A DNA stretch of 39,235 nucleotides from an uncultured Veillonellaceae bacterium (GTDB lineage Bacteria; Bacillota; Negativicutes; Selenomonadales; Selenomonadaceae): NCBI GenBank assembly GCA_900316275.1, contig ONCF01000028.1, positions 1 to 39,235 on the forward strand, in the 5' to 3' direction. The position numbers and the translations under genes were made by a program. This document shows positions 1-39,235 of the stretch, one piece after another. Below the pieces are notes generated by a model. That model saw nothing but the letters and a program-made list of their open reading frames with translations. It was not told where the DNA came from and did no database searches. The first letter of the stretch is position 1. Each line of letters begins with the position of its first letter.

Positions 1-1
1 G

Positions 2-841
2 GCACGGATAATAGCACATGCCCTGTTTGATTTGGTCGACCCGGAAGGTCATTGTGTGAAACGTAAAGAAGGCCTGTTTTCCTTGTCACATGGCGGCTTA
101 AAGGAAGTTATGCGTAAACATATTACGCGTAATCCGTTGATGCGTAAACTTGCACAGGTACAGGATAGTCAATATGCCGGCTACATTGCAGTCAATGATG
201 ACAATAAAGCAGTTACTACCTTGAAAATTCTTTCGCTCTTTGATTATATTTCATATGATTTGCAGGGCGGAGAAGAGCCAGAGATTTTTATTCGTCTGAA
301 TTCACCAGAAAAGATTGCGCGTTTGGCTAGTCCACAAAATTTTTACGCCAATAGTTATGTTACTAGGGCAAATAAGAAGCATGAGCGCGATGTCAAGGTC
401 TTAAAGAGGTTCTTTGTTGATTTACATGACGATAAGGAGCGCTGGGACTACATCGAGAATTATTTTTTAGGCAATGATGTGTTAGCACAGAAGGAAGCTC
501 CTGTACAGGCCATTGTACCTCGGCTTAAGCCGAATAAAAAACAGTCCTTTGCGGTGGCTGACAAGACCTGGGTTAAACTGTTGCCTTATTTCGATGAATC
601 AGAACAACCTGCAGTCGTGTCTCTAGCGCAGGCGGGCCTTCCTGTGCCAGATTATTTGAGTGTAGTTTTCATTGGTTCTGATTTGGGTAATAACGTAAAA
701 TTGTATTGGCAACAGCGGCGGCTTGCTGTTTGCGCGCAAGATACCACTGATGAGGATTTGGCGGCATTTGCCACACAGGGTATCAAGGCTTATCGTCTGC
801 TGGATGTCAAGGTTGAAGTATTGCAGGAGGCGTTGAAATGA
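2..841 (+). CDS. C-terminal part of a probable helicase (5' end outside the window)
   Basis: The frame is open to the first base of the window, so this is the 3' part of a longer gene; the first in-window start-like codon (TTG at 32) is unlikely to be real. The visible 280 residues include the stretch EIFIRLNSPEKI followed by KKHERD and RWDYIENYFLG. I recall this pattern from the C-terminal part of DEAD/DEAH or RecQ-like helicases in defence-type operons; no helicase motif itself lies inside the window. The last 60 residues (VKLYWQQRRLAV, then a short C-terminal segment) faintly recall the end of PD-(D/E)XK-like domains, which is only an impression. Its stop overlaps the next start as ATGA, so the two genes are translationally coupled. 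The DNA is more A/T-rich than the core genes to the right, consistent with transfer. Confidence 0.6.
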   Translation, partial: ARIIAHALFDLVDPEGHCVKRKEGLFSLSHGGLKEVMRKHITRNPLMRKLAQVQDSQYAGYIAVNDDNKAVTTLKILSLFDYISYDLQGGEEPEIFIRLNSPEKIARLASPQNFYANSYVTRANKKHERDVKVLKRFFVDLHDDKERWDYIENYFLGNDVLAQKEAPVQAIVPRLKPNKKQSFAVADKTWVKLLPYFDESEQPAVVSLAQAGLPVPDYLSVVFIGSDLGNNVKLYWQQRRLAVCAQDTTDEDLAAFATQGIKAYRLLDVKVEVLQEALK

Positions 842-2574
842 GCGAACATGCACGCATGATTCCTACGCGGGAAAACCTGGAGGATATACCACAGTCTGAG
901 CGGTTAGTGTACGAAGCACTAGCTAAGTTGGGTGAAAAATTCACTGTCTTTCACTCTGTGCGCTGGGCGAAGCGAAATAATCGCTGGCAGACCACTTGGA
1001 AGGAAAATGATTTTCTGGTTCTGCACCCGCAACTGGGTGGTCTGGTACTGGAGGTGAAGGGGGGCATTATCCGCTATCAGGACGGTGCTTTTCATCAGGT
1101 CAACCAGCGGACTGGCGAGGACTATATATTATCTGTCGAAAGGAAGAAGGACCCTTTATCGCAGGCTATTGATGGTACCTATCACTATCGTCACCTGCTT
1201 CAGGAAAAACTGGGAGCAGGGGCAAAGGACCAGTTTCCGATTGAGGCTGCAATTTGCTTTCCTGCGGTGAATGCCCAAGCGGAGATAGAGAAGTTTCCCT
1301 TGAATTATCGAGAAATTGCAGGCGCTATTTTGGGCTATCCAGAGTTGGAGCATGCATCGCAGTCTATTCATGATATATTTAATTTCTACAACAGCCGCGC
1401 TAAAACCAGCCTCTCTGAGGCTGAGTATCAGCGCTTTGTGGATGCGATTGCCCAGGATTTTGAGTTGGTGCAGGCTCCTGGGTATCAGAAGGGCATTTTG
1501 GAGCAGGCGTTTCTGCGTTTGTCGCGTGAGCAGACTGGTCTGCTGGACTATATCTCTGAACAGAAGCAGGCTACAATCCAGGGAGTAGCTGGCACAGGCA
1601 AAACTATAGTCGCTAAGGAAGCAGCTCGGAGGTTCGGCGCAGCCGGGCGTCAGGTGTTGTTTCTTTGCTTTAATCGACTCCTATATCAGTTTTTAAAGCA
1701 GGCGTCACCCTACGAAAATGTCACGTATTACAATATTCACAGTTTTATCGCGCGTTACGCACCGCAGCATGGACAAGATTTATCCAGGCCTGAGGATCGG
1801 GCATTGGCATTGTGTGAGGTGGACTGGGACACGCTGCCTTTTGACGATGTTATCATTGATGAGGCGCAAGATTTCTTAAATGATGAAGTTGTGGCTTTTA
1901 AAGACTACGTCGAACGTAAACGGGGACATTTCTATGCCTTTTTTGATAAGAATCAGTTGCTGACTGTGTCTGAGGTGCCAAAATGGATTCGGGAGGCGGA
2001 ATGCAAGTTGGTGTTGTCGCGGAATTGTCGCAATACCTATGAAATTGCGCGTACGTCATACACGGCCATTGATTTGGATGTGGAGCCACAGTTAGTAATG
2101 GTGCATGGTGAGCCAACTTACGTTAGCTATACCAAAGGCAATGTGACTTATATGCTTAGCAAGCTATTGCGCGAGTTTACGAGCAAGAAAGAGGATTATA
2201 GTCCTTCGGATATCACTATTTTGACGCTACATTCCATGGAACATTCGGTCTTGGCAGATGTTCATAAAGTAGATGGTTTTACGCTGGCACGCGAAAGGCA
2301 GCAGGATGCGGTGTTTTTTACCACGGCCAGCAAATTTAAAGGGCTGGAGGCCAAAGTTGTCATTGTGGTGGATATCGATAAGCAGAGCTTTACGGATGAA
2401 ACACTCAAACGCGACTTTTATGTGGCCTGTTCTAGGGCAACACAGCGGCTGGTGCTCTTGGTGGATGCCAACGATAAGCAATTGCAGGAAATAGCAGATG
2501 TGGTTAGTCAGGCTAAATTTCCGCCTAAATCTCGTATAGCTATGAAGACACAAACAGAAATTTGGTCGCAGTGA
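838..2574 (+). CDS. NERD-domain nuclease fused to a UvrD/Rep-type superfamily 1 helicase
   Basis: 578 residues. The N-terminal part fits a NERD (nuclease-related) domain: a conserved Glu near residue 21, Asp58 in ENDFLVLHP and Glu72/Lys74 in LEVKGG, the acidic and EVK pattern of PD-(D/E)XK-like nucleases. The rest is an SF1 helicase: Q-motif-like LSREQ near 228, Walker A GVAGTGKT at 249-256, Walker B DEAQD at 341-345, the SRNCRNTYE arginine segment, KFKGLEAK near 500 and motif VI YVACSRATQR near 535. It should be an ATP-driven DNA translocase or helicase with a nuclease module. It starts at an ATGA overlap with the helicase-like gene upstream and has an AGGAGG site at 826-831. The pairing and the A/T-rich composition suggest a mobile defence or DNA-processing module; the precise system is not recognised. 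Confidence 0.85.
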   Translation: MSEHARMIPTRENLEDIPQSERLVYEALAKLGEKFTVFHSVRWAKRNNRWQTTWKENDFLVLHPQLGGLVLEVKGGIIRYQDGAFHQVNQRTGEDYILSVERKKDPLSQAIDGTYHYRHLLQEKLGAGAKDQFPIEAAICFPAVNAQAEIEKFPLNYREIAGAILGYPELEHASQSIHDIFNFYNSRAKTSLSEAEYQRFVDAIAQDFELVQAPGYQKGILEQAFLRLSREQTGLLDYISEQKQATIQGVAGTGKTIVAKEAARRFGAAGRQVLFLCFNRLLYQFLKQASPYENVTYYNIHSFIARYAPQHGQDLSRPEDRALALCEVDWDTLPFDDVIIDEAQDFLNDEVVAFKDYVERKRGHFYAFFDKNQLLTVSEVPKWIREAECKLVLSRNCRNTYEIARTSYTAIDLDVEPQLVMVHGEPTYVSYTKGNVTYMLSKLLREFTSKKEDYSPSDITILTLHSMEHSVLADVHKVDGFTLARERQQDAVFFTTASKFKGLEAKVVIVVDIDKQSFTDETLKRDFYVACSRATQRLVLLVDANDKQLQEIADVVSQAKFPPKSRIAMKTQTEIWSQ

Positions 2575-2590
2575 TAGGGGCGAATGGTGC

Positions 2591-2849
2591 ATGGCTATTG
2601 AGTTGTATCATGGCAGTAATGTGGTGGTAGATTACCCGGAAATCCGCAGGTCGCGGTATACGAAAGATTTTTCGTGGGGTTTTTACTGCACGAATAGCTA
2701 TCAGCAGGCATATCGCTGGGCAGACCGTCGGCATGGGGACAACGTTCTGGGAACTGGCGCGGTTCAAGCACCCTACGCATCAAATCAGTTTTCACACTGT
2801 GCAGGCACTGCTTTGCCTGAAGTTTGTAAGGGGTGAGCACGTTGACTGA
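2591..2849 (+). pseudogene. DUF3990-type gene with an internal deletion and frameshift
   Basis: The first frame, from ATG 2591, gives about 50 residues with the family's opening features: LYHGSNVVV, then FSWGFYCTNSYQQAYRWA. After about 2740 this frame turns into unrelated sequence and stops at 2836. A second frame, about 2745-2849, reads FWELARFK, THQISFHT and LLCLKFV and stops at 2847-2849, which matches what I remember as the C-terminal end of the same family. The two ends are therefore present in different frames and roughly 75-80 middle residues are missing. DUF3990 proteins have been related to ADP-ribosyltransferase-like folds and are often encoded beside small partner proteins. The gene is judged non-functional. 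It follows the NERD-helicase gene after a 16-base gap. Confidence 0.7.
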
Positions 2850-3285
2850 GCAGGAAAAGGATAATTTGTTCTTCGTCTGCACGATGATTGAGTATGTCAG
2901 TCGCCAGACGAAGAACCACCGGCATGTCGTCGTCGATTGCCTCGGGGCGGGGGGGCTCAACAATGAGCTGCAGCACGCCGATGTCAATCATTGCCTGCCG
3001 ATGGAGCAGGTGGCTGACGAGTGGATAGAGGACTATCGGATACCGACGGGCGATTTTGACAACGTGGCCGAGTGCCGCTATACGGTACCCTCGGTGACGG
3101 CCATCGGACGCCTTTATCAGAGACTGATACTCGATGTGCTGCATGAGCAGCCGCTGATAGATACGGTGCAAGCGGTGTTTTCCTCGTTTATCATGGATGA
3201 GATAAACTATTTCAACTCGAATGTGTACTATCAGAATCCTGACTATTTACGGTGTTCTTATGAGGCCGGTTATATGCTGGCTTAA
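2842..3285 (+). CDS. Hypothetical protein, partner gene of the DUF3990-type pseudogene
   Basis: 147 residues if the TTG at 2842 is used; a purine-rich AAGGGGTGAG lies just upstream at the right distance. A GTG at 2833 is in frame but too close to that site. The protein is soluble and hydrophilic with features such as ETKNH-like QTKNHRH, ADVNHC and a C-terminal VYYQNPDY. I recall similar small proteins encoded next to DUF3990 genes, but I cannot name the family. It overlaps the end of the broken DUF3990 frame, as expected for a coupled pair. The TAA stop at 3283-3285 is made by the terminal inverted repeat of the adjoining palindromic element, so the native C-terminus may have been trimmed or replaced. 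A role as antitoxin or immunity protein would be inference. Confidence 0.55.
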   Translation: MTEQEKDNLFFVCTMIEYVSRQTKNHRHVVVDCLGAGGLNNELQHADVNHCLPMEQVADEWIEDYRIPTGDFDNVAECRYTVPSVTAIGRLYQRLILDVLHEQPLIDTVQAVFSSFIMDEINYFNSNVYYQNPDYLRCSYEAGYMLA

Positions 3286-3447
3286 GGAAACACTGATTAA
3301 TAAGTTAGTCCAGATTGTCGTAGATTTTTCGTCTAGGCTAGGAAGGGACTCGCAGGCATAGCGGTGGCTATGCCGAGAGGACCTGACGATGCATAGGCGG
3401 AAAAGATGCGGCAAGATGGGATGATGATTTAATCAGCGTTTCCTTAA
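3282..3447. repeat. 166-bp MITE-like palindromic element
   Basis: The ends are 19-bp inverted repeats with one mismatch, TTAAGGAAACRCTGATTAA. The whole element is an imperfect palindrome: the left arm to 3362 can be aligned with the reverse complement of the right arm over most of its length, and the centre is GGCATAGC-GGTG-GCTATGCC (3355-3374). There is no coding capacity. This is the form of a miniature inverted-repeat transposable element moved by a transposase elsewhere in the genome, or of a large structured intergenic repeat. If the target is TTAA or TA, that sequence is already counted inside the ends. The parental insertion sequence is not recognised. Confidence 0.7.
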
Positions 3448-3464
3448 AGGTTTCTGTATATGCA

Positions 3465-3489
3465 AAAAGCCGCCTGCGGGGCGGCTTTT
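3465..3489. terminator. Bidirectional terminator between convergent genes
   Basis: A 10-bp stem, AAAAGCCGCC at 3465-3474 with GGCGGCTTTT at 3480-3489, has a five-base loop and T/A tracts on both strands. It can stop transcription from the left island and from the leftward glucosaminidase gene. Confidence 0.85.
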
Positions 3490-3576
3490 GTTGCACATAC
3501 GAGCATAGTCAGAAAGTATGGCACTATCCGTAGCGGTATGCTATTGAGGTTACGGCTATAGCGCCTTATTCTGCAA

Positions 3577-4929
3577 CTATTTCAGGCAGGCCTGGAGGAT
3601 GATTTGGTTCGCGAGGATGTAGTAGTTCGTAGAGCTTATCTGCGCGGCGGTGGCGAAGGCTTGCCAGGCTTCGGGGTAGTGTTTCTGGTAGATGAGGGCG
3701 ACGCCGATGAGGTTTTGCGCGTCGGCACTGCGGTCCTCCAGCGCGAGCAGGGACTGCATGTCGCGGATGGCGCCGGCGTAGTCGCGCTGCGCGAGGCGCA
3801 GCAGGCCGCGGTTGTACCAGGCCAGGTTGTGGTTCGGCTGGAGCTGCAGCAGGGCGTCGTAGTCTTTGCGGGCGGTTTTGGTGTTGCCCTGTTTCTCATA
3901 GGCCAGCGCGCGGTCGTAGAGCGCCTCGGCGCGCGTGGCGTCGAGTTTTAGCGCTTGCGAAAAGTCTTTCACTGCTGCCGCGTAGTCACCGCGCTCGTAC
4001 CAGACGTTGCCGCGGTAGATGAAGCTCGCGGCCTCGTCTGGCGACTGGCTGACTTTGCGCTGGGCGGCGTCCAGTGCGGCGGGCGAAGCGTCGGGGGCCT
4101 GGGCTTGCTGCCAGAGGTGCAGGATGTCCTGCCCGTAGTTTTTGCCCGGCACGGCCCAGACGCCGTTCAGGCCGGTCCAGAGCAAAATCTGCCCGTGAAT
4201 CTCGGGATGATAATTTACCACGAGCCAGTAGCGCGGGTCGTTGACGGTCACGCGTGGTGGCTCCAGACGGCTGTAGGCGAGCAGGTGCTGGATGTGCGCG
4301 CGTACGCCGAGCTGTGCCGTGGCGAAACGTGCGCCCGGCTCATGGTTGCCCGTGGCGCCGAGCCCGCAGAAATTGTTCTGCTTTGGGTCAACGTCGCCGC
4401 CGTAGTTAAAGAAGCCGGTCTCCTTTAGCGCCTGGCAGAGTGCGACGTCGGGGCGCACGCCCTCGCGGCCCGCCTCCTCGTAGTAGTAGCCCACGAGTTC
4501 TTCCAGCGTGCAGGTGAGTTTTGGCTGCGGGTTGCGGCGGCGGATAAAGGCGAGCATCTGCTCCTGCGTGGCCTCGGCGGGGCCAGCAATCGTGACGCCG
4601 GTCTCCGTCACGAGCAGCGGCGTGTCATAGGCAGGGCGCAGCTGCCAGTGCACGCCACTCACGACTTTCGTGTTGAATGCGCCGGGCGCAGCGGGCGGGA
4701 AGTCGGGCCGCGTGACCTGTCCGCGCGGTGGTGTGGCAGGTTTTTTTCTGTTGGCTGCCGCAGCAGCGTTGCCCTGGGACATGGCACCAGCTGTAGTGGT
4801 AGCAGCCGACGCGTTATGCGCGCGACTGGTCACAGGCGTCTGGTGTACGACGGTGGCGGCAGAACTGCTCGTCAGGGGAACAAAGGTGAGGGCTGCGGCC
4901 GTCAGTGCGGCCAACCAGCGTTTTTGCAT
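3577..4929 (-). CDS. Secreted glucosaminidase-domain protein with C-terminal TPR repeats
   Basis: 450 residues from the ATG complementary to 4927-4929, which has a GAGGAGG site 7-15 bases upstream; an in-frame extension to 5058 lacks such a site. A Sec signal peptide (KRW, then a run of Ala/Leu ending SSSAA) is followed by a low-complexity Ala/Pro linker to about residue 85. Residues about 140-270 are a glucosaminidase domain (PF01832 type): VALCQALKETGFF with the likely catalytic Glu170, then QNNFCGLGATG. Residues about 295-440 hold tandem TPRs (NVWYERGDYAAAVKDFSQAL and similar), probably for protein contacts. It should cleave the glycan strand of peptidoglycan in the periplasm. The gene stands alone, facing away from galM, and ends at a bidirectional terminator. 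Confidence 0.85.
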   Translation of the reverse strand: MQKRWLAALTAAALTFVPLTSSSAATVVHQTPVTSRAHNASAATTTAGAMSQGNAAAAANRKKPATPPRGQVTRPDFPPAAPGAFNTKVVSGVHWQLRPAYDTPLLVTETGVTIAGPAEATQEQMLAFIRRRNPQPKLTCTLEELVGYYYEEAGREGVRPDVALCQALKETGFFNYGGDVDPKQNNFCGLGATGNHEPGARFATAQLGVRAHIQHLLAYSRLEPPRVTVNDPRYWLVVNYHPEIHGQILLWTGLNGVWAVPGKNYGQDILHLWQQAQAPDASPAALDAAQRKVSQSPDEAASFIYRGNVWYERGDYAAAVKDFSQALKLDATRAEALYDRALAYEKQGNTKTARKDYDALLQLQPNHNLAWYNRGLLRLAQRDYAGAIRDMQSLLALEDRSADAQNLIGVALIYQKHYPEAWQAFATAAQISSTNYYILANQIILQACLK

Positions 4930-5233
4930 GAGAGAGACCTCCTCAATTTTATGGGAAATGCGCTGTGTACCAGTTATAGTATTGGGTATCTGCTGGTACA
5001 GCAGCCAGCGTTTCACGACGGTTTGCTCCTCCCATTCTAGCATAGGGCGGAGGGACACTCAATCCAGTGCGGGTGCTTGTGCGCTGATTTTTCGCGTTGG
5101 CAGTTTGGCAATCGTTTACATTTTTCTTGTTTGGACGCGGTAAACGGTTGACAGGCGGGGAATAAGTGTGTAAAGTAATAAATAAAGAAGAAATAGGGCA
5201 AAACCCGTGTAAATTTTACTGGGAGGCTGTACC
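4930..5233. other. Divergent intergenic region with a possible cre-like operator
   Basis: 304 bases separate the leftward glucosaminidase gene from galM. On the + strand a galM promoter lies at 5148-5176. At 5107-5120 the complement reads TGTAAACGATTGCC, which agrees with the CcpA/LacI-family cre consensus (TGWAANCGNTNWCA) at nine of eleven fixed positions, about 30 bases upstream of the -35 box. At 4990-5004 CTGCTG-GTA-CAGCAG is a short palindrome in the leader of the leftward gene. Either could be an operator; neither is certain. No clear promoter was found for the leftward gene. Confidence 0.35.
5148..5176 (+). promoter_or_regulatory. Sigma-70-type promoter of galM
   Basis: TTGACA at 5148-5153, a 17-base spacer and TAAAGT at 5171-5176, about 60 bases upstream of the start codon. 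Confidence 0.6.
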
Positions 5234-6361
5234 ATGGCAGAAATCAGAAAAGAAGCGTTTGGCAAGACAGCAGATGGGCGTGACATTGAGCTTTACACGT
5301 TGCGCAATACGAAGGGCACAGAGGTCAAGGTCACGACGTTCGGCGCGCGGCTCGTGAGCTGGCGTGTGATGACGCCGGCGGGCAAGTTCGTCGACGTGTT
5401 GCTCGGCTACGCAGATGGTGCGACGTACGAGCAGGATACGGACACGGCGATGGGCGGTATCGTCGGGCGCCATGCGAACCGTATCGCGGGCGGCAAAGCC
5501 GTCATCGGCGGTGAGACGTACCAGCTGGAGCTCAACACGGGCAGCCACCAGCAGAACCACATCCACGGCGGTTTTAAAGGTTTCCACATGAAGCTCTGGC
5601 AGGCCGAGCCGACGTATACGGGGTTGAAGCTCACCTACCACAGCCCGGACGGTGAGGGCGGCTACCCCGGCAATATGGATGTGACGGTGCTCTACTCGCT
5701 CTCGAACGACAACGAACTCTCCATCCAGTATGACGCTGTGGCGGACCACGATACTATTTGCAACCTCACAAACCACAGTTATTTCAACCTAGACGGCTTT
5801 GCAAGCGGCTCCGTGCTCGACCAGAAAATCCAGATTTTCGCCGATAAATACACGTGGGCAGACGCCGAGTCGCTGCCCGACGGTCGCATCCTGCCCGTGG
5901 AGGGCACGCCGATGGATCTGCGTCAGCCCGTACGCATTGGCGAGCATATTGACGACGACTTCGACGAGCTGCAGATGGGTCAGGGCTATGACCACAACTG
6001 GGTCATCAACGACGTGCCGGCGCAGGTGGAGCTGAAACCGGGGCAGGGCTACGACCCGACCTGCCCCATTGACTACCTGGCGGGCGGCCTGAAAAAGGCG
6101 GCCTACGCCGAGGCGGCACAGACGGGCATTACGCTGACCTGCTACACGACGCAGCCGGGCATCCAGTTTTACACGGGCAACTTCCTCGACGGCTCGTTCC
6201 CCGGCAAGGGCGGCACCACGTTCCCGCGCCGCTCGGGTTTTGCACTGGAGACGCAGTATTTCCCCAACGCGCTGGCCAATCCCAACTTCCCGCAGCCTAT
6301 CCTGAAAAAGGGTGAGCACTGGCGCGCGCAGACGGTATACGTGCTGGAACATAAAGACTGA
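5234..6361 (+). CDS. galM: Aldose 1-epimerase (galactose mutarotase)
   Basis: 375 residues, slightly longer than the usual 340-350. It interconverts alpha and beta anomers of galactose and other aldoses in the cytoplasm so that sugar kinases get the right anomer. The family's catalytic and binding residues are visible: NHIHGG with the first conserved His, the catalytic-acid His in LTNHSYFNL, and the catalytic Glu in ALETQYFPNA near the C-terminus. The GGGAGG site at 5221-5226 is well placed for ATG 5234. It is transcribed alone, from a good promoter to a hairpin terminator at 6398-6450, with no Leloir pathway genes (galK, galT, galE) beside it. A cre-like site upstream suggests catabolite control but is weak. 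Confidence 0.93.
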   Translation: MAEIRKEAFGKTADGRDIELYTLRNTKGTEVKVTTFGARLVSWRVMTPAGKFVDVLLGYADGATYEQDTDTAMGGIVGRHANRIAGGKAVIGGETYQLELNTGSHQQNHIHGGFKGFHMKLWQAEPTYTGLKLTYHSPDGEGGYPGNMDVTVLYSLSNDNELSIQYDAVADHDTICNLTNHSYFNLDGFASGSVLDQKIQIFADKYTWADAESLPDGRILPVEGTPMDLRQPVRIGEHIDDDFDELQMGQGYDHNWVINDVPAQVELKPGQGYDPTCPIDYLAGGLKKAAYAEAAQTGITLTCYTTQPGIQFYTGNFLDGSFPGKGGTTFPRRSGFALETQYFPNALANPNFPQPILKKGEHWRAQTVYVLEHKD

Positions 6362-6397
6362 AAAGTCCACCGTACGGATACAAGTTAAATAAAACCC

Positions 6398-6450
6398 AAA
6401 CACGCTGACTTACAGCATTGCGTAATAAAATGCAAAATCAGCGTGTTTTT
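6398..6450 (+). terminator. Terminator after galM
   Basis: AAACACGCTGA (6398-6408) pairs with TCAGCGTGTTT (6438-6448) and runs into a T tract. The loop contains a smaller GCATT/AATGC pairing. Confidence 0.75.
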
Positions 6451-6504
6451 TTACGTACTTTTTATTCAGAGAGCACAATGTTCCGTCTATAACGGAATTG
6501 GCAC

Positions 6505-6533
6505 TAGACAAAGCTATGCAAAAATGCTAACAT
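6505..6533 (+). promoter_or_regulatory. Probable sucCD promoter
   Basis: TAGACA (6505-6510), a 17-base spacer ending in TGC (extended -10), and TAACAT (6528-6533), about 95 bases before the sucC start. The boxes are imperfect. Confidence 0.45.
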
Positions 6534-6629
6534 AAGGTATGCCAGTTAGGAATAGTAGAGCAAAAACGTAGACTTTTGGCCGAGGTCATAGGGCCACTGG
6601 TCAACCGGTCCAAGGGGAGGAGATCCGTC

Positions 6630-7826
6630 ATGAACATCCATGAGTATCAGAGCAAAGCCATTCTCAAGCAGTACGGCGTGGCCGTACCCGAGGGCTATCC
6701 CGCGTTCAGCGCGCGCGAAGCCGTGGCCGCGGCTGAGCGTCTGGGGAGTGATGTGACGGTGGTCAAGGCACAGATTCATGCAGGCGGCCGCGGCAAGGCG
6801 GGCGGCGTGAAAATCGCTCATAATCTCACTGAGGTCGAAAGCTACGCGCAGGAGCTGCTCGGCAAAACGCTGGTGACGAAGCAGACGGGTCCCGAGGGCA
6901 AAGAGGTACACCGCCTGCTCATCGAGGCCGGCGCGCAGATTAAACACGAGTATTACCTCTCGTTTGTGCTGGACCGCCAGTCGGGTCGCGTCGTCATGAT
7001 GGGCTCCGAGGAGGGCGGCATGGACATTGAGACGGTCGCGGCTACGACGCCGGAGAAAATCCTCAAAGAGGTCATTGACCCGGCTGTCGGCCTGCAGCCG
7101 TTCCAGTGCAGCCGCATGGCCTATGGCCTGCACCTGCCGCAGGCGGCTATCCGCAAGGCGGAGCGTTTCATGCTCGGGCTCTACGCCTGCTTTACTGACA
7201 AAGACTGCAGCCTTGCGGAGACGAATCCGTTCGTCGTGACGGCGGACGATGAGGTGCTGGCGCTCGACGCCAAGCTGAATTTCGACGACAGTGCGCTGTT
7301 CCGCCATCCGGACATTGAGATGCTGCGCGACGCGAACGAGGAGAACGCCAAGGAACGTGAGGCCGCGCAGGCGGGCCTGAACTACGTCGACCTCGGCGGT
7401 GACGTAGCCTGCATGGTCAACGGCGCGGGCCTCGCAATGGCCACGGTCGACATTATCAAATATTTCGGCGGTGACCCCGCGAATTTCCTCGACGTGGGCG
7501 GTGACTCCACGCCGGAGAAAATCGCCAAGGCGTTCCGCATTATGCTCGCGGGCAATCAGGCTAAAGGTATTTTCGTGAACATTTTCGGCGGTATCAACCG
7601 TTGCGACCTCGTGGCCGAGGGCATTGTGGAGGCCGCGAAGATGGTTTCGGCCGACGGACACTCGTTGCCGGTGCCGGTCGTTGTGCGCCTCGAGGGCACG
7701 AACGTGGAGCGCGGCCGCGAGATTTTGGAGCATGCCGATGTGGAGAACGTCATCATGGCGCCGACGATGGAGGGCGGTGCCGAGGCCATCGTGCGCATGG
7801 TCAAAGAGGCGCAGGTCGCAGCTTGA
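6630..7826 (+). CDS. sucC: Succinyl-CoA synthetase (ADP-forming) beta subunit
   Basis: 398 residues from ATG 6630, which has AAGGGGAGGAG about eight bases upstream; an in-frame extension to 6576 has no such site. The N-terminus [12 protein letters not shown] and the ATP-grasp domain ([18 protein letters not shown]) are typical, as is the C-terminal ligase domain with FVNIFGGI and the acyl-CoA synthetase signature around VVVRLEGTN. With SucD it forms the heteromeric enzyme that interconverts succinyl-CoA plus ADP and phosphate with succinate, CoA and ATP. No other TCA genes are nearby. In succinate/propionate-forming Negativicutes this step can serve succinate metabolism rather than a full cycle; that is inference from taxonomy. 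Confidence 0.95.
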
Positions 7827-7841
7827 AGGGACAAATGCTGA

Positions 7842-8744
7842 ATGAGTATTTTAGCTGATAAAAATACAAAAGTCATCGTGCAGGGCATCACGGGCAAGGC
7901 CGCATCCTTTCACACGAAGGCCATGCTGGAGTATGGCACGCAGATTGTCGCGGGCGTGACACCGGGCAAGGCGGGACAGACCGTGGAGGGGGTGCCTGTC
8001 TACAACACGGTGCGCGATGCTGTAGCGGCGACGGGCGCGACGGCCTCGGTCATCTATGTGCCCGCGCCGTATGCGGCAGACGCTATCATGGAGGCCGTGG
8101 ACGCGGAGCTCGAGCTCGTCGTCTGCATTACGGAGCATATCCCCGTGCAGGACATGGTGAAGGTGCGCCGCTACATGGAGGGCAAACGGACGCGGCTCGT
8201 GGGGCCGAACTGCCCCGGCCTGCTCACGGTCGATGGCTGCAAGCTGGGCATCATCCCCGGCTACATCCATCGCAAGGGGCATGTGGGCGTCATTTCACGC
8301 TCGGGTACGCTGACGTATGAGGCCACGTACCAGCTCACGGCGGCGGGCATTGGCCAGACGACGGCCATCGGTATCGGCGGTGACCCCATCAAGGGCACGG
8401 ATTTCATCGATGCGCTGGAGCTGTTTAACGACGACCCCGACACGTACGCCGTGCTCATGATTGGTGAAATCGGCGGCACGGCCGAGGAGGACGCGGCCAA
8501 ATGGATTCAGGCGCATATGCAAAAGCCGGTCGCAGCCTTTATCGCAGGACGCCAGGCGCCACCGGGCAAGCGCATGGGCCACGCGGGCGCTATCATCGCG
8601 GGCGGCAAGGGCACGGCGGACGATAAAATCCGCGCGCTGAACGCCGTGGGCATCGACGTGGCTGACACCGTGGCGCACATCGGTGACACGGTTGTAGCGA
8701 CGCTGCAGCGTGCGGGCATCTACGACGCGTGCCATACCTGCTGA
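7842..8744 (+). CDS. sucD: Succinyl-CoA synthetase alpha subunit
   Basis: 300 residues, close to the usual 290. The CoA-binding Rossmann domain starts with [14 protein letters not shown]. The phosphorylated active-site His lies in [14 protein letters not shown] near residue 245, and [11 protein letters not shown] is the family's conserved mid-region. It starts 15 bases after sucC, with GAAGGG as ribosome site, so the two subunits are co-transcribed. A strong bidirectional terminator follows. Confidence 0.95.
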
Positions 8745-8802
8745 GACGCGGCATAGTGCAGGCACCGGAGAAATCACGCATATAACTTTATGATGGTACT
8801 AA

Positions 8803-8838
8803 AAAACGGCAGCTGCCTTTGCGGGCAGTTGCCGTTTT
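8803..8838. terminator. Bidirectional terminator between sucD and the LDH-family gene
   Basis: AAAACGGCAGCTGCC (8803-8817) pairs with GGCAGTTGCCGTTTT (8824-8838), with one wobble pair and A/T tracts on both sides. It serves the converging genes. Confidence 0.85.
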
Positions 8839-8862
8839 CGTATATAGCCGAGCGGTGGGATA

Positions 8863-9819
8863 TTATTTGACGCCAGCGCCATCCAGGGCCGAGCGTACAC
8901 TCTTGGCGGCGGCATGGAACTTCTCCAGCTCGTCGTCCGTCAGATGCACTTCGAAGGAGCGCATGATACCGTCAGCGCAAATCATGCGCGGCAGGGACAG
9001 CGCCACGTTGTGCAGGCCATACTCGCCATCGAGGATGGCGGAGCAGGGCAGGATGGAATGCTCATCGTAGAGCACAGCCTTGATGAAGCGGCAGGCTGCC
9101 ATCGCGATACCCGTGTTCGTGAAGCCCTTCTTGTTGATGATGTCATAGGCGACCTGCACGAGCTCGTTCTCGACGGCTTTGCGATCCAGCGGCTCTGTCT
9201 TGTGGAAGTACTCGTCCATATGCTCGAGGCCGAGACCACCGCAGTTGACCGTCGACCAGGCGACGAAAGCGGAGTTGCCGTGCTCACCGAGCACGTAGCC
9301 GTTGATGTTTTTCGGGTCCATCATGTACTTGTTGGCGAGGATGCGGCGGAAACGGTACGTCTCCAGCATCGTGCCCGTGCCGATGATGAGGTTGCGCGGA
9401 TAGTCGAACTCGGAGGCCACGACGTAGGTTGCAACGTCGAGCGGGTTCGTGATCATGATGATGACGGCTTCCTTCGTGTGTTTCACGATTTCGCCGAAGA
9501 CCGAGCGCATGATTTTCGCGTTCGTGCCAGCCAATTTCAGGCGGTCCGGCGTCTCACCCGGGCGGATGGACGGGCCGGCCGTGATGACGATGATGTTCGC
9601 GTCATCGCAGTCGCTGTAGTCGCCGAGATGGAACTTGATGTTCGTGCTGTACACGCAGGACGTAGCATGGCTGGAGTCGAGCGCCTCGCCCTCGGCCTTG
9701 TCCGTGTTCAGGTCGATGAGTGCGATTTCCGAAGCGAGCTGGAAGTCCGCAATCTTGTTCGCGACGGCCGAGCCGACGTTGCTGGCACCGATGACGACGA
9801 TTTTTCTTCTGTTGTTCAT
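8863..9819 (-). CDS. L-2-hydroxyacid dehydrogenase of the lactate/malate dehydrogenase family
   Basis: 318 residues, with GGGGGGT upstream of the ATG complementary to 9817-9819. It is an NAD-dependent LDH/MDH-family enzyme: Rossmann motif at 11-16, Asp36 after the second strand (NAD preference), TNPLDV at 124-129 and the catalytic His180 in GEHGNS. Several positions differ from classical L-lactate dehydrogenase: the motif is GASNVG rather than GxGxxG; the substrate loop reads PSIRPGETPDR rather than QKPGETR, so neither Gln (LDH) nor Arg (MDH) sits at position 102; and LETYR carries Glu153 where the relay Asp is usual. GTGTMLET and GEHGNSAFVAWSTV closely resemble L-2-hydroxyisocaproate dehydrogenase as I remember it. 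The likely reaction is 2-oxoacid reduction with NADH; pyruvate or a bulkier branched 2-oxoacid are both possible. Confidence 0.85.
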   Translation of the reverse strand: MNNRRKIVVIGASNVGSAVANKIADFQLASEIALIDLNTDKAEGEALDSSHATSCVYSTNIKFHLGDYSDCDDANIIVITAGPSIRPGETPDRLKLAGTNAKIMRSVFGEIVKHTKEAVIIMITNPLDVATYVVASEFDYPRNLIIGTGTMLETYRFRRILANKYMMDPKNINGYVLGEHGNSAFVAWSTVNCGGLGLEHMDEYFHKTEPLDRKAVENELVQVAYDIINKKGFTNTGIAMAACRFIKAVLYDEHSILPCSAILDGEYGLHNVALSLPRMICADGIMRSFEVHLTDDELEKFHAAAKSVRSALDGAGVK

Positions 9820-9910
9820 GATACAGATTACCCCCCATGAATAAACACTGGCTCACAGGTCCGCAGTGTGTGGTGCACGGGCTTGTGAAAAATATCCCTA
9901 AGTCCCTTTC

Positions 9911-9939
9911 ATCGTAGCATTATCGCCTGTAAATGTCAA
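9911..9939 (-). promoter_or_regulatory. Promoter of the LDH-family gene
   Basis: On the minus strand TTGACA (9939-9934), a 17-base spacer ending in TGC, and TACGAT (9916-9911): a consensus -35 with an extended -10. The leader is about 90 bases. Confidence 0.65.
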
Positions 9940-10016
9940 TCAAAATCCGTCAAACCTGACAAATTTATAGAGGTTGCCCTGGGCGTTAAGTCATGGTGGC
10001 TTTTTTCGGTCATAGG

Positions 10017-10025
10017 TGGTAGAAT
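10017..10025 (+). promoter_or_regulatory. Possible extended -10 promoter of the mbl-flg run
   Basis: TGG-TAGAAT with no good -35 box at 16-18 bases. It lies about 70 bases before the mbl start. It is the best candidate in the 270-base divergent gap but is weak; no sigma-28 type sequence was seen. Confidence 0.35.
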
Positions 10026-10092
10026 AATGATATTTGATAGCTGATTGCGGCAGCTTGAGCTGCCTTTATATTTGGAAGGGGAAATTACAGAC

Positions 10093-11115
10093 ATGTTTGG
10101 TATGTCCATGGATATTGGTATTGATCTCGGCACAGCGAATGTCATCGTCTACGTCAAGGGCAAGGGCATCGTGCTGCGCGAGCCGTCCGTTGTGGCGGTG
10201 GACCGGGACAGCAACCGCGTGCTGGCTATCGGTGAGGAGGCACGGCGCATGATTGGCCGTACGCCGGGCAACATCGTGGCTATCCGCCCGTTGCGTGAGG
10301 GCGTCATCGCCGACTACGACATCACGGAGAGCATGCTGCGCCATTTCATCGAAAAGGTTGTGGGGCACAGCTTCGTGTTCCGGCCGCGCATTATGATCTG
10401 CATCCCGTCGGGCGTCACGATGGTCGAGCAGCGCGCCGTACAGGAGGCCGCCGAGCAGGCGGGCGCACGCCATACGCAGCTCATCGAGGAGCCGCTGGCC
10501 GCGGCTATGGGTGCCGGCCTCGACATCGTGGAGCCGTGCGGCTCCATGGTTATCGATATTGGCGGCGGCACGACGGATATTGCGGTCATCTCGCTCGGCG
10601 GCATCGTTGACAGCGCAAGCCTGCGCATCGCGGGCGACAAGTTCGACGAGGACATCATCGCCTATGTGAAACGCGAGTTCAACATGATGATTGGCGAGCG
10701 CACGGCCGAGGATATCAAGATGCAGGTCGGTGCGGCCTTCCCCGAGGCGCGCAACGAGAGCATGGATATCCGCGGGCGCGACCTGCTGTCCGGCCTGCCG
10801 AAGACGGTCACGATTACGACGGCACAGGCCGCGAAGGCCATGGAGCAGTCCGTGGGCCGCATCGTCGATTGCGTGAAAAAGGTGCTGGAGGAGACGCCGC
10901 CGGAGCTGGCAGCCGACATCATGGACCGCGGCATTATCATGACGGGCGGCGGCTCCATGCTCTATGGCCTGGACGAGCTCATCCGCCGCGAGACGGAAAT
11001 CCCGACGGCGCTGGCCGACGACCCGCTCTCCTGCGTGGCTCTCGGCTGCGGCAAGGCGCTGGACTCGTTTGGCAAGTTCGACGGCAAAGCTACCAACACT
11101 AAAATGGGAAAATAA
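10093..11115 (+). CDS. mbl: MreB/Mbl-family actin-like cell-shape protein
   Basis: 340 residues, the family's usual length. ATG 10093 has GGAAGGGG at 10073-10081; an in-frame start at 10045 would place extra residues before the family's N-terminus. The actin-fold phosphate-1 motif is DIGIDLGTANV; phosphate-2 is IDIGGGTTDIAV; the adenosine motif is MTGGGSMLYGLD. It polymerises on ATP under the inner membrane and directs elongasome movement. mbl rather than mreB is chosen because the next genes are flgF and flgG, as in the Bacillus subtilis mbl-flhO-flhP order, and because mreC and mreD are absent. About 90 bases separate it from flgF with no terminator, so co-transcription is likely. Confidence 0.9.
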   Translation: MFGMSMDIGIDLGTANVIVYVKGKGIVLREPSVVAVDRDSNRVLAIGEEARRMIGRTPGNIVAIRPLREGVIADYDITESMLRHFIEKVVGHSFVFRPRIMICIPSGVTMVEQRAVQEAAEQAGARHTQLIEEPLAAAMGAGLDIVEPCGSMVIDIGGGTTDIAVISLGGIVDSASLRIAGDKFDEDIIAYVKREFNMMIGERTAEDIKMQVGAAFPEARNESMDIRGRDLLSGLPKTVTITTAQAAKAMEQSVGRIVDCVKKVLEETPPELAADIMDRGIIMTGGGSMLYGLDELIRRETEIPTALADDPLSCVALGCGKALDSFGKFDGKATNTKMGK

Positions 11116-11203
11116 GCAGGAGAATCCAGGCGGAACGTCGAAATAAATATCCAAGTATGGAGGCTTTCAGTTCTTTCTTGCGGAATAGTTGAGGTGAGTG
11201 CAT

Positions 11204-12007
11204 ATGTGGCGTGGCCTGTATACGGCGGCGGCCGGAATGATTACGGAGACGAAACGGACGGACACCATTGCCAACAACCTGGCGAATGTGAATACGAGCG
11301 GTTTCAAGCGTGACGAGGCCATTAACGGCGAGTTTGCGCCCATGCTGCTGCGGCGTATTAATGATACGAAGATGGACCAGAGCGACGTGACGTCGTTCAA
11401 AGGGTTCCATCTGGGCCTGCAGGCGCCGGTCGTCGGCACGCTGGGCCTCGGCTCGTATATCGACGAAATCGCCGTCGACCAGAGCCAGGGCATGCTCGAG
11501 ACGACGGGCAACCCGCTCGACCTCGCCATTACGGGTGAAGGCTGGTTCGCTGTGCAGACGCCAGAGGGCGTGCGCTACACGCGCGACGGCGCCTTTTTCC
11601 GCGGCGCGAACGGCCAGCTGCAGACGGTGCAGGGCCTCGCGGTGCTAGGCGCGAACGGCCAGCCTATCACTATCCCTGCGAATGCCGTGCAGATTTCTTT
11701 CGGCGCAAAGGGCGAGGTGCGTGCGGATAATCAGGTCGTGGGGCAGCTGGCGTTCGTGCAGTTCCCCAATGACCGCCGTGCCATGCTGAAACAGGGCAAC
11801 AACCTCTGGTACCCGCAGGCGGGCGCACAGCCGCAGGCCGCGACGGGCGATATCCAGCAGGGGATGCTCGAGCGCTCGAATGCCAACGTCGTGAACGAGA
11901 TGGTCTCGCTCATCAACAATTACCGCATCTACGAGGCCGGGGCCAAGGCCGTGACGAGCCAGGACGACGCGCTGACGAAGGCAGCTACACAGGTGGGCAA
12001 GGTTTAA
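11204..12007 (+). CDS. flgF: Flagellar proximal-rod protein FlgF (FlhO-like)
   Basis: 267 residues from ATG 11204, with GAGGTGAG just upstream; a GTG at 11198 is in frame but overlaps that site. MWRGLYTAAAGM and NNLANVNTSGFKRDE are the N-terminal rod/hook signature. The central part carries DLAITGEGWFAV and YTRDGAFF, and the C-terminal helix has SNANVVNEMVSLINNYRIYEA, ending in the family's heptad region. It forms part of the rod that crosses the periplasm. The neighbours, mbl before and flgG after, fit both the Bacillus flhO position and the Gram-negative flgFG pair. Confidence 0.92.
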   Translation: MWRGLYTAAAGMITETKRTDTIANNLANVNTSGFKRDEAINGEFAPMLLRRINDTKMDQSDVTSFKGFHLGLQAPVVGTLGLGSYIDEIAVDQSQGMLETTGNPLDLAITGEGWFAVQTPEGVRYTRDGAFFRGANGQLQTVQGLAVLGANGQPITIPANAVQISFGAKGEVRADNQVVGQLAFVQFPNDRRAMLKQGNNLWYPQAGAQPQAATGDIQQGMLERSNANVVNEMVSLINNYRIYEAGAKAVTSQDDALTKAATQVGKV

Positions 12008-12025
12008 AGTTTAACCTGCTTTTTA

Positions 12026-12081
12026 GCCCAAAGATTTAAGTCTTGGGCGGCAACTGTCGATAGAACAAGTAGAGACAGTTG
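12026..12081 (+). other. Two adjacent hairpins in the flgF-flgG gap
   Basis: GCCCAAAGA/TCTTGGGC (12026-12034 with 12041-12048) is followed by CAACTGTC/GACAGTTG (12051-12058 with 12074-12081). Neither is followed by a T-run, so they are not ordinary terminators. They may protect or process mRNA ends between the two cistrons. Confidence 0.5.
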
Positions 12082-12115
12082 GTATATAGCGACAGAATAT
12101 AGGAGGCATCTCACT

Positions 12116-12910
12116 ATGATGAGAGCACTGTGGTCCGCCGCCTCGGGTATGAAGGGGCAGCAGACGAATATGGATGTTATCTCGAATAACATCGCGAATG
12201 TCAACACGTTCGGTGGCAAGAAAGTCCGCGCGGAGTTCCAGGATCTGCTGTATCAGCGCCTGCGCGACGCCGGTGCGAACAGCGGCGCGGACAGCCAGTA
12301 TCCGACGGGCCTGCAGGTCGGTCTCGGCACGCGCGTCGCGGCCACGAACCGTATCTTTACGCAGGGCTCGCTGCAGACGACGGACAATCCGACGGATGTC
12401 GGTATCGAGGGCGAGGGCTTCTTCCGCATCACGATGCCGGATGGCACGACGGCCTATACGCGCGATGGCTCGTTCAAGGTTGACGAGACACGCCGCCTCG
12501 TGACGACGGATGGTTACCCGCTGGCGGACGGCATTACGTTTGACCAGACGGCACCGCTCGACTCCATCGTCATCTCGCAGGACGGCAGTGTCTGGAACAC
12601 GCCATCCGGTGCTGATGCGCCGCAGCAGGTCGGCCAGATTACGCTCGCACGTTTCGTGAACCCCTCGGGTCTCACGGGTATCGGCAAGAACCTCTTTGTG
12701 GTTTCCGGTGCTTCGGGTGATGCCATTGAGAGCAACCCCGGCGAGGACGGTGCGGGCACACTGGCACAGAGCACGCTGGAGATGTCCAACGTGCAGATTG
12801 TCGAGGAAATGGTCAATATGATTGTTTCCCAGCGCGCCTATGAGTCGAACTCCAAGGCGGTCCAGACGTCTGACTCCATGCTGGAAATCGCCAACGGTCT
12901 GAAACGTTGA
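12116..12910 (+). CDS. flgG: Flagellar distal-rod protein FlgG
   Basis: 264 residues, the standard length. AGGAGG near 12101-12106 serves ATG 12116 or the adjacent ATG 12119. The N-terminal signature is ALWSAASGM and NNIANVNTFGGKK; DVGIEGEGFFRI and YTRDGSFKVD lie in the middle; SNVQIVEEMVNMIVSQRAYE is the C-terminal helix that packs in the rod core. It builds the distal rod, outside FlgF and inside the P and L rings. Its stop overlaps the TTG start of flgA. Confidence 0.95.
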   Translation: MMRALWSAASGMKGQQTNMDVISNNIANVNTFGGKKVRAEFQDLLYQRLRDAGANSGADSQYPTGLQVGLGTRVAATNRIFTQGSLQTTDNPTDVGIEGEGFFRITMPDGTTAYTRDGSFKVDETRRLVTTDGYPLADGITFDQTAPLDSIVISQDGSVWNTPSGADAPQQVGQITLARFVNPSGLTGIGKNLFVVSGASGDAIESNPGEDGAGTLAQSTLEMSNVQIVEEMVNMIVSQRAYESNSKAVQTSDSMLEIANGLKR

Positions 12911-13656
12911 GGCAATTGAAGATTATCGGGGCAGTCATTCTATGCGTGCTATGGGGTGGCTGCCTCTTGTGGCTGTCACCAGTCTGTGCGGCGGCTGCGG
13001 CCCGCTACCCGCAGAGTATCTCGCAGGACTATATGGCGGGGCTGGCGACGGAGAAAATCGAGCAGGCACTCGCGGCGGCGCAGGAGACGCGGCGGCATGA
13101 GCTCAGGCTCGTGCGCCAGCCACAGGCTATGCGGCTGCCTGCCGGGCAGCTCATCTGCGAGGTGGAGCTGCCACACGGTTTGAATTTCAGCGGACAGACG
13201 CCCGTCGTCATCAAGGCCTATGTCGATGACCAGTTCTATCGGCAGGCTGTGCTCTACTATCAGGTGCGGCTCTACGCGCCTGTGCTTGTGGCCACGCATG
13301 ATTTGCAACTCGAGCGCGCGCTCACGGCCGCAGATGTGAAGTGCGAGGAGCGCTGCCTTGAGAATGCGCAGGCCGAGTACCTCACGGACGTAAAAGAACT
13401 CGGGGACAGCGTGCCCATCCGCTTTATCAAGGGCGGTACACTCATTACGCGCAACATGCTCACGACGCCTATCGTCGTGCAGTCGGGGGCACCGGTCAAG
13501 CTCGTCACGCAGCTGAACGGCGTGGCAGTACAGACGGAGGGCGTGGCCATGCAGCGCGGCCGGCGCGGGGCCATCATCCGCGTGCGTAACGCGCGCTCGG
13601 GCAAGGTCCTGCGCGGCAAGGTCATCGATGCGACGACCGTAGAAATAGCCAATTAA
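12907..13656 (+). CDS. flgA: P-ring assembly chaperone FlgA
   Basis: 249 residues from TTG 12907, which overlaps the flgG stop as TTGA; a second TTG at 12916 is also possible and neither has a strong ribosome site, so translation probably depends on coupling. A signal peptide (about residues 1-30, VILCVLWGGCLLWL...CAAAA) sends it to the periplasm. The C-terminal half is a SAF domain: LERALTAADV, GTLITRNML, GAPVKLV and a closing beta region GRRGAIIRVRN with KVLRGKV. FlgA guides FlgI subunits into the P ring around the rod. The P-ring protein flgI lies two genes downstream. Confidence 0.88.
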   Translation: MRQLKIIGAVILCVLWGGCLLWLSPVCAAAAARYPQSISQDYMAGLATEKIEQALAAAQETRRHELRLVRQPQAMRLPAGQLICEVELPHGLNFSGQTPVVIKAYVDDQFYRQAVLYYQVRLYAPVLVATHDLQLERALTAADVKCEERCLENAQAEYLTDVKELGDSVPIRFIKGGTLITRNMLTTPIVVQSGAPVKLVTQLNGVAVQTEGVAMQRGRRGAIIRVRNARSGKVLRGKVIDATTVEIAN

Positions 13657-13701
13657 CAGACCGGTCACAGACTGGTTTTATCGAGATATGAGGTGTTGGC
13701 G

Positions 13702-14304
13702 ATGCAGAAACAAGGCAAACGTATCGCGCTCGCCCTGGCCATTCTGGCGGGGACGGCGGGCGCGCTGGCCCCTGTGGCCAGTGCCCAGTCGCTCTGGTCG
13801 GACCGCGGCAGTTCGGGCTACAGCATTTTTGCGGACCGCAAGGCGCACGAGGTTGGCGACATTCTGACCATCGTGATTTCCGAGTCCACGACGACCTCGG
13901 CCACGCGCAGCCATGCGAACAGCAAATCCGGCAGCGTAAGCCTGAATGCGGGTGTGGGGATTTTCGATTTCCTGAAAGCGGCCTCCGCGGGCGGCTCGGA
14001 CAGTCAGAAGTCCTCGGGCTCGACGGCGGCGACCGATACCGTGCGCGGCAACGTGACGGTAACGGTCGTGGATGTGCAGCCCAACGGCAATATGACCGTG
14101 GAGGGCACGCAGTCCATCTGGCAGAACAAAGAGGAACACCGCATCACGCTGCGCGGCGTCTGCCGCCAGGACGATGTGACGTCCAGCAACACGATTCCCT
14201 CGACCAAGGTGGCCGATGCGACGGTGCGCTTCGACGGCAAGGGCCCGCTGAACGCCAAGCAGCGGCAGGGCATTTTGACACAGATTTTCAATATCCTGTT
14301 CTAA
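13702..14304 (+). CDS. flgH: Flagellar L-ring protein FlgH
   Basis: 200 residues from ATG 13702, with a GAGG at 13689-13693; an in-frame GTG at 13693 overlaps that site. After a signal peptide (about 28 residues, cleavage near ASA-QSLW) the mature part has the family features SLWSDRG, VGDILTIVISEST, the GNVTVTVVDV and NGNMTVEGTQ segment, and the C-terminal ILTQIFNILF. It forms the ring in the outer membrane. Unlike enterobacterial FlgH, no lipobox cysteine is present at the cleavage site. It lies between flgA and flgI with short gaps. Confidence 0.92.
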   Translation: MQKQGKRIALALAILAGTAGALAPVASAQSLWSDRGSSGYSIFADRKAHEVGDILTIVISESTTTSATRSHANSKSGSVSLNAGVGIFDFLKAASAGGSDSQKSSGSTAATDTVRGNVTVTVVDVQPNGNMTVEGTQSIWQNKEEHRITLRGVCRQDDVTSSNTIPSTKVADATVRFDGKGPLNAKQRQGILTQIFNILF

Positions 14305-14347
14305 GGTACGGCGATTTCATATTGTGTACCGGTGGGAGGATTTTACC

Positions 14348-15463
14348 ATGAAGAAATTCCTGAGTTTACTTTTGGCGCTGTGCTTCTGTGCCGGTCTCGT
14401 ACCGAGCGTGGTGAGTGCCGATGCGGCGGTCACGCGCATCAAGGACGTGGCCAAGGTGCAGGGCGTGCGCAGCAACCAGCTCATGGGCTACGGCCTCGTC
14501 GTCGGCCTGAATGACACGGGTGACTCGACGAGCTCGCTCAACACGGCGCAGTCCGTCGTGAATATGCTGCGGGCCTATGGCATCACGGTGAGCACGGGCC
14601 AGATTAAGGCCAAGAACGTGGCGGCGGTCATGGTCACGGCCACATTGCCGCCGTTCGTGCGCGAGGGCGACACCATAGATGTGACGGTGTCCTCCATCGG
14701 CGATGCAGACAGCGTGCAGGGTGGTACGCTGTTGCAGACACCGCTCAAGGCGGCGAACGGCATCGTCTACGCCGTGGCGCAGGGCGCGGTCTCCACGGGC
14801 GGCTTCATGGCCGGCAACGGTGGCGGCAGCAATGTGCAGAAGAATTTCCCCACGGTCGGCACGACGCCGAACGGCGCCATTGTCGAGCGCACGGTCGAGG
14901 ATGACCTCGGCCAGGACGGCACGCTGGCGCTCTCCATCGCCAATCCCGATTTCACGACGGCTTCGCGCATCGCGGGTGCTATCAACGCACAGTATGGCAG
15001 CGTAGCGAAAGCCACGAACCCCGGCCGCATTGATATCAGCATTCCGGCCTACTACAAGAGCAATGTCGTGGGCTTTATCTCGGGGCTCGAGAATCTGCCC
15101 ATCATGCCGGATAACGTGGCCAAGGTCGTGGTCAACGAGCGCACGGGCACCATCGTTATGGGCGGCAACGTCTCGGTCGATGAGGTAGCCATTACGCAGG
15201 GCGGCCTGTCCATCCACGTGCAGAAAAACAACACGGTGAGCCAGCCTGACCCGCTGAGCTACGGCACGACGGTGACGGCGCGCAACGTGCAAGTCTCGGC
15301 CAAGGATGACAAGTCCAGTACTATCGTGCTGCCGGCTACGACGAATGTGAGCGATATCGTGGGCGCGTTGAACGCCGTGGGCGCGACGCCGCGCGATATC
15401 ATCTCCATCCTGCAGGCTATGAAGTCGGCGGGCGCGCTGCACGCCGAGTTGCAGATTATCTGA
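14348..15463 (+). CDS. flgI: Flagellar P-ring protein FlgI
   Basis: 371 residues, the usual length. GGGAGGA at 14333-14339 marks ATG 14348; an in-frame extension to 14324 crosses this site. A signal peptide (KKFLSLLLALCFCAGLVPSVVSA) precedes the mature start with RIKDVAKVQGVR and NQLMGYGLVVGLNDTGDS, the hallmark of FlgI. VVVNERTGTIVMGGNV and the C-terminal LNAVGATPRDIISILQAMK segment are also typical. It forms the periplasmic ring set in the peptidoglycan layer, assembled with FlgA. It ends 15 bases before flgJ. Confidence 0.95.
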   Translation: MKKFLSLLLALCFCAGLVPSVVSADAAVTRIKDVAKVQGVRSNQLMGYGLVVGLNDTGDSTSSLNTAQSVVNMLRAYGITVSTGQIKAKNVAAVMVTATLPPFVREGDTIDVTVSSIGDADSVQGGTLLQTPLKAANGIVYAVAQGAVSTGGFMAGNGGGSNVQKNFPTVGTTPNGAIVERTVEDDLGQDGTLALSIANPDFTTASRIAGAINAQYGSVAKATNPGRIDISIPAYYKSNVVGFISGLENLPIMPDNVAKVVVNERTGTIVMGGNVSVDEVAITQGGLSIHVQKNNTVSQPDPLSYGTTVTARNVQVSAKDDKSSTIVLPATTNVSDIVGALNAVGATPRDIISILQAMKSAGALHAELQII

Positions 15464-15478
15464 TAGGAGGCGGCGACG

Positions 15479-15997
15479 ATGTATATTGATCCCCTGATGA
15501 CCAGTATGACGGGGTTCCGCACGAATACAACGTCCGCGAGTGCGACGACGGCGGCCGATGCGGCCTCGTTCCAGAGCGCGCTGCAGCAGGCCAAGGATAA
15601 AATGTCGGCCGCGCAGCAGGCGACCAGCACGGACAGCGTCGATAAGACGGCCATGACGAAAAAAGAGCAGCAGCTCAAGCAGGCCTGCAAAGGCTTTGAG
15701 GCCATGTTCCTGACGCTCATGTACCGCCAGATGCGCGCGACGGTGCCGAAGGACCCGCTGTTCGGTGAGTCCAATGCGCAGAAGATTTTCAAAGATATGC
15801 GCGATACACAGCTCATGCAGAATGTGGCGGACGCGGGCGGCATCGGTCTCGCGGACATGCTGTACAAGCAGCTGGCACCATCGGTGCTCAAACAGGCGCA
15901 GGCTCAGGTGCACCACGGTGCAGCAGCGAAGCAGGCCGCGCCAACCACTACGGCGGCAACGGCAGCTGCGGCGCAGGCGTCCGTGGAGGATAAGTAA
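15479..15997 (+). CDS. flgJ: FlgJ-like rod-binding (rod cap) protein without muramidase domain
   Basis: 172 residues. A disordered N-terminus is followed by the rod-binding domain at about 60-135: QACKGFEAMFLTLMYRQM, FKDMRDTQLMQNVA and GIGLADMLYKQL. The C-terminus is a low-complexity Ala/Thr tail. Proteobacterial FlgJ has an added glucosaminidase domain that opens the peptidoglycan for the rod; this protein ends before it, so another enzyme must do that job. TAGGAGG precedes ATG 15479. It is the last gene of the run before the terminator at 16075. Confidence 0.88.
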   Translation: MYIDPLMTSMTGFRTNTTSASATTAADAASFQSALQQAKDKMSAAQQATSTDSVDKTAMTKKEQQLKQACKGFEAMFLTLMYRQMRATVPKDPLFGESNAQKIFKDMRDTQLMQNVADAGGIGLADMLYKQLAPSVLKQAQAQVHHGAAAKQAAPTTTAATAAAAQASVEDK

Positions 15998-16074
15998 GCC
16001 CCAGGAAATGCTGGTTGCGGTGTCAGTGAACCAGCGTCTACTTATGTGTTATTGGCGGCAGCAGTTATGTCTAC

Positions 16075-16107
16075 AGCCTTCCCACACCATGCAGGGAGGG
16101 CTTTTTC
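16075..16107 (+). terminator. Terminator closing the flagellar run
   Basis: AGCCTTCCC (16075-16083) pairs with GGGAGGGCT (16094-16102), with one U-G pair, and is followed by T5. It sits upstream of the best start of the next gene and so argues against a longer reading of that gene. Confidence 0.8.
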
Positions 16108-16168
16108 GTTGCCTGCGGCTCGTTGTGGTTTTGCTTTGGCAGTATGTTTTATTGGAGGTACAGACGTT

Positions 16169-17710
16169 TTGCGTTGTAGTTGGTTTCACGGGTTCTTTCA
16201 TAATATAATAGCATCGCAGCTGACGGGACGGTGCCTGTGGCGGGGCGCCGTGGGCGCGCTGCTGCTCTGCGTGGCGTTGCAGCTGCCAGCATGGGCGGCG
16301 GCCAGTTTACAAGGCGTGCGCTTCCATAGCGGCAACGAGCACGACCGCATCGTGTTCGACCTTTCGGAGATGCCTCTCTATACCGTGCGTGCGAGCGAGG
16401 ACGGACGGCGCGTGACCATCGATTTTACGGAGCTCGGCCTGCGGCATTTCCACCAGCAGAACTGGCAGAGCAGCCGTGTACAGGCCGTAGGCTATGCGCA
16501 GAAACAGGGCCATTTCCTCGTGACGCTGCAGCTGAAGGCGGGCCTGACCTACAAGGTCGCCAATCTGCACCAGCCCGCGCGCGTGTTCATCGATGTGCTG
16601 CCAGCTAAAACAGCAGCAGACAAGGTGCCGACGCAGGGGCAGTCTGGCCAGGCAGAGCAGGCCAAGCAGCAGGATGCATCTGTCGTGCGCAATGGCAACG
16701 ACCCGTTGCAGAATACGGTGACGGCGGACCTCGCCCCCGGCTTGCAGCAAAAGAGCTGTGTGTACTGGGATGAGGACGGCAAAATTTCCGCGTGGTTCAT
16801 CATCGCCGACCACAACCGTTACCGTGTACGCCCGGCGCTCGGGCAGGGGCGCATACCGGGCTGCGAGGCGCTCAGTGGCATTTCGGACCGCTACGACGCC
16901 GTGGCGGCCATCAACGCCTCGTATTTTAACTGGAACGGCGACCTCATCGGTGTGACGAAAATCGACGGCAGCGTCGTGGGCACGACGTATTACGCGCGGA
17001 GTGCTTTCGGCATCATGCCCGACGGACGCAGCGTGTTCGGCACGGTGAGCTACGAGGGTGAGGTCACGCTCGGCCGTGTGACGCAGCCCGTGGCGGGCGT
17101 GGACTGCGAGCGCGGCGCAGACAGTCTCGTACTCTATAACCGTTATTATGGCAAAACGACGCGCACGAACGAGTACGGGCGCGAGTACGTCGTGCGAAAT
17201 GGTCGCGTGACGGCCATCGGCACGGGTAACACACCTATCCCAAGTGACGGCTGGGTCGTCTCCGTACACGGCAAGGTCATGGACGCCTGTGCGGGCGTTA
17301 AAGTCGGTGACGCCGTGAGTATCATACAGGAGCTCGGCACGCCTTGGGACGAGGCCGTGCAGGTGCTCGGCGTCGGCCCGCGGCTGCTGCAGGCGGGACG
17401 CGTGCACGTGACGGCCTCCGAGGAGCAGTTCCCCGGTGATATCCGCTATGGGCGCGCGCCGCGCAGCGCTATCGGCGTGCTCGCGAACGGTGACTATATC
17501 CTCGGCGTTGTCGACGGGCGGCAGGCGAGCAGCCACGGGCTCACGCTCACGGAGTGGGCGCAGCTGCTGCAGCGTTTCGGCGCCGTGGACGCCATCAATT
17601 TCGATGGCGGCGGCTCATCGGAGCTCATCGCTGGCGGCAACATCCTGAATTCGCCCTCCGACGGGCACGAGCGCCCCGTAGGCGCGGCGCTGCTCGTGTT
17701 CAATAAATAA
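16169..17710 (+). CDS. AMIN-domain phosphodiester glycosidase (NAGPA family), secreted
   Basis: 513 residues from TTG 16169, chosen because GGAGG lies at 16154-16158 and because the open frame further upstream crosses a terminator. A long signal peptide ends near LPAWAAA. An AMIN domain follows (about 45-140: GVRFHSGNEHDRIVFDLS, ARVFIDVLPA), a fold that binds peptidoglycan or envelope partners. After a polar linker comes a phosphodiester glycosidase domain like human NAGPA: AINASYFNWNGD, SAFGIMPDGR, VGPRLLQAGRV, RSAIGVLANGDYIL and INFDGGGSSELI near the end. The last motif is the family's active-site region. The substrate is probably an envelope glycan phosphodiester; this is unproven. Confidence 0.88.
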   Translation: MRCSWFHGFFHNIIASQLTGRCLWRGAVGALLLCVALQLPAWAAASLQGVRFHSGNEHDRIVFDLSEMPLYTVRASEDGRRVTIDFTELGLRHFHQQNWQSSRVQAVGYAQKQGHFLVTLQLKAGLTYKVANLHQPARVFIDVLPAKTAADKVPTQGQSGQAEQAKQQDASVVRNGNDPLQNTVTADLAPGLQQKSCVYWDEDGKISAWFIIADHNRYRVRPALGQGRIPGCEALSGISDRYDAVAAINASYFNWNGDLIGVTKIDGSVVGTTYYARSAFGIMPDGRSVFGTVSYEGEVTLGRVTQPVAGVDCERGADSLVLYNRYYGKTTRTNEYGREYVVRNGRVTAIGTGNTPIPSDGWVVSVHGKVMDACAGVKVGDAVSIIQELGTPWDEAVQVLGVGPRLLQAGRVHVTASEEQFPGDIRYGRAPRSAIGVLANGDYILGVVDGRQASSHGLTLTEWAQLLQRFGAVDAINFDGGGSSELIAGGNILNSPSDGHERPVGAALLVFNK

Positions 17711-17743
17711 GCCGCGTTGGCAGGTGCTATTCCCTGTCGAGTA

Positions 17744-17752
17744 TGCTATAAT
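17744..17752 (+). promoter_or_regulatory. Extended -10 promoter of the S55 gene, followed by a palindromic leader
   Basis: TGC-TATAAT (TATAAT at 17747-17752) without a clear -35 box. In the leader, GCTGGC-G-GCCAGC (17813-17825) is a perfect short palindrome just before the ribosome site. Confidence 0.5.
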
Positions 17753-17844
17753 GGAAGCTAACGACAATTGACGGGCTGCGCTGACGGCCAGTCAGGAGGC
17801 TGTGACAGCTGTGCTGGCGGCCAGCGGCAGATGAGGTGAACATC

Positions 17845-19971
17845 TTGCAAAGATTCGTAAGGAAAATGGTTATGGCAGGGCTGACGACCCTGATGCTCAC
17901 GGCAGGGATGCCGCATAGCTATGCTTTGGCACCGGTCATGCACACGGCAGACGTGCGTGAGGGCATGACTGGGCAGGCCTACACGGTGGTGGACAGCTCA
18001 GGCGTAATCAAAAATTTTGACGTGAGCATCGTCGGCACCATTGACAACGGCAAGGGCTCGAACGAAATGATTATGGCGAAGGCGGATGGCCCGCTCATTC
18101 ATCAGGTGGGTGGCATCCTGCAGGGCATGAGTGGCAGCCCCGTCTATATCGGCGGCAAACTCGTGGGCGCGGTGGCGGCCGGTCTCAAGGATATGACGCC
18201 GTATACGTTCTTCATCACGCCGATTGACAATATGCTGCCGCTCTGGCAGATGCCCGATAACAAGAACAAGACGCGTATCCGCACGATTGACCTGCGCAAG
18301 TACGCGGCTGACCAGAAGAAGGCCAAGGAAGAGGCCGAGAAAAAGGCTAAAGCGGGTACGAAAGACGACAAAGAACTGCAGTCTTTCCTCGACAAAGAAC
18401 TGGCCAAAATCAAGGCCAAAGAGGAAGCGGGCAAGCAGGATAGGGATAAAAAGGCCGCTGAGAACAAAAAGGCGGCTGAGTCGGCTCAGACCAAGGCAGA
18501 GGAAACTGCCCCAGCGGAGGCCGGGCAAGCCAAGACGGCTGACAGTAAAACGCAGGCAGAACCAGCAGCGTCTCAGGCCGAGCAGGCAGCTGCCGATAAA
18601 CCGGCGCAGGCGGAGCAGAAGACTGCTAAAAAGGCCGAGCCGAAGGATGTGCTGTATCTTTCGGGCTTTAATCAGGCCGGTATCCGTTTCCTGCAGGACA
18701 AGCTGCCGCTCGGCAGCCGCTACCAGCTGCTGCCCGTGAGTGGCAGTCTCGGCGCGCAGCAGTTGGATACGGACTATGATGCCGAGCTGCGTCCCGGCGA
18801 CCCTGTGGGCGTAGCCATTGTCTACGGTGATTTTGCCGTGGGCGCGACGGGCACGGTGACAGCGACGGACGACCGGCGCATTCTTGCTTTCGGCCACCCA
18901 TTCCTGCACAAGGGCAACGTAAACTATTTCATGACAAAGGCCAGCGTCGTCGGCACCATCAGCGGCGTGAGTAACGGCATGAAGATGGCGAACATCGGTG
19001 CCATCATCGGCCGCATCAATCAGGACCGTGACACGGGTATTGCGGGCACGCTGGGCGATTTCCCCTCCGTCGTGCCCATCAAGGTCAAGGTGCTGGATCA
19101 GAGCCTCGGCCGCGCCGAGCACTATGCGGCGCGCATCGCCTACGATGAAGATTTCCTGCCGCAGCTGTCGGGGGGCGTGACGTATGCGGCCATGAGCAAG
19201 GTCGCCGATACGCTCGGCGGCAGCACGGCCAATGTCAAATTTACCATCCGCACGAATGCGGTCAAAGAGGGCAAGGTCGAGCGCAGCAACATGTTCTACA
19301 ATACGGCGGACGTGGGGCAGATTGCAGTGGCTGAGGTCATGCAGGCCATGAACATCATCTGTGGCAACACGGACAAGGAGTCCGATATCCTCGACCTGCA
19401 GGTCGAGGTCACGATGGATAACGAGCGCAAGACGGCCTCCATCCTTTCCGTCGTGCCCGACAAGGTCAAGGTCCATCCCGGTGACACGGTTAAATTCACC
19501 GTCACCATCAAGCCATATCGTCGCGACAAGGAGACGCTGCTCATCAACTACACGGTGCCGGAGAACCAGCGCGCGGGCGCGCTGAACCTCGATGTACGCG
19601 GCGGCGGTCTCGTGCCGGTCACGAACTTCATGCTGTTGCAGCAGTCGGGCATCGATGTGGCGACGCCGGATGATAAAAAGAAGACGACCGAGGACAAACT
19701 CCACGACTTCCAGCAGACGGGCCGCAACAACGAGATTATCATTGCGCCGGGTGCTTCACCTGTCGAGTTGACGGAGAAACAGAAACGTGCCGCTATGCGC
19801 GAAGCGCAGCGCGTGGTCGAGGAGGCAGCGCGCAAGGCGAAGGCCGAGGGGCACAAGGCCAATCTGCTCGGCGTGCACAAAAAAGCCACGAACACGGGCG
19901 AGACGAAGTTTACGACGAAATATATCATTGACAATGTCCTGCACACGACGCTGCAGGTCGAGCGCAAGTGA
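17845..19971 (+). CDS. SpoIVB-like S55-domain protein with a Lys/Glu/Ala-rich insertion
   Basis: About 708 residues from TTG 17845, which has GAGGTGA just upstream; GTG 17836 is in frame but badly placed. A signal peptide ends near SYALA. The S55 features are present: GMSGSPVYIGGKLVGAV (Ser near residue 96, the likely nucleophile) and ILAFGHPF (His near 351), followed by VVGTISGV and GIAGTLGDFP. Between them lies a roughly 110-residue Lys/Glu/Ala/Gln-rich segment (about 152-267). The C-terminal half has beta-rich parts and ends with a charged helix. In B. subtilis SpoIVB the His precedes the Ser, so the halves are swapped here. SpoIVB acts in sporulation signalling; nothing else here points to sporulation, so an envelope protease or scaffold role is more likely. 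Confidence 0.8.
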   Translation: MQRFVRKMVMAGLTTLMLTAGMPHSYALAPVMHTADVREGMTGQAYTVVDSSGVIKNFDVSIVGTIDNGKGSNEMIMAKADGPLIHQVGGILQGMSGSPVYIGGKLVGAVAAGLKDMTPYTFFITPIDNMLPLWQMPDNKNKTRIRTIDLRKYAADQKKAKEEAEKKAKAGTKDDKELQSFLDKELAKIKAKEEAGKQDRDKKAAENKKAAESAQTKAEETAPAEAGQAKTADSKTQAEPAASQAEQAAADKPAQAEQKTAKKAEPKDVLYLSGFNQAGIRFLQDKLPLGSRYQLLPVSGSLGAQQLDTDYDAELRPGDPVGVAIVYGDFAVGATGTVTATDDRRILAFGHPFLHKGNVNYFMTKASVVGTISGVSNGMKMANIGAIIGRINQDRDTGIAGTLGDFPSVVPIKVKVLDQSLGRAEHYAARIAYDEDFLPQLSGGVTYAAMSKVADTLGGSTANVKFTIRTNAVKEGKVERSNMFYNTADVGQIAVAEVMQAMNIICGNTDKESDILDLQVEVTMDNERKTASILSVVPDKVKVHPGDTVKFTVTIKPYRRDKETLLINYTVPENQRAGALNLDVRGGGLVPVTNFMLLQQSGIDVATPDDKKKTTEDKLHDFQQTGRNNEIIIAPGASPVELTEKQKRAAMREAQRVVEEAARKAKAEGHKANLLGVHKKATNTGETKFTTKYIIDNVLHTTLQVERK

Positions 19972-20023
19972 AAAGGCAGCACGGCTCAAGCCGGGCGGAC
20001 TTAGGTAGGACCATACTCAGTAC

Positions 20024-20052
20024 TTGCCAGTTGCAGGCGATGATGGTAAACT
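20024..20052 (+). promoter_or_regulatory. Promoter of murA
   Basis: TTGCCA (20024-20029), a 17-base spacer and TAAACT (20047-20052). Confidence 0.5.
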
Positions 20053-20083
20053 ATCTATTGACGCTTTTTTGAGCTAGGAGGAT

Positions 20084-21361
20084 ATGGGACGCAGAATGGA
20101 AAAACTGGTAATCAATGGCGGACACCGTCTGCAGGGGCGCGTCAAAATCAGTGGCGCTAAAAACGCGGTGCTGCCCATTATTGCGGCGACACTGCTCGGA
20201 CAGGATACGCCGAGTCTGCTGGATGAGGTGCCGGCGCTGGAGGACGTGCATACCATTACCGAGGTGCTGAACATGCTGGGCGTCAAGGCGGAGTTCCTGG
20301 CGGAGCAGCATCAGCTGCGTGTCGACAGCAGTGTCATCGGCAGCTGTGAGGCACCGTACGACCTCGTGCGCAAGATGCGCGCTTCCTTCCTCATCATGGG
20401 GCCGTTGCTCGCGCGTTGCGGTCAGGCGAAAATCTCCCTGCCGGGCGGCTGTGCCATCGGCACGCGGCCCATAGATTTGCACCTCAAGGGTTTTGAGGCA
20501 CTGGGCGCGGATATCCGTATCGGTCACGGCTATATTGAGGCCGCAGCTCCCGAGGGCCTGAAGGGCGCGAAGATTTATCTCGATTTCCCCAGCGTGGGTG
20601 CGACGGAGAACATCCTTATGGCCGCCTCCATGGCCGAGGGGCAGACGATTCTGGAAAACCCGGCGCAGGAGCCAGAGATTGTTGACCTCGCTAACTATCT
20701 CAACGTTATGGGTGCGAAAATCCGCGGCGCGGGCACGAACGTCATCAAAATTGAGGGCGTGCCAAAACTCGTCGGTCGTGACTATACGATTATCCCCGAC
20801 CGCATCGAGGCCGGTACCTACATGGTCGCCGCCGCGATGACGCAGGGCGATGTCTATATCGAAAATGCCATCAGTGAGCATCTGAAGCCGGTCATCGCCA
20901 AGCTGAAAGAGGCGGGCGTGCAGATAGAGGAGGATGTCGACGGCATCCGTGTGACCTGTGATAAGCGCACGAAGGCCGTTGACATCAAGACCATGCCCTA
21001 TCCCGGTTTCCCTACGGATATGCAGGCGCAGTTCATGGCTATGCTGTCTATCTCCGAGGGCACGGGGCTCGTGACAGAGACGGTGTTCGAGAACCGCTTC
21101 ATGCACGTCGATGAGCTGAAGCGCATGGGCGCGAATATCCGCATCGATGGCCGTACGTCGGTCGTCGAGGGTGTGAGCGGCCTCACGGGCTGCCAGGTAA
21201 AGGCGACGGATTTGCGTGCCGGTGCCGCCATGGTGCTCGCGGGCCTCGTGGCTGAGGGCGAGACACAGGTGGGCTATATCCACCACATCGACCGTGGCTA
21301 TGATGACCTCGTGGGCAAGCTCGTGGGTCTCGGCGCTGACATTCGGCGGGTGGATTTCTGA
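20084..21361 (+). CDS. murA: UDP-N-acetylglucosamine 1-carboxyvinyltransferase
   Basis: 425 residues from ATG 20084; ATG 20096 (giving MEKLVINGG, the family's usual N-terminus) is equally plausible. The AGGAGGA at 20076-20082 is too close to the first and rather far from the second, so the start is unsettled. It transfers enolpyruvate from PEP to UDP-GlcNAc, the first committed step of peptidoglycan synthesis, in the cytoplasm. Conserved features: [10 protein letters not shown] with the catalytic-site Lys-Asn pair, [13 protein letters not shown], and [11 protein letters not shown] with the catalytic Cys (residue 123 from the first Met) that fosfomycin alkylates, so the enzyme is expected to be of the sensitive type. 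GFPTDMQAQ and [14 protein letters not shown] mark the C-terminal half. It is transcribed alone. Confidence 0.95.
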
Positions 21362-21375
21362 TTAAATGTATTGTG

Positions 21376-21406
21376 AGCAGGGCTCCCGCGTGAGTCCTGC
21401 TTTTTC
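21376..21406 (+). terminator. Terminator after murA
   Basis: AGCAGGGCTC (21376-21385) pairs with GAGTCCTGCT (21392-21401), with one wobble, followed by T5. Confidence 0.85.
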
Positions 21407-21463
21407 CATCAAAACCGCGCACAGGAGTTTGCGCAGGTTTGATGTTTTATGGGAGGGAGTCTT

Positions 21464-22561
21464 ATGGGCTTTCAGTTCGAGGCGCCGTTGCAGCTGGCGC
21501 ATCTGCGCAGCAAGAACCTGGTCATCCGTTCGGCTACGCATAGTTTTCTCAGCGATAAAGACGGCTACATGACCGGGGCCGAGTTCCAGATGTACGAGGC
21601 CCTGGCCGCGCACGATGTCGGCATGATTATCACGGGGCATTGCTGCGTTGACCCGCTTGGGCGGGCGAATCCAGAACAGGTCAATATTTATGCCGATGAG
21701 TACGCGGCGCAGTTCCACCGCGCGGCCGAGCTCTGCCACGCGCACGGTGCGCTGTTTGTGTCGCAGATTTCGCATGCAGGCCCGCGCGCCGTGGATAACG
21801 ACGACCTCGCCGACGTGACGGCACGCGAGCTGAAAAAGGGCCGCCATGCGCGCGCCCTGACCGTGGCGGAAATCCAGCACATTGAGCAGCAGTTTATTGC
21901 GGCCGCCGTGCGTCTAAAGGACGCGGGCGTCGACGGCGTGCAGCTGCATGCGGCGCACTCCTATCTGCTCTCGCGCTTTATCGACCCGTATTTCAATACG
22001 CGTACGGACGCATACGGCGGGGGCATCGCGCAGCGTTTCCGCATGACGGAGGAGATTATCGAGGGTATCAAGGCTGCCTGCGGCGCGGAATTCCCCGTGC
22101 TCGTCAAAATCAACAGCGACACGAAGGCTGAGGACCAGGCAGCGTACCAGCAGGATATGCTCTGGGTGCTCCGGCGCTGCCATACGCTCGGTGTGGAGCT
22201 CGTGGAGCTCTCTGGTGCGGACTTTATCAATATGCCGAAAGACCGGACGCTCTACTATCTGGACATCGCCCAAAAGTACAAGCAGGCCGTGCCCGAACAG
22301 CCCATGAGCCTTGTGGGCGGCGTGCGTTCGGCGGCGGACATGGAGCAGGTACTCGCGAGCGGGCTCGACGCCGTGTCACTTTCGCGCGCGCTCATTGCCG
22401 AGCCGGCGTTCGTGAGCCAGCAGCTCGCGGGCGGGGACAAGTCAATCTGCGTCTCCTGCTGCCGTTGTTTCGCCCTGCCGCACATGCACGCGGGCGTGCG
22501 CTGCGTCTGGGAGTGGAAAGCGCTGCGCGCGAAGCAGCGCGCAGCCAAGGCAGCACAATAA
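21464..22561 (+). CDS. NADH:flavin oxidoreductase (old yellow enzyme family)
   Basis: 365 residues from ATG 21464, preceded by GGGAGGGAG. It is a single FMN-binding TIM barrel: IRSATHSFLSD near the start, SQISHAGPRA, and the signature HAAHSYLLSRFIDPYFNTRTD-YGG whose two His residues bind the substrate's carbonyl group. LVGGVRS and SLSRALIAEP near the end bind the flavin phosphate. The C-terminus carries Cys residues spaced C-x2-C-x2-C-x11-C (CVSCCRC...C), recalling the 4Fe-4S site of 2,4-dienoyl-CoA reductase-type members, but the FAD/NADH domain of those larger enzymes is absent. It should reduce an activated C=C bond with NAD(P)H; the substrate is unknown. Confidence 0.88.
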   Translation: MGFQFEAPLQLAHLRSKNLVIRSATHSFLSDKDGYMTGAEFQMYEALAAHDVGMIITGHCCVDPLGRANPEQVNIYADEYAAQFHRAAELCHAHGALFVSQISHAGPRAVDNDDLADVTARELKKGRHARALTVAEIQHIEQQFIAAAVRLKDAGVDGVQLHAAHSYLLSRFIDPYFNTRTDAYGGGIAQRFRMTEEIIEGIKAACGAEFPVLVKINSDTKAEDQAAYQQDMLWVLRRCHTLGVELVELSGADFINMPKDRTLYYLDIAQKYKQAVPEQPMSLVGGVRSAADMEQVLASGLDAVSLSRALIAEPAFVSQQLAGGDKSICVSCCRCFALPHMHAGVRCVWEWKALRAKQRAAKAAQ

Positions 22562-22591
22562 GTGGCGGCGTCAGGCAAAGATGTTTTTGTG

Positions 22592-22620
22592 GGACTTCCC
22601 GGCAGGGGAAGTCCTTTTTT
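22592..22620 (+). terminator. Terminator after the flavin oxidoreductase gene
   Basis: GGACTTCCC (22592-22600) and GGGAAGTCC (22606-22614) form a perfect 9-bp stem with a five-base loop, followed by T6. Confidence 0.9.
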
Positions 22621-22660
22621 GGTACTTTCAGCCAATTTTCAAAAATTTTCACTTTACAAG

Positions 22661-22689
22661 TTGACACTTTTGGTTGACAGTGCTATGAT
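22661..22689 (+). promoter_or_regulatory. Promoter of cstA
   Basis: TTGACA (22661-22666), a 17-base spacer and TATGAT (22684-22689), about 120 bases before the start codon. Confidence 0.8.
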
Positions 22690-22726
22690 ACATCTTACAC
22701 GAAATCATTTATTTCCACTAACAGAT

Positions 22727-22795
22727 TGTACAGTGTGTGTCATGCCTTTACACAACCATGCGATTGCATACAGTGTATTGTGTGACATGCGGTAC
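22727..22795 (+). promoter_or_regulatory. cstA leader with repeated elements
   Basis: The leader contains two near-identical direct repeats, GTGTGTCATGC (22735-22745) and GTGTGACATGC (22780-22790), each with CAGTGT just ahead, plus ATGC-GATT-GCAT between them. TGTAC at 22727 and GTACA at 22791 could close a long hairpin. It may bind a regulator or fold as RNA; no known riboswitch is recognised. Confidence 0.35.
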
Positions 22796-22812
22796 AGAAA
22801 GGAGTCAATGAA

Positions 22813-24498
22813 ATGACAGGATTAATGGTTTTAGGTCTTGCCATCGTGGTCTTTGCCTGTGCCTACATGGGCTATGGCCGCTGGCTGGTCAAGACCTGGG
22901 GCATCGACCCCAACGCCAAGACACCCGCAGTGAAGTATGAAGACGGTCAGGACTATGCACCAGCTTCGCGCTTCACGGTATTTGCTCATCAGTTTTCATC
23001 GATTACAGGCGCAGGACCGGTGACCGGACCGATTATCGCTGCCATGTTCGGCTGGGCGCCCGCCCTACTGTGGCTCCTGGTCGGCGGTGTCTTCTTCGGT
23101 GCGGTGCAGGACTTCACGGCGCTGTATGCCTCGGTCAAGAACGAGGGCAAGTCCATGGGCCTGCTCATCGAGAAGTACGTCGGCAAGACGGGCCGCCGCA
23201 TGTTCCTGCTGTTCTGCTGGCTGTTCACGCTGCTGGTGCTGGCCGCGTTCGCGGACATCATCGCCAACACGTTTAACGGCTTCACGAAGGACGGCGCACT
23301 GAATGTGCCGGGCGCCCAGGCCGCCACGATTTCCCTGCTCTACATCGTCGTCGCCATGGGCTTCGGCGTGTTCATCAAAAAGGTGCAGCCGAGCGGCGTT
23401 GTGAAGCTGTTCGTGGCCATTGTGCTCGTCATCGGCATGTTTGCCGTCGGCATGCAGCTGCCGCTGTACCTCGACGCGCAGACCTGGCGCGTGATTACGT
23501 TCGGTTACTGCTTCATCGCCTCCGTGTTGCCGATGTGGCTGCTCATGGAGCCGCGTGACTATCTGAGCTCGTTCCTGCTGCTCGGCATGGTGTTCGGCGG
23601 TGTCGTCGGCATCCTCGTCGCGAACCCGGTGCTGAACCTGCCAGCGTTCACGGGCTTCACGGTGAACGGCAAGAGCCTGTTCCCGATTCTCTTTATCACG
23701 ATTGCCTGCGGCGCGGTCTCCGGCTTCCATAGCCTCGTGTCCTCCGGTACGTCCTCCAAGGCCATCGCCAATGAGCGCGATATGCTGCCGGTCGGCTACG
23801 GTGCCATGCTCGTGGAGTCGCTGCTCGGCGTCGTTGCCCTTGTCATCGCGGCGGCCGCTGCCGGTGCCGATGGCTCCATGGCCCAGGGTACGCCGTTCCA
23901 GATTTTTGCCGGGGCCGTCGGTGGTTTCTTCCAGATGTTCGGCCTGCCCGCTGCCGTCTCGGCCTGCGTCATCACGATGTGCATCTCGGCGCTCGCCATG
24001 ACGACCATCGACTCCGTGGCGCGTATCGGCCGCATGAGCCTGCAGGAGCTGCTGGTGCCCGCCGAGGGTGAGCAGCAGAGCGCGGCCGCGAAATTCCTCT
24101 CCGGTGTCTATCCGGCGACGATTGTGACGCTCGCATTGGGCTTTGCCCTGTGCCAGGCCGGCTACATGGCCATCTGGCCGCTGTTCGGCGCCGCGAACCA
24201 GCTGCTCGCCTCACTTGTGCTCATCTCCCTCGCGGTGTTCCTGCGCACGACGGGCCGTCAGGGCTGGATGCTCTACGTGCCGATGTGCTTCATGTTCCTC
24301 GTGACCATGACCGCCCTCGTCATGAGCGTCGTCGGCATTTTCGGCAAACTCGCCGCCGGTAACTTTGTCTTCATGATTGACGGCCTGCAGCTCATCCTCG
24401 CGCTCGCGCTCATGATGCTGGCCGTGCTCGTCGTCAAGCACTGCGGCAAAGAACTCCTGACCGGCAAAGTCAACGAGACCCCAGCCGCCGCCGAGTAA
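22813..24498 (+). CDS. cstA: CstA-family peptide/pyruvate transporter
   Basis: 561 residues, many hydrophobic helices (roughly 15-16). AAAGGAGT lies upstream of ATG 22813. The N-terminal features YGRWLVKTWGIDP, TPAVKYEDGQDY, FAHQFSSITGAGPVTGP and the following GWAPALLWLLVG are diagnostic of the family, as are ISGFHSLVSSGT-type AVSGFHSLVSSGTSSK and LFGAANQLLA. Members import peptides or act as proton-coupled pyruvate transporters during nutrient limitation in the inner membrane. It is shorter than E. coli CstA (about 700) and lacks its C-terminal extension. It has its own strong promoter, a repeat-bearing leader and a terminator. Confidence 0.93.
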   Translation: MTGLMVLGLAIVVFACAYMGYGRWLVKTWGIDPNAKTPAVKYEDGQDYAPASRFTVFAHQFSSITGAGPVTGPIIAAMFGWAPALLWLLVGGVFFGAVQDFTALYASVKNEGKSMGLLIEKYVGKTGRRMFLLFCWLFTLLVLAAFADIIANTFNGFTKDGALNVPGAQAATISLLYIVVAMGFGVFIKKVQPSGVVKLFVAIVLVIGMFAVGMQLPLYLDAQTWRVITFGYCFIASVLPMWLLMEPRDYLSSFLLLGMVFGGVVGILVANPVLNLPAFTGFTVNGKSLFPILFITIACGAVSGFHSLVSSGTSSKAIANERDMLPVGYGAMLVESLLGVVALVIAAAAAGADGSMAQGTPFQIFAGAVGGFFQMFGLPAAVSACVITMCISALAMTTIDSVARIGRMSLQELLVPAEGEQQSAAAKFLSGVYPATIVTLALGFALCQAGYMAIWPLFGAANQLLASLVLISLAVFLRTTGRQGWMLYVPMCFMFLVTMTALVMSVVGIFGKLAAGNFVFMIDGLQLILALALMMLAVLVVKHCGKELLTGKVNETPAAAE

Positions 24499-24536
24499 AC
24501 ACACATTACCCCATCCCTAAATCAACATGAATAAAC

Positions 24537-24575
24537 AACCGCCAGCAGCGTGTGGTGACGCCGCTGGCGGTTTTG
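24537..24575 (+). terminator. Terminator after cstA
   Basis: AACCGCCAGC (24537-24546) pairs with GCTGGCGGTT (24563-24572), with an inner GCGT/ACGC extension, followed by T4. Confidence 0.85.
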
Positions 24576-24615
24576 CTATGTTTTGGACGAGTCAATTATT
24601 GCAGGGGCAATCGTC

Positions 24616-24644
24616 TTGCACTTTCGCGTATTTCGCCGTAAAAT
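24616..24644 (+). promoter_or_regulatory. Promoter of the Rpn-like gene
   Basis: TTGCAC (24616-24621), a 17-base spacer and TAAAAT (24639-24644). It lies just upstream of the chosen start and rules out the more distant in-frame start at 24583. Confidence 0.6.
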
Positions 24645-24666
24645 AATAGTAAAGGAGATGAGGCGC

Positions 24667-25509
24667 GTGCCGAAATACAAGGACTGGTGGGACTTGACCT
24701 TCACGGACGACTATATGTTCAAGTGCGTGATGAAGAACAAGCAAATCTGCATCAACACGTTGAACCGTTTTCTGCCGTGGCATATACGCGACATCGCCTA
24801 TTATGAGGATGAGAAACCGCTGCAGAGCCACTATGATGGCAAGGGTGTCCGTCTGGATGTCTACGTCGAGGACGATGTGCACCGGTCGTATGACCTCGAA
24901 ATGCAGGTACGGAAAATCCGCGAACGAACATCGCTTAATCCGGCAGACACGCCGGAGCCGTCCATTGTGCTGGCCAAACGCATGCGTTTCTATCAGGGCG
25001 AGCTTGATGTTGACCAACTCGTGAAAGGCGGGTTGTATTCCGAGTTGCGGCCAACGGTCATTATGTTTTTCTGTCCCTTCAAGGTTTTCGATGGTTCACG
25101 GCATGTTTACAGGTTTAAGACAGTATGCGTAGATGATCCTAATCTCGTATTTCCCGATGAAGTCGAGAAAATCGTCATTAGCTCTAGGGGCCGCATGAAT
25201 GACGTTTCATCGGATGTCCAATCTTTCCTCGAATATCTGGAGGGCAAGGTCAGCGATGATCCGCTGGTGAAGGAGATTGAAGAGGAAATCCATACAGTAA
25301 AGCAGCAAAAGCAAGAGGAGCGTGATTATATGAGCTACCTGATGAATATTCGCGAGGAGCGCGAAGAGGCAAAAGCTGAGGGCAAAGGCGAAATGATTAT
25401 CAATATGCTTAAAGAGCATATGCGTCTTGACACCATTCAACACCTTTCGGGCTGGACAGCGGACCAGATTAGGGCACTCGCTCAGAAAAACGGCTTGGTA
25501 GTTGAATAA
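24667..25509 (+). CDS. Rpn-like PD-(D/E)XK nuclease-family protein (PDDEXK_2 type)
   Basis: 280 residues from GTG 24667, placed after AAAGGAGATGAGG; ATG 24658 is in frame but lies within that site. The family opening is seen in DLTFTDDYMFKCVM, then a PD-(D/E)XK core: Asp in GVRLDVYVED and the E-x-Q element in YDLEMQV, followed by RMRFYQGELD and RPTVIMFFCPF. The last 70 residues are charged helices with an EREEAKAEGKGE-like linker and a short C-terminal helix pair, as in Rpn proteins. These were annotated as transposases; known members are recombination-promoting DNA endonucleases, and some are linked to phage defence. It is a single gene between two terminators, just left of the tRNA-Arg element. 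Confidence 0.82.
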   Translation: MPKYKDWWDLTFTDDYMFKCVMKNKQICINTLNRFLPWHIRDIAYYEDEKPLQSHYDGKGVRLDVYVEDDVHRSYDLEMQVRKIRERTSLNPADTPEPSIVLAKRMRFYQGELDVDQLVKGGLYSELRPTVIMFFCPFKVFDGSRHVYRFKTVCVDDPNLVFPDEVEKIVISSRGRMNDVSSDVQSFLEYLEGKVSDDPLVKEIEEEIHTVKQQKQEERDYMSYLMNIREEREEAKAEGKGEMIINMLKEHMRLDTIQHLSGWTADQIRALAQKNGLVVE

Positions 25510-25575
25510 ATCATGTCATTTACGGCTTTTGCCAGTATGCTCCTAGGCAAAGAGACAGCATGCGAGTAGACGCAC

Positions 25576-25613
25576 AAAACCGGCGCAGCCAAATTCAGCT
25601 GCGCCGGTTTTAA
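25576..25613. terminator. Strong terminator after the Rpn-like gene
   Basis: A perfect 14-bp stem, AAAACCGGCGCAGC (25576-25589) with GCTGCGCCGGTTTT (25598-25611), has an eight-base loop and A/T tracts on both sides. Before insertion of the element it may also have terminated leftward tRNA-Arg transcription (inference). Confidence 0.85.
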
Positions 25614-25668
25614 ATAACTGCTAGAGAAAACTATCACCAAGCATGGTTATAGGCGTGTCTCTGACAGT

Positions 25669-25881
25669 TTAGTTACCAATGGTGCGATTGGTATCGCTAG
25701 GCAGGATGCCAACCAGCACGGCTATGGAGATAGTCACCAGATTGCCAACCGTGCCGAACACGATGTAGCTCAGTGCATATTCAGTCTTGCTTTCCTTTTC
25801 CGTTTGGCCTAGTATCGTGGCCGCTTGCAACGCCAAAAAGCCCGGCACCAGCAAAAACACAACCGTCAAGTATTTTTCCAT
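25669..25881 (-). CDS. Small membrane protein, function unknown
   Basis: 70 residues with AGAAGGTG about seven bases before the ATG. Two hydrophobic segments are seen, about residues 5-25 (LTVVFLLVPGFLALQ) and 38-60 (ALSYIVFGTVGNLV...), joined by a charged turn. The opening LVPGF recalls DUF6338-type phage or prophage proteins, but they are longer and the link is weak. The last residues TNRTIGN are encoded by the left 13-bp direct repeat and flanking host DNA, so the C-terminus probably changes when the element is circular: there the frame would run on for more residues. It starts inside the element and faces away from the 174-aa gene. Confidence 0.55.
   Translation of the reverse strand: MEKYLTVVFLLVPGFLALQAATILGQTEKESKTEYALSYIVFGTVGNLVTISIAVLVGILPSDTNRTIGN
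25680..25692. repeat. Left attachment-site copy (13-bp direct repeat)
   Basis: TGGTGCGATTGGT is identical, in the same orientation, to 27947-27959. Read on the minus strand it is the last ten bases of tRNA-Arg followed by CCA. It is the expected displaced tRNA end left by integration. Confidence 0.75.
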
Positions 25882-25937
25882 ATTGGCACCTTCTTTCTAG
25901 TGTCATTGTACCATAGTTTCAAGAATAGGAGGCTATC

Positions 25938-26462
25938 ATGTTTGATTTCTTGTTTGACAAAAACCTAAAGGCCGTGCGGGCTCTCAATAAAGAGGCCGCC
26001 CGCCAGCGTGTCATGGATGCCGACGCATACGCCAAGGTCATGGCGATGTGCAAGGGGCACACGGGCATGTTCTACCAGGCCGAGCGGCAGTGTGCCTACG
26101 CCCTGCACGTGCCCTGGCTCGTCCGGCAGGGTAAGCTGCCCGTGATGGAGTTCCCGAGCGCTATCCATGCCCTCCCCGGCGAGCAGATGCGGGGCAAGCT
26201 CGGCGCTACTCCTGCCGGGGAGGACTTGGTCGGCTCCGTCTACGTCTCCGACCGCCGCGTCATCCTCCTGCGCGCCGATGGGCTCGGGTATGCGTGGGGC
26301 TCCGAGGATATCCTCCGCGTCGTCCTCGACCGCTACGGTGAGGTACGGCTTTTCGACACGCATGGCGGATGCACGGTGTTCAACCTGTTTATGCCCGAGT
26401 ACCGTTTCGCCTTTAGTGCCCTCGTTGGCTTGATGATGAGCGAGGAGGTGAGCTGCGAATGA
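25938..26462 (+). CDS. 174-aa protein of unknown function coupled to the recombinase gene
   Basis: AGGAGG lies about eight bases before ATG 25938. The N-terminal half is charged and probably helical (NKEAARQRVMDADAYAKVM). The C-terminal half is beta-rich: GSVYVSDRRVILLRADGLGYAW, then VRLFDTHGGCTVFNLF, a pattern like bacterial PH or GRAM domains, though this is only a visual match. There is no signal peptide or membrane segment. Its stop overlaps the recombinase start (ATGA), so both are made together. A role as a recombinase accessory factor, such as a directionality factor or expression regulator, is inference from position. Confidence 0.75.
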   Translation: MFDFLFDKNLKAVRALNKEAARQRVMDADAYAKVMAMCKGHTGMFYQAERQCAYALHVPWLVRQGKLPVMEFPSAIHALPGEQMRGKLGATPAGEDLVGSVYVSDRRVILLRADGLGYAWGSEDILRVVLDRYGEVRLFDTHGGCTVFNLFMPEYRFAFSALVGLMMSEEVSCE

Positions 26463-27961
26463 AACGTGCAGCTCTCTATGCCAGATACTCGTCCGACTCC
26501 CAGCGCGTCGAAAGTATCACCGCCCAGCTGCGCCGCGGGCGTGAGTATTGCGCCGCGCACGGGCTCATGATCGTCAAGGAGTACCGCGACGAGGCTTTCT
26601 CCGGCACGAATACGAACCGCCCCGGCTTCCTCGCCATGCTCGACGATGCCAAGCGGCATTTGTTCGACGTGCTGGTGGTCCACAAGCCCGACCGCTTTGG
26701 GCGGAATGAGTTCGACTACTACCGCAACCGTGCCAAGCTCGAGCAGGATGGTGTGGATCTCGTTTTCACGGGGCAGCAGTTCGATATGAGCACGCCCGAG
26801 GGCAGACTCATGGAGAACCAGCTGGTAGGTTTCGCCGCGTTCTACTCGCGCAACCTCGCGAACGAGGTCAGGAAGGGTCAGCGCGAGAACGCCTACGAGG
26901 GCAAGTGCACGAACGGGGCCCTCGCCTATGGCTACAAGACGGACAGGGAAAAGCACATCATCATCGACGAGGAACGCGCCCCGGCTATCCGGCAGATATT
27001 TCAGATGTACGCCGACGGGCATGCCTACGCCGAGATTTTAGCCTGGCTGCGTGCCCACGGCTACAAGACGGCGCGCGGCAACGACTTTGGCAAGAACTCG
27101 CTCCATGATATCCTCGTCAACCCGCGCTACATCGGTACGACGGTGTTCGGGCGCAACGTGCCCATGAAGAACGGTCGCCGCAACAACCACCGCGCCATCC
27201 ACGATGGATGCCTCGTCATCGAGCACGCGCACGAGGCCATCATCGACCGCCCGCTCTGGGATAAGGTCGCCGCCCGCATGGAGCGGAACAAGAACAAGGG
27301 CGCCCGCTTCACCGCCAAGCACCCTTATCTGCTCTCCGGGCTCATCGAGTGCGGCGTATGCGGTGCGGCCATGGTTGGCACGACGAACCGCAAGAGCGGC
27401 ACCACCAAGTTCAAGCGCTACTACCGTTGCAACCAGCGCGCGCGCAAGGTCGCCAAGACGGTTTGCGGGAACTCGCTCGTACCTGCCGATGATATCGAGC
27501 GTTTTGTTTGGCAGCGCATCGAGACCGTGCTCACTGAGCCCGCATTCATCGACCGCATCGCTGGCCGCGTGCGTGAGGCCTACGCCAGCCTTGGCACGAA
27601 CCGCAAAAAGCAGCTCGCGCAGCTCCGCCCGCGCCGCGACAAGCTCCGCTCCCAGCTTGACCGCCTCTATGATATGGTCGAGGATGGCGAGCTCGACGAG
27701 TTCGACCGCGCGCGTATCGCCAAGGTCAAGCAGTCCCTGCGTACCTGCGAAGCCGAGCTCGCGGATGCCGAGCAGCAGCCCGCCATCCCGCTCCTCACCG
27801 ACGAGATGATCCGCGCGTACGTCGCCAAGTACCTCAAGACACAAAAAGACGGCGCCGACAACCGCCGCGCCGTTATGGAAAAACTTGTAGAGAAAGTCAC
27901 TGTCTCGCCTGACTCCGTGGGCATTCTCTACAAAGTTGGCTTTGACTGGTGCGATTGGTGA
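26459..27961 (+). CDS. Large serine recombinase (site-specific integrase)
   Basis: 500 residues. The N-terminal resolvase domain has ALYARYSSDSQ with the nucleophilic Ser (11 or 12), the arginine-rich active site around DRFGRNEFDY, and the long helix TPEGRLMENQLVGFAAFYS. A recombinase domain follows (residues about 155-260: GYKTDREK, RQIFQMYADGHAY, LVNPRYIGTTVFGR). A zinc-ribbon has CGVC and YYRC...C at about 300-340, and a coiled coil at about 380-435. The C-terminus is VGFDWCDW. The last codons and the stop lie in the attachment repeat and tRNA-Arg, antisense to the tRNA. In an excised circle the frame would read two more codons (Tyr-Arg) before a TAG. It should carry out strand exchange between attP and the tRNA-borne attB. 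Confidence 0.92.
   Translation: MKRAALYARYSSDSQRVESITAQLRRGREYCAAHGLMIVKEYRDEAFSGTNTNRPGFLAMLDDAKRHLFDVLVVHKPDRFGRNEFDYYRNRAKLEQDGVDLVFTGQQFDMSTPEGRLMENQLVGFAAFYSRNLANEVRKGQRENAYEGKCTNGALAYGYKTDREKHIIIDEERAPAIRQIFQMYADGHAYAEILAWLRAHGYKTARGNDFGKNSLHDILVNPRYIGTTVFGRNVPMKNGRRNNHRAIHDGCLVIEHAHEAIIDRPLWDKVAARMERNKNKGARFTAKHPYLLSGLIECGVCGAAMVGTTNRKSGTTKFKRYYRCNQRARKVAKTVCGNSLVPADDIERFVWQRIETVLTEPAFIDRIAGRVREAYASLGTNRKKQLAQLRPRRDKLRSQLDRLYDMVEDGELDEFDRARIAKVKQSLRTCEAELADAEQQPAIPLLTDEMIRAYVAKYLKTQKDGADNRRAVMEKLVEKVTVSPDSVGILYKVGFDWCDW
27947..27959. repeat. Right attachment-site copy (13-bp direct repeat)
   Basis: TGGTGCGATTGGT, the complement of the tRNA-Arg 3' end with CCA; identical to 25680-25692. 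It codes the last four residues of the recombinase and the first base of its stop. Confidence 0.75.
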
Positions 27962-28023
27962 GAGTCGAACTCACGACCCTTCGCTTAGGAGGCGAATGCT
28001 CTATCCAACTGAGCTACAACCGC
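27947..28023 (-). tRNA. tRNA-Arg, anticodon CCT
   Basis: On the minus strand the gene folds into a standard cloverleaf: acceptor GCGGTTG/CAATCGC, D arm GCTC...GAGC, anticodon stem TTCGC/GCGAA with loop CTCCTAA (anticodon CCT, reading AGG), T arm GTGAG-TTCGACT-CTCAC, discriminator A and an encoded CCA. It is the integration target of the element on its 3' side. Confidence 0.95.
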
Positions 28024-28034
28024 ATATGTACTTC

Positions 28035-28063
28035 ATTATAGCAAATTGGAGCCCTGCGGGCAA
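28035..28063 (-). promoter_or_regulatory. Promoter of tRNA-Arg
   Basis: On the minus strand TTGCCC (28063-28058), a 17-base spacer and TATAAT (28040-28035), 12 bases before the tRNA. The tRNA is therefore still expressed after integration. Confidence 0.75.
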
Positions 28064-28104
28064 GATAAACTCGCCTATGCACGTCGACTTTGGTCTTGGC
28101 AAAT

Positions 28105-28134
28105 TTGACGCGACATAGATAAATGTGATAAAAT
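28105..28134 (+). promoter_or_regulatory. Promoter of the 3D-domain gene
   Basis: TTGACG (28105-28110), an 18-base spacer ending in TGA (extended -10), and TAAAAT (28129-28134). Confidence 0.6.
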
Positions 28135-28207
28135 GATAACGTTACAATATAAATACGTTCGTAAAGACGCGACAACGCGCTGGTTTTATCGGTCAGGAGG
28201 GGTTCGT

Positions 28208-28810
28208 TTGCGAAGTGGGATGCGGAGGAGACACTGGTTTTCCCTTTGGCTGCTGGTTATGCTGCTGCTCGTAGCCTTTTCGGCGACGGCGCTGGCACAT
28301 ATCCTCGTGCGCGAGGGCTCGCGCGGGCCGGCCGTGCGGCAGGTGCAGACGCTGCTCGCGGAGCAGGGCTATCTGCACGGCGCGGTGGATGGCGTCTGCG
28401 GGCCGCAGACCGTGCAGGCCATCCGCGCGTTCCAGCAGGCGAAGGGGCTGGAGGTCGACGGCATCTGCGGCGACGGCACGTACTATGTGCTGTCGGGGGG
28501 CGGCACGTACGAGGAGCCCGAGCCCGGCACGAGCGGAGCGGTCATGTATTTCTCCGCCTCGGCCTACAGTGCGGAGGACCCCGGCCTGTCGTCGCATACG
28601 GCCAGTGGCACGCTCGTGCGCAGGGGCGTGGCGGCCGTGGACCCCGCTGTCATCCCGCTGGGCACGCATCTCTACATCCCTGGCTATGGCCCCGCTGTGG
28701 CGGAGGACATCGGCTACCACATCCGCGGCTACCGTATTGACCTTGCATTTGATACGCACGCCGAGGCCATGGCCTTTGGACGGCAGGAGGTCGAGGTATA
28801 TATCCAATAA
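28208..28810 (+). CDS. Peptidoglycan-binding and 3D-domain envelope protein
   Basis: 200 residues from TTG 28208, which follows AGGAGGGG; ATG 28220 is an alternative, and the ATG at 28133 lies in the promoter. A signal peptide or N-terminal anchor (HWFSLWLLVMLLLVAFSATALA) is followed by a PG_binding_1 domain (REGSRGPAVRQVQTLL, YLHGAVDGVCGPQTVQAIRAFQ) and a C-terminal 3D domain with its three Asp: VAAVDPAVIPLGT, VAEDIG and RIDLAFD. The 3D fold is that of MltA-type lytic transglycosylases and YuiC-like muralytic enzymes, so cleavage of glycan strands in the periplasm is likely. It has its own promoter and terminator. Confidence 0.88.
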   Translation: MRSGMRRRHWFSLWLLVMLLLVAFSATALAHILVREGSRGPAVRQVQTLLAEQGYLHGAVDGVCGPQTVQAIRAFQQAKGLEVDGICGDGTYYVLSGGGTYEEPEPGTSGAVMYFSASAYSAEDPGLSSHTASGTLVRRGVAAVDPAVIPLGTHLYIPGYGPAVAEDIGYHIRGYRIDLAFDTHAEAMAFGRQEVEVYIQ

Positions 28811-28814
28811 AGTA

Positions 28815-28850
28815 AACGACCTTGCCGCACGGTGTGGCAGGGTCGTTTTT
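28815..28850 (+). terminator. Terminator after the 3D-domain gene
   Basis: AACGACCTTGCC (28815-28826) pairs with GGCAGGGTCGTT (28836-28847), with one wobble, and continues into T's. Confidence 0.85.
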
Positions 28851-29033
28851 ATGCGGTGGTGCTTTGGCAAGTGGGCATACTGAATAGTAGCCAGCAAATT
28901 CGGAGGCAAGCGCTGGTCTTTTGTGGGGCAGAGATGTTGTATACTGACTGGCGTGTGTGCCACGAAAGTATAGTCTTTAGGTTTTAGTCCCCCGACAAGG
29001 CACAAAATGTCCAAGAAATAACAGTTTAGTCTA
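28851..29033. other. Non-coding stretch before the liv promoter
   Basis: Together with the flanking terminator and promoter this makes a 314-base gap. No convincing ORF, riboswitch or operator was seen in it. Confidence 0.5.
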
Positions 29034-29062
29034 TTGACAGATGTAAACTTGTAAATTATAAT
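29034..29062 (+). promoter_or_regulatory. Promoter of the liv operon
   Basis: Perfect consensus: TTGACA (29034-29039), a 17-base spacer and TATAAT (29057-29062). High basal expression is expected. Confidence 0.9.
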
Positions 29063-29124
29063 GAGATACATCGTTGGACAGAAACATTTGGTACAGGGGA
29101 TTGTACCAGAAGGAGGATTCATCT

Positions 29125-30300
29125 ATGAAATTCAGCAAGAAAAGCCTGAAACTCATGAGCGCCATCGTCGGCGCCCTCATGGTAGGCGGGCTGCTGGCCG
29201 GCTGCGGCGGCAGCGCTGACAACGACAAGGAAATCAAAGTGGGCGCGAACTTCGAGCTCACTGGCAACCAGGCCAACTACGGCACGGCGGCACGCGATGG
29301 CCTGAAACTGGCCATCAAGGAGTGCAACGATGCGGGCGGTATCGATGGCAAGAAGATTACCCTGGTCGAGGCCGACTCCAAGTCTGAGGCCTCGGAGTCC
29401 GTAAACGCGGCCACGAAGCTGATTTCCGATGATAACGTCAAGGTCCTCGTCGGCCCGGCCGTCACGGCGAACGTCATGGCTGAGTCGCAGGTCGCTACGG
29501 ACAACAAGGTGCCGGTCATCGGCCCCTGTGCGACGAGCCCGGATGTGACGGTCGAGAATGGCAAGGTCAAGCCGTTCATCTTCCGCAGCTGCTTCATCGA
29601 CCCGCAGCAGGGCGAGGTCATGGCGCAGTTCGCGTCGCAGGACCTCAAGGCCAAGACGGCGGTGCTGTATCTCGACTCCACGTCCGACTACTCCAAGAGT
29701 CTGGGCAAGGTCTTCAAGGAAAAGTTTGAGGCTGCAGGTGGCAAGGTCGTCATGGAGGAAGCTTTCCTCGCCAAAGACCAGGATTTCAAAGCTGCGCTGA
29801 CGAAGATCAAGACGGCAAACGCCGATGTTATCTTCATTCCGGCTTACTATGAGGAAGTCGGTAAAATCGTGAAGCAGGCCCGCGAGCTCGGCATCCAGTC
29901 CAAGTTGCTCGGCACGGACGGCTGGGATGACCCGAAAGTCGTCGACATCGCCGGTGCCGATGCCCTGAACAACACGTATTTCAGCACGCACTACTTCGAA
30001 AAAGACGAAGAGGTGCAGGGCTTCATTCAGTCCTTTAAAAAGGAATATGGCAAAGACCCGAACGTGTTCGCAGCCCTCGGCTACGATGCAGGCAAGATGC
30101 TGATTGACGCTATCAAGCGCGCTGGCGGCACGGACCCCGAGAAGCTCACGAAGTCACTCGAGGAGACGAAGGATCTGCAGGTCGGCACGGGCAAGATCAC
30201 GATGGATGCGGCTACGCACAACCCGATTAAGAGCGCCGTCATCCTCGAGATGCAGAACGGTGTCAAGGCGCTGAAGGCCAAGATTCAGCCGAATAAGTAA
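29125..30300 (+). CDS. livK: Branched-chain amino acid ABC transporter, substrate-binding lipoprotein
   Basis: 391 residues from ATG 29125 with AAGGAGG upstream. The signal ends in the lipobox LLAGC, so the mature protein is a lipoprotein. The type I periplasmic-binding fold follows: VGANFELTGNQANYGTAARDGLKLAI, the GPAVTANVMAES hinge strand, and FAALGYDAGKMLIDAI near the end. It captures Leu, Ile, Val or similar compounds and delivers them to LivHM. A moderate hairpin follows (30326-30350), which would keep its transcript more abundant than the downstream ones. Ligand specificity cannot be read from the sequence. Confidence 0.93.
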   Translation: MKFSKKSLKLMSAIVGALMVGGLLAGCGGSADNDKEIKVGANFELTGNQANYGTAARDGLKLAIKECNDAGGIDGKKITLVEADSKSEASESVNAATKLISDDNVKVLVGPAVTANVMAESQVATDNKVPVIGPCATSPDVTVENGKVKPFIFRSCFIDPQQGEVMAQFASQDLKAKTAVLYLDSTSDYSKSLGKVFKEKFEAAGGKVVMEEAFLAKDQDFKAALTKIKTANADVIFIPAYYEEVGKIVKQARELGIQSKLLGTDGWDDPKVVDIAGADALNNTYFSTHYFEKDEEVQGFIQSFKKEYGKDPNVFAALGYDAGKMLIDAIKRAGGTDPEKLTKSLEETKDLQVGTGKITMDAATHNPIKSAVILEMQNGVKALKAKIQPNK

Positions 30301-30325
30301 ATACTGTTGAGACAGTGAAGTCTAG

Positions 30326-30350
30326 AGGGCCGCTCACAGGCGGCCTTTTA
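30326..30350 (+). terminator. Partial terminator (attenuator) between livK and livH
   Basis: AGGGCCG (30326-30332) pairs with CGGCCTT (30341-30347) and continues into TT. The short stem suits partial read-through into livH. Confidence 0.6.
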
Positions 30351-30403
30351 GAATGTTAGGGGAAACGAAAAAAGTACAGTGTTTCCCGTAGGGAGGAGTC
30401 ACG

Positions 30404-31291
30404 ATGGACTTTACGCATCAGCTGGTGCAGCAGCTCATCAACGGTATATCCCTGGGCAGTATCTACGCCTTGATTGCCCTCGGCTATACGATGATTTACG
30501 GCATTATCAAGCTCATCAACTTCGCGCACGGCGATATTTACATGGTGGGCGCCTATATCGGCTTTTTTGCCATCACGCAGGCGGGGCTCGGCATCGTGCC
30601 CGCGCTGCTCATTTCCATGGTTACGACGGGCCTCTTAGGTATGCTCGTCGAGAAACTGGCCTACAAACCGCTGCGGCATGCACCACGCATTTCCGTGCTC
30701 ATCACGGCTATCGGTGTGTCGTTCTTTCTCGAGTATACGAGCATGTATTTCGTGACGCCGACACCGCGCACGTTCCCGGCCGTGTTCGACAACGTGGCCT
30801 TCAACGTGGGCCCGTTCGTCGTGAATGGCCAGCAGCTCATGATTTTCGGTGTGACGATTATCCTCATGGCCGTGCTGACCTATATCGTACAGAAGACGAA
30901 AACGGGCCAGGCCATGCGTGCCGCTTCGTTTGATACGGAGACGGCGCAGCTCATGGGTATCGACTCGGACCGTATCATTTCGCTGACGTTCGGCATCGGC
31001 TCGGCACTGGCGGCGGCCGCCGGTGTACTCGTGGGCATCTACTACAACTCCATTGACCCACTCATGGGTATCATGCCAGGTGTCAAGGCCTTCGTCGCGG
31101 CCGTGCTCGGCGGCATCGGCATCCTGCCGGGCGCTGTCGTCGGCGGTCTCATCCTCGGCGTCGTGGAGGCGCTGGTCGCGGGCTTCGTCTCCTCGACGTT
31201 CCGCGACGCGGCGGCCTTTGCCATTTTGATTTTGGTGCTGCTGTTCAAGCCGACGGGTATCTTCGGCAAGAACACGCGCGAGAAAGTGTGA
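30404..31291 (+). CDS. livH: Branched-chain amino acid ABC transporter permease
   Basis: 295 residues with about eight membrane helices; GGGAGGAG precedes ATG 30404. Family features are QQLINGISLGSIYALIALGYTMIYGIIKLINFAHGD near the start and the cytoplasmic EAA-like loop with TGQAMRAAS and GAVVGGLILGVVE in the second half. It forms one half of the inner-membrane channel with LivM. It lies after livK and a hairpin, and its stop is followed within ten bases by the livM ribosome site and start. Confidence 0.93.
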   Translation: MDFTHQLVQQLINGISLGSIYALIALGYTMIYGIIKLINFAHGDIYMVGAYIGFFAITQAGLGIVPALLISMVTTGLLGMLVEKLAYKPLRHAPRISVLITAIGVSFFLEYTSMYFVTPTPRTFPAVFDNVAFNVGPFVVNGQQLMIFGVTIILMAVLTYIVQKTKTGQAMRAASFDTETAQLMGIDSDRIISLTFGIGSALAAAAGVLVGIYYNSIDPLMGIMPGVKAFVAAVLGGIGILPGAVVGGLILGVVEALVAGFVSSTFRDAAAFAILILVLLFKPTGIFGKNTREKV

Positions 31292-31301
31292 GGTGAGAGC
31301 G

Positions 31302-32249
31302 ATGAAATTTTTACGCAAAAACGACCTCATCATGCTCGCGTTCAGCCTCGTCGTGTTCGCCGTGCTGCAGGTGCTCATCTCGGAGCGCATTCTCTCGGCG
31401 TTCTGGCAGCTCAACGTACTCATCGTGGGCATCAACATCATCCTCGCAGCCTCGCTGAACCTCATCAACGGCTACACGGGCCAGTTCTCGCTGGGGCACG
31501 CGGGCTTTATGGCCGTGGGCGCCTATGTGGCGGTCATCTGCACGGCGAATTTCCACCTGCCGTTCCTCGTGGCACTGCTTGCGGGCGCGGCGGCTGCCGG
31601 TTTTATCGGTTTCCTCATCGGCCTGCCGACGCTGCGTCTGCAAGGTGACTACCTCGCGATTGCCACGCTGGGCCTCGGTGAAATCGTGCGTATCGTGATT
31701 ATGAACATCGACTACGTGGGCGGTGCAGCCGGTTTCAAGGGCATCCCGCACAACACGAATTTTGCCTGGGTGTTCTTCATCATGCTGTTCACGCTGTTCT
31801 TCATCAAAAACTTCGTGAACTCGAACCACGGCCGTGCCTGCCTGGCCATCCGCGAAAATGAAATCGCGGCTGAGGCCATGGGCGTGAACACGACGCGCTA
31901 CAAGGTTATGGCGTTCACCATTGGCGCGGCCTTCGCGGGCATCGCGGGCGGCTTGTTCGCACATTGCTTCTATATCATCAACCCGACGTCGTTCACGTTC
32001 ATGCAGTCGTTCAACTATCTCATCATGGTCGTGCTCGGCGGCCTTGGCTCTATCACGGGCTCCATCGCCGGTGCGTTCGTCGTGACGTTTATCTCGGCCG
32101 CGCTCGCGTCCTGGCCGGAGTTCCGTATGATTATCTATGCGCTGGCCCTCATCGCGCTCATGATGAAGCGCCCGCAGGGGTTGTTCGGCTACATGGAGCT
32201 CACGAATTTGCACATCTTCGATAAGATTTTCCAGAGGGGGCGGGTCTGA
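31302..32249 (+). CDS. livM: Branched-chain amino acid ABC transporter permease
   Basis: 315 residues from ATG 31302 with AGGTGAG upstream. Hydrophobic helices, with NLINGYTGQFSLGHAGFMAVGAYV near the start, LQGDYLAIATLGLGEIVRI in the middle and VLGGLGSITGSIAGA toward the end, all typical of LivM. Partner of LivH. Its stop overlaps the start of livG as TGATG. Confidence 0.93.
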   Translation: MKFLRKNDLIMLAFSLVVFAVLQVLISERILSAFWQLNVLIVGINIILAASLNLINGYTGQFSLGHAGFMAVGAYVAVICTANFHLPFLVALLAGAAAAGFIGFLIGLPTLRLQGDYLAIATLGLGEIVRIVIMNIDYVGGAAGFKGIPHNTNFAWVFFIMLFTLFFIKNFVNSNHGRACLAIRENEIAAEAMGVNTTRYKVMAFTIGAAFAGIAGGLFAHCFYIINPTSFTFMQSFNYLIMVVLGGLGSITGSIAGAFVVTFISAALASWPEFRMIIYALALIALMMKRPQGLFGYMELTNLHIFDKIFQRGRV

Positions 32250-33016
32250 TGGCAGAGCTGTTAAAAGCGGAGAATGTCTCCGAGGTCTTCGGCGGCCTGA
32301 AGGCCGTCTCTGACTTCAATTTCCATATCAACCGCGGCGAGCTCGTCGGCCTCATCGGGCCGAACGGCGCGGGCAAGACGACGGCGTTCAACCTGTTCAC
32401 GGGCGTCTATGCGCCGACGACGGGCGAAATCACGTTTGACGGCAAGAGCATTGTGGGGCTGAAACCTTACGACATCACGAAGCGCGGTATCGCGCGCACG
32501 TTCCAGAACATCCGTTTGTTCTCGGAGCTCTCGGTGCTGGACAACGTCAAAATCGCCTATCATACGAATATAAAATACAGCCTCGTGGAGTCCGTGCTGC
32601 GTATCGGGCGCTATTTCAAAGAGGAAGAGGAGACGGAGGACGAGGCCTACAAGCTGCTGAAAATCTTCCACCTCGAGGACAAGGCACACGAGACGGCGAA
32701 GAACCTGCCGTACGGCGCGCAGCGCCGTTTGGAAATCGCGCGCGCGCTCGCGACGAAGCCAAAATTGCTGCTGCTCGATGAACCGGCTGCGGGCATGAAC
32801 CCGCAGGAGACGAAAGAGCTCATGCAGATGATTCAGTGGATTCGCAAGGAGTTCAACCTGACCGTGCTGCTCATTGAGCATGATATGAGCCTCGTTATGG
32901 GTATCTGCGAGCGCATCTACGTGCTGGAGTACGGCGTCATCATCGCCGAGGGTACGCCGGCAGAAATTAAGGAAAATCCGGAAGTTATCCGGGCCTATCT
33001 GGGAGGCGAGGACTGA
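32249..33016 (+). CDS. livG: Branched-chain amino acid ABC transporter ATP-binding protein
   Basis: 255 residues. Walker A GPNGAGKTT near 34, Q-loop in RTFQNIRLF, signature-like YGAQRRLEIARAL (LivG-type in place of LSGGQ) and Walker B LLLLDEPAAGMNP, with the switch His in LLIEHDMS. The C-terminal GTPAEIKENPEVIRAYLG is typical. It pairs with LivF to power import. It overlaps both neighbours by TGATG junctions. Confidence 0.94.
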   Translation: MAELLKAENVSEVFGGLKAVSDFNFHINRGELVGLIGPNGAGKTTAFNLFTGVYAPTTGEITFDGKSIVGLKPYDITKRGIARTFQNIRLFSELSVLDNVKIAYHTNIKYSLVESVLRIGRYFKEEEETEDEAYKLLKIFHLEDKAHETAKNLPYGAQRRLEIARALATKPKLLLLDEPAAGMNPQETKELMQMIQWIRKEFNLTVLLIEHDMSLVMGICERIYVLEYGVIIAEGTPAEIKENPEVIRAYLGGED

Positions 33017-33732
33017 TGGCCGAGACACTGCTGAAAATCGATGATATCAACGTCTACTACGGGGCCATCCATGCCATTAAAGGCATCAGCCTCGAGGTGC
33101 ACCAGGGCGAAATCGTCACCTTGATTGGCGCGAACGGCGCGGGTAAGTCCACGACGTTGCGCACGATTTCTGGTTTATTGAAGCCGAAAACGGGCAGCAT
33201 CACGTTCATGGGCAAGGATATTGCGGGCGAGCCTGCGCATAAAATCGTGCGTGAGGGTATCTCGCAGGTGCCGGAGGGACGCCGTGTCTTCGCGGAGATG
33301 ACTGTGCGGGAAAACCTCGACCTCGGCGCGTTCACGCGCACGGATAAGGCAGCCATCGCCAGTGACCTCGACATGGTGTACGGCCTGTTCCCGCGCCTCA
33401 AGGAGCGTGCGAACCAGGTTGCGGGTACGCTCTCGGGCGGCGAGCAGCAAATGCTCGCCATGGGCCGTGCGCTCATGAGCCAGCCGAAACTGCTGTTGCT
33501 CGACGAGCCCTCGATGGGTCTCGCGCCCATGCTCATCCGCGAGATTTTTAACATCATCGTGGATATCAATAAGAAGGGCACGACCGTTCTGCTCGTGGAG
33601 CAGAACGCGAACATGGCGCTTTCCATCGCTAACCGCGCTTACGTGCTGGAGACGGGTCGCATCACGCTCAGCGGCCCCGCGAGCGAGCTCGCGGCCAGTG
33701 AGGATGTGCGCAAGGCATATTTGGGCGGTTAA
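33016..33732 (+). CDS. livF: Branched-chain amino acid ABC transporter ATP-binding protein
   Basis: 238 residues. Walker A GANGAGKST, VPEGRRVFAEMTVRENL, signature LSGGEQQMLAMGRALM, Walker B LLLLDEPSMGLAP and the switch residue region LLVEQNANMAL. Second nucleotide-binding subunit, closing the livKHMGF set. The CBS-ACT gene starts 95 bases later without a clear terminator between them. Confidence 0.94.
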   Translation: MAETLLKIDDINVYYGAIHAIKGISLEVHQGEIVTLIGANGAGKSTTLRTISGLLKPKTGSITFMGKDIAGEPAHKIVREGISQVPEGRRVFAEMTVRENLDLGAFTRTDKAAIASDLDMVYGLFPRLKERANQVAGTLSGGEQQMLAMGRALMSQPKLLLLDEPSMGLAPMLIREIFNIIVDINKKGTTVLLVEQNANMALSIANRAYVLETGRITLSGPASELAASEDVRKAYLGG

Positions 33733-33827
33733 TATTTGCCTCGACAAAGGAAAACGCACTTTTTTAGCGAATATCTTCAGTATAAGCAAACAGCGAACTA
33801 TTAAGCTGCTAAGGAGGCTGATGATAC

Positions 33828-34472
33828 ATGTTCGTAGCAAATCGTATGGCCAAAAATCCCGTGACGGTTACACCGGACGTCTCGCTCGATGAGGCGGCCA
33901 CGCTGATGAAAAAAGGCCATTTCCGCCGCCTGCCAGTTGTGGACGCCGGCAAGCTCGTGGGTTTTTTCAGCGACCGTGACCTCATGCGTGTGGCCCCGTC
34001 GCCGGCGACGACGCTCTCCCGCTATGAGGAGCGCTCGCTGCTCGACAAAATGACGGTGCGGGACGTCATGGTGAAAAACGTCATCACGGTCGACGAGGAC
34101 GCGACGCTCGAGGAAGCGGCGCTCATCATGTACAACCACAAAATCGGCGGTCTGCCCGTGCTCTCGAGCGTGGGCGCCGTCGTGGGCGTCATTACGGAGA
34201 CGGACATCTTCAAGGCGTTCGTCGACGTCATGGGCCTGCAGGAGGGCAAGGAACGCCTGACCGTGCACACGAACAACAAGGTCGGCGTCGTGGCCGATAT
34301 CGCGGATATTTTCCGTGAGCAGGGCGTCTCCATGGACAGTTTTGTGACGAGCCCGAACGGTGACGGCACCTATGACCTCATCATCCGTGGCGATATCCTC
34401 GATGTCGAGGGCATGAAGGCCAAAATCGAGGCTGCGGGCTATGAGGTCGTGCACACGGCGAAGATTGGCTGA
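33828..34472 (+). CDS. CBS-pair and ACT-domain protein (AcuB-like)
   Basis: 214 residues with AGGAGG at 33811-33816. Two CBS motifs form a Bateman module (about 1-60 and 75-135: FVANRMAKNPVTVTPDVSLDEA, MTVRDVMVKNVITVDEDATLEEA, GVITETDIFKAFVD). An ACT domain follows at about 142-210 (RLTVHTNNKVGVVADIADIFREQG). CBS pairs bind adenine nucleotides, ACT domains small ligands, usually amino acids. It resembles Bacillus AcuB. Its place right after livF, with no terminator, suggests it senses branched-chain amino acids or energy state in connection with the transporter; no DNA-binding domain is present, so it would act on a protein partner. Confidence 0.85.
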   Translation: MFVANRMAKNPVTVTPDVSLDEAATLMKKGHFRRLPVVDAGKLVGFFSDRDLMRVAPSPATTLSRYEERSLLDKMTVRDVMVKNVITVDEDATLEEAALIMYNHKIGGLPVLSSVGAVVGVITETDIFKAFVDVMGLQEGKERLTVHTNNKVGVVADIADIFREQGVSMDSFVTSPNGDGTYDLIIRGDILDVEGMKAKIEAAGYEVVHTAKIG

Positions 34473-34520
34473 ACCGCAAGGTGCATGAGCAATACAAGTA
34501 CATAGCAACGATAGCAATGG

Positions 34521-34564
34521 CGCTATTTTCTGGCAGATGACTGCGGGAAAATAGCGTCGTTTTG
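34521..34564 (+). terminator. Terminator after the CBS-ACT gene
   Basis: CGCTATTTTC (34521-34530) pairs perfectly with GAAAATAGCG (34547-34556), with CAG/CTG inside, followed by TCGTTTT. Confidence 0.75.
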
Positions 34565-34626
34565 CGACATTGTGCTTTGTATACATATAAACTTAACAAG
34601 ATGCGAGAAATTTTATTTAAACCGTC

Positions 34627-34655
34627 TTGCACATGTATACACTCCATGATATAAT
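34627..34655 (+). promoter_or_regulatory. Promoter of the TAXI-TRAP operon
   Basis: TTGCAC (34627-34632), a 17-base spacer and TATAAT (34650-34655). Confidence 0.8.
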
Positions 34656-34706
34656 TGCATATGTCTTATAAAGAATATATATAGAGAAGGATGCGGAGGG
34701 ATTTAT

Positions 34707-35687
34707 ATGCAGTTCCATTTTACCAAAGCGAAGAAGCTGCTGGCAGCTGGTCTGCTGGCCGTGGCAGCCGTGACGGCTGTGGCCGGCTGTGGCGGCGGTG
34801 ACCAGGCAGCACAGAAACAGTTCCTGAACATCGGCACGGGCGGCACGGCTGGTACGTACTACCCCATCGGCGGCGCCATGGCCGAGATTCTCAACAACAA
34901 TATCAAGGGCATGAACGCGAGTGCGCAGAGCACGGGCGCGTCTGTGGCGAATATCAACATGTTGAAAGAGGGCTCCATCGACCTCGCCATCGTGCAGAAC
35001 GATATTACGTACTACGCGGTGAACGGCACGGAGATGTTCAAGGATAACGCGGTCAAGAACATCAAGGGTATTGCGACGCTGTATCCTGAGACCTGCCAGT
35101 TCGTGACGCTCGACAGCAGCGGCATTAAGAGTATCGCTGACCTCAAGGGCAAGCGCGTGGCCGTCGGCGCAGCCGGCTCCGGTGCCGAGGCCAACGCCCG
35201 TCAGATTCTCGAGGCCTATGGCATTACCTACGATGACATCACGGTGCAGTACCTCTCCTTCGGCGAGGGTGCCAGCGCGCTGAAAGACGGCAACGTCGAC
35301 GCGGCGTTCGTGACGGCGGGCTATCCGACGGCGTCCGTGCAGGATATCTCCTCGCAGAACAAAATCCGTCTGCTGCCGGTCGGCGATAAAGAGGCCGACG
35401 CGCTGATTGCAAAATATCCGTTCTACACGAAGACCACGGTACCGGCCGGTACCTATGCGGGCTTCGACGAGGAGGTCAAGACGATTTCCGTTATGTCCAT
35501 GCTCGTGGCGAACGACAAGGTTGACGACAAGCTCGGCTATGACATCGCCAAGGCCATCTTCACGAACCTCGACCGTATCGTGGCTGCCCACTCCGTCGGC
35601 AAGCTCATCACGGTAGAGGGCGCGCAGAAGGGCATGTCGCTCGATATGAATGCGGGTGCCAAGAAGTTCTTTGACGAGAAAAAATAA
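34707..35687 (+). CDS. TAXI-family TRAP transporter substrate-binding protein
   Basis: 326 residues; GCGGAGGG upstream. The signal peptide ends in the lipobox VAGC, predicting a lipoprotein. The TAXI hallmark is IGTGGTAGTYYPIGGAMAEI, followed by STGASVANINMLKEGSIDLAIVQND, and GKRVAVGAAGSGAEANARQIL in the second lobe. TAXI proteins deliver organic acids or amino acids such as glutamate to a fused TRAP membrane subunit; the ligand is unknown here. A hairpin after it gives it extra expression over the membrane gene. Confidence 0.93.
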   Translation: MQFHFTKAKKLLAAGLLAVAAVTAVAGCGGGDQAAQKQFLNIGTGGTAGTYYPIGGAMAEILNNNIKGMNASAQSTGASVANINMLKEGSIDLAIVQNDITYYAVNGTEMFKDNAVKNIKGIATLYPETCQFVTLDSSGIKSIADLKGKRVAVGAAGSGAEANARQILEAYGITYDDITVQYLSFGEGASALKDGNVDAAFVTAGYPTASVQDISSQNKIRLLPVGDKEADALIAKYPFYTKTTVPAGTYAGFDEEVKTISVMSMLVANDKVDDKLGYDIAKAIFTNLDRIVAAHSVGKLITVEGAQKGMSLDMNAGAKKFFDEKK

Positions 35688-35728
35688 TGCTGGCAGGCTC
35701 TGAGCCCGTCAACATCTACGGCAAAGGG

Positions 35729-35753
35729 GCCTTCCTGCGGGAAGGCTTCTTTT
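35729..35753 (+). terminator. Hairpin between the TAXI gene and the DUF1850 gene
   Basis: GCCTTCC (35729-35735) with GGAAGGC (35740-35746) and a four-base loop, then TTCTTTT. Probably a partial terminator inside the operon. Confidence 0.7.
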
Positions 35754-35772
35754 GTGACAAGAAGGTGGCGCA

Positions 35773-36273
35773 GTGGATAAATGGTGGCGGCGTCCGTGCC
35801 CCGTGGCCTGTCTCGTGGCCGTGCTGCTCGCGCTGGCGCACATCCTGAGCCAGCCCTGCTTCTGCCTCTATGTGCAGGGCACGCGGCTGGCGGCAGTGCC
35901 CGCGCGGGCCGGGCTCCCCTTTACCATCCAGTTCCGCCACTCCGTGCAGAAAACGCCGGTGTGGGAAAATCTGCAGGTGGAGGCTGACGGCTCACTCACG
36001 CTGCTCTCCACGCGCTACCAGTCGTTCGGCGTGGGGCTGCCGTTCCTGGAGGGGGAGGGTGACTTCCGCGAGGAGGGCGACTACTTCATCTTTGACCACA
36101 TGGACAGGCATTTCCCGCAGCTTACGCTGCGCACGGGCGTGGGCACGCGCCTGACGCTCACGGTGGCGGGGCGCGAGTACCGGCTCTACGAGCAGTACGC
36201 GCCCGGCACGCGCGTCGACCTCGTCGTGCTGCCGCTCTGGCGGCTCGCCCTGTGGCGGCCGACGGGCAACTGA
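35773..36273 (+). CDS. DUF1850 protein of the TAXI-TRAP system
   Basis: 166 residues from GTG 35773, with AAGGTGG upstream. One N-terminal membrane helix (VACLVAVLLALAHIL) anchors a small periplasmic beta domain with FTIQFRHSVQKTPVWE and, later, YQSFGVGLPF, the conserved parts of DUF1850. Genes of this family usually lie between a TAXI binding protein and the fused TRAP membrane subunit, as here. Its biochemical role is not established; help in coupling or assembling the transporter is inference. Confidence 0.85.
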   Translation: MDKWWRRPCPVACLVAVLLALAHILSQPCFCLYVQGTRLAAVPARAGLPFTIQFRHSVQKTPVWENLQVEADGSLTLLSTRYQSFGVGLPFLEGEGDFREEGDYFIFDHMDRHFPQLTLRTGVGTRLTLTVAGREYRLYEQYAPGTRVDLVVLPLWRLALWRPTGN

Positions 36274-36326
36274 TTTTTAGACTCTCAAAATAATTTCAGT
36301 GACTTTAGAAAGGACTATGACCGCTT

Positions 36327-38288
36327 ATGCAAGAGAAAACATCTGACCAGACGCTGCAAGAGGCGCAGGACAGAGCGGCCGAAGTACTGAAAAAGTACGA
36401 TAAGGACTCCAATACCATGGTGTATACGGGCATCATGAGCAAGTTCGTGGCGGCGCTGGCCATCGCGTTCTCGATTTTTCAGCTGTATACGGCGACGTTC
36501 GGCGTGCTCGACGCACAGTTGCAACGCGCCGTGCATTTGAGCTTCGGCCTCGCGCTCGTGTACCTGCTGTACCCGAGCCGCAAGAACTGGTCGCGGCACA
36601 AAATCCACTGGGTGGACGTGGGCCTGGCTGTACTGGCCGCCGCGTCGCCGCTCTACATCATTCTCGATTACCAGAACCTCGTGCTGCGCGCGGGCATGGT
36701 GACGCAGACAGACCTCATCATGGGCGTGCTGGGCATCGTGCTCGTCATTGAGGCCACGCGCCGTGTCGTCGGCCTGCCCATGGTCTGCGTTGTGCTGGCG
36801 TTTCTCGCCTATGCGTTCGCAGGCCCGTACATGCCGGGCGTGCTCGCGCACCGCGGCCTGACCGTGAACCAGCTCGTGAGCCACCTCTATTTCACGACCG
36901 AGGGCATTTTCGGTATTCCGCTGGGTGTCTCGGCGACGTTCATCTTCCTCTTCATTCTGTTCGGCGCCTACCTCGAGTCCACGGGCCTGGGTAAGTTCTT
37001 CATCGACCTTGCCAACGCTATCGCGGGCTGGGCGAGTGGTGGCCCGGCGAAGGTCGCCGTGCTGTCCTCAGGCCTCATGGGCACGGTCTCGGGCAGCTCC
37101 GTGGCCAACGTCGTGGGCACGGGCTCGCTGACCATCCCCATGATGAAAAAGCTCGGCTATCACAAGAATTTCGCGGGCGCCGTCGAGGCAGCGGCCTCCA
37201 CGGGCGGCCAGCTCATGCCGCCGGTAATGGGTGCCGCGGCGTTCCTCATGGCGGAGTTCGTGGGTGTGCCGTACATTGACATCGTCAAGGCGGCCGTCAT
37301 CCCGGCGATGCTCTATTTCATCGGCGTCTGGCTCGGCGTGCATTTCGAGGCCAAGCGCAGCAACCTCAAGGGTATCCCGCGTGATCAGCTGCCGAAAATC
37401 GGCAACCTGCTCAAGGAGCGCGGCCATCTCGCACTGCCGCTCATCATCATCGTCTATCTGCTCGTCTCGGGCTATACGCCGATGCGCGCGGCCCTCGTGG
37501 CCATCGTGCTGGCCATTCTCTGCTCGGCCCTGCGTAAATCCACGCGCATGCAGCCGATTGAAATCGTGCGCGGCCTCGAGAACGGCGCGCGCAACGTGCT
37601 CTCCGTGCTCGTGGCCTGCGCGGCGGCCGGTATCGTTATCGGTGTCGTGACGAAGACGGGCGTGGGCCTGAAGCTGGCCTCGGGCTTGCTCGACCTCTCG
37701 GGCGGTCTGCTCATCCCGACGATGTTCTTTACCATGATTACGGCCATCGTGCTCGGCATGGGCGTACCGACGACGGCAAACTACGTCATCACCTCGACGA
37801 TTGCCGCACCGGCACTCGTACAGATGGGCGTGCCGGTGCTCTGCGCGCACATGTTCGTGTTCTACTTCGGCATTATCGCCGACGTGACGCCACCGGTTGC
37901 GCTCGCTGCGTTCGCGGGCTCAGGTATTGCGGGCGGCAATCCGCTCTGGACCGGCGTCAACGCCTCGAAACTGGCCATCGCGGCCTTTATCATCCCGTAC
38001 ATGTTCGTGCTCTCCCCCGTGTTGCTGATGATAGACGCGACGCCGTTCGCGCTCATCAGCACGACACTCACGGCCATCATCGGCATGATTGCGCTCTCGT
38101 CGGCGCTTATCGGCTATCTCGCCGACAACTGCTATACGCCCGAGCGTATCATCCTCATCGCGGGCGGCCTGCTGCTTATCAAGCCGGGCCTGCTCACCGA
38201 CGCCGTCGGCCTCGTGCTGTTCCTCGGCGTGCTGTTCTTCCAGCTGCGCCGCCACAAAAACAAGCAGGCACAGACAGTGCAGGCGTAA
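36327..38288 (+). CDS. TRAP transporter fused 4TM/12TM membrane subunit
   Basis: 653 residues. The small DctQ-like 4-helix part and the large DctM-like part are fused, as is normal for TAXI-type systems. Features include SLYIILDYQNLVLRAG in the first part, and FGAYLESTGLGKFFIDLA, MGTVSGSSVANVVGTGSLTIPMMKK, AAASTGGQLMPPVMGAAAFLMAEF and MGVPTTANYVITSTIAAPAL in the transport domain. It uses an ion gradient, usually Na+, to import the TAXI protein's ligand through the inner membrane. AAAGGA lies upstream of ATG 36327. Confidence 0.94.
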   Translation: MQEKTSDQTLQEAQDRAAEVLKKYDKDSNTMVYTGIMSKFVAALAIAFSIFQLYTATFGVLDAQLQRAVHLSFGLALVYLLYPSRKNWSRHKIHWVDVGLAVLAAASPLYIILDYQNLVLRAGMVTQTDLIMGVLGIVLVIEATRRVVGLPMVCVVLAFLAYAFAGPYMPGVLAHRGLTVNQLVSHLYFTTEGIFGIPLGVSATFIFLFILFGAYLESTGLGKFFIDLANAIAGWASGGPAKVAVLSSGLMGTVSGSSVANVVGTGSLTIPMMKKLGYHKNFAGAVEAAASTGGQLMPPVMGAAAFLMAEFVGVPYIDIVKAAVIPAMLYFIGVWLGVHFEAKRSNLKGIPRDQLPKIGNLLKERGHLALPLIIIVYLLVSGYTPMRAALVAIVLAILCSALRKSTRMQPIEIVRGLENGARNVLSVLVACAAAGIVIGVVTKTGVGLKLASGLLDLSGGLLIPTMFFTMITAIVLGMGVPTTANYVITSTIAAPALVQMGVPVLCAHMFVFYFGIIADVTPPVALAAFAGSGIAGGNPLWTGVNASKLAIAAFIIPYMFVLSPVLLMIDATPFALISTTLTAIIGMIALSSALIGYLADNCYTPERIILIAGGLLLIKPGLLTDAVGLVLFLGVLFFQLRRHKNKQAQTVQA

Positions 38289-38305
38289 ATTTTCTCTCGC
38301 ATCAT

Positions 38306-38342
38306 AAAATGCCGCTCGGCTTTAAGCTGGGCGGCATTTTTT
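38306..38342 (+). terminator. Terminator after the TRAP operon
   Basis: AAAATGCCGCTCGGC (38306-38320) pairs with GCTGGGCGGCATTTT (38326-38340), with two wobbles, then TT. Confidence 0.85.
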
Positions 38343-38380
38343 ATGACGGTTTGCGCAAAGAGAAAACACAAGTGGGGCAT

Positions 38381-38409
38381 TTACCGGCAGTGGTTTTTTG
38401 CGGTATAAT
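38381..38409 (+). promoter_or_regulatory. Promoter of the flavoprotein gene
   Basis: TTACCG (38381-38386), a 17-base spacer and TATAAT (38404-38409). The -35 box is poor. Confidence 0.55.
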
Positions 38410-38460
38410 AGTTGTGGTTTTCAACCTGTGTATGAGCTGTGTATTAAAGGAGTGCATACG

Positions 38461-39081
38461 ATGAAAGTTCTGGTTATTAATGCCTCGCCGCATGGCGACA
38501 AGGGCAATACGGCCGTGGCTATCCGCGAAATGGGCAAGGTGTTCGCGGCGGCCGACGTCGAGATGGAGACGGTTAATATCGGTTCGCAGGCCGTGCGCGG
38601 CTGCATCAGCTGCTACAGCTGTGCCAAGACGGGCAAATGTGTGTTCGACGATGTGGTCAACGAGCTGGCACCGAAGTTCGAGCAGGCGGATGGCCTCGTC
38701 GTGGCGACGCCCGTGTACTATGCCTCGGCGAACGGCACGCTAGTGTCCTGCCTCGACCGCCTGTTCTGCAGCACGCATTTCGACAAGCGCATGAAGGTCG
38801 GCGCGGGCATTGCCGTGGCGCGCCGCGGCGGCACGACGGCCACGTTCGATGTGCTGAATAAATATTTCACCTACTCCGGCATGCCTGTGGCCTCCAGCCA
38901 GTACTGGAACCACATCCACGGCGCGGCGCCGGGCGAGGCTGTGCAGGACGCCGAGGGCCTGCAAATCATGCGCACGCTCGCGCAGAACATGATTTTCCTC
39001 ATGCGCAGCATCGCGCTGGGCAAGGAAAAATATGGTCTGCCCGAGGCCGAGCCGGTCATCCGCACGAATTTTGTGCGTTAA
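38461..39081 (+). CDS. Isf-like iron-sulfur flavoprotein / NADPH-dependent FMN reductase family protein
   Basis: 206 residues from ATG 38461 with AAAGGAG upstream. The flavodoxin-like fold opens with KVLVINASPHGDKGNT, whose loop binds FMN phosphate. Four Cys follow in a compact C-x2-C-x2-C-x5-C (GCISCYSCAKTGKC), the iron-sulfur flavoprotein (Isf) spacing, then DDVV. ATPVYYASANGTL is the second flavin loop. It is probably a cytoplasmic electron carrier or quinone/oxygen-detoxifying reductase in an anaerobe. It has its own promoter and stands alone before tRNA-Ser. Confidence 0.85.
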   Translation: MKVLVINASPHGDKGNTAVAIREMGKVFAAADVEMETVNIGSQAVRGCISCYSCAKTGKCVFDDVVNELAPKFEQADGLVVATPVYYASANGTLVSCLDRLFCSTHFDKRMKVGAGIAVARRGGTTATFDVLNKYFTYSGMPVASSQYWNHIHGAAPGEAVQDAEGLQIMRTLAQNMIFLMRSIALGKEKYGLPEAEPVIRTNFVR

Positions 39082-39084
39082 TCC

Positions 39085-39113
39085 TTGCTTTTTAAGGATA
39101 TCTCTGGTATAAT
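39085..39113 (+). promoter_or_regulatory. Promoter of tRNA-Ser
   Basis: TTGCTT (39085-39090), a 17-base spacer and TATAAT (39108-39113), 27 bases before the tRNA. Confidence 0.7.
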
Positions 39114-39140
39114 TATTTACGTTCTTCAAGCAAAGAACAC

Positions 39141-39229
39141 GGAGAGGTGTCCGAGTGGTCGAAGGTGCTTGACTCGAAATCAAGTGTGGTGAATAGCCAC
39201 CGTGGGTTCGAATCCCACCCTCTCTGCCA
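39141..39229 (+). tRNA. tRNA-Ser, anticodon CGA
   Basis: A class II tRNA of 89 bases with CCA: acceptor GGAGAGG/CCTCTCT with a G-U end pair, anticodon stem CTTGA/TCAAG with loop CTCGAAA (anticodon CGA, reading TCG), a long variable arm (GTGTGGTGAATAGCCACC region), T arm GTGGG-TTCGAAT-CCCAC, discriminator G and encoded CCA. Confidence 0.96.
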
Positions 39230-39235
39230 TGGAAA

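Follow-up and report, generated by a model that had tools for sequence, protein, structure and literature searches.

We propose, with a probability of about 70%, that a 2,267-bp unit at the gene for tRNA-Arg(CCT) is the remnant of a prophage that was deleted from within a DUF6338-like gene to its far attachment core. The unit lies in the window, by which we mean the whole stretch of 39,235 nucleotides that was analyzed. Its integrase is a large serine recombinase (LSR) at a tRNA 3' end, and comparison with relatives gives good support for a group of phage serine integrases for which the 3' ends of tRNA or tmRNA genes are recurrent targets. The main interest is this group of integrases, not the size of the unit; the 2.3-kb unit is probably just a relic.

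The unit lies between two exact copies of a 13-bp direct repeat (TGGTGCGATTGGT), both on the plus strand, at 25680-25692 and 27947-27959. Read as its reverse complement, this sequence matches the 3' end of tRNA-Arg(CCT). ARAGORN and Rfam agree in placing tRNA-Arg(CCT) at 27947-28023 on the minus strand, so the right repeat (the predicted attR core, within the tRNA gene) is the 3' end of the tRNA, including the CCA. The left repeat is the predicted attL core. The tRNA gene is identical to its counterparts in three congeneric species at 77 of 77 bp, but the similarity is lost straight after the CCA, which implies that the element supplies the rebuilt end of the tRNA gene and that the tRNA is kept intact.

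The initial annotation claimed that exact 13-bp repeats of the tRNA-Arg 3' end plus CCA bound the unit, and that a chance match of 13 bases is very unlikely. Both claims stand: both copies were located, the tRNA was called independently, and only about 0.00015 exact copies of the 13-mer are expected on one strand within 5 kb to either side. Furthermore, in the whole 2.19-Mb genome, the 13-mer is found at these two sites only, even if one mismatch is allowed. We also considered that the repeat arose by chance and that the LSR is unrelated to the tRNA, given that a genome this large should contain about 0.07 exact copies of any particular 13-mer. But the partner is 2.27 kb off, is in direct orientation, and begins exactly at the CCA, and relatives of the LSR repeat the arrangement with other tRNA sequences (see below). 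We rejected this extremely improbable reading on the grounds of the genome-wide uniqueness of the pair and the comparative pattern in relatives.

We noticed two other features of this region. In three congeners (L039, L040, and L041, compared with 24499-28190 of the window), tRNA-Arg(CCT) has the opposite orientation relative to the flanking 3D-domain and substrate-binding genes, and a beta-N-acetylglucosaminidase-like gene comes after it (we assigned this family by eye); the window has an inverted tRNA and lacks this gene at that place. Also, a gene of the Rpn family (recombination-promoting nuclease/putative transposase, 24583-25509) lies between a carbon-starvation-type transporter and the left core, and contig C31 of the same genome carries a second copy (L026, 86% DNA identity).

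The LSR has 500 amino acids and is encoded at 26459-27961 on the plus strand, with its stop codon within the tRNA gene. As had been claimed, it is a large serine recombinase: it is full length, with the resolvase, recombinase, and zinc-ribbon domains in a single protein (PF00239, PF07508, and PF13408). It matches the phage integrase family PHROG 95 (1.5e-124), and its sequence matches the integrase structures of TP901-1, TnpX, and A118. In an eight-member alignment, R9, S11, Q23, D78, R79, and R82 are invariant, and the catalytic motif is kept. Judging by its domains and conserved residues, the protein belongs to the phage-type large serine integrases. It deviates at 4 of 37 near-invariant positions (36 sequences; most relatives deviate at 0-2), which may mean that its decay has begun.

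We gathered relatives of the LSR, at about 32-46% identity, from sets of 100, 189, and 380 genomes, and examined 35 loci. In 15 of these, a tRNA gene is tail-to-tail with the 3' end of the LSR gene. One more locus (G049) has a tRNA gene inside the extended open frame of the LSR, and three have a tmRNA at the LSR's 3' end, for a total of 19 of 35 loci with a tRNA or tmRNA. The target genes are Arg-CCT, Arg-CCG, Phe, Leu-TAA, Leu-GAG, Glu, Ala, and tmRNA. Against an assumed background of 0.6% per gene, the probability of 19/35 would be about 1e-33, which is an indicative figure only because the loci are not independent. On a tree with 36 rows, the tRNA/tmRNA label needs 8 changes, versus a mean of 12.1 for shuffled labels (7 of 500 shuffles were as low). 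The window's LSR falls in a subclade of seven, and six of these have a tRNA. The seventh (G045) has an Arg-CCG-like 3' end (CCGAGCGCACCA, read by eye) in the sense orientation in the 3' region of the LSR. Viral contigs (L118, L119, and others) share this feature; the loci with the tRNA-end-like string in the sense orientation in the 3' region of the integrase include L117, L118, L119, L150, and L003. With this orientation, the tRNA would be predicted to lie at the prophage's other end.

For four of the relatives, we found a second copy of the tRNA-end core: TGGTGCGCCTGGT, 15.0 kb away, in G049; TGGTGCCGAGGAC, 17.2 kb away, in G071; 14 bp, 33.2 kb away, in G009; and 12 bp, 38.2 kb away, in G639. 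An attL partner was not found in the available sequence for G037, G048, G081, G698, G668, G663, G679, or G104. The initial annotation was to be refuted by homologues that are never bracketed by tRNA repeats; for the LSR, these four relatives are bracketed. Together with the 19 of 35 loci, they bear out the claim that a serine recombinase inserted at the 3' end of tRNA-Arg. One other genome (G036) has two nearly identical copies of the LSR (L006 and L019), both with an in-frame TGA; perhaps this is a broken integrase that was duplicated.

Relatives of the LSR are also found in phage. A scan of viral contigs with the family alignment yielded 72 relatives, the more distant of which belong to other groups of LSRs. 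The closest viral relative that we checked (L117, 46% identity) shares its 37-kb contig with genes for baseplate, tail, and reverse transcriptase, and another 46% relative (L150) is accompanied by replication and DNA-polymerase genes on a contig of 35 kb. At 17 of 52 viral loci and 13 of 33 genome loci, the LSR is followed by an antisense T-arm motif, as compared to 0/52 and 0-2/33 for in-gene controls. (The reverse transcriptase, L117:4917-6047, belongs to PHROG 1423 and is beside tail genes; it is possibly part of a diversity-generating retroelement.) Within the unit itself, we found no phage structural or replication genes, only the integrase, an orphan gene, and the DUF6338 stub, so we infer the unit's phage origin indirectly; the absence of such genes is expected of a remnant.

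We reconstructed attP for three sites (the window, G049, and G071). In all three, the best even inverted repeat is centered between core positions 11 and 12. Compared to shuffles, the symmetry scores of the single sites have P values of 0.09 (window), 0.67 (G049), and 0.06 (G071), so it is the agreement between sites alone that is persuasive. The common center implies a crossover at the junction of the T stem and the acceptor stem, and the symmetry points to the central GG there (25690-25691 in the left core and 27957-27958 in the right core). Our prediction also explains why the core is about 13 bp: to restore the tRNA, the shared sequence need extend no further than from the crossover to the CCA.

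The arms of the predicted attP have some symmetry as well. On the plus strand, GCCAAC at 25708-25713 is the candidate half-site of the left arm and mirrors GTTGGC at 27935-27940, which is the candidate half-site of the right arm and lies inside the 3' end of the integrase gene. That is, GCCAAC is present in both arms of the window's site at outward positions 18-23. The position is conserved in relatives: CAAC is found at 20-23 in most of their right arms, despite differing reading frames. The match between the arms has P = 0.005 in register, or 0.09 if any center is allowed. Also, the left arms of the window and G049 have CCAACCAGC in common, which 0 of 5000 shuffles reach. (A position-weight matrix of the whole half-sites was dominated by the letters of the tRNA and was uninformative, so we compared the element-side positions instead.)

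The LSR's frame is usually open as far as the core and continues past it, on the antisense strand of the target RNA gene, so the C-terminus should change upon integration. Most of the relatives that use a tRNA or tmRNA have read-through C-termini made of tRNA letters (L056, L060, L044, L045, L059, L061, and L052). In the window, the C-terminus of the LSR would be WCDWYR in the circular form and WCDW in the integrated form; in G071, it would be RTRTLI and RTGIEPVR; and in G049, the protein would have 519 amino acids in the circular form and 580 in the integrated form. Similarly, in the serine-integrase ICEs of streptococci that integrate in rumA, attR is in the 3' end of the integrase gene and integration alters the C-terminus (PMC4701971). 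Because the integrase's frame enters the antisense of a tRNA, integration-dependent control of the enzyme is directly testable. A more ambitious idea is that the group swaps C-termini, using antisense codons of the RNA gene, as a switch between the free and integrated states, and that the window's unit is a still-excisable mini-island that formed when the integrase trimmed its own element at a pseudo-site. We consider this combination very unlikely.

A deletion is indicated by the broken gene at the left end of the unit. A 70-amino-acid ORF (25669-25881, minus strand) had been described as a small membrane protein. However, it matches just the first ~63 residues of homologues from six genomes of the same bacterial family, which have 216-257 amino acids, and one of these homologues scores above the cut-off for PF19865 (DUF6338). 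Once these longer homologues surfaced, we dropped the idea of a genuine small protein: this is the N-terminus of a DUF6338-like membrane protein that is cut at the repeat. The match stops at 25693, the first base inside the left core, and this truncation point relative to the intact members of the family is the proposed deletion point. We searched for the missing C-terminal part across the whole genome and it is absent.

Intact DUF6338-like genes are found in loci of the same bacterial family that resemble prophages. G225 has a full-length copy between an XRE-type repressor and an LSR of another type, from which it is divergent. G178 and G148 instead have a tyrosine phage integrase divergent from the DUF6338-like gene; XRE repressor genes lie further in, and apparent host genes lie beyond the integrase. 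In G175, the array begins in the same way. As in the window, then, the DUF6338-like gene adjoins an integrase and is divergent from it (in the window, from the integrase operon). These loci differ from the window in that the DUF6338 gene is full length, with the repressor and more genes beyond it, and the integrases are of the tyrosine type or another serine type; in the window, DUF6338 is cut and is fused directly to the far attachment core. We found no DUF6338-like gene beside the close relatives of the LSR or in viral contigs, which counts against a prophage remnant.

The other gene in the unit is at 25938-26462 on the plus strand and encodes 174 amino acids. Its end overlaps the start of the LSR gene (ATGA), which agrees with the earlier description of a second gene coupled to the recombinase, and translational coupling is predicted. 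Among 100 relatives, 189 family genomes, 398 phylum genomes, phages, plasmids, and viral contigs, we found no credible relative of the 174-aa gene, and Pfam, PHROGs, NCBIfam, and PADLOC gave no family assignment. The weak matches that we opened (L065, L066, L068, L069, and L070) proved to be in, or antisense to, ordinary housekeeping genes. An AlphaFold model of the protein alone had a pLDDT of 41, and we did not use it. The slot directly upstream of the LSR varies among relatives (L043, L046, L056, and L044): it holds DUF4258 with an MqsA-like protein in G049 and Fic proteins in G045 and G037, along with DUF1828/1829 in G037. Because the 174-aa gene sits in this accessory position, we view it as probable prophage cargo. 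The lack of phage relatives, and a GC3 of 0.82 that is equal to that of the host's genes, count against the prophage remnant.

That host-like composition would suit an established cassette, and the initial annotation had suggested a new class of minimal element or satellite. In this scenario, the LSR, the 174-aa protein (as helper or cargo), and a short membrane protein form a complete integrative element that excises as a 2.27-kb circle and relies on a helper for transfer. In its favor, the LSR is full length and has its catalytic motif, both cores are present, and the attP dyad is plausible. But one of the three genes is a fragment that is broken at the core, there is no second copy of the unit in the genome, and no known directionality factor was recognized for it. 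The trio, which was to be sought elsewhere with other cargo, is found nowhere else in the 380 genomes from the class that were searched for the LSR or in viral contigs, and the relatives for which both ends are known are elements of 15-38 kb. Nor did searches of Pfam, PHROGs, NCBIfam, and PADLOC identify a primase, a modifier of capsids or packaging, or a relaxase among the three ORFs. We consider a complete minimal element to be unlikely.

In our preferred reading, the prophage remnant, a temperate phage whose large serine integrase targets tRNA genes would have entered the only tRNA-Arg(CCT) gene at its 3' end. With a crossover at the central GG, the last ~12 bases, as carried by the phage, would have restored the tRNA; the restoration itself is seen in the sequence. 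A later deletion, from the interior of the DUF6338-like gene to the far core, would have removed the repressor, replication, and virion genes and would have left behind the integrase, the 174-aa cargo gene, the DUF6338 stub, and two intact cores. The former prophage and its deletion are thus reconstructed from what is left, and an intact version of the prophage was not found (with one genome per species). Although both cores and the integrase frame persist, the remnant probably has little or no activity left.

The integrase itself may have caused the deletion, via a pseudo-site in the DUF6338 gene. The position of the break, at the core, and the agreement of the new arm with the enzyme's motif make this plausible, and the dyad lends it modest evidence. 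Alternatively, the unit could still be a prophage remnant in which DUF6338 was joined to the left core by ordinary illegitimate recombination, with the fit to a half-site being a coincidence. Short joins are common in prophage decay, and the dyad statistics are weak if any center is allowed (P = 0.09, as above). On the other hand, the break is within a few bases of the core, GCCAAC is at the exact mirror position, and the left arm has its shared sequence with G049. We view an ordinary join as possible but doubtful.

Across the LSR group, the apparent fixed crossover and the gene-rebuilding core of 12-14 bp would make the attachment sites of these LSRs predictable. The sites of serine integrases usually need experiments to find, so this could be useful for building integration tools for Negativicutes-like bacteria. 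We did not find a description of a tRNA/tmRNA-using group of LSRs in the open-access literature, and large databases of islands may already hold its members without comment. As had been noted at the outset, tRNA targets are rarer for serine integrases: a review states that mycobacteriophages with serine integrases stay out of tRNA genes (PMC9262239), and a 2018 paper reports that coding regions are commoner as sites for serine integrases, unlike for tyrosine integrases (PMC6109161). A review of IMEs describes specific serine-recombinase elements that sit within genes (PMC5704250).

The LSR group resembles the large serine integrases of phages (TP901-1, A118, phiC31, and Bxb1; PHROG 95) in its domain layout, catalytic motif, and short core, as well as in its occurrence in phage-like contigs with tail genes, but it targets and restores the 3' ends of tRNAs and tmRNAs. 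It shares with the rumA-integrating ICEs (PMC4701971) the placement of attR and the altered C-terminus; the ICEs target a protein-coding gene, whereas here a tRNA gene is restored and there are no conjugation genes. And like the prophages and islands with tyrosine integrases that are found in tRNA or tmRNA genes (of the Islander/TIGER type), these elements enter and restore the 3' end of an RNA gene. However, they do so with a serine recombinase and with a core of 12-14 bp that runs from the crossover to the CCA, instead of the cores of 25 bp or more of tyrosine integrases (PMC9262239).
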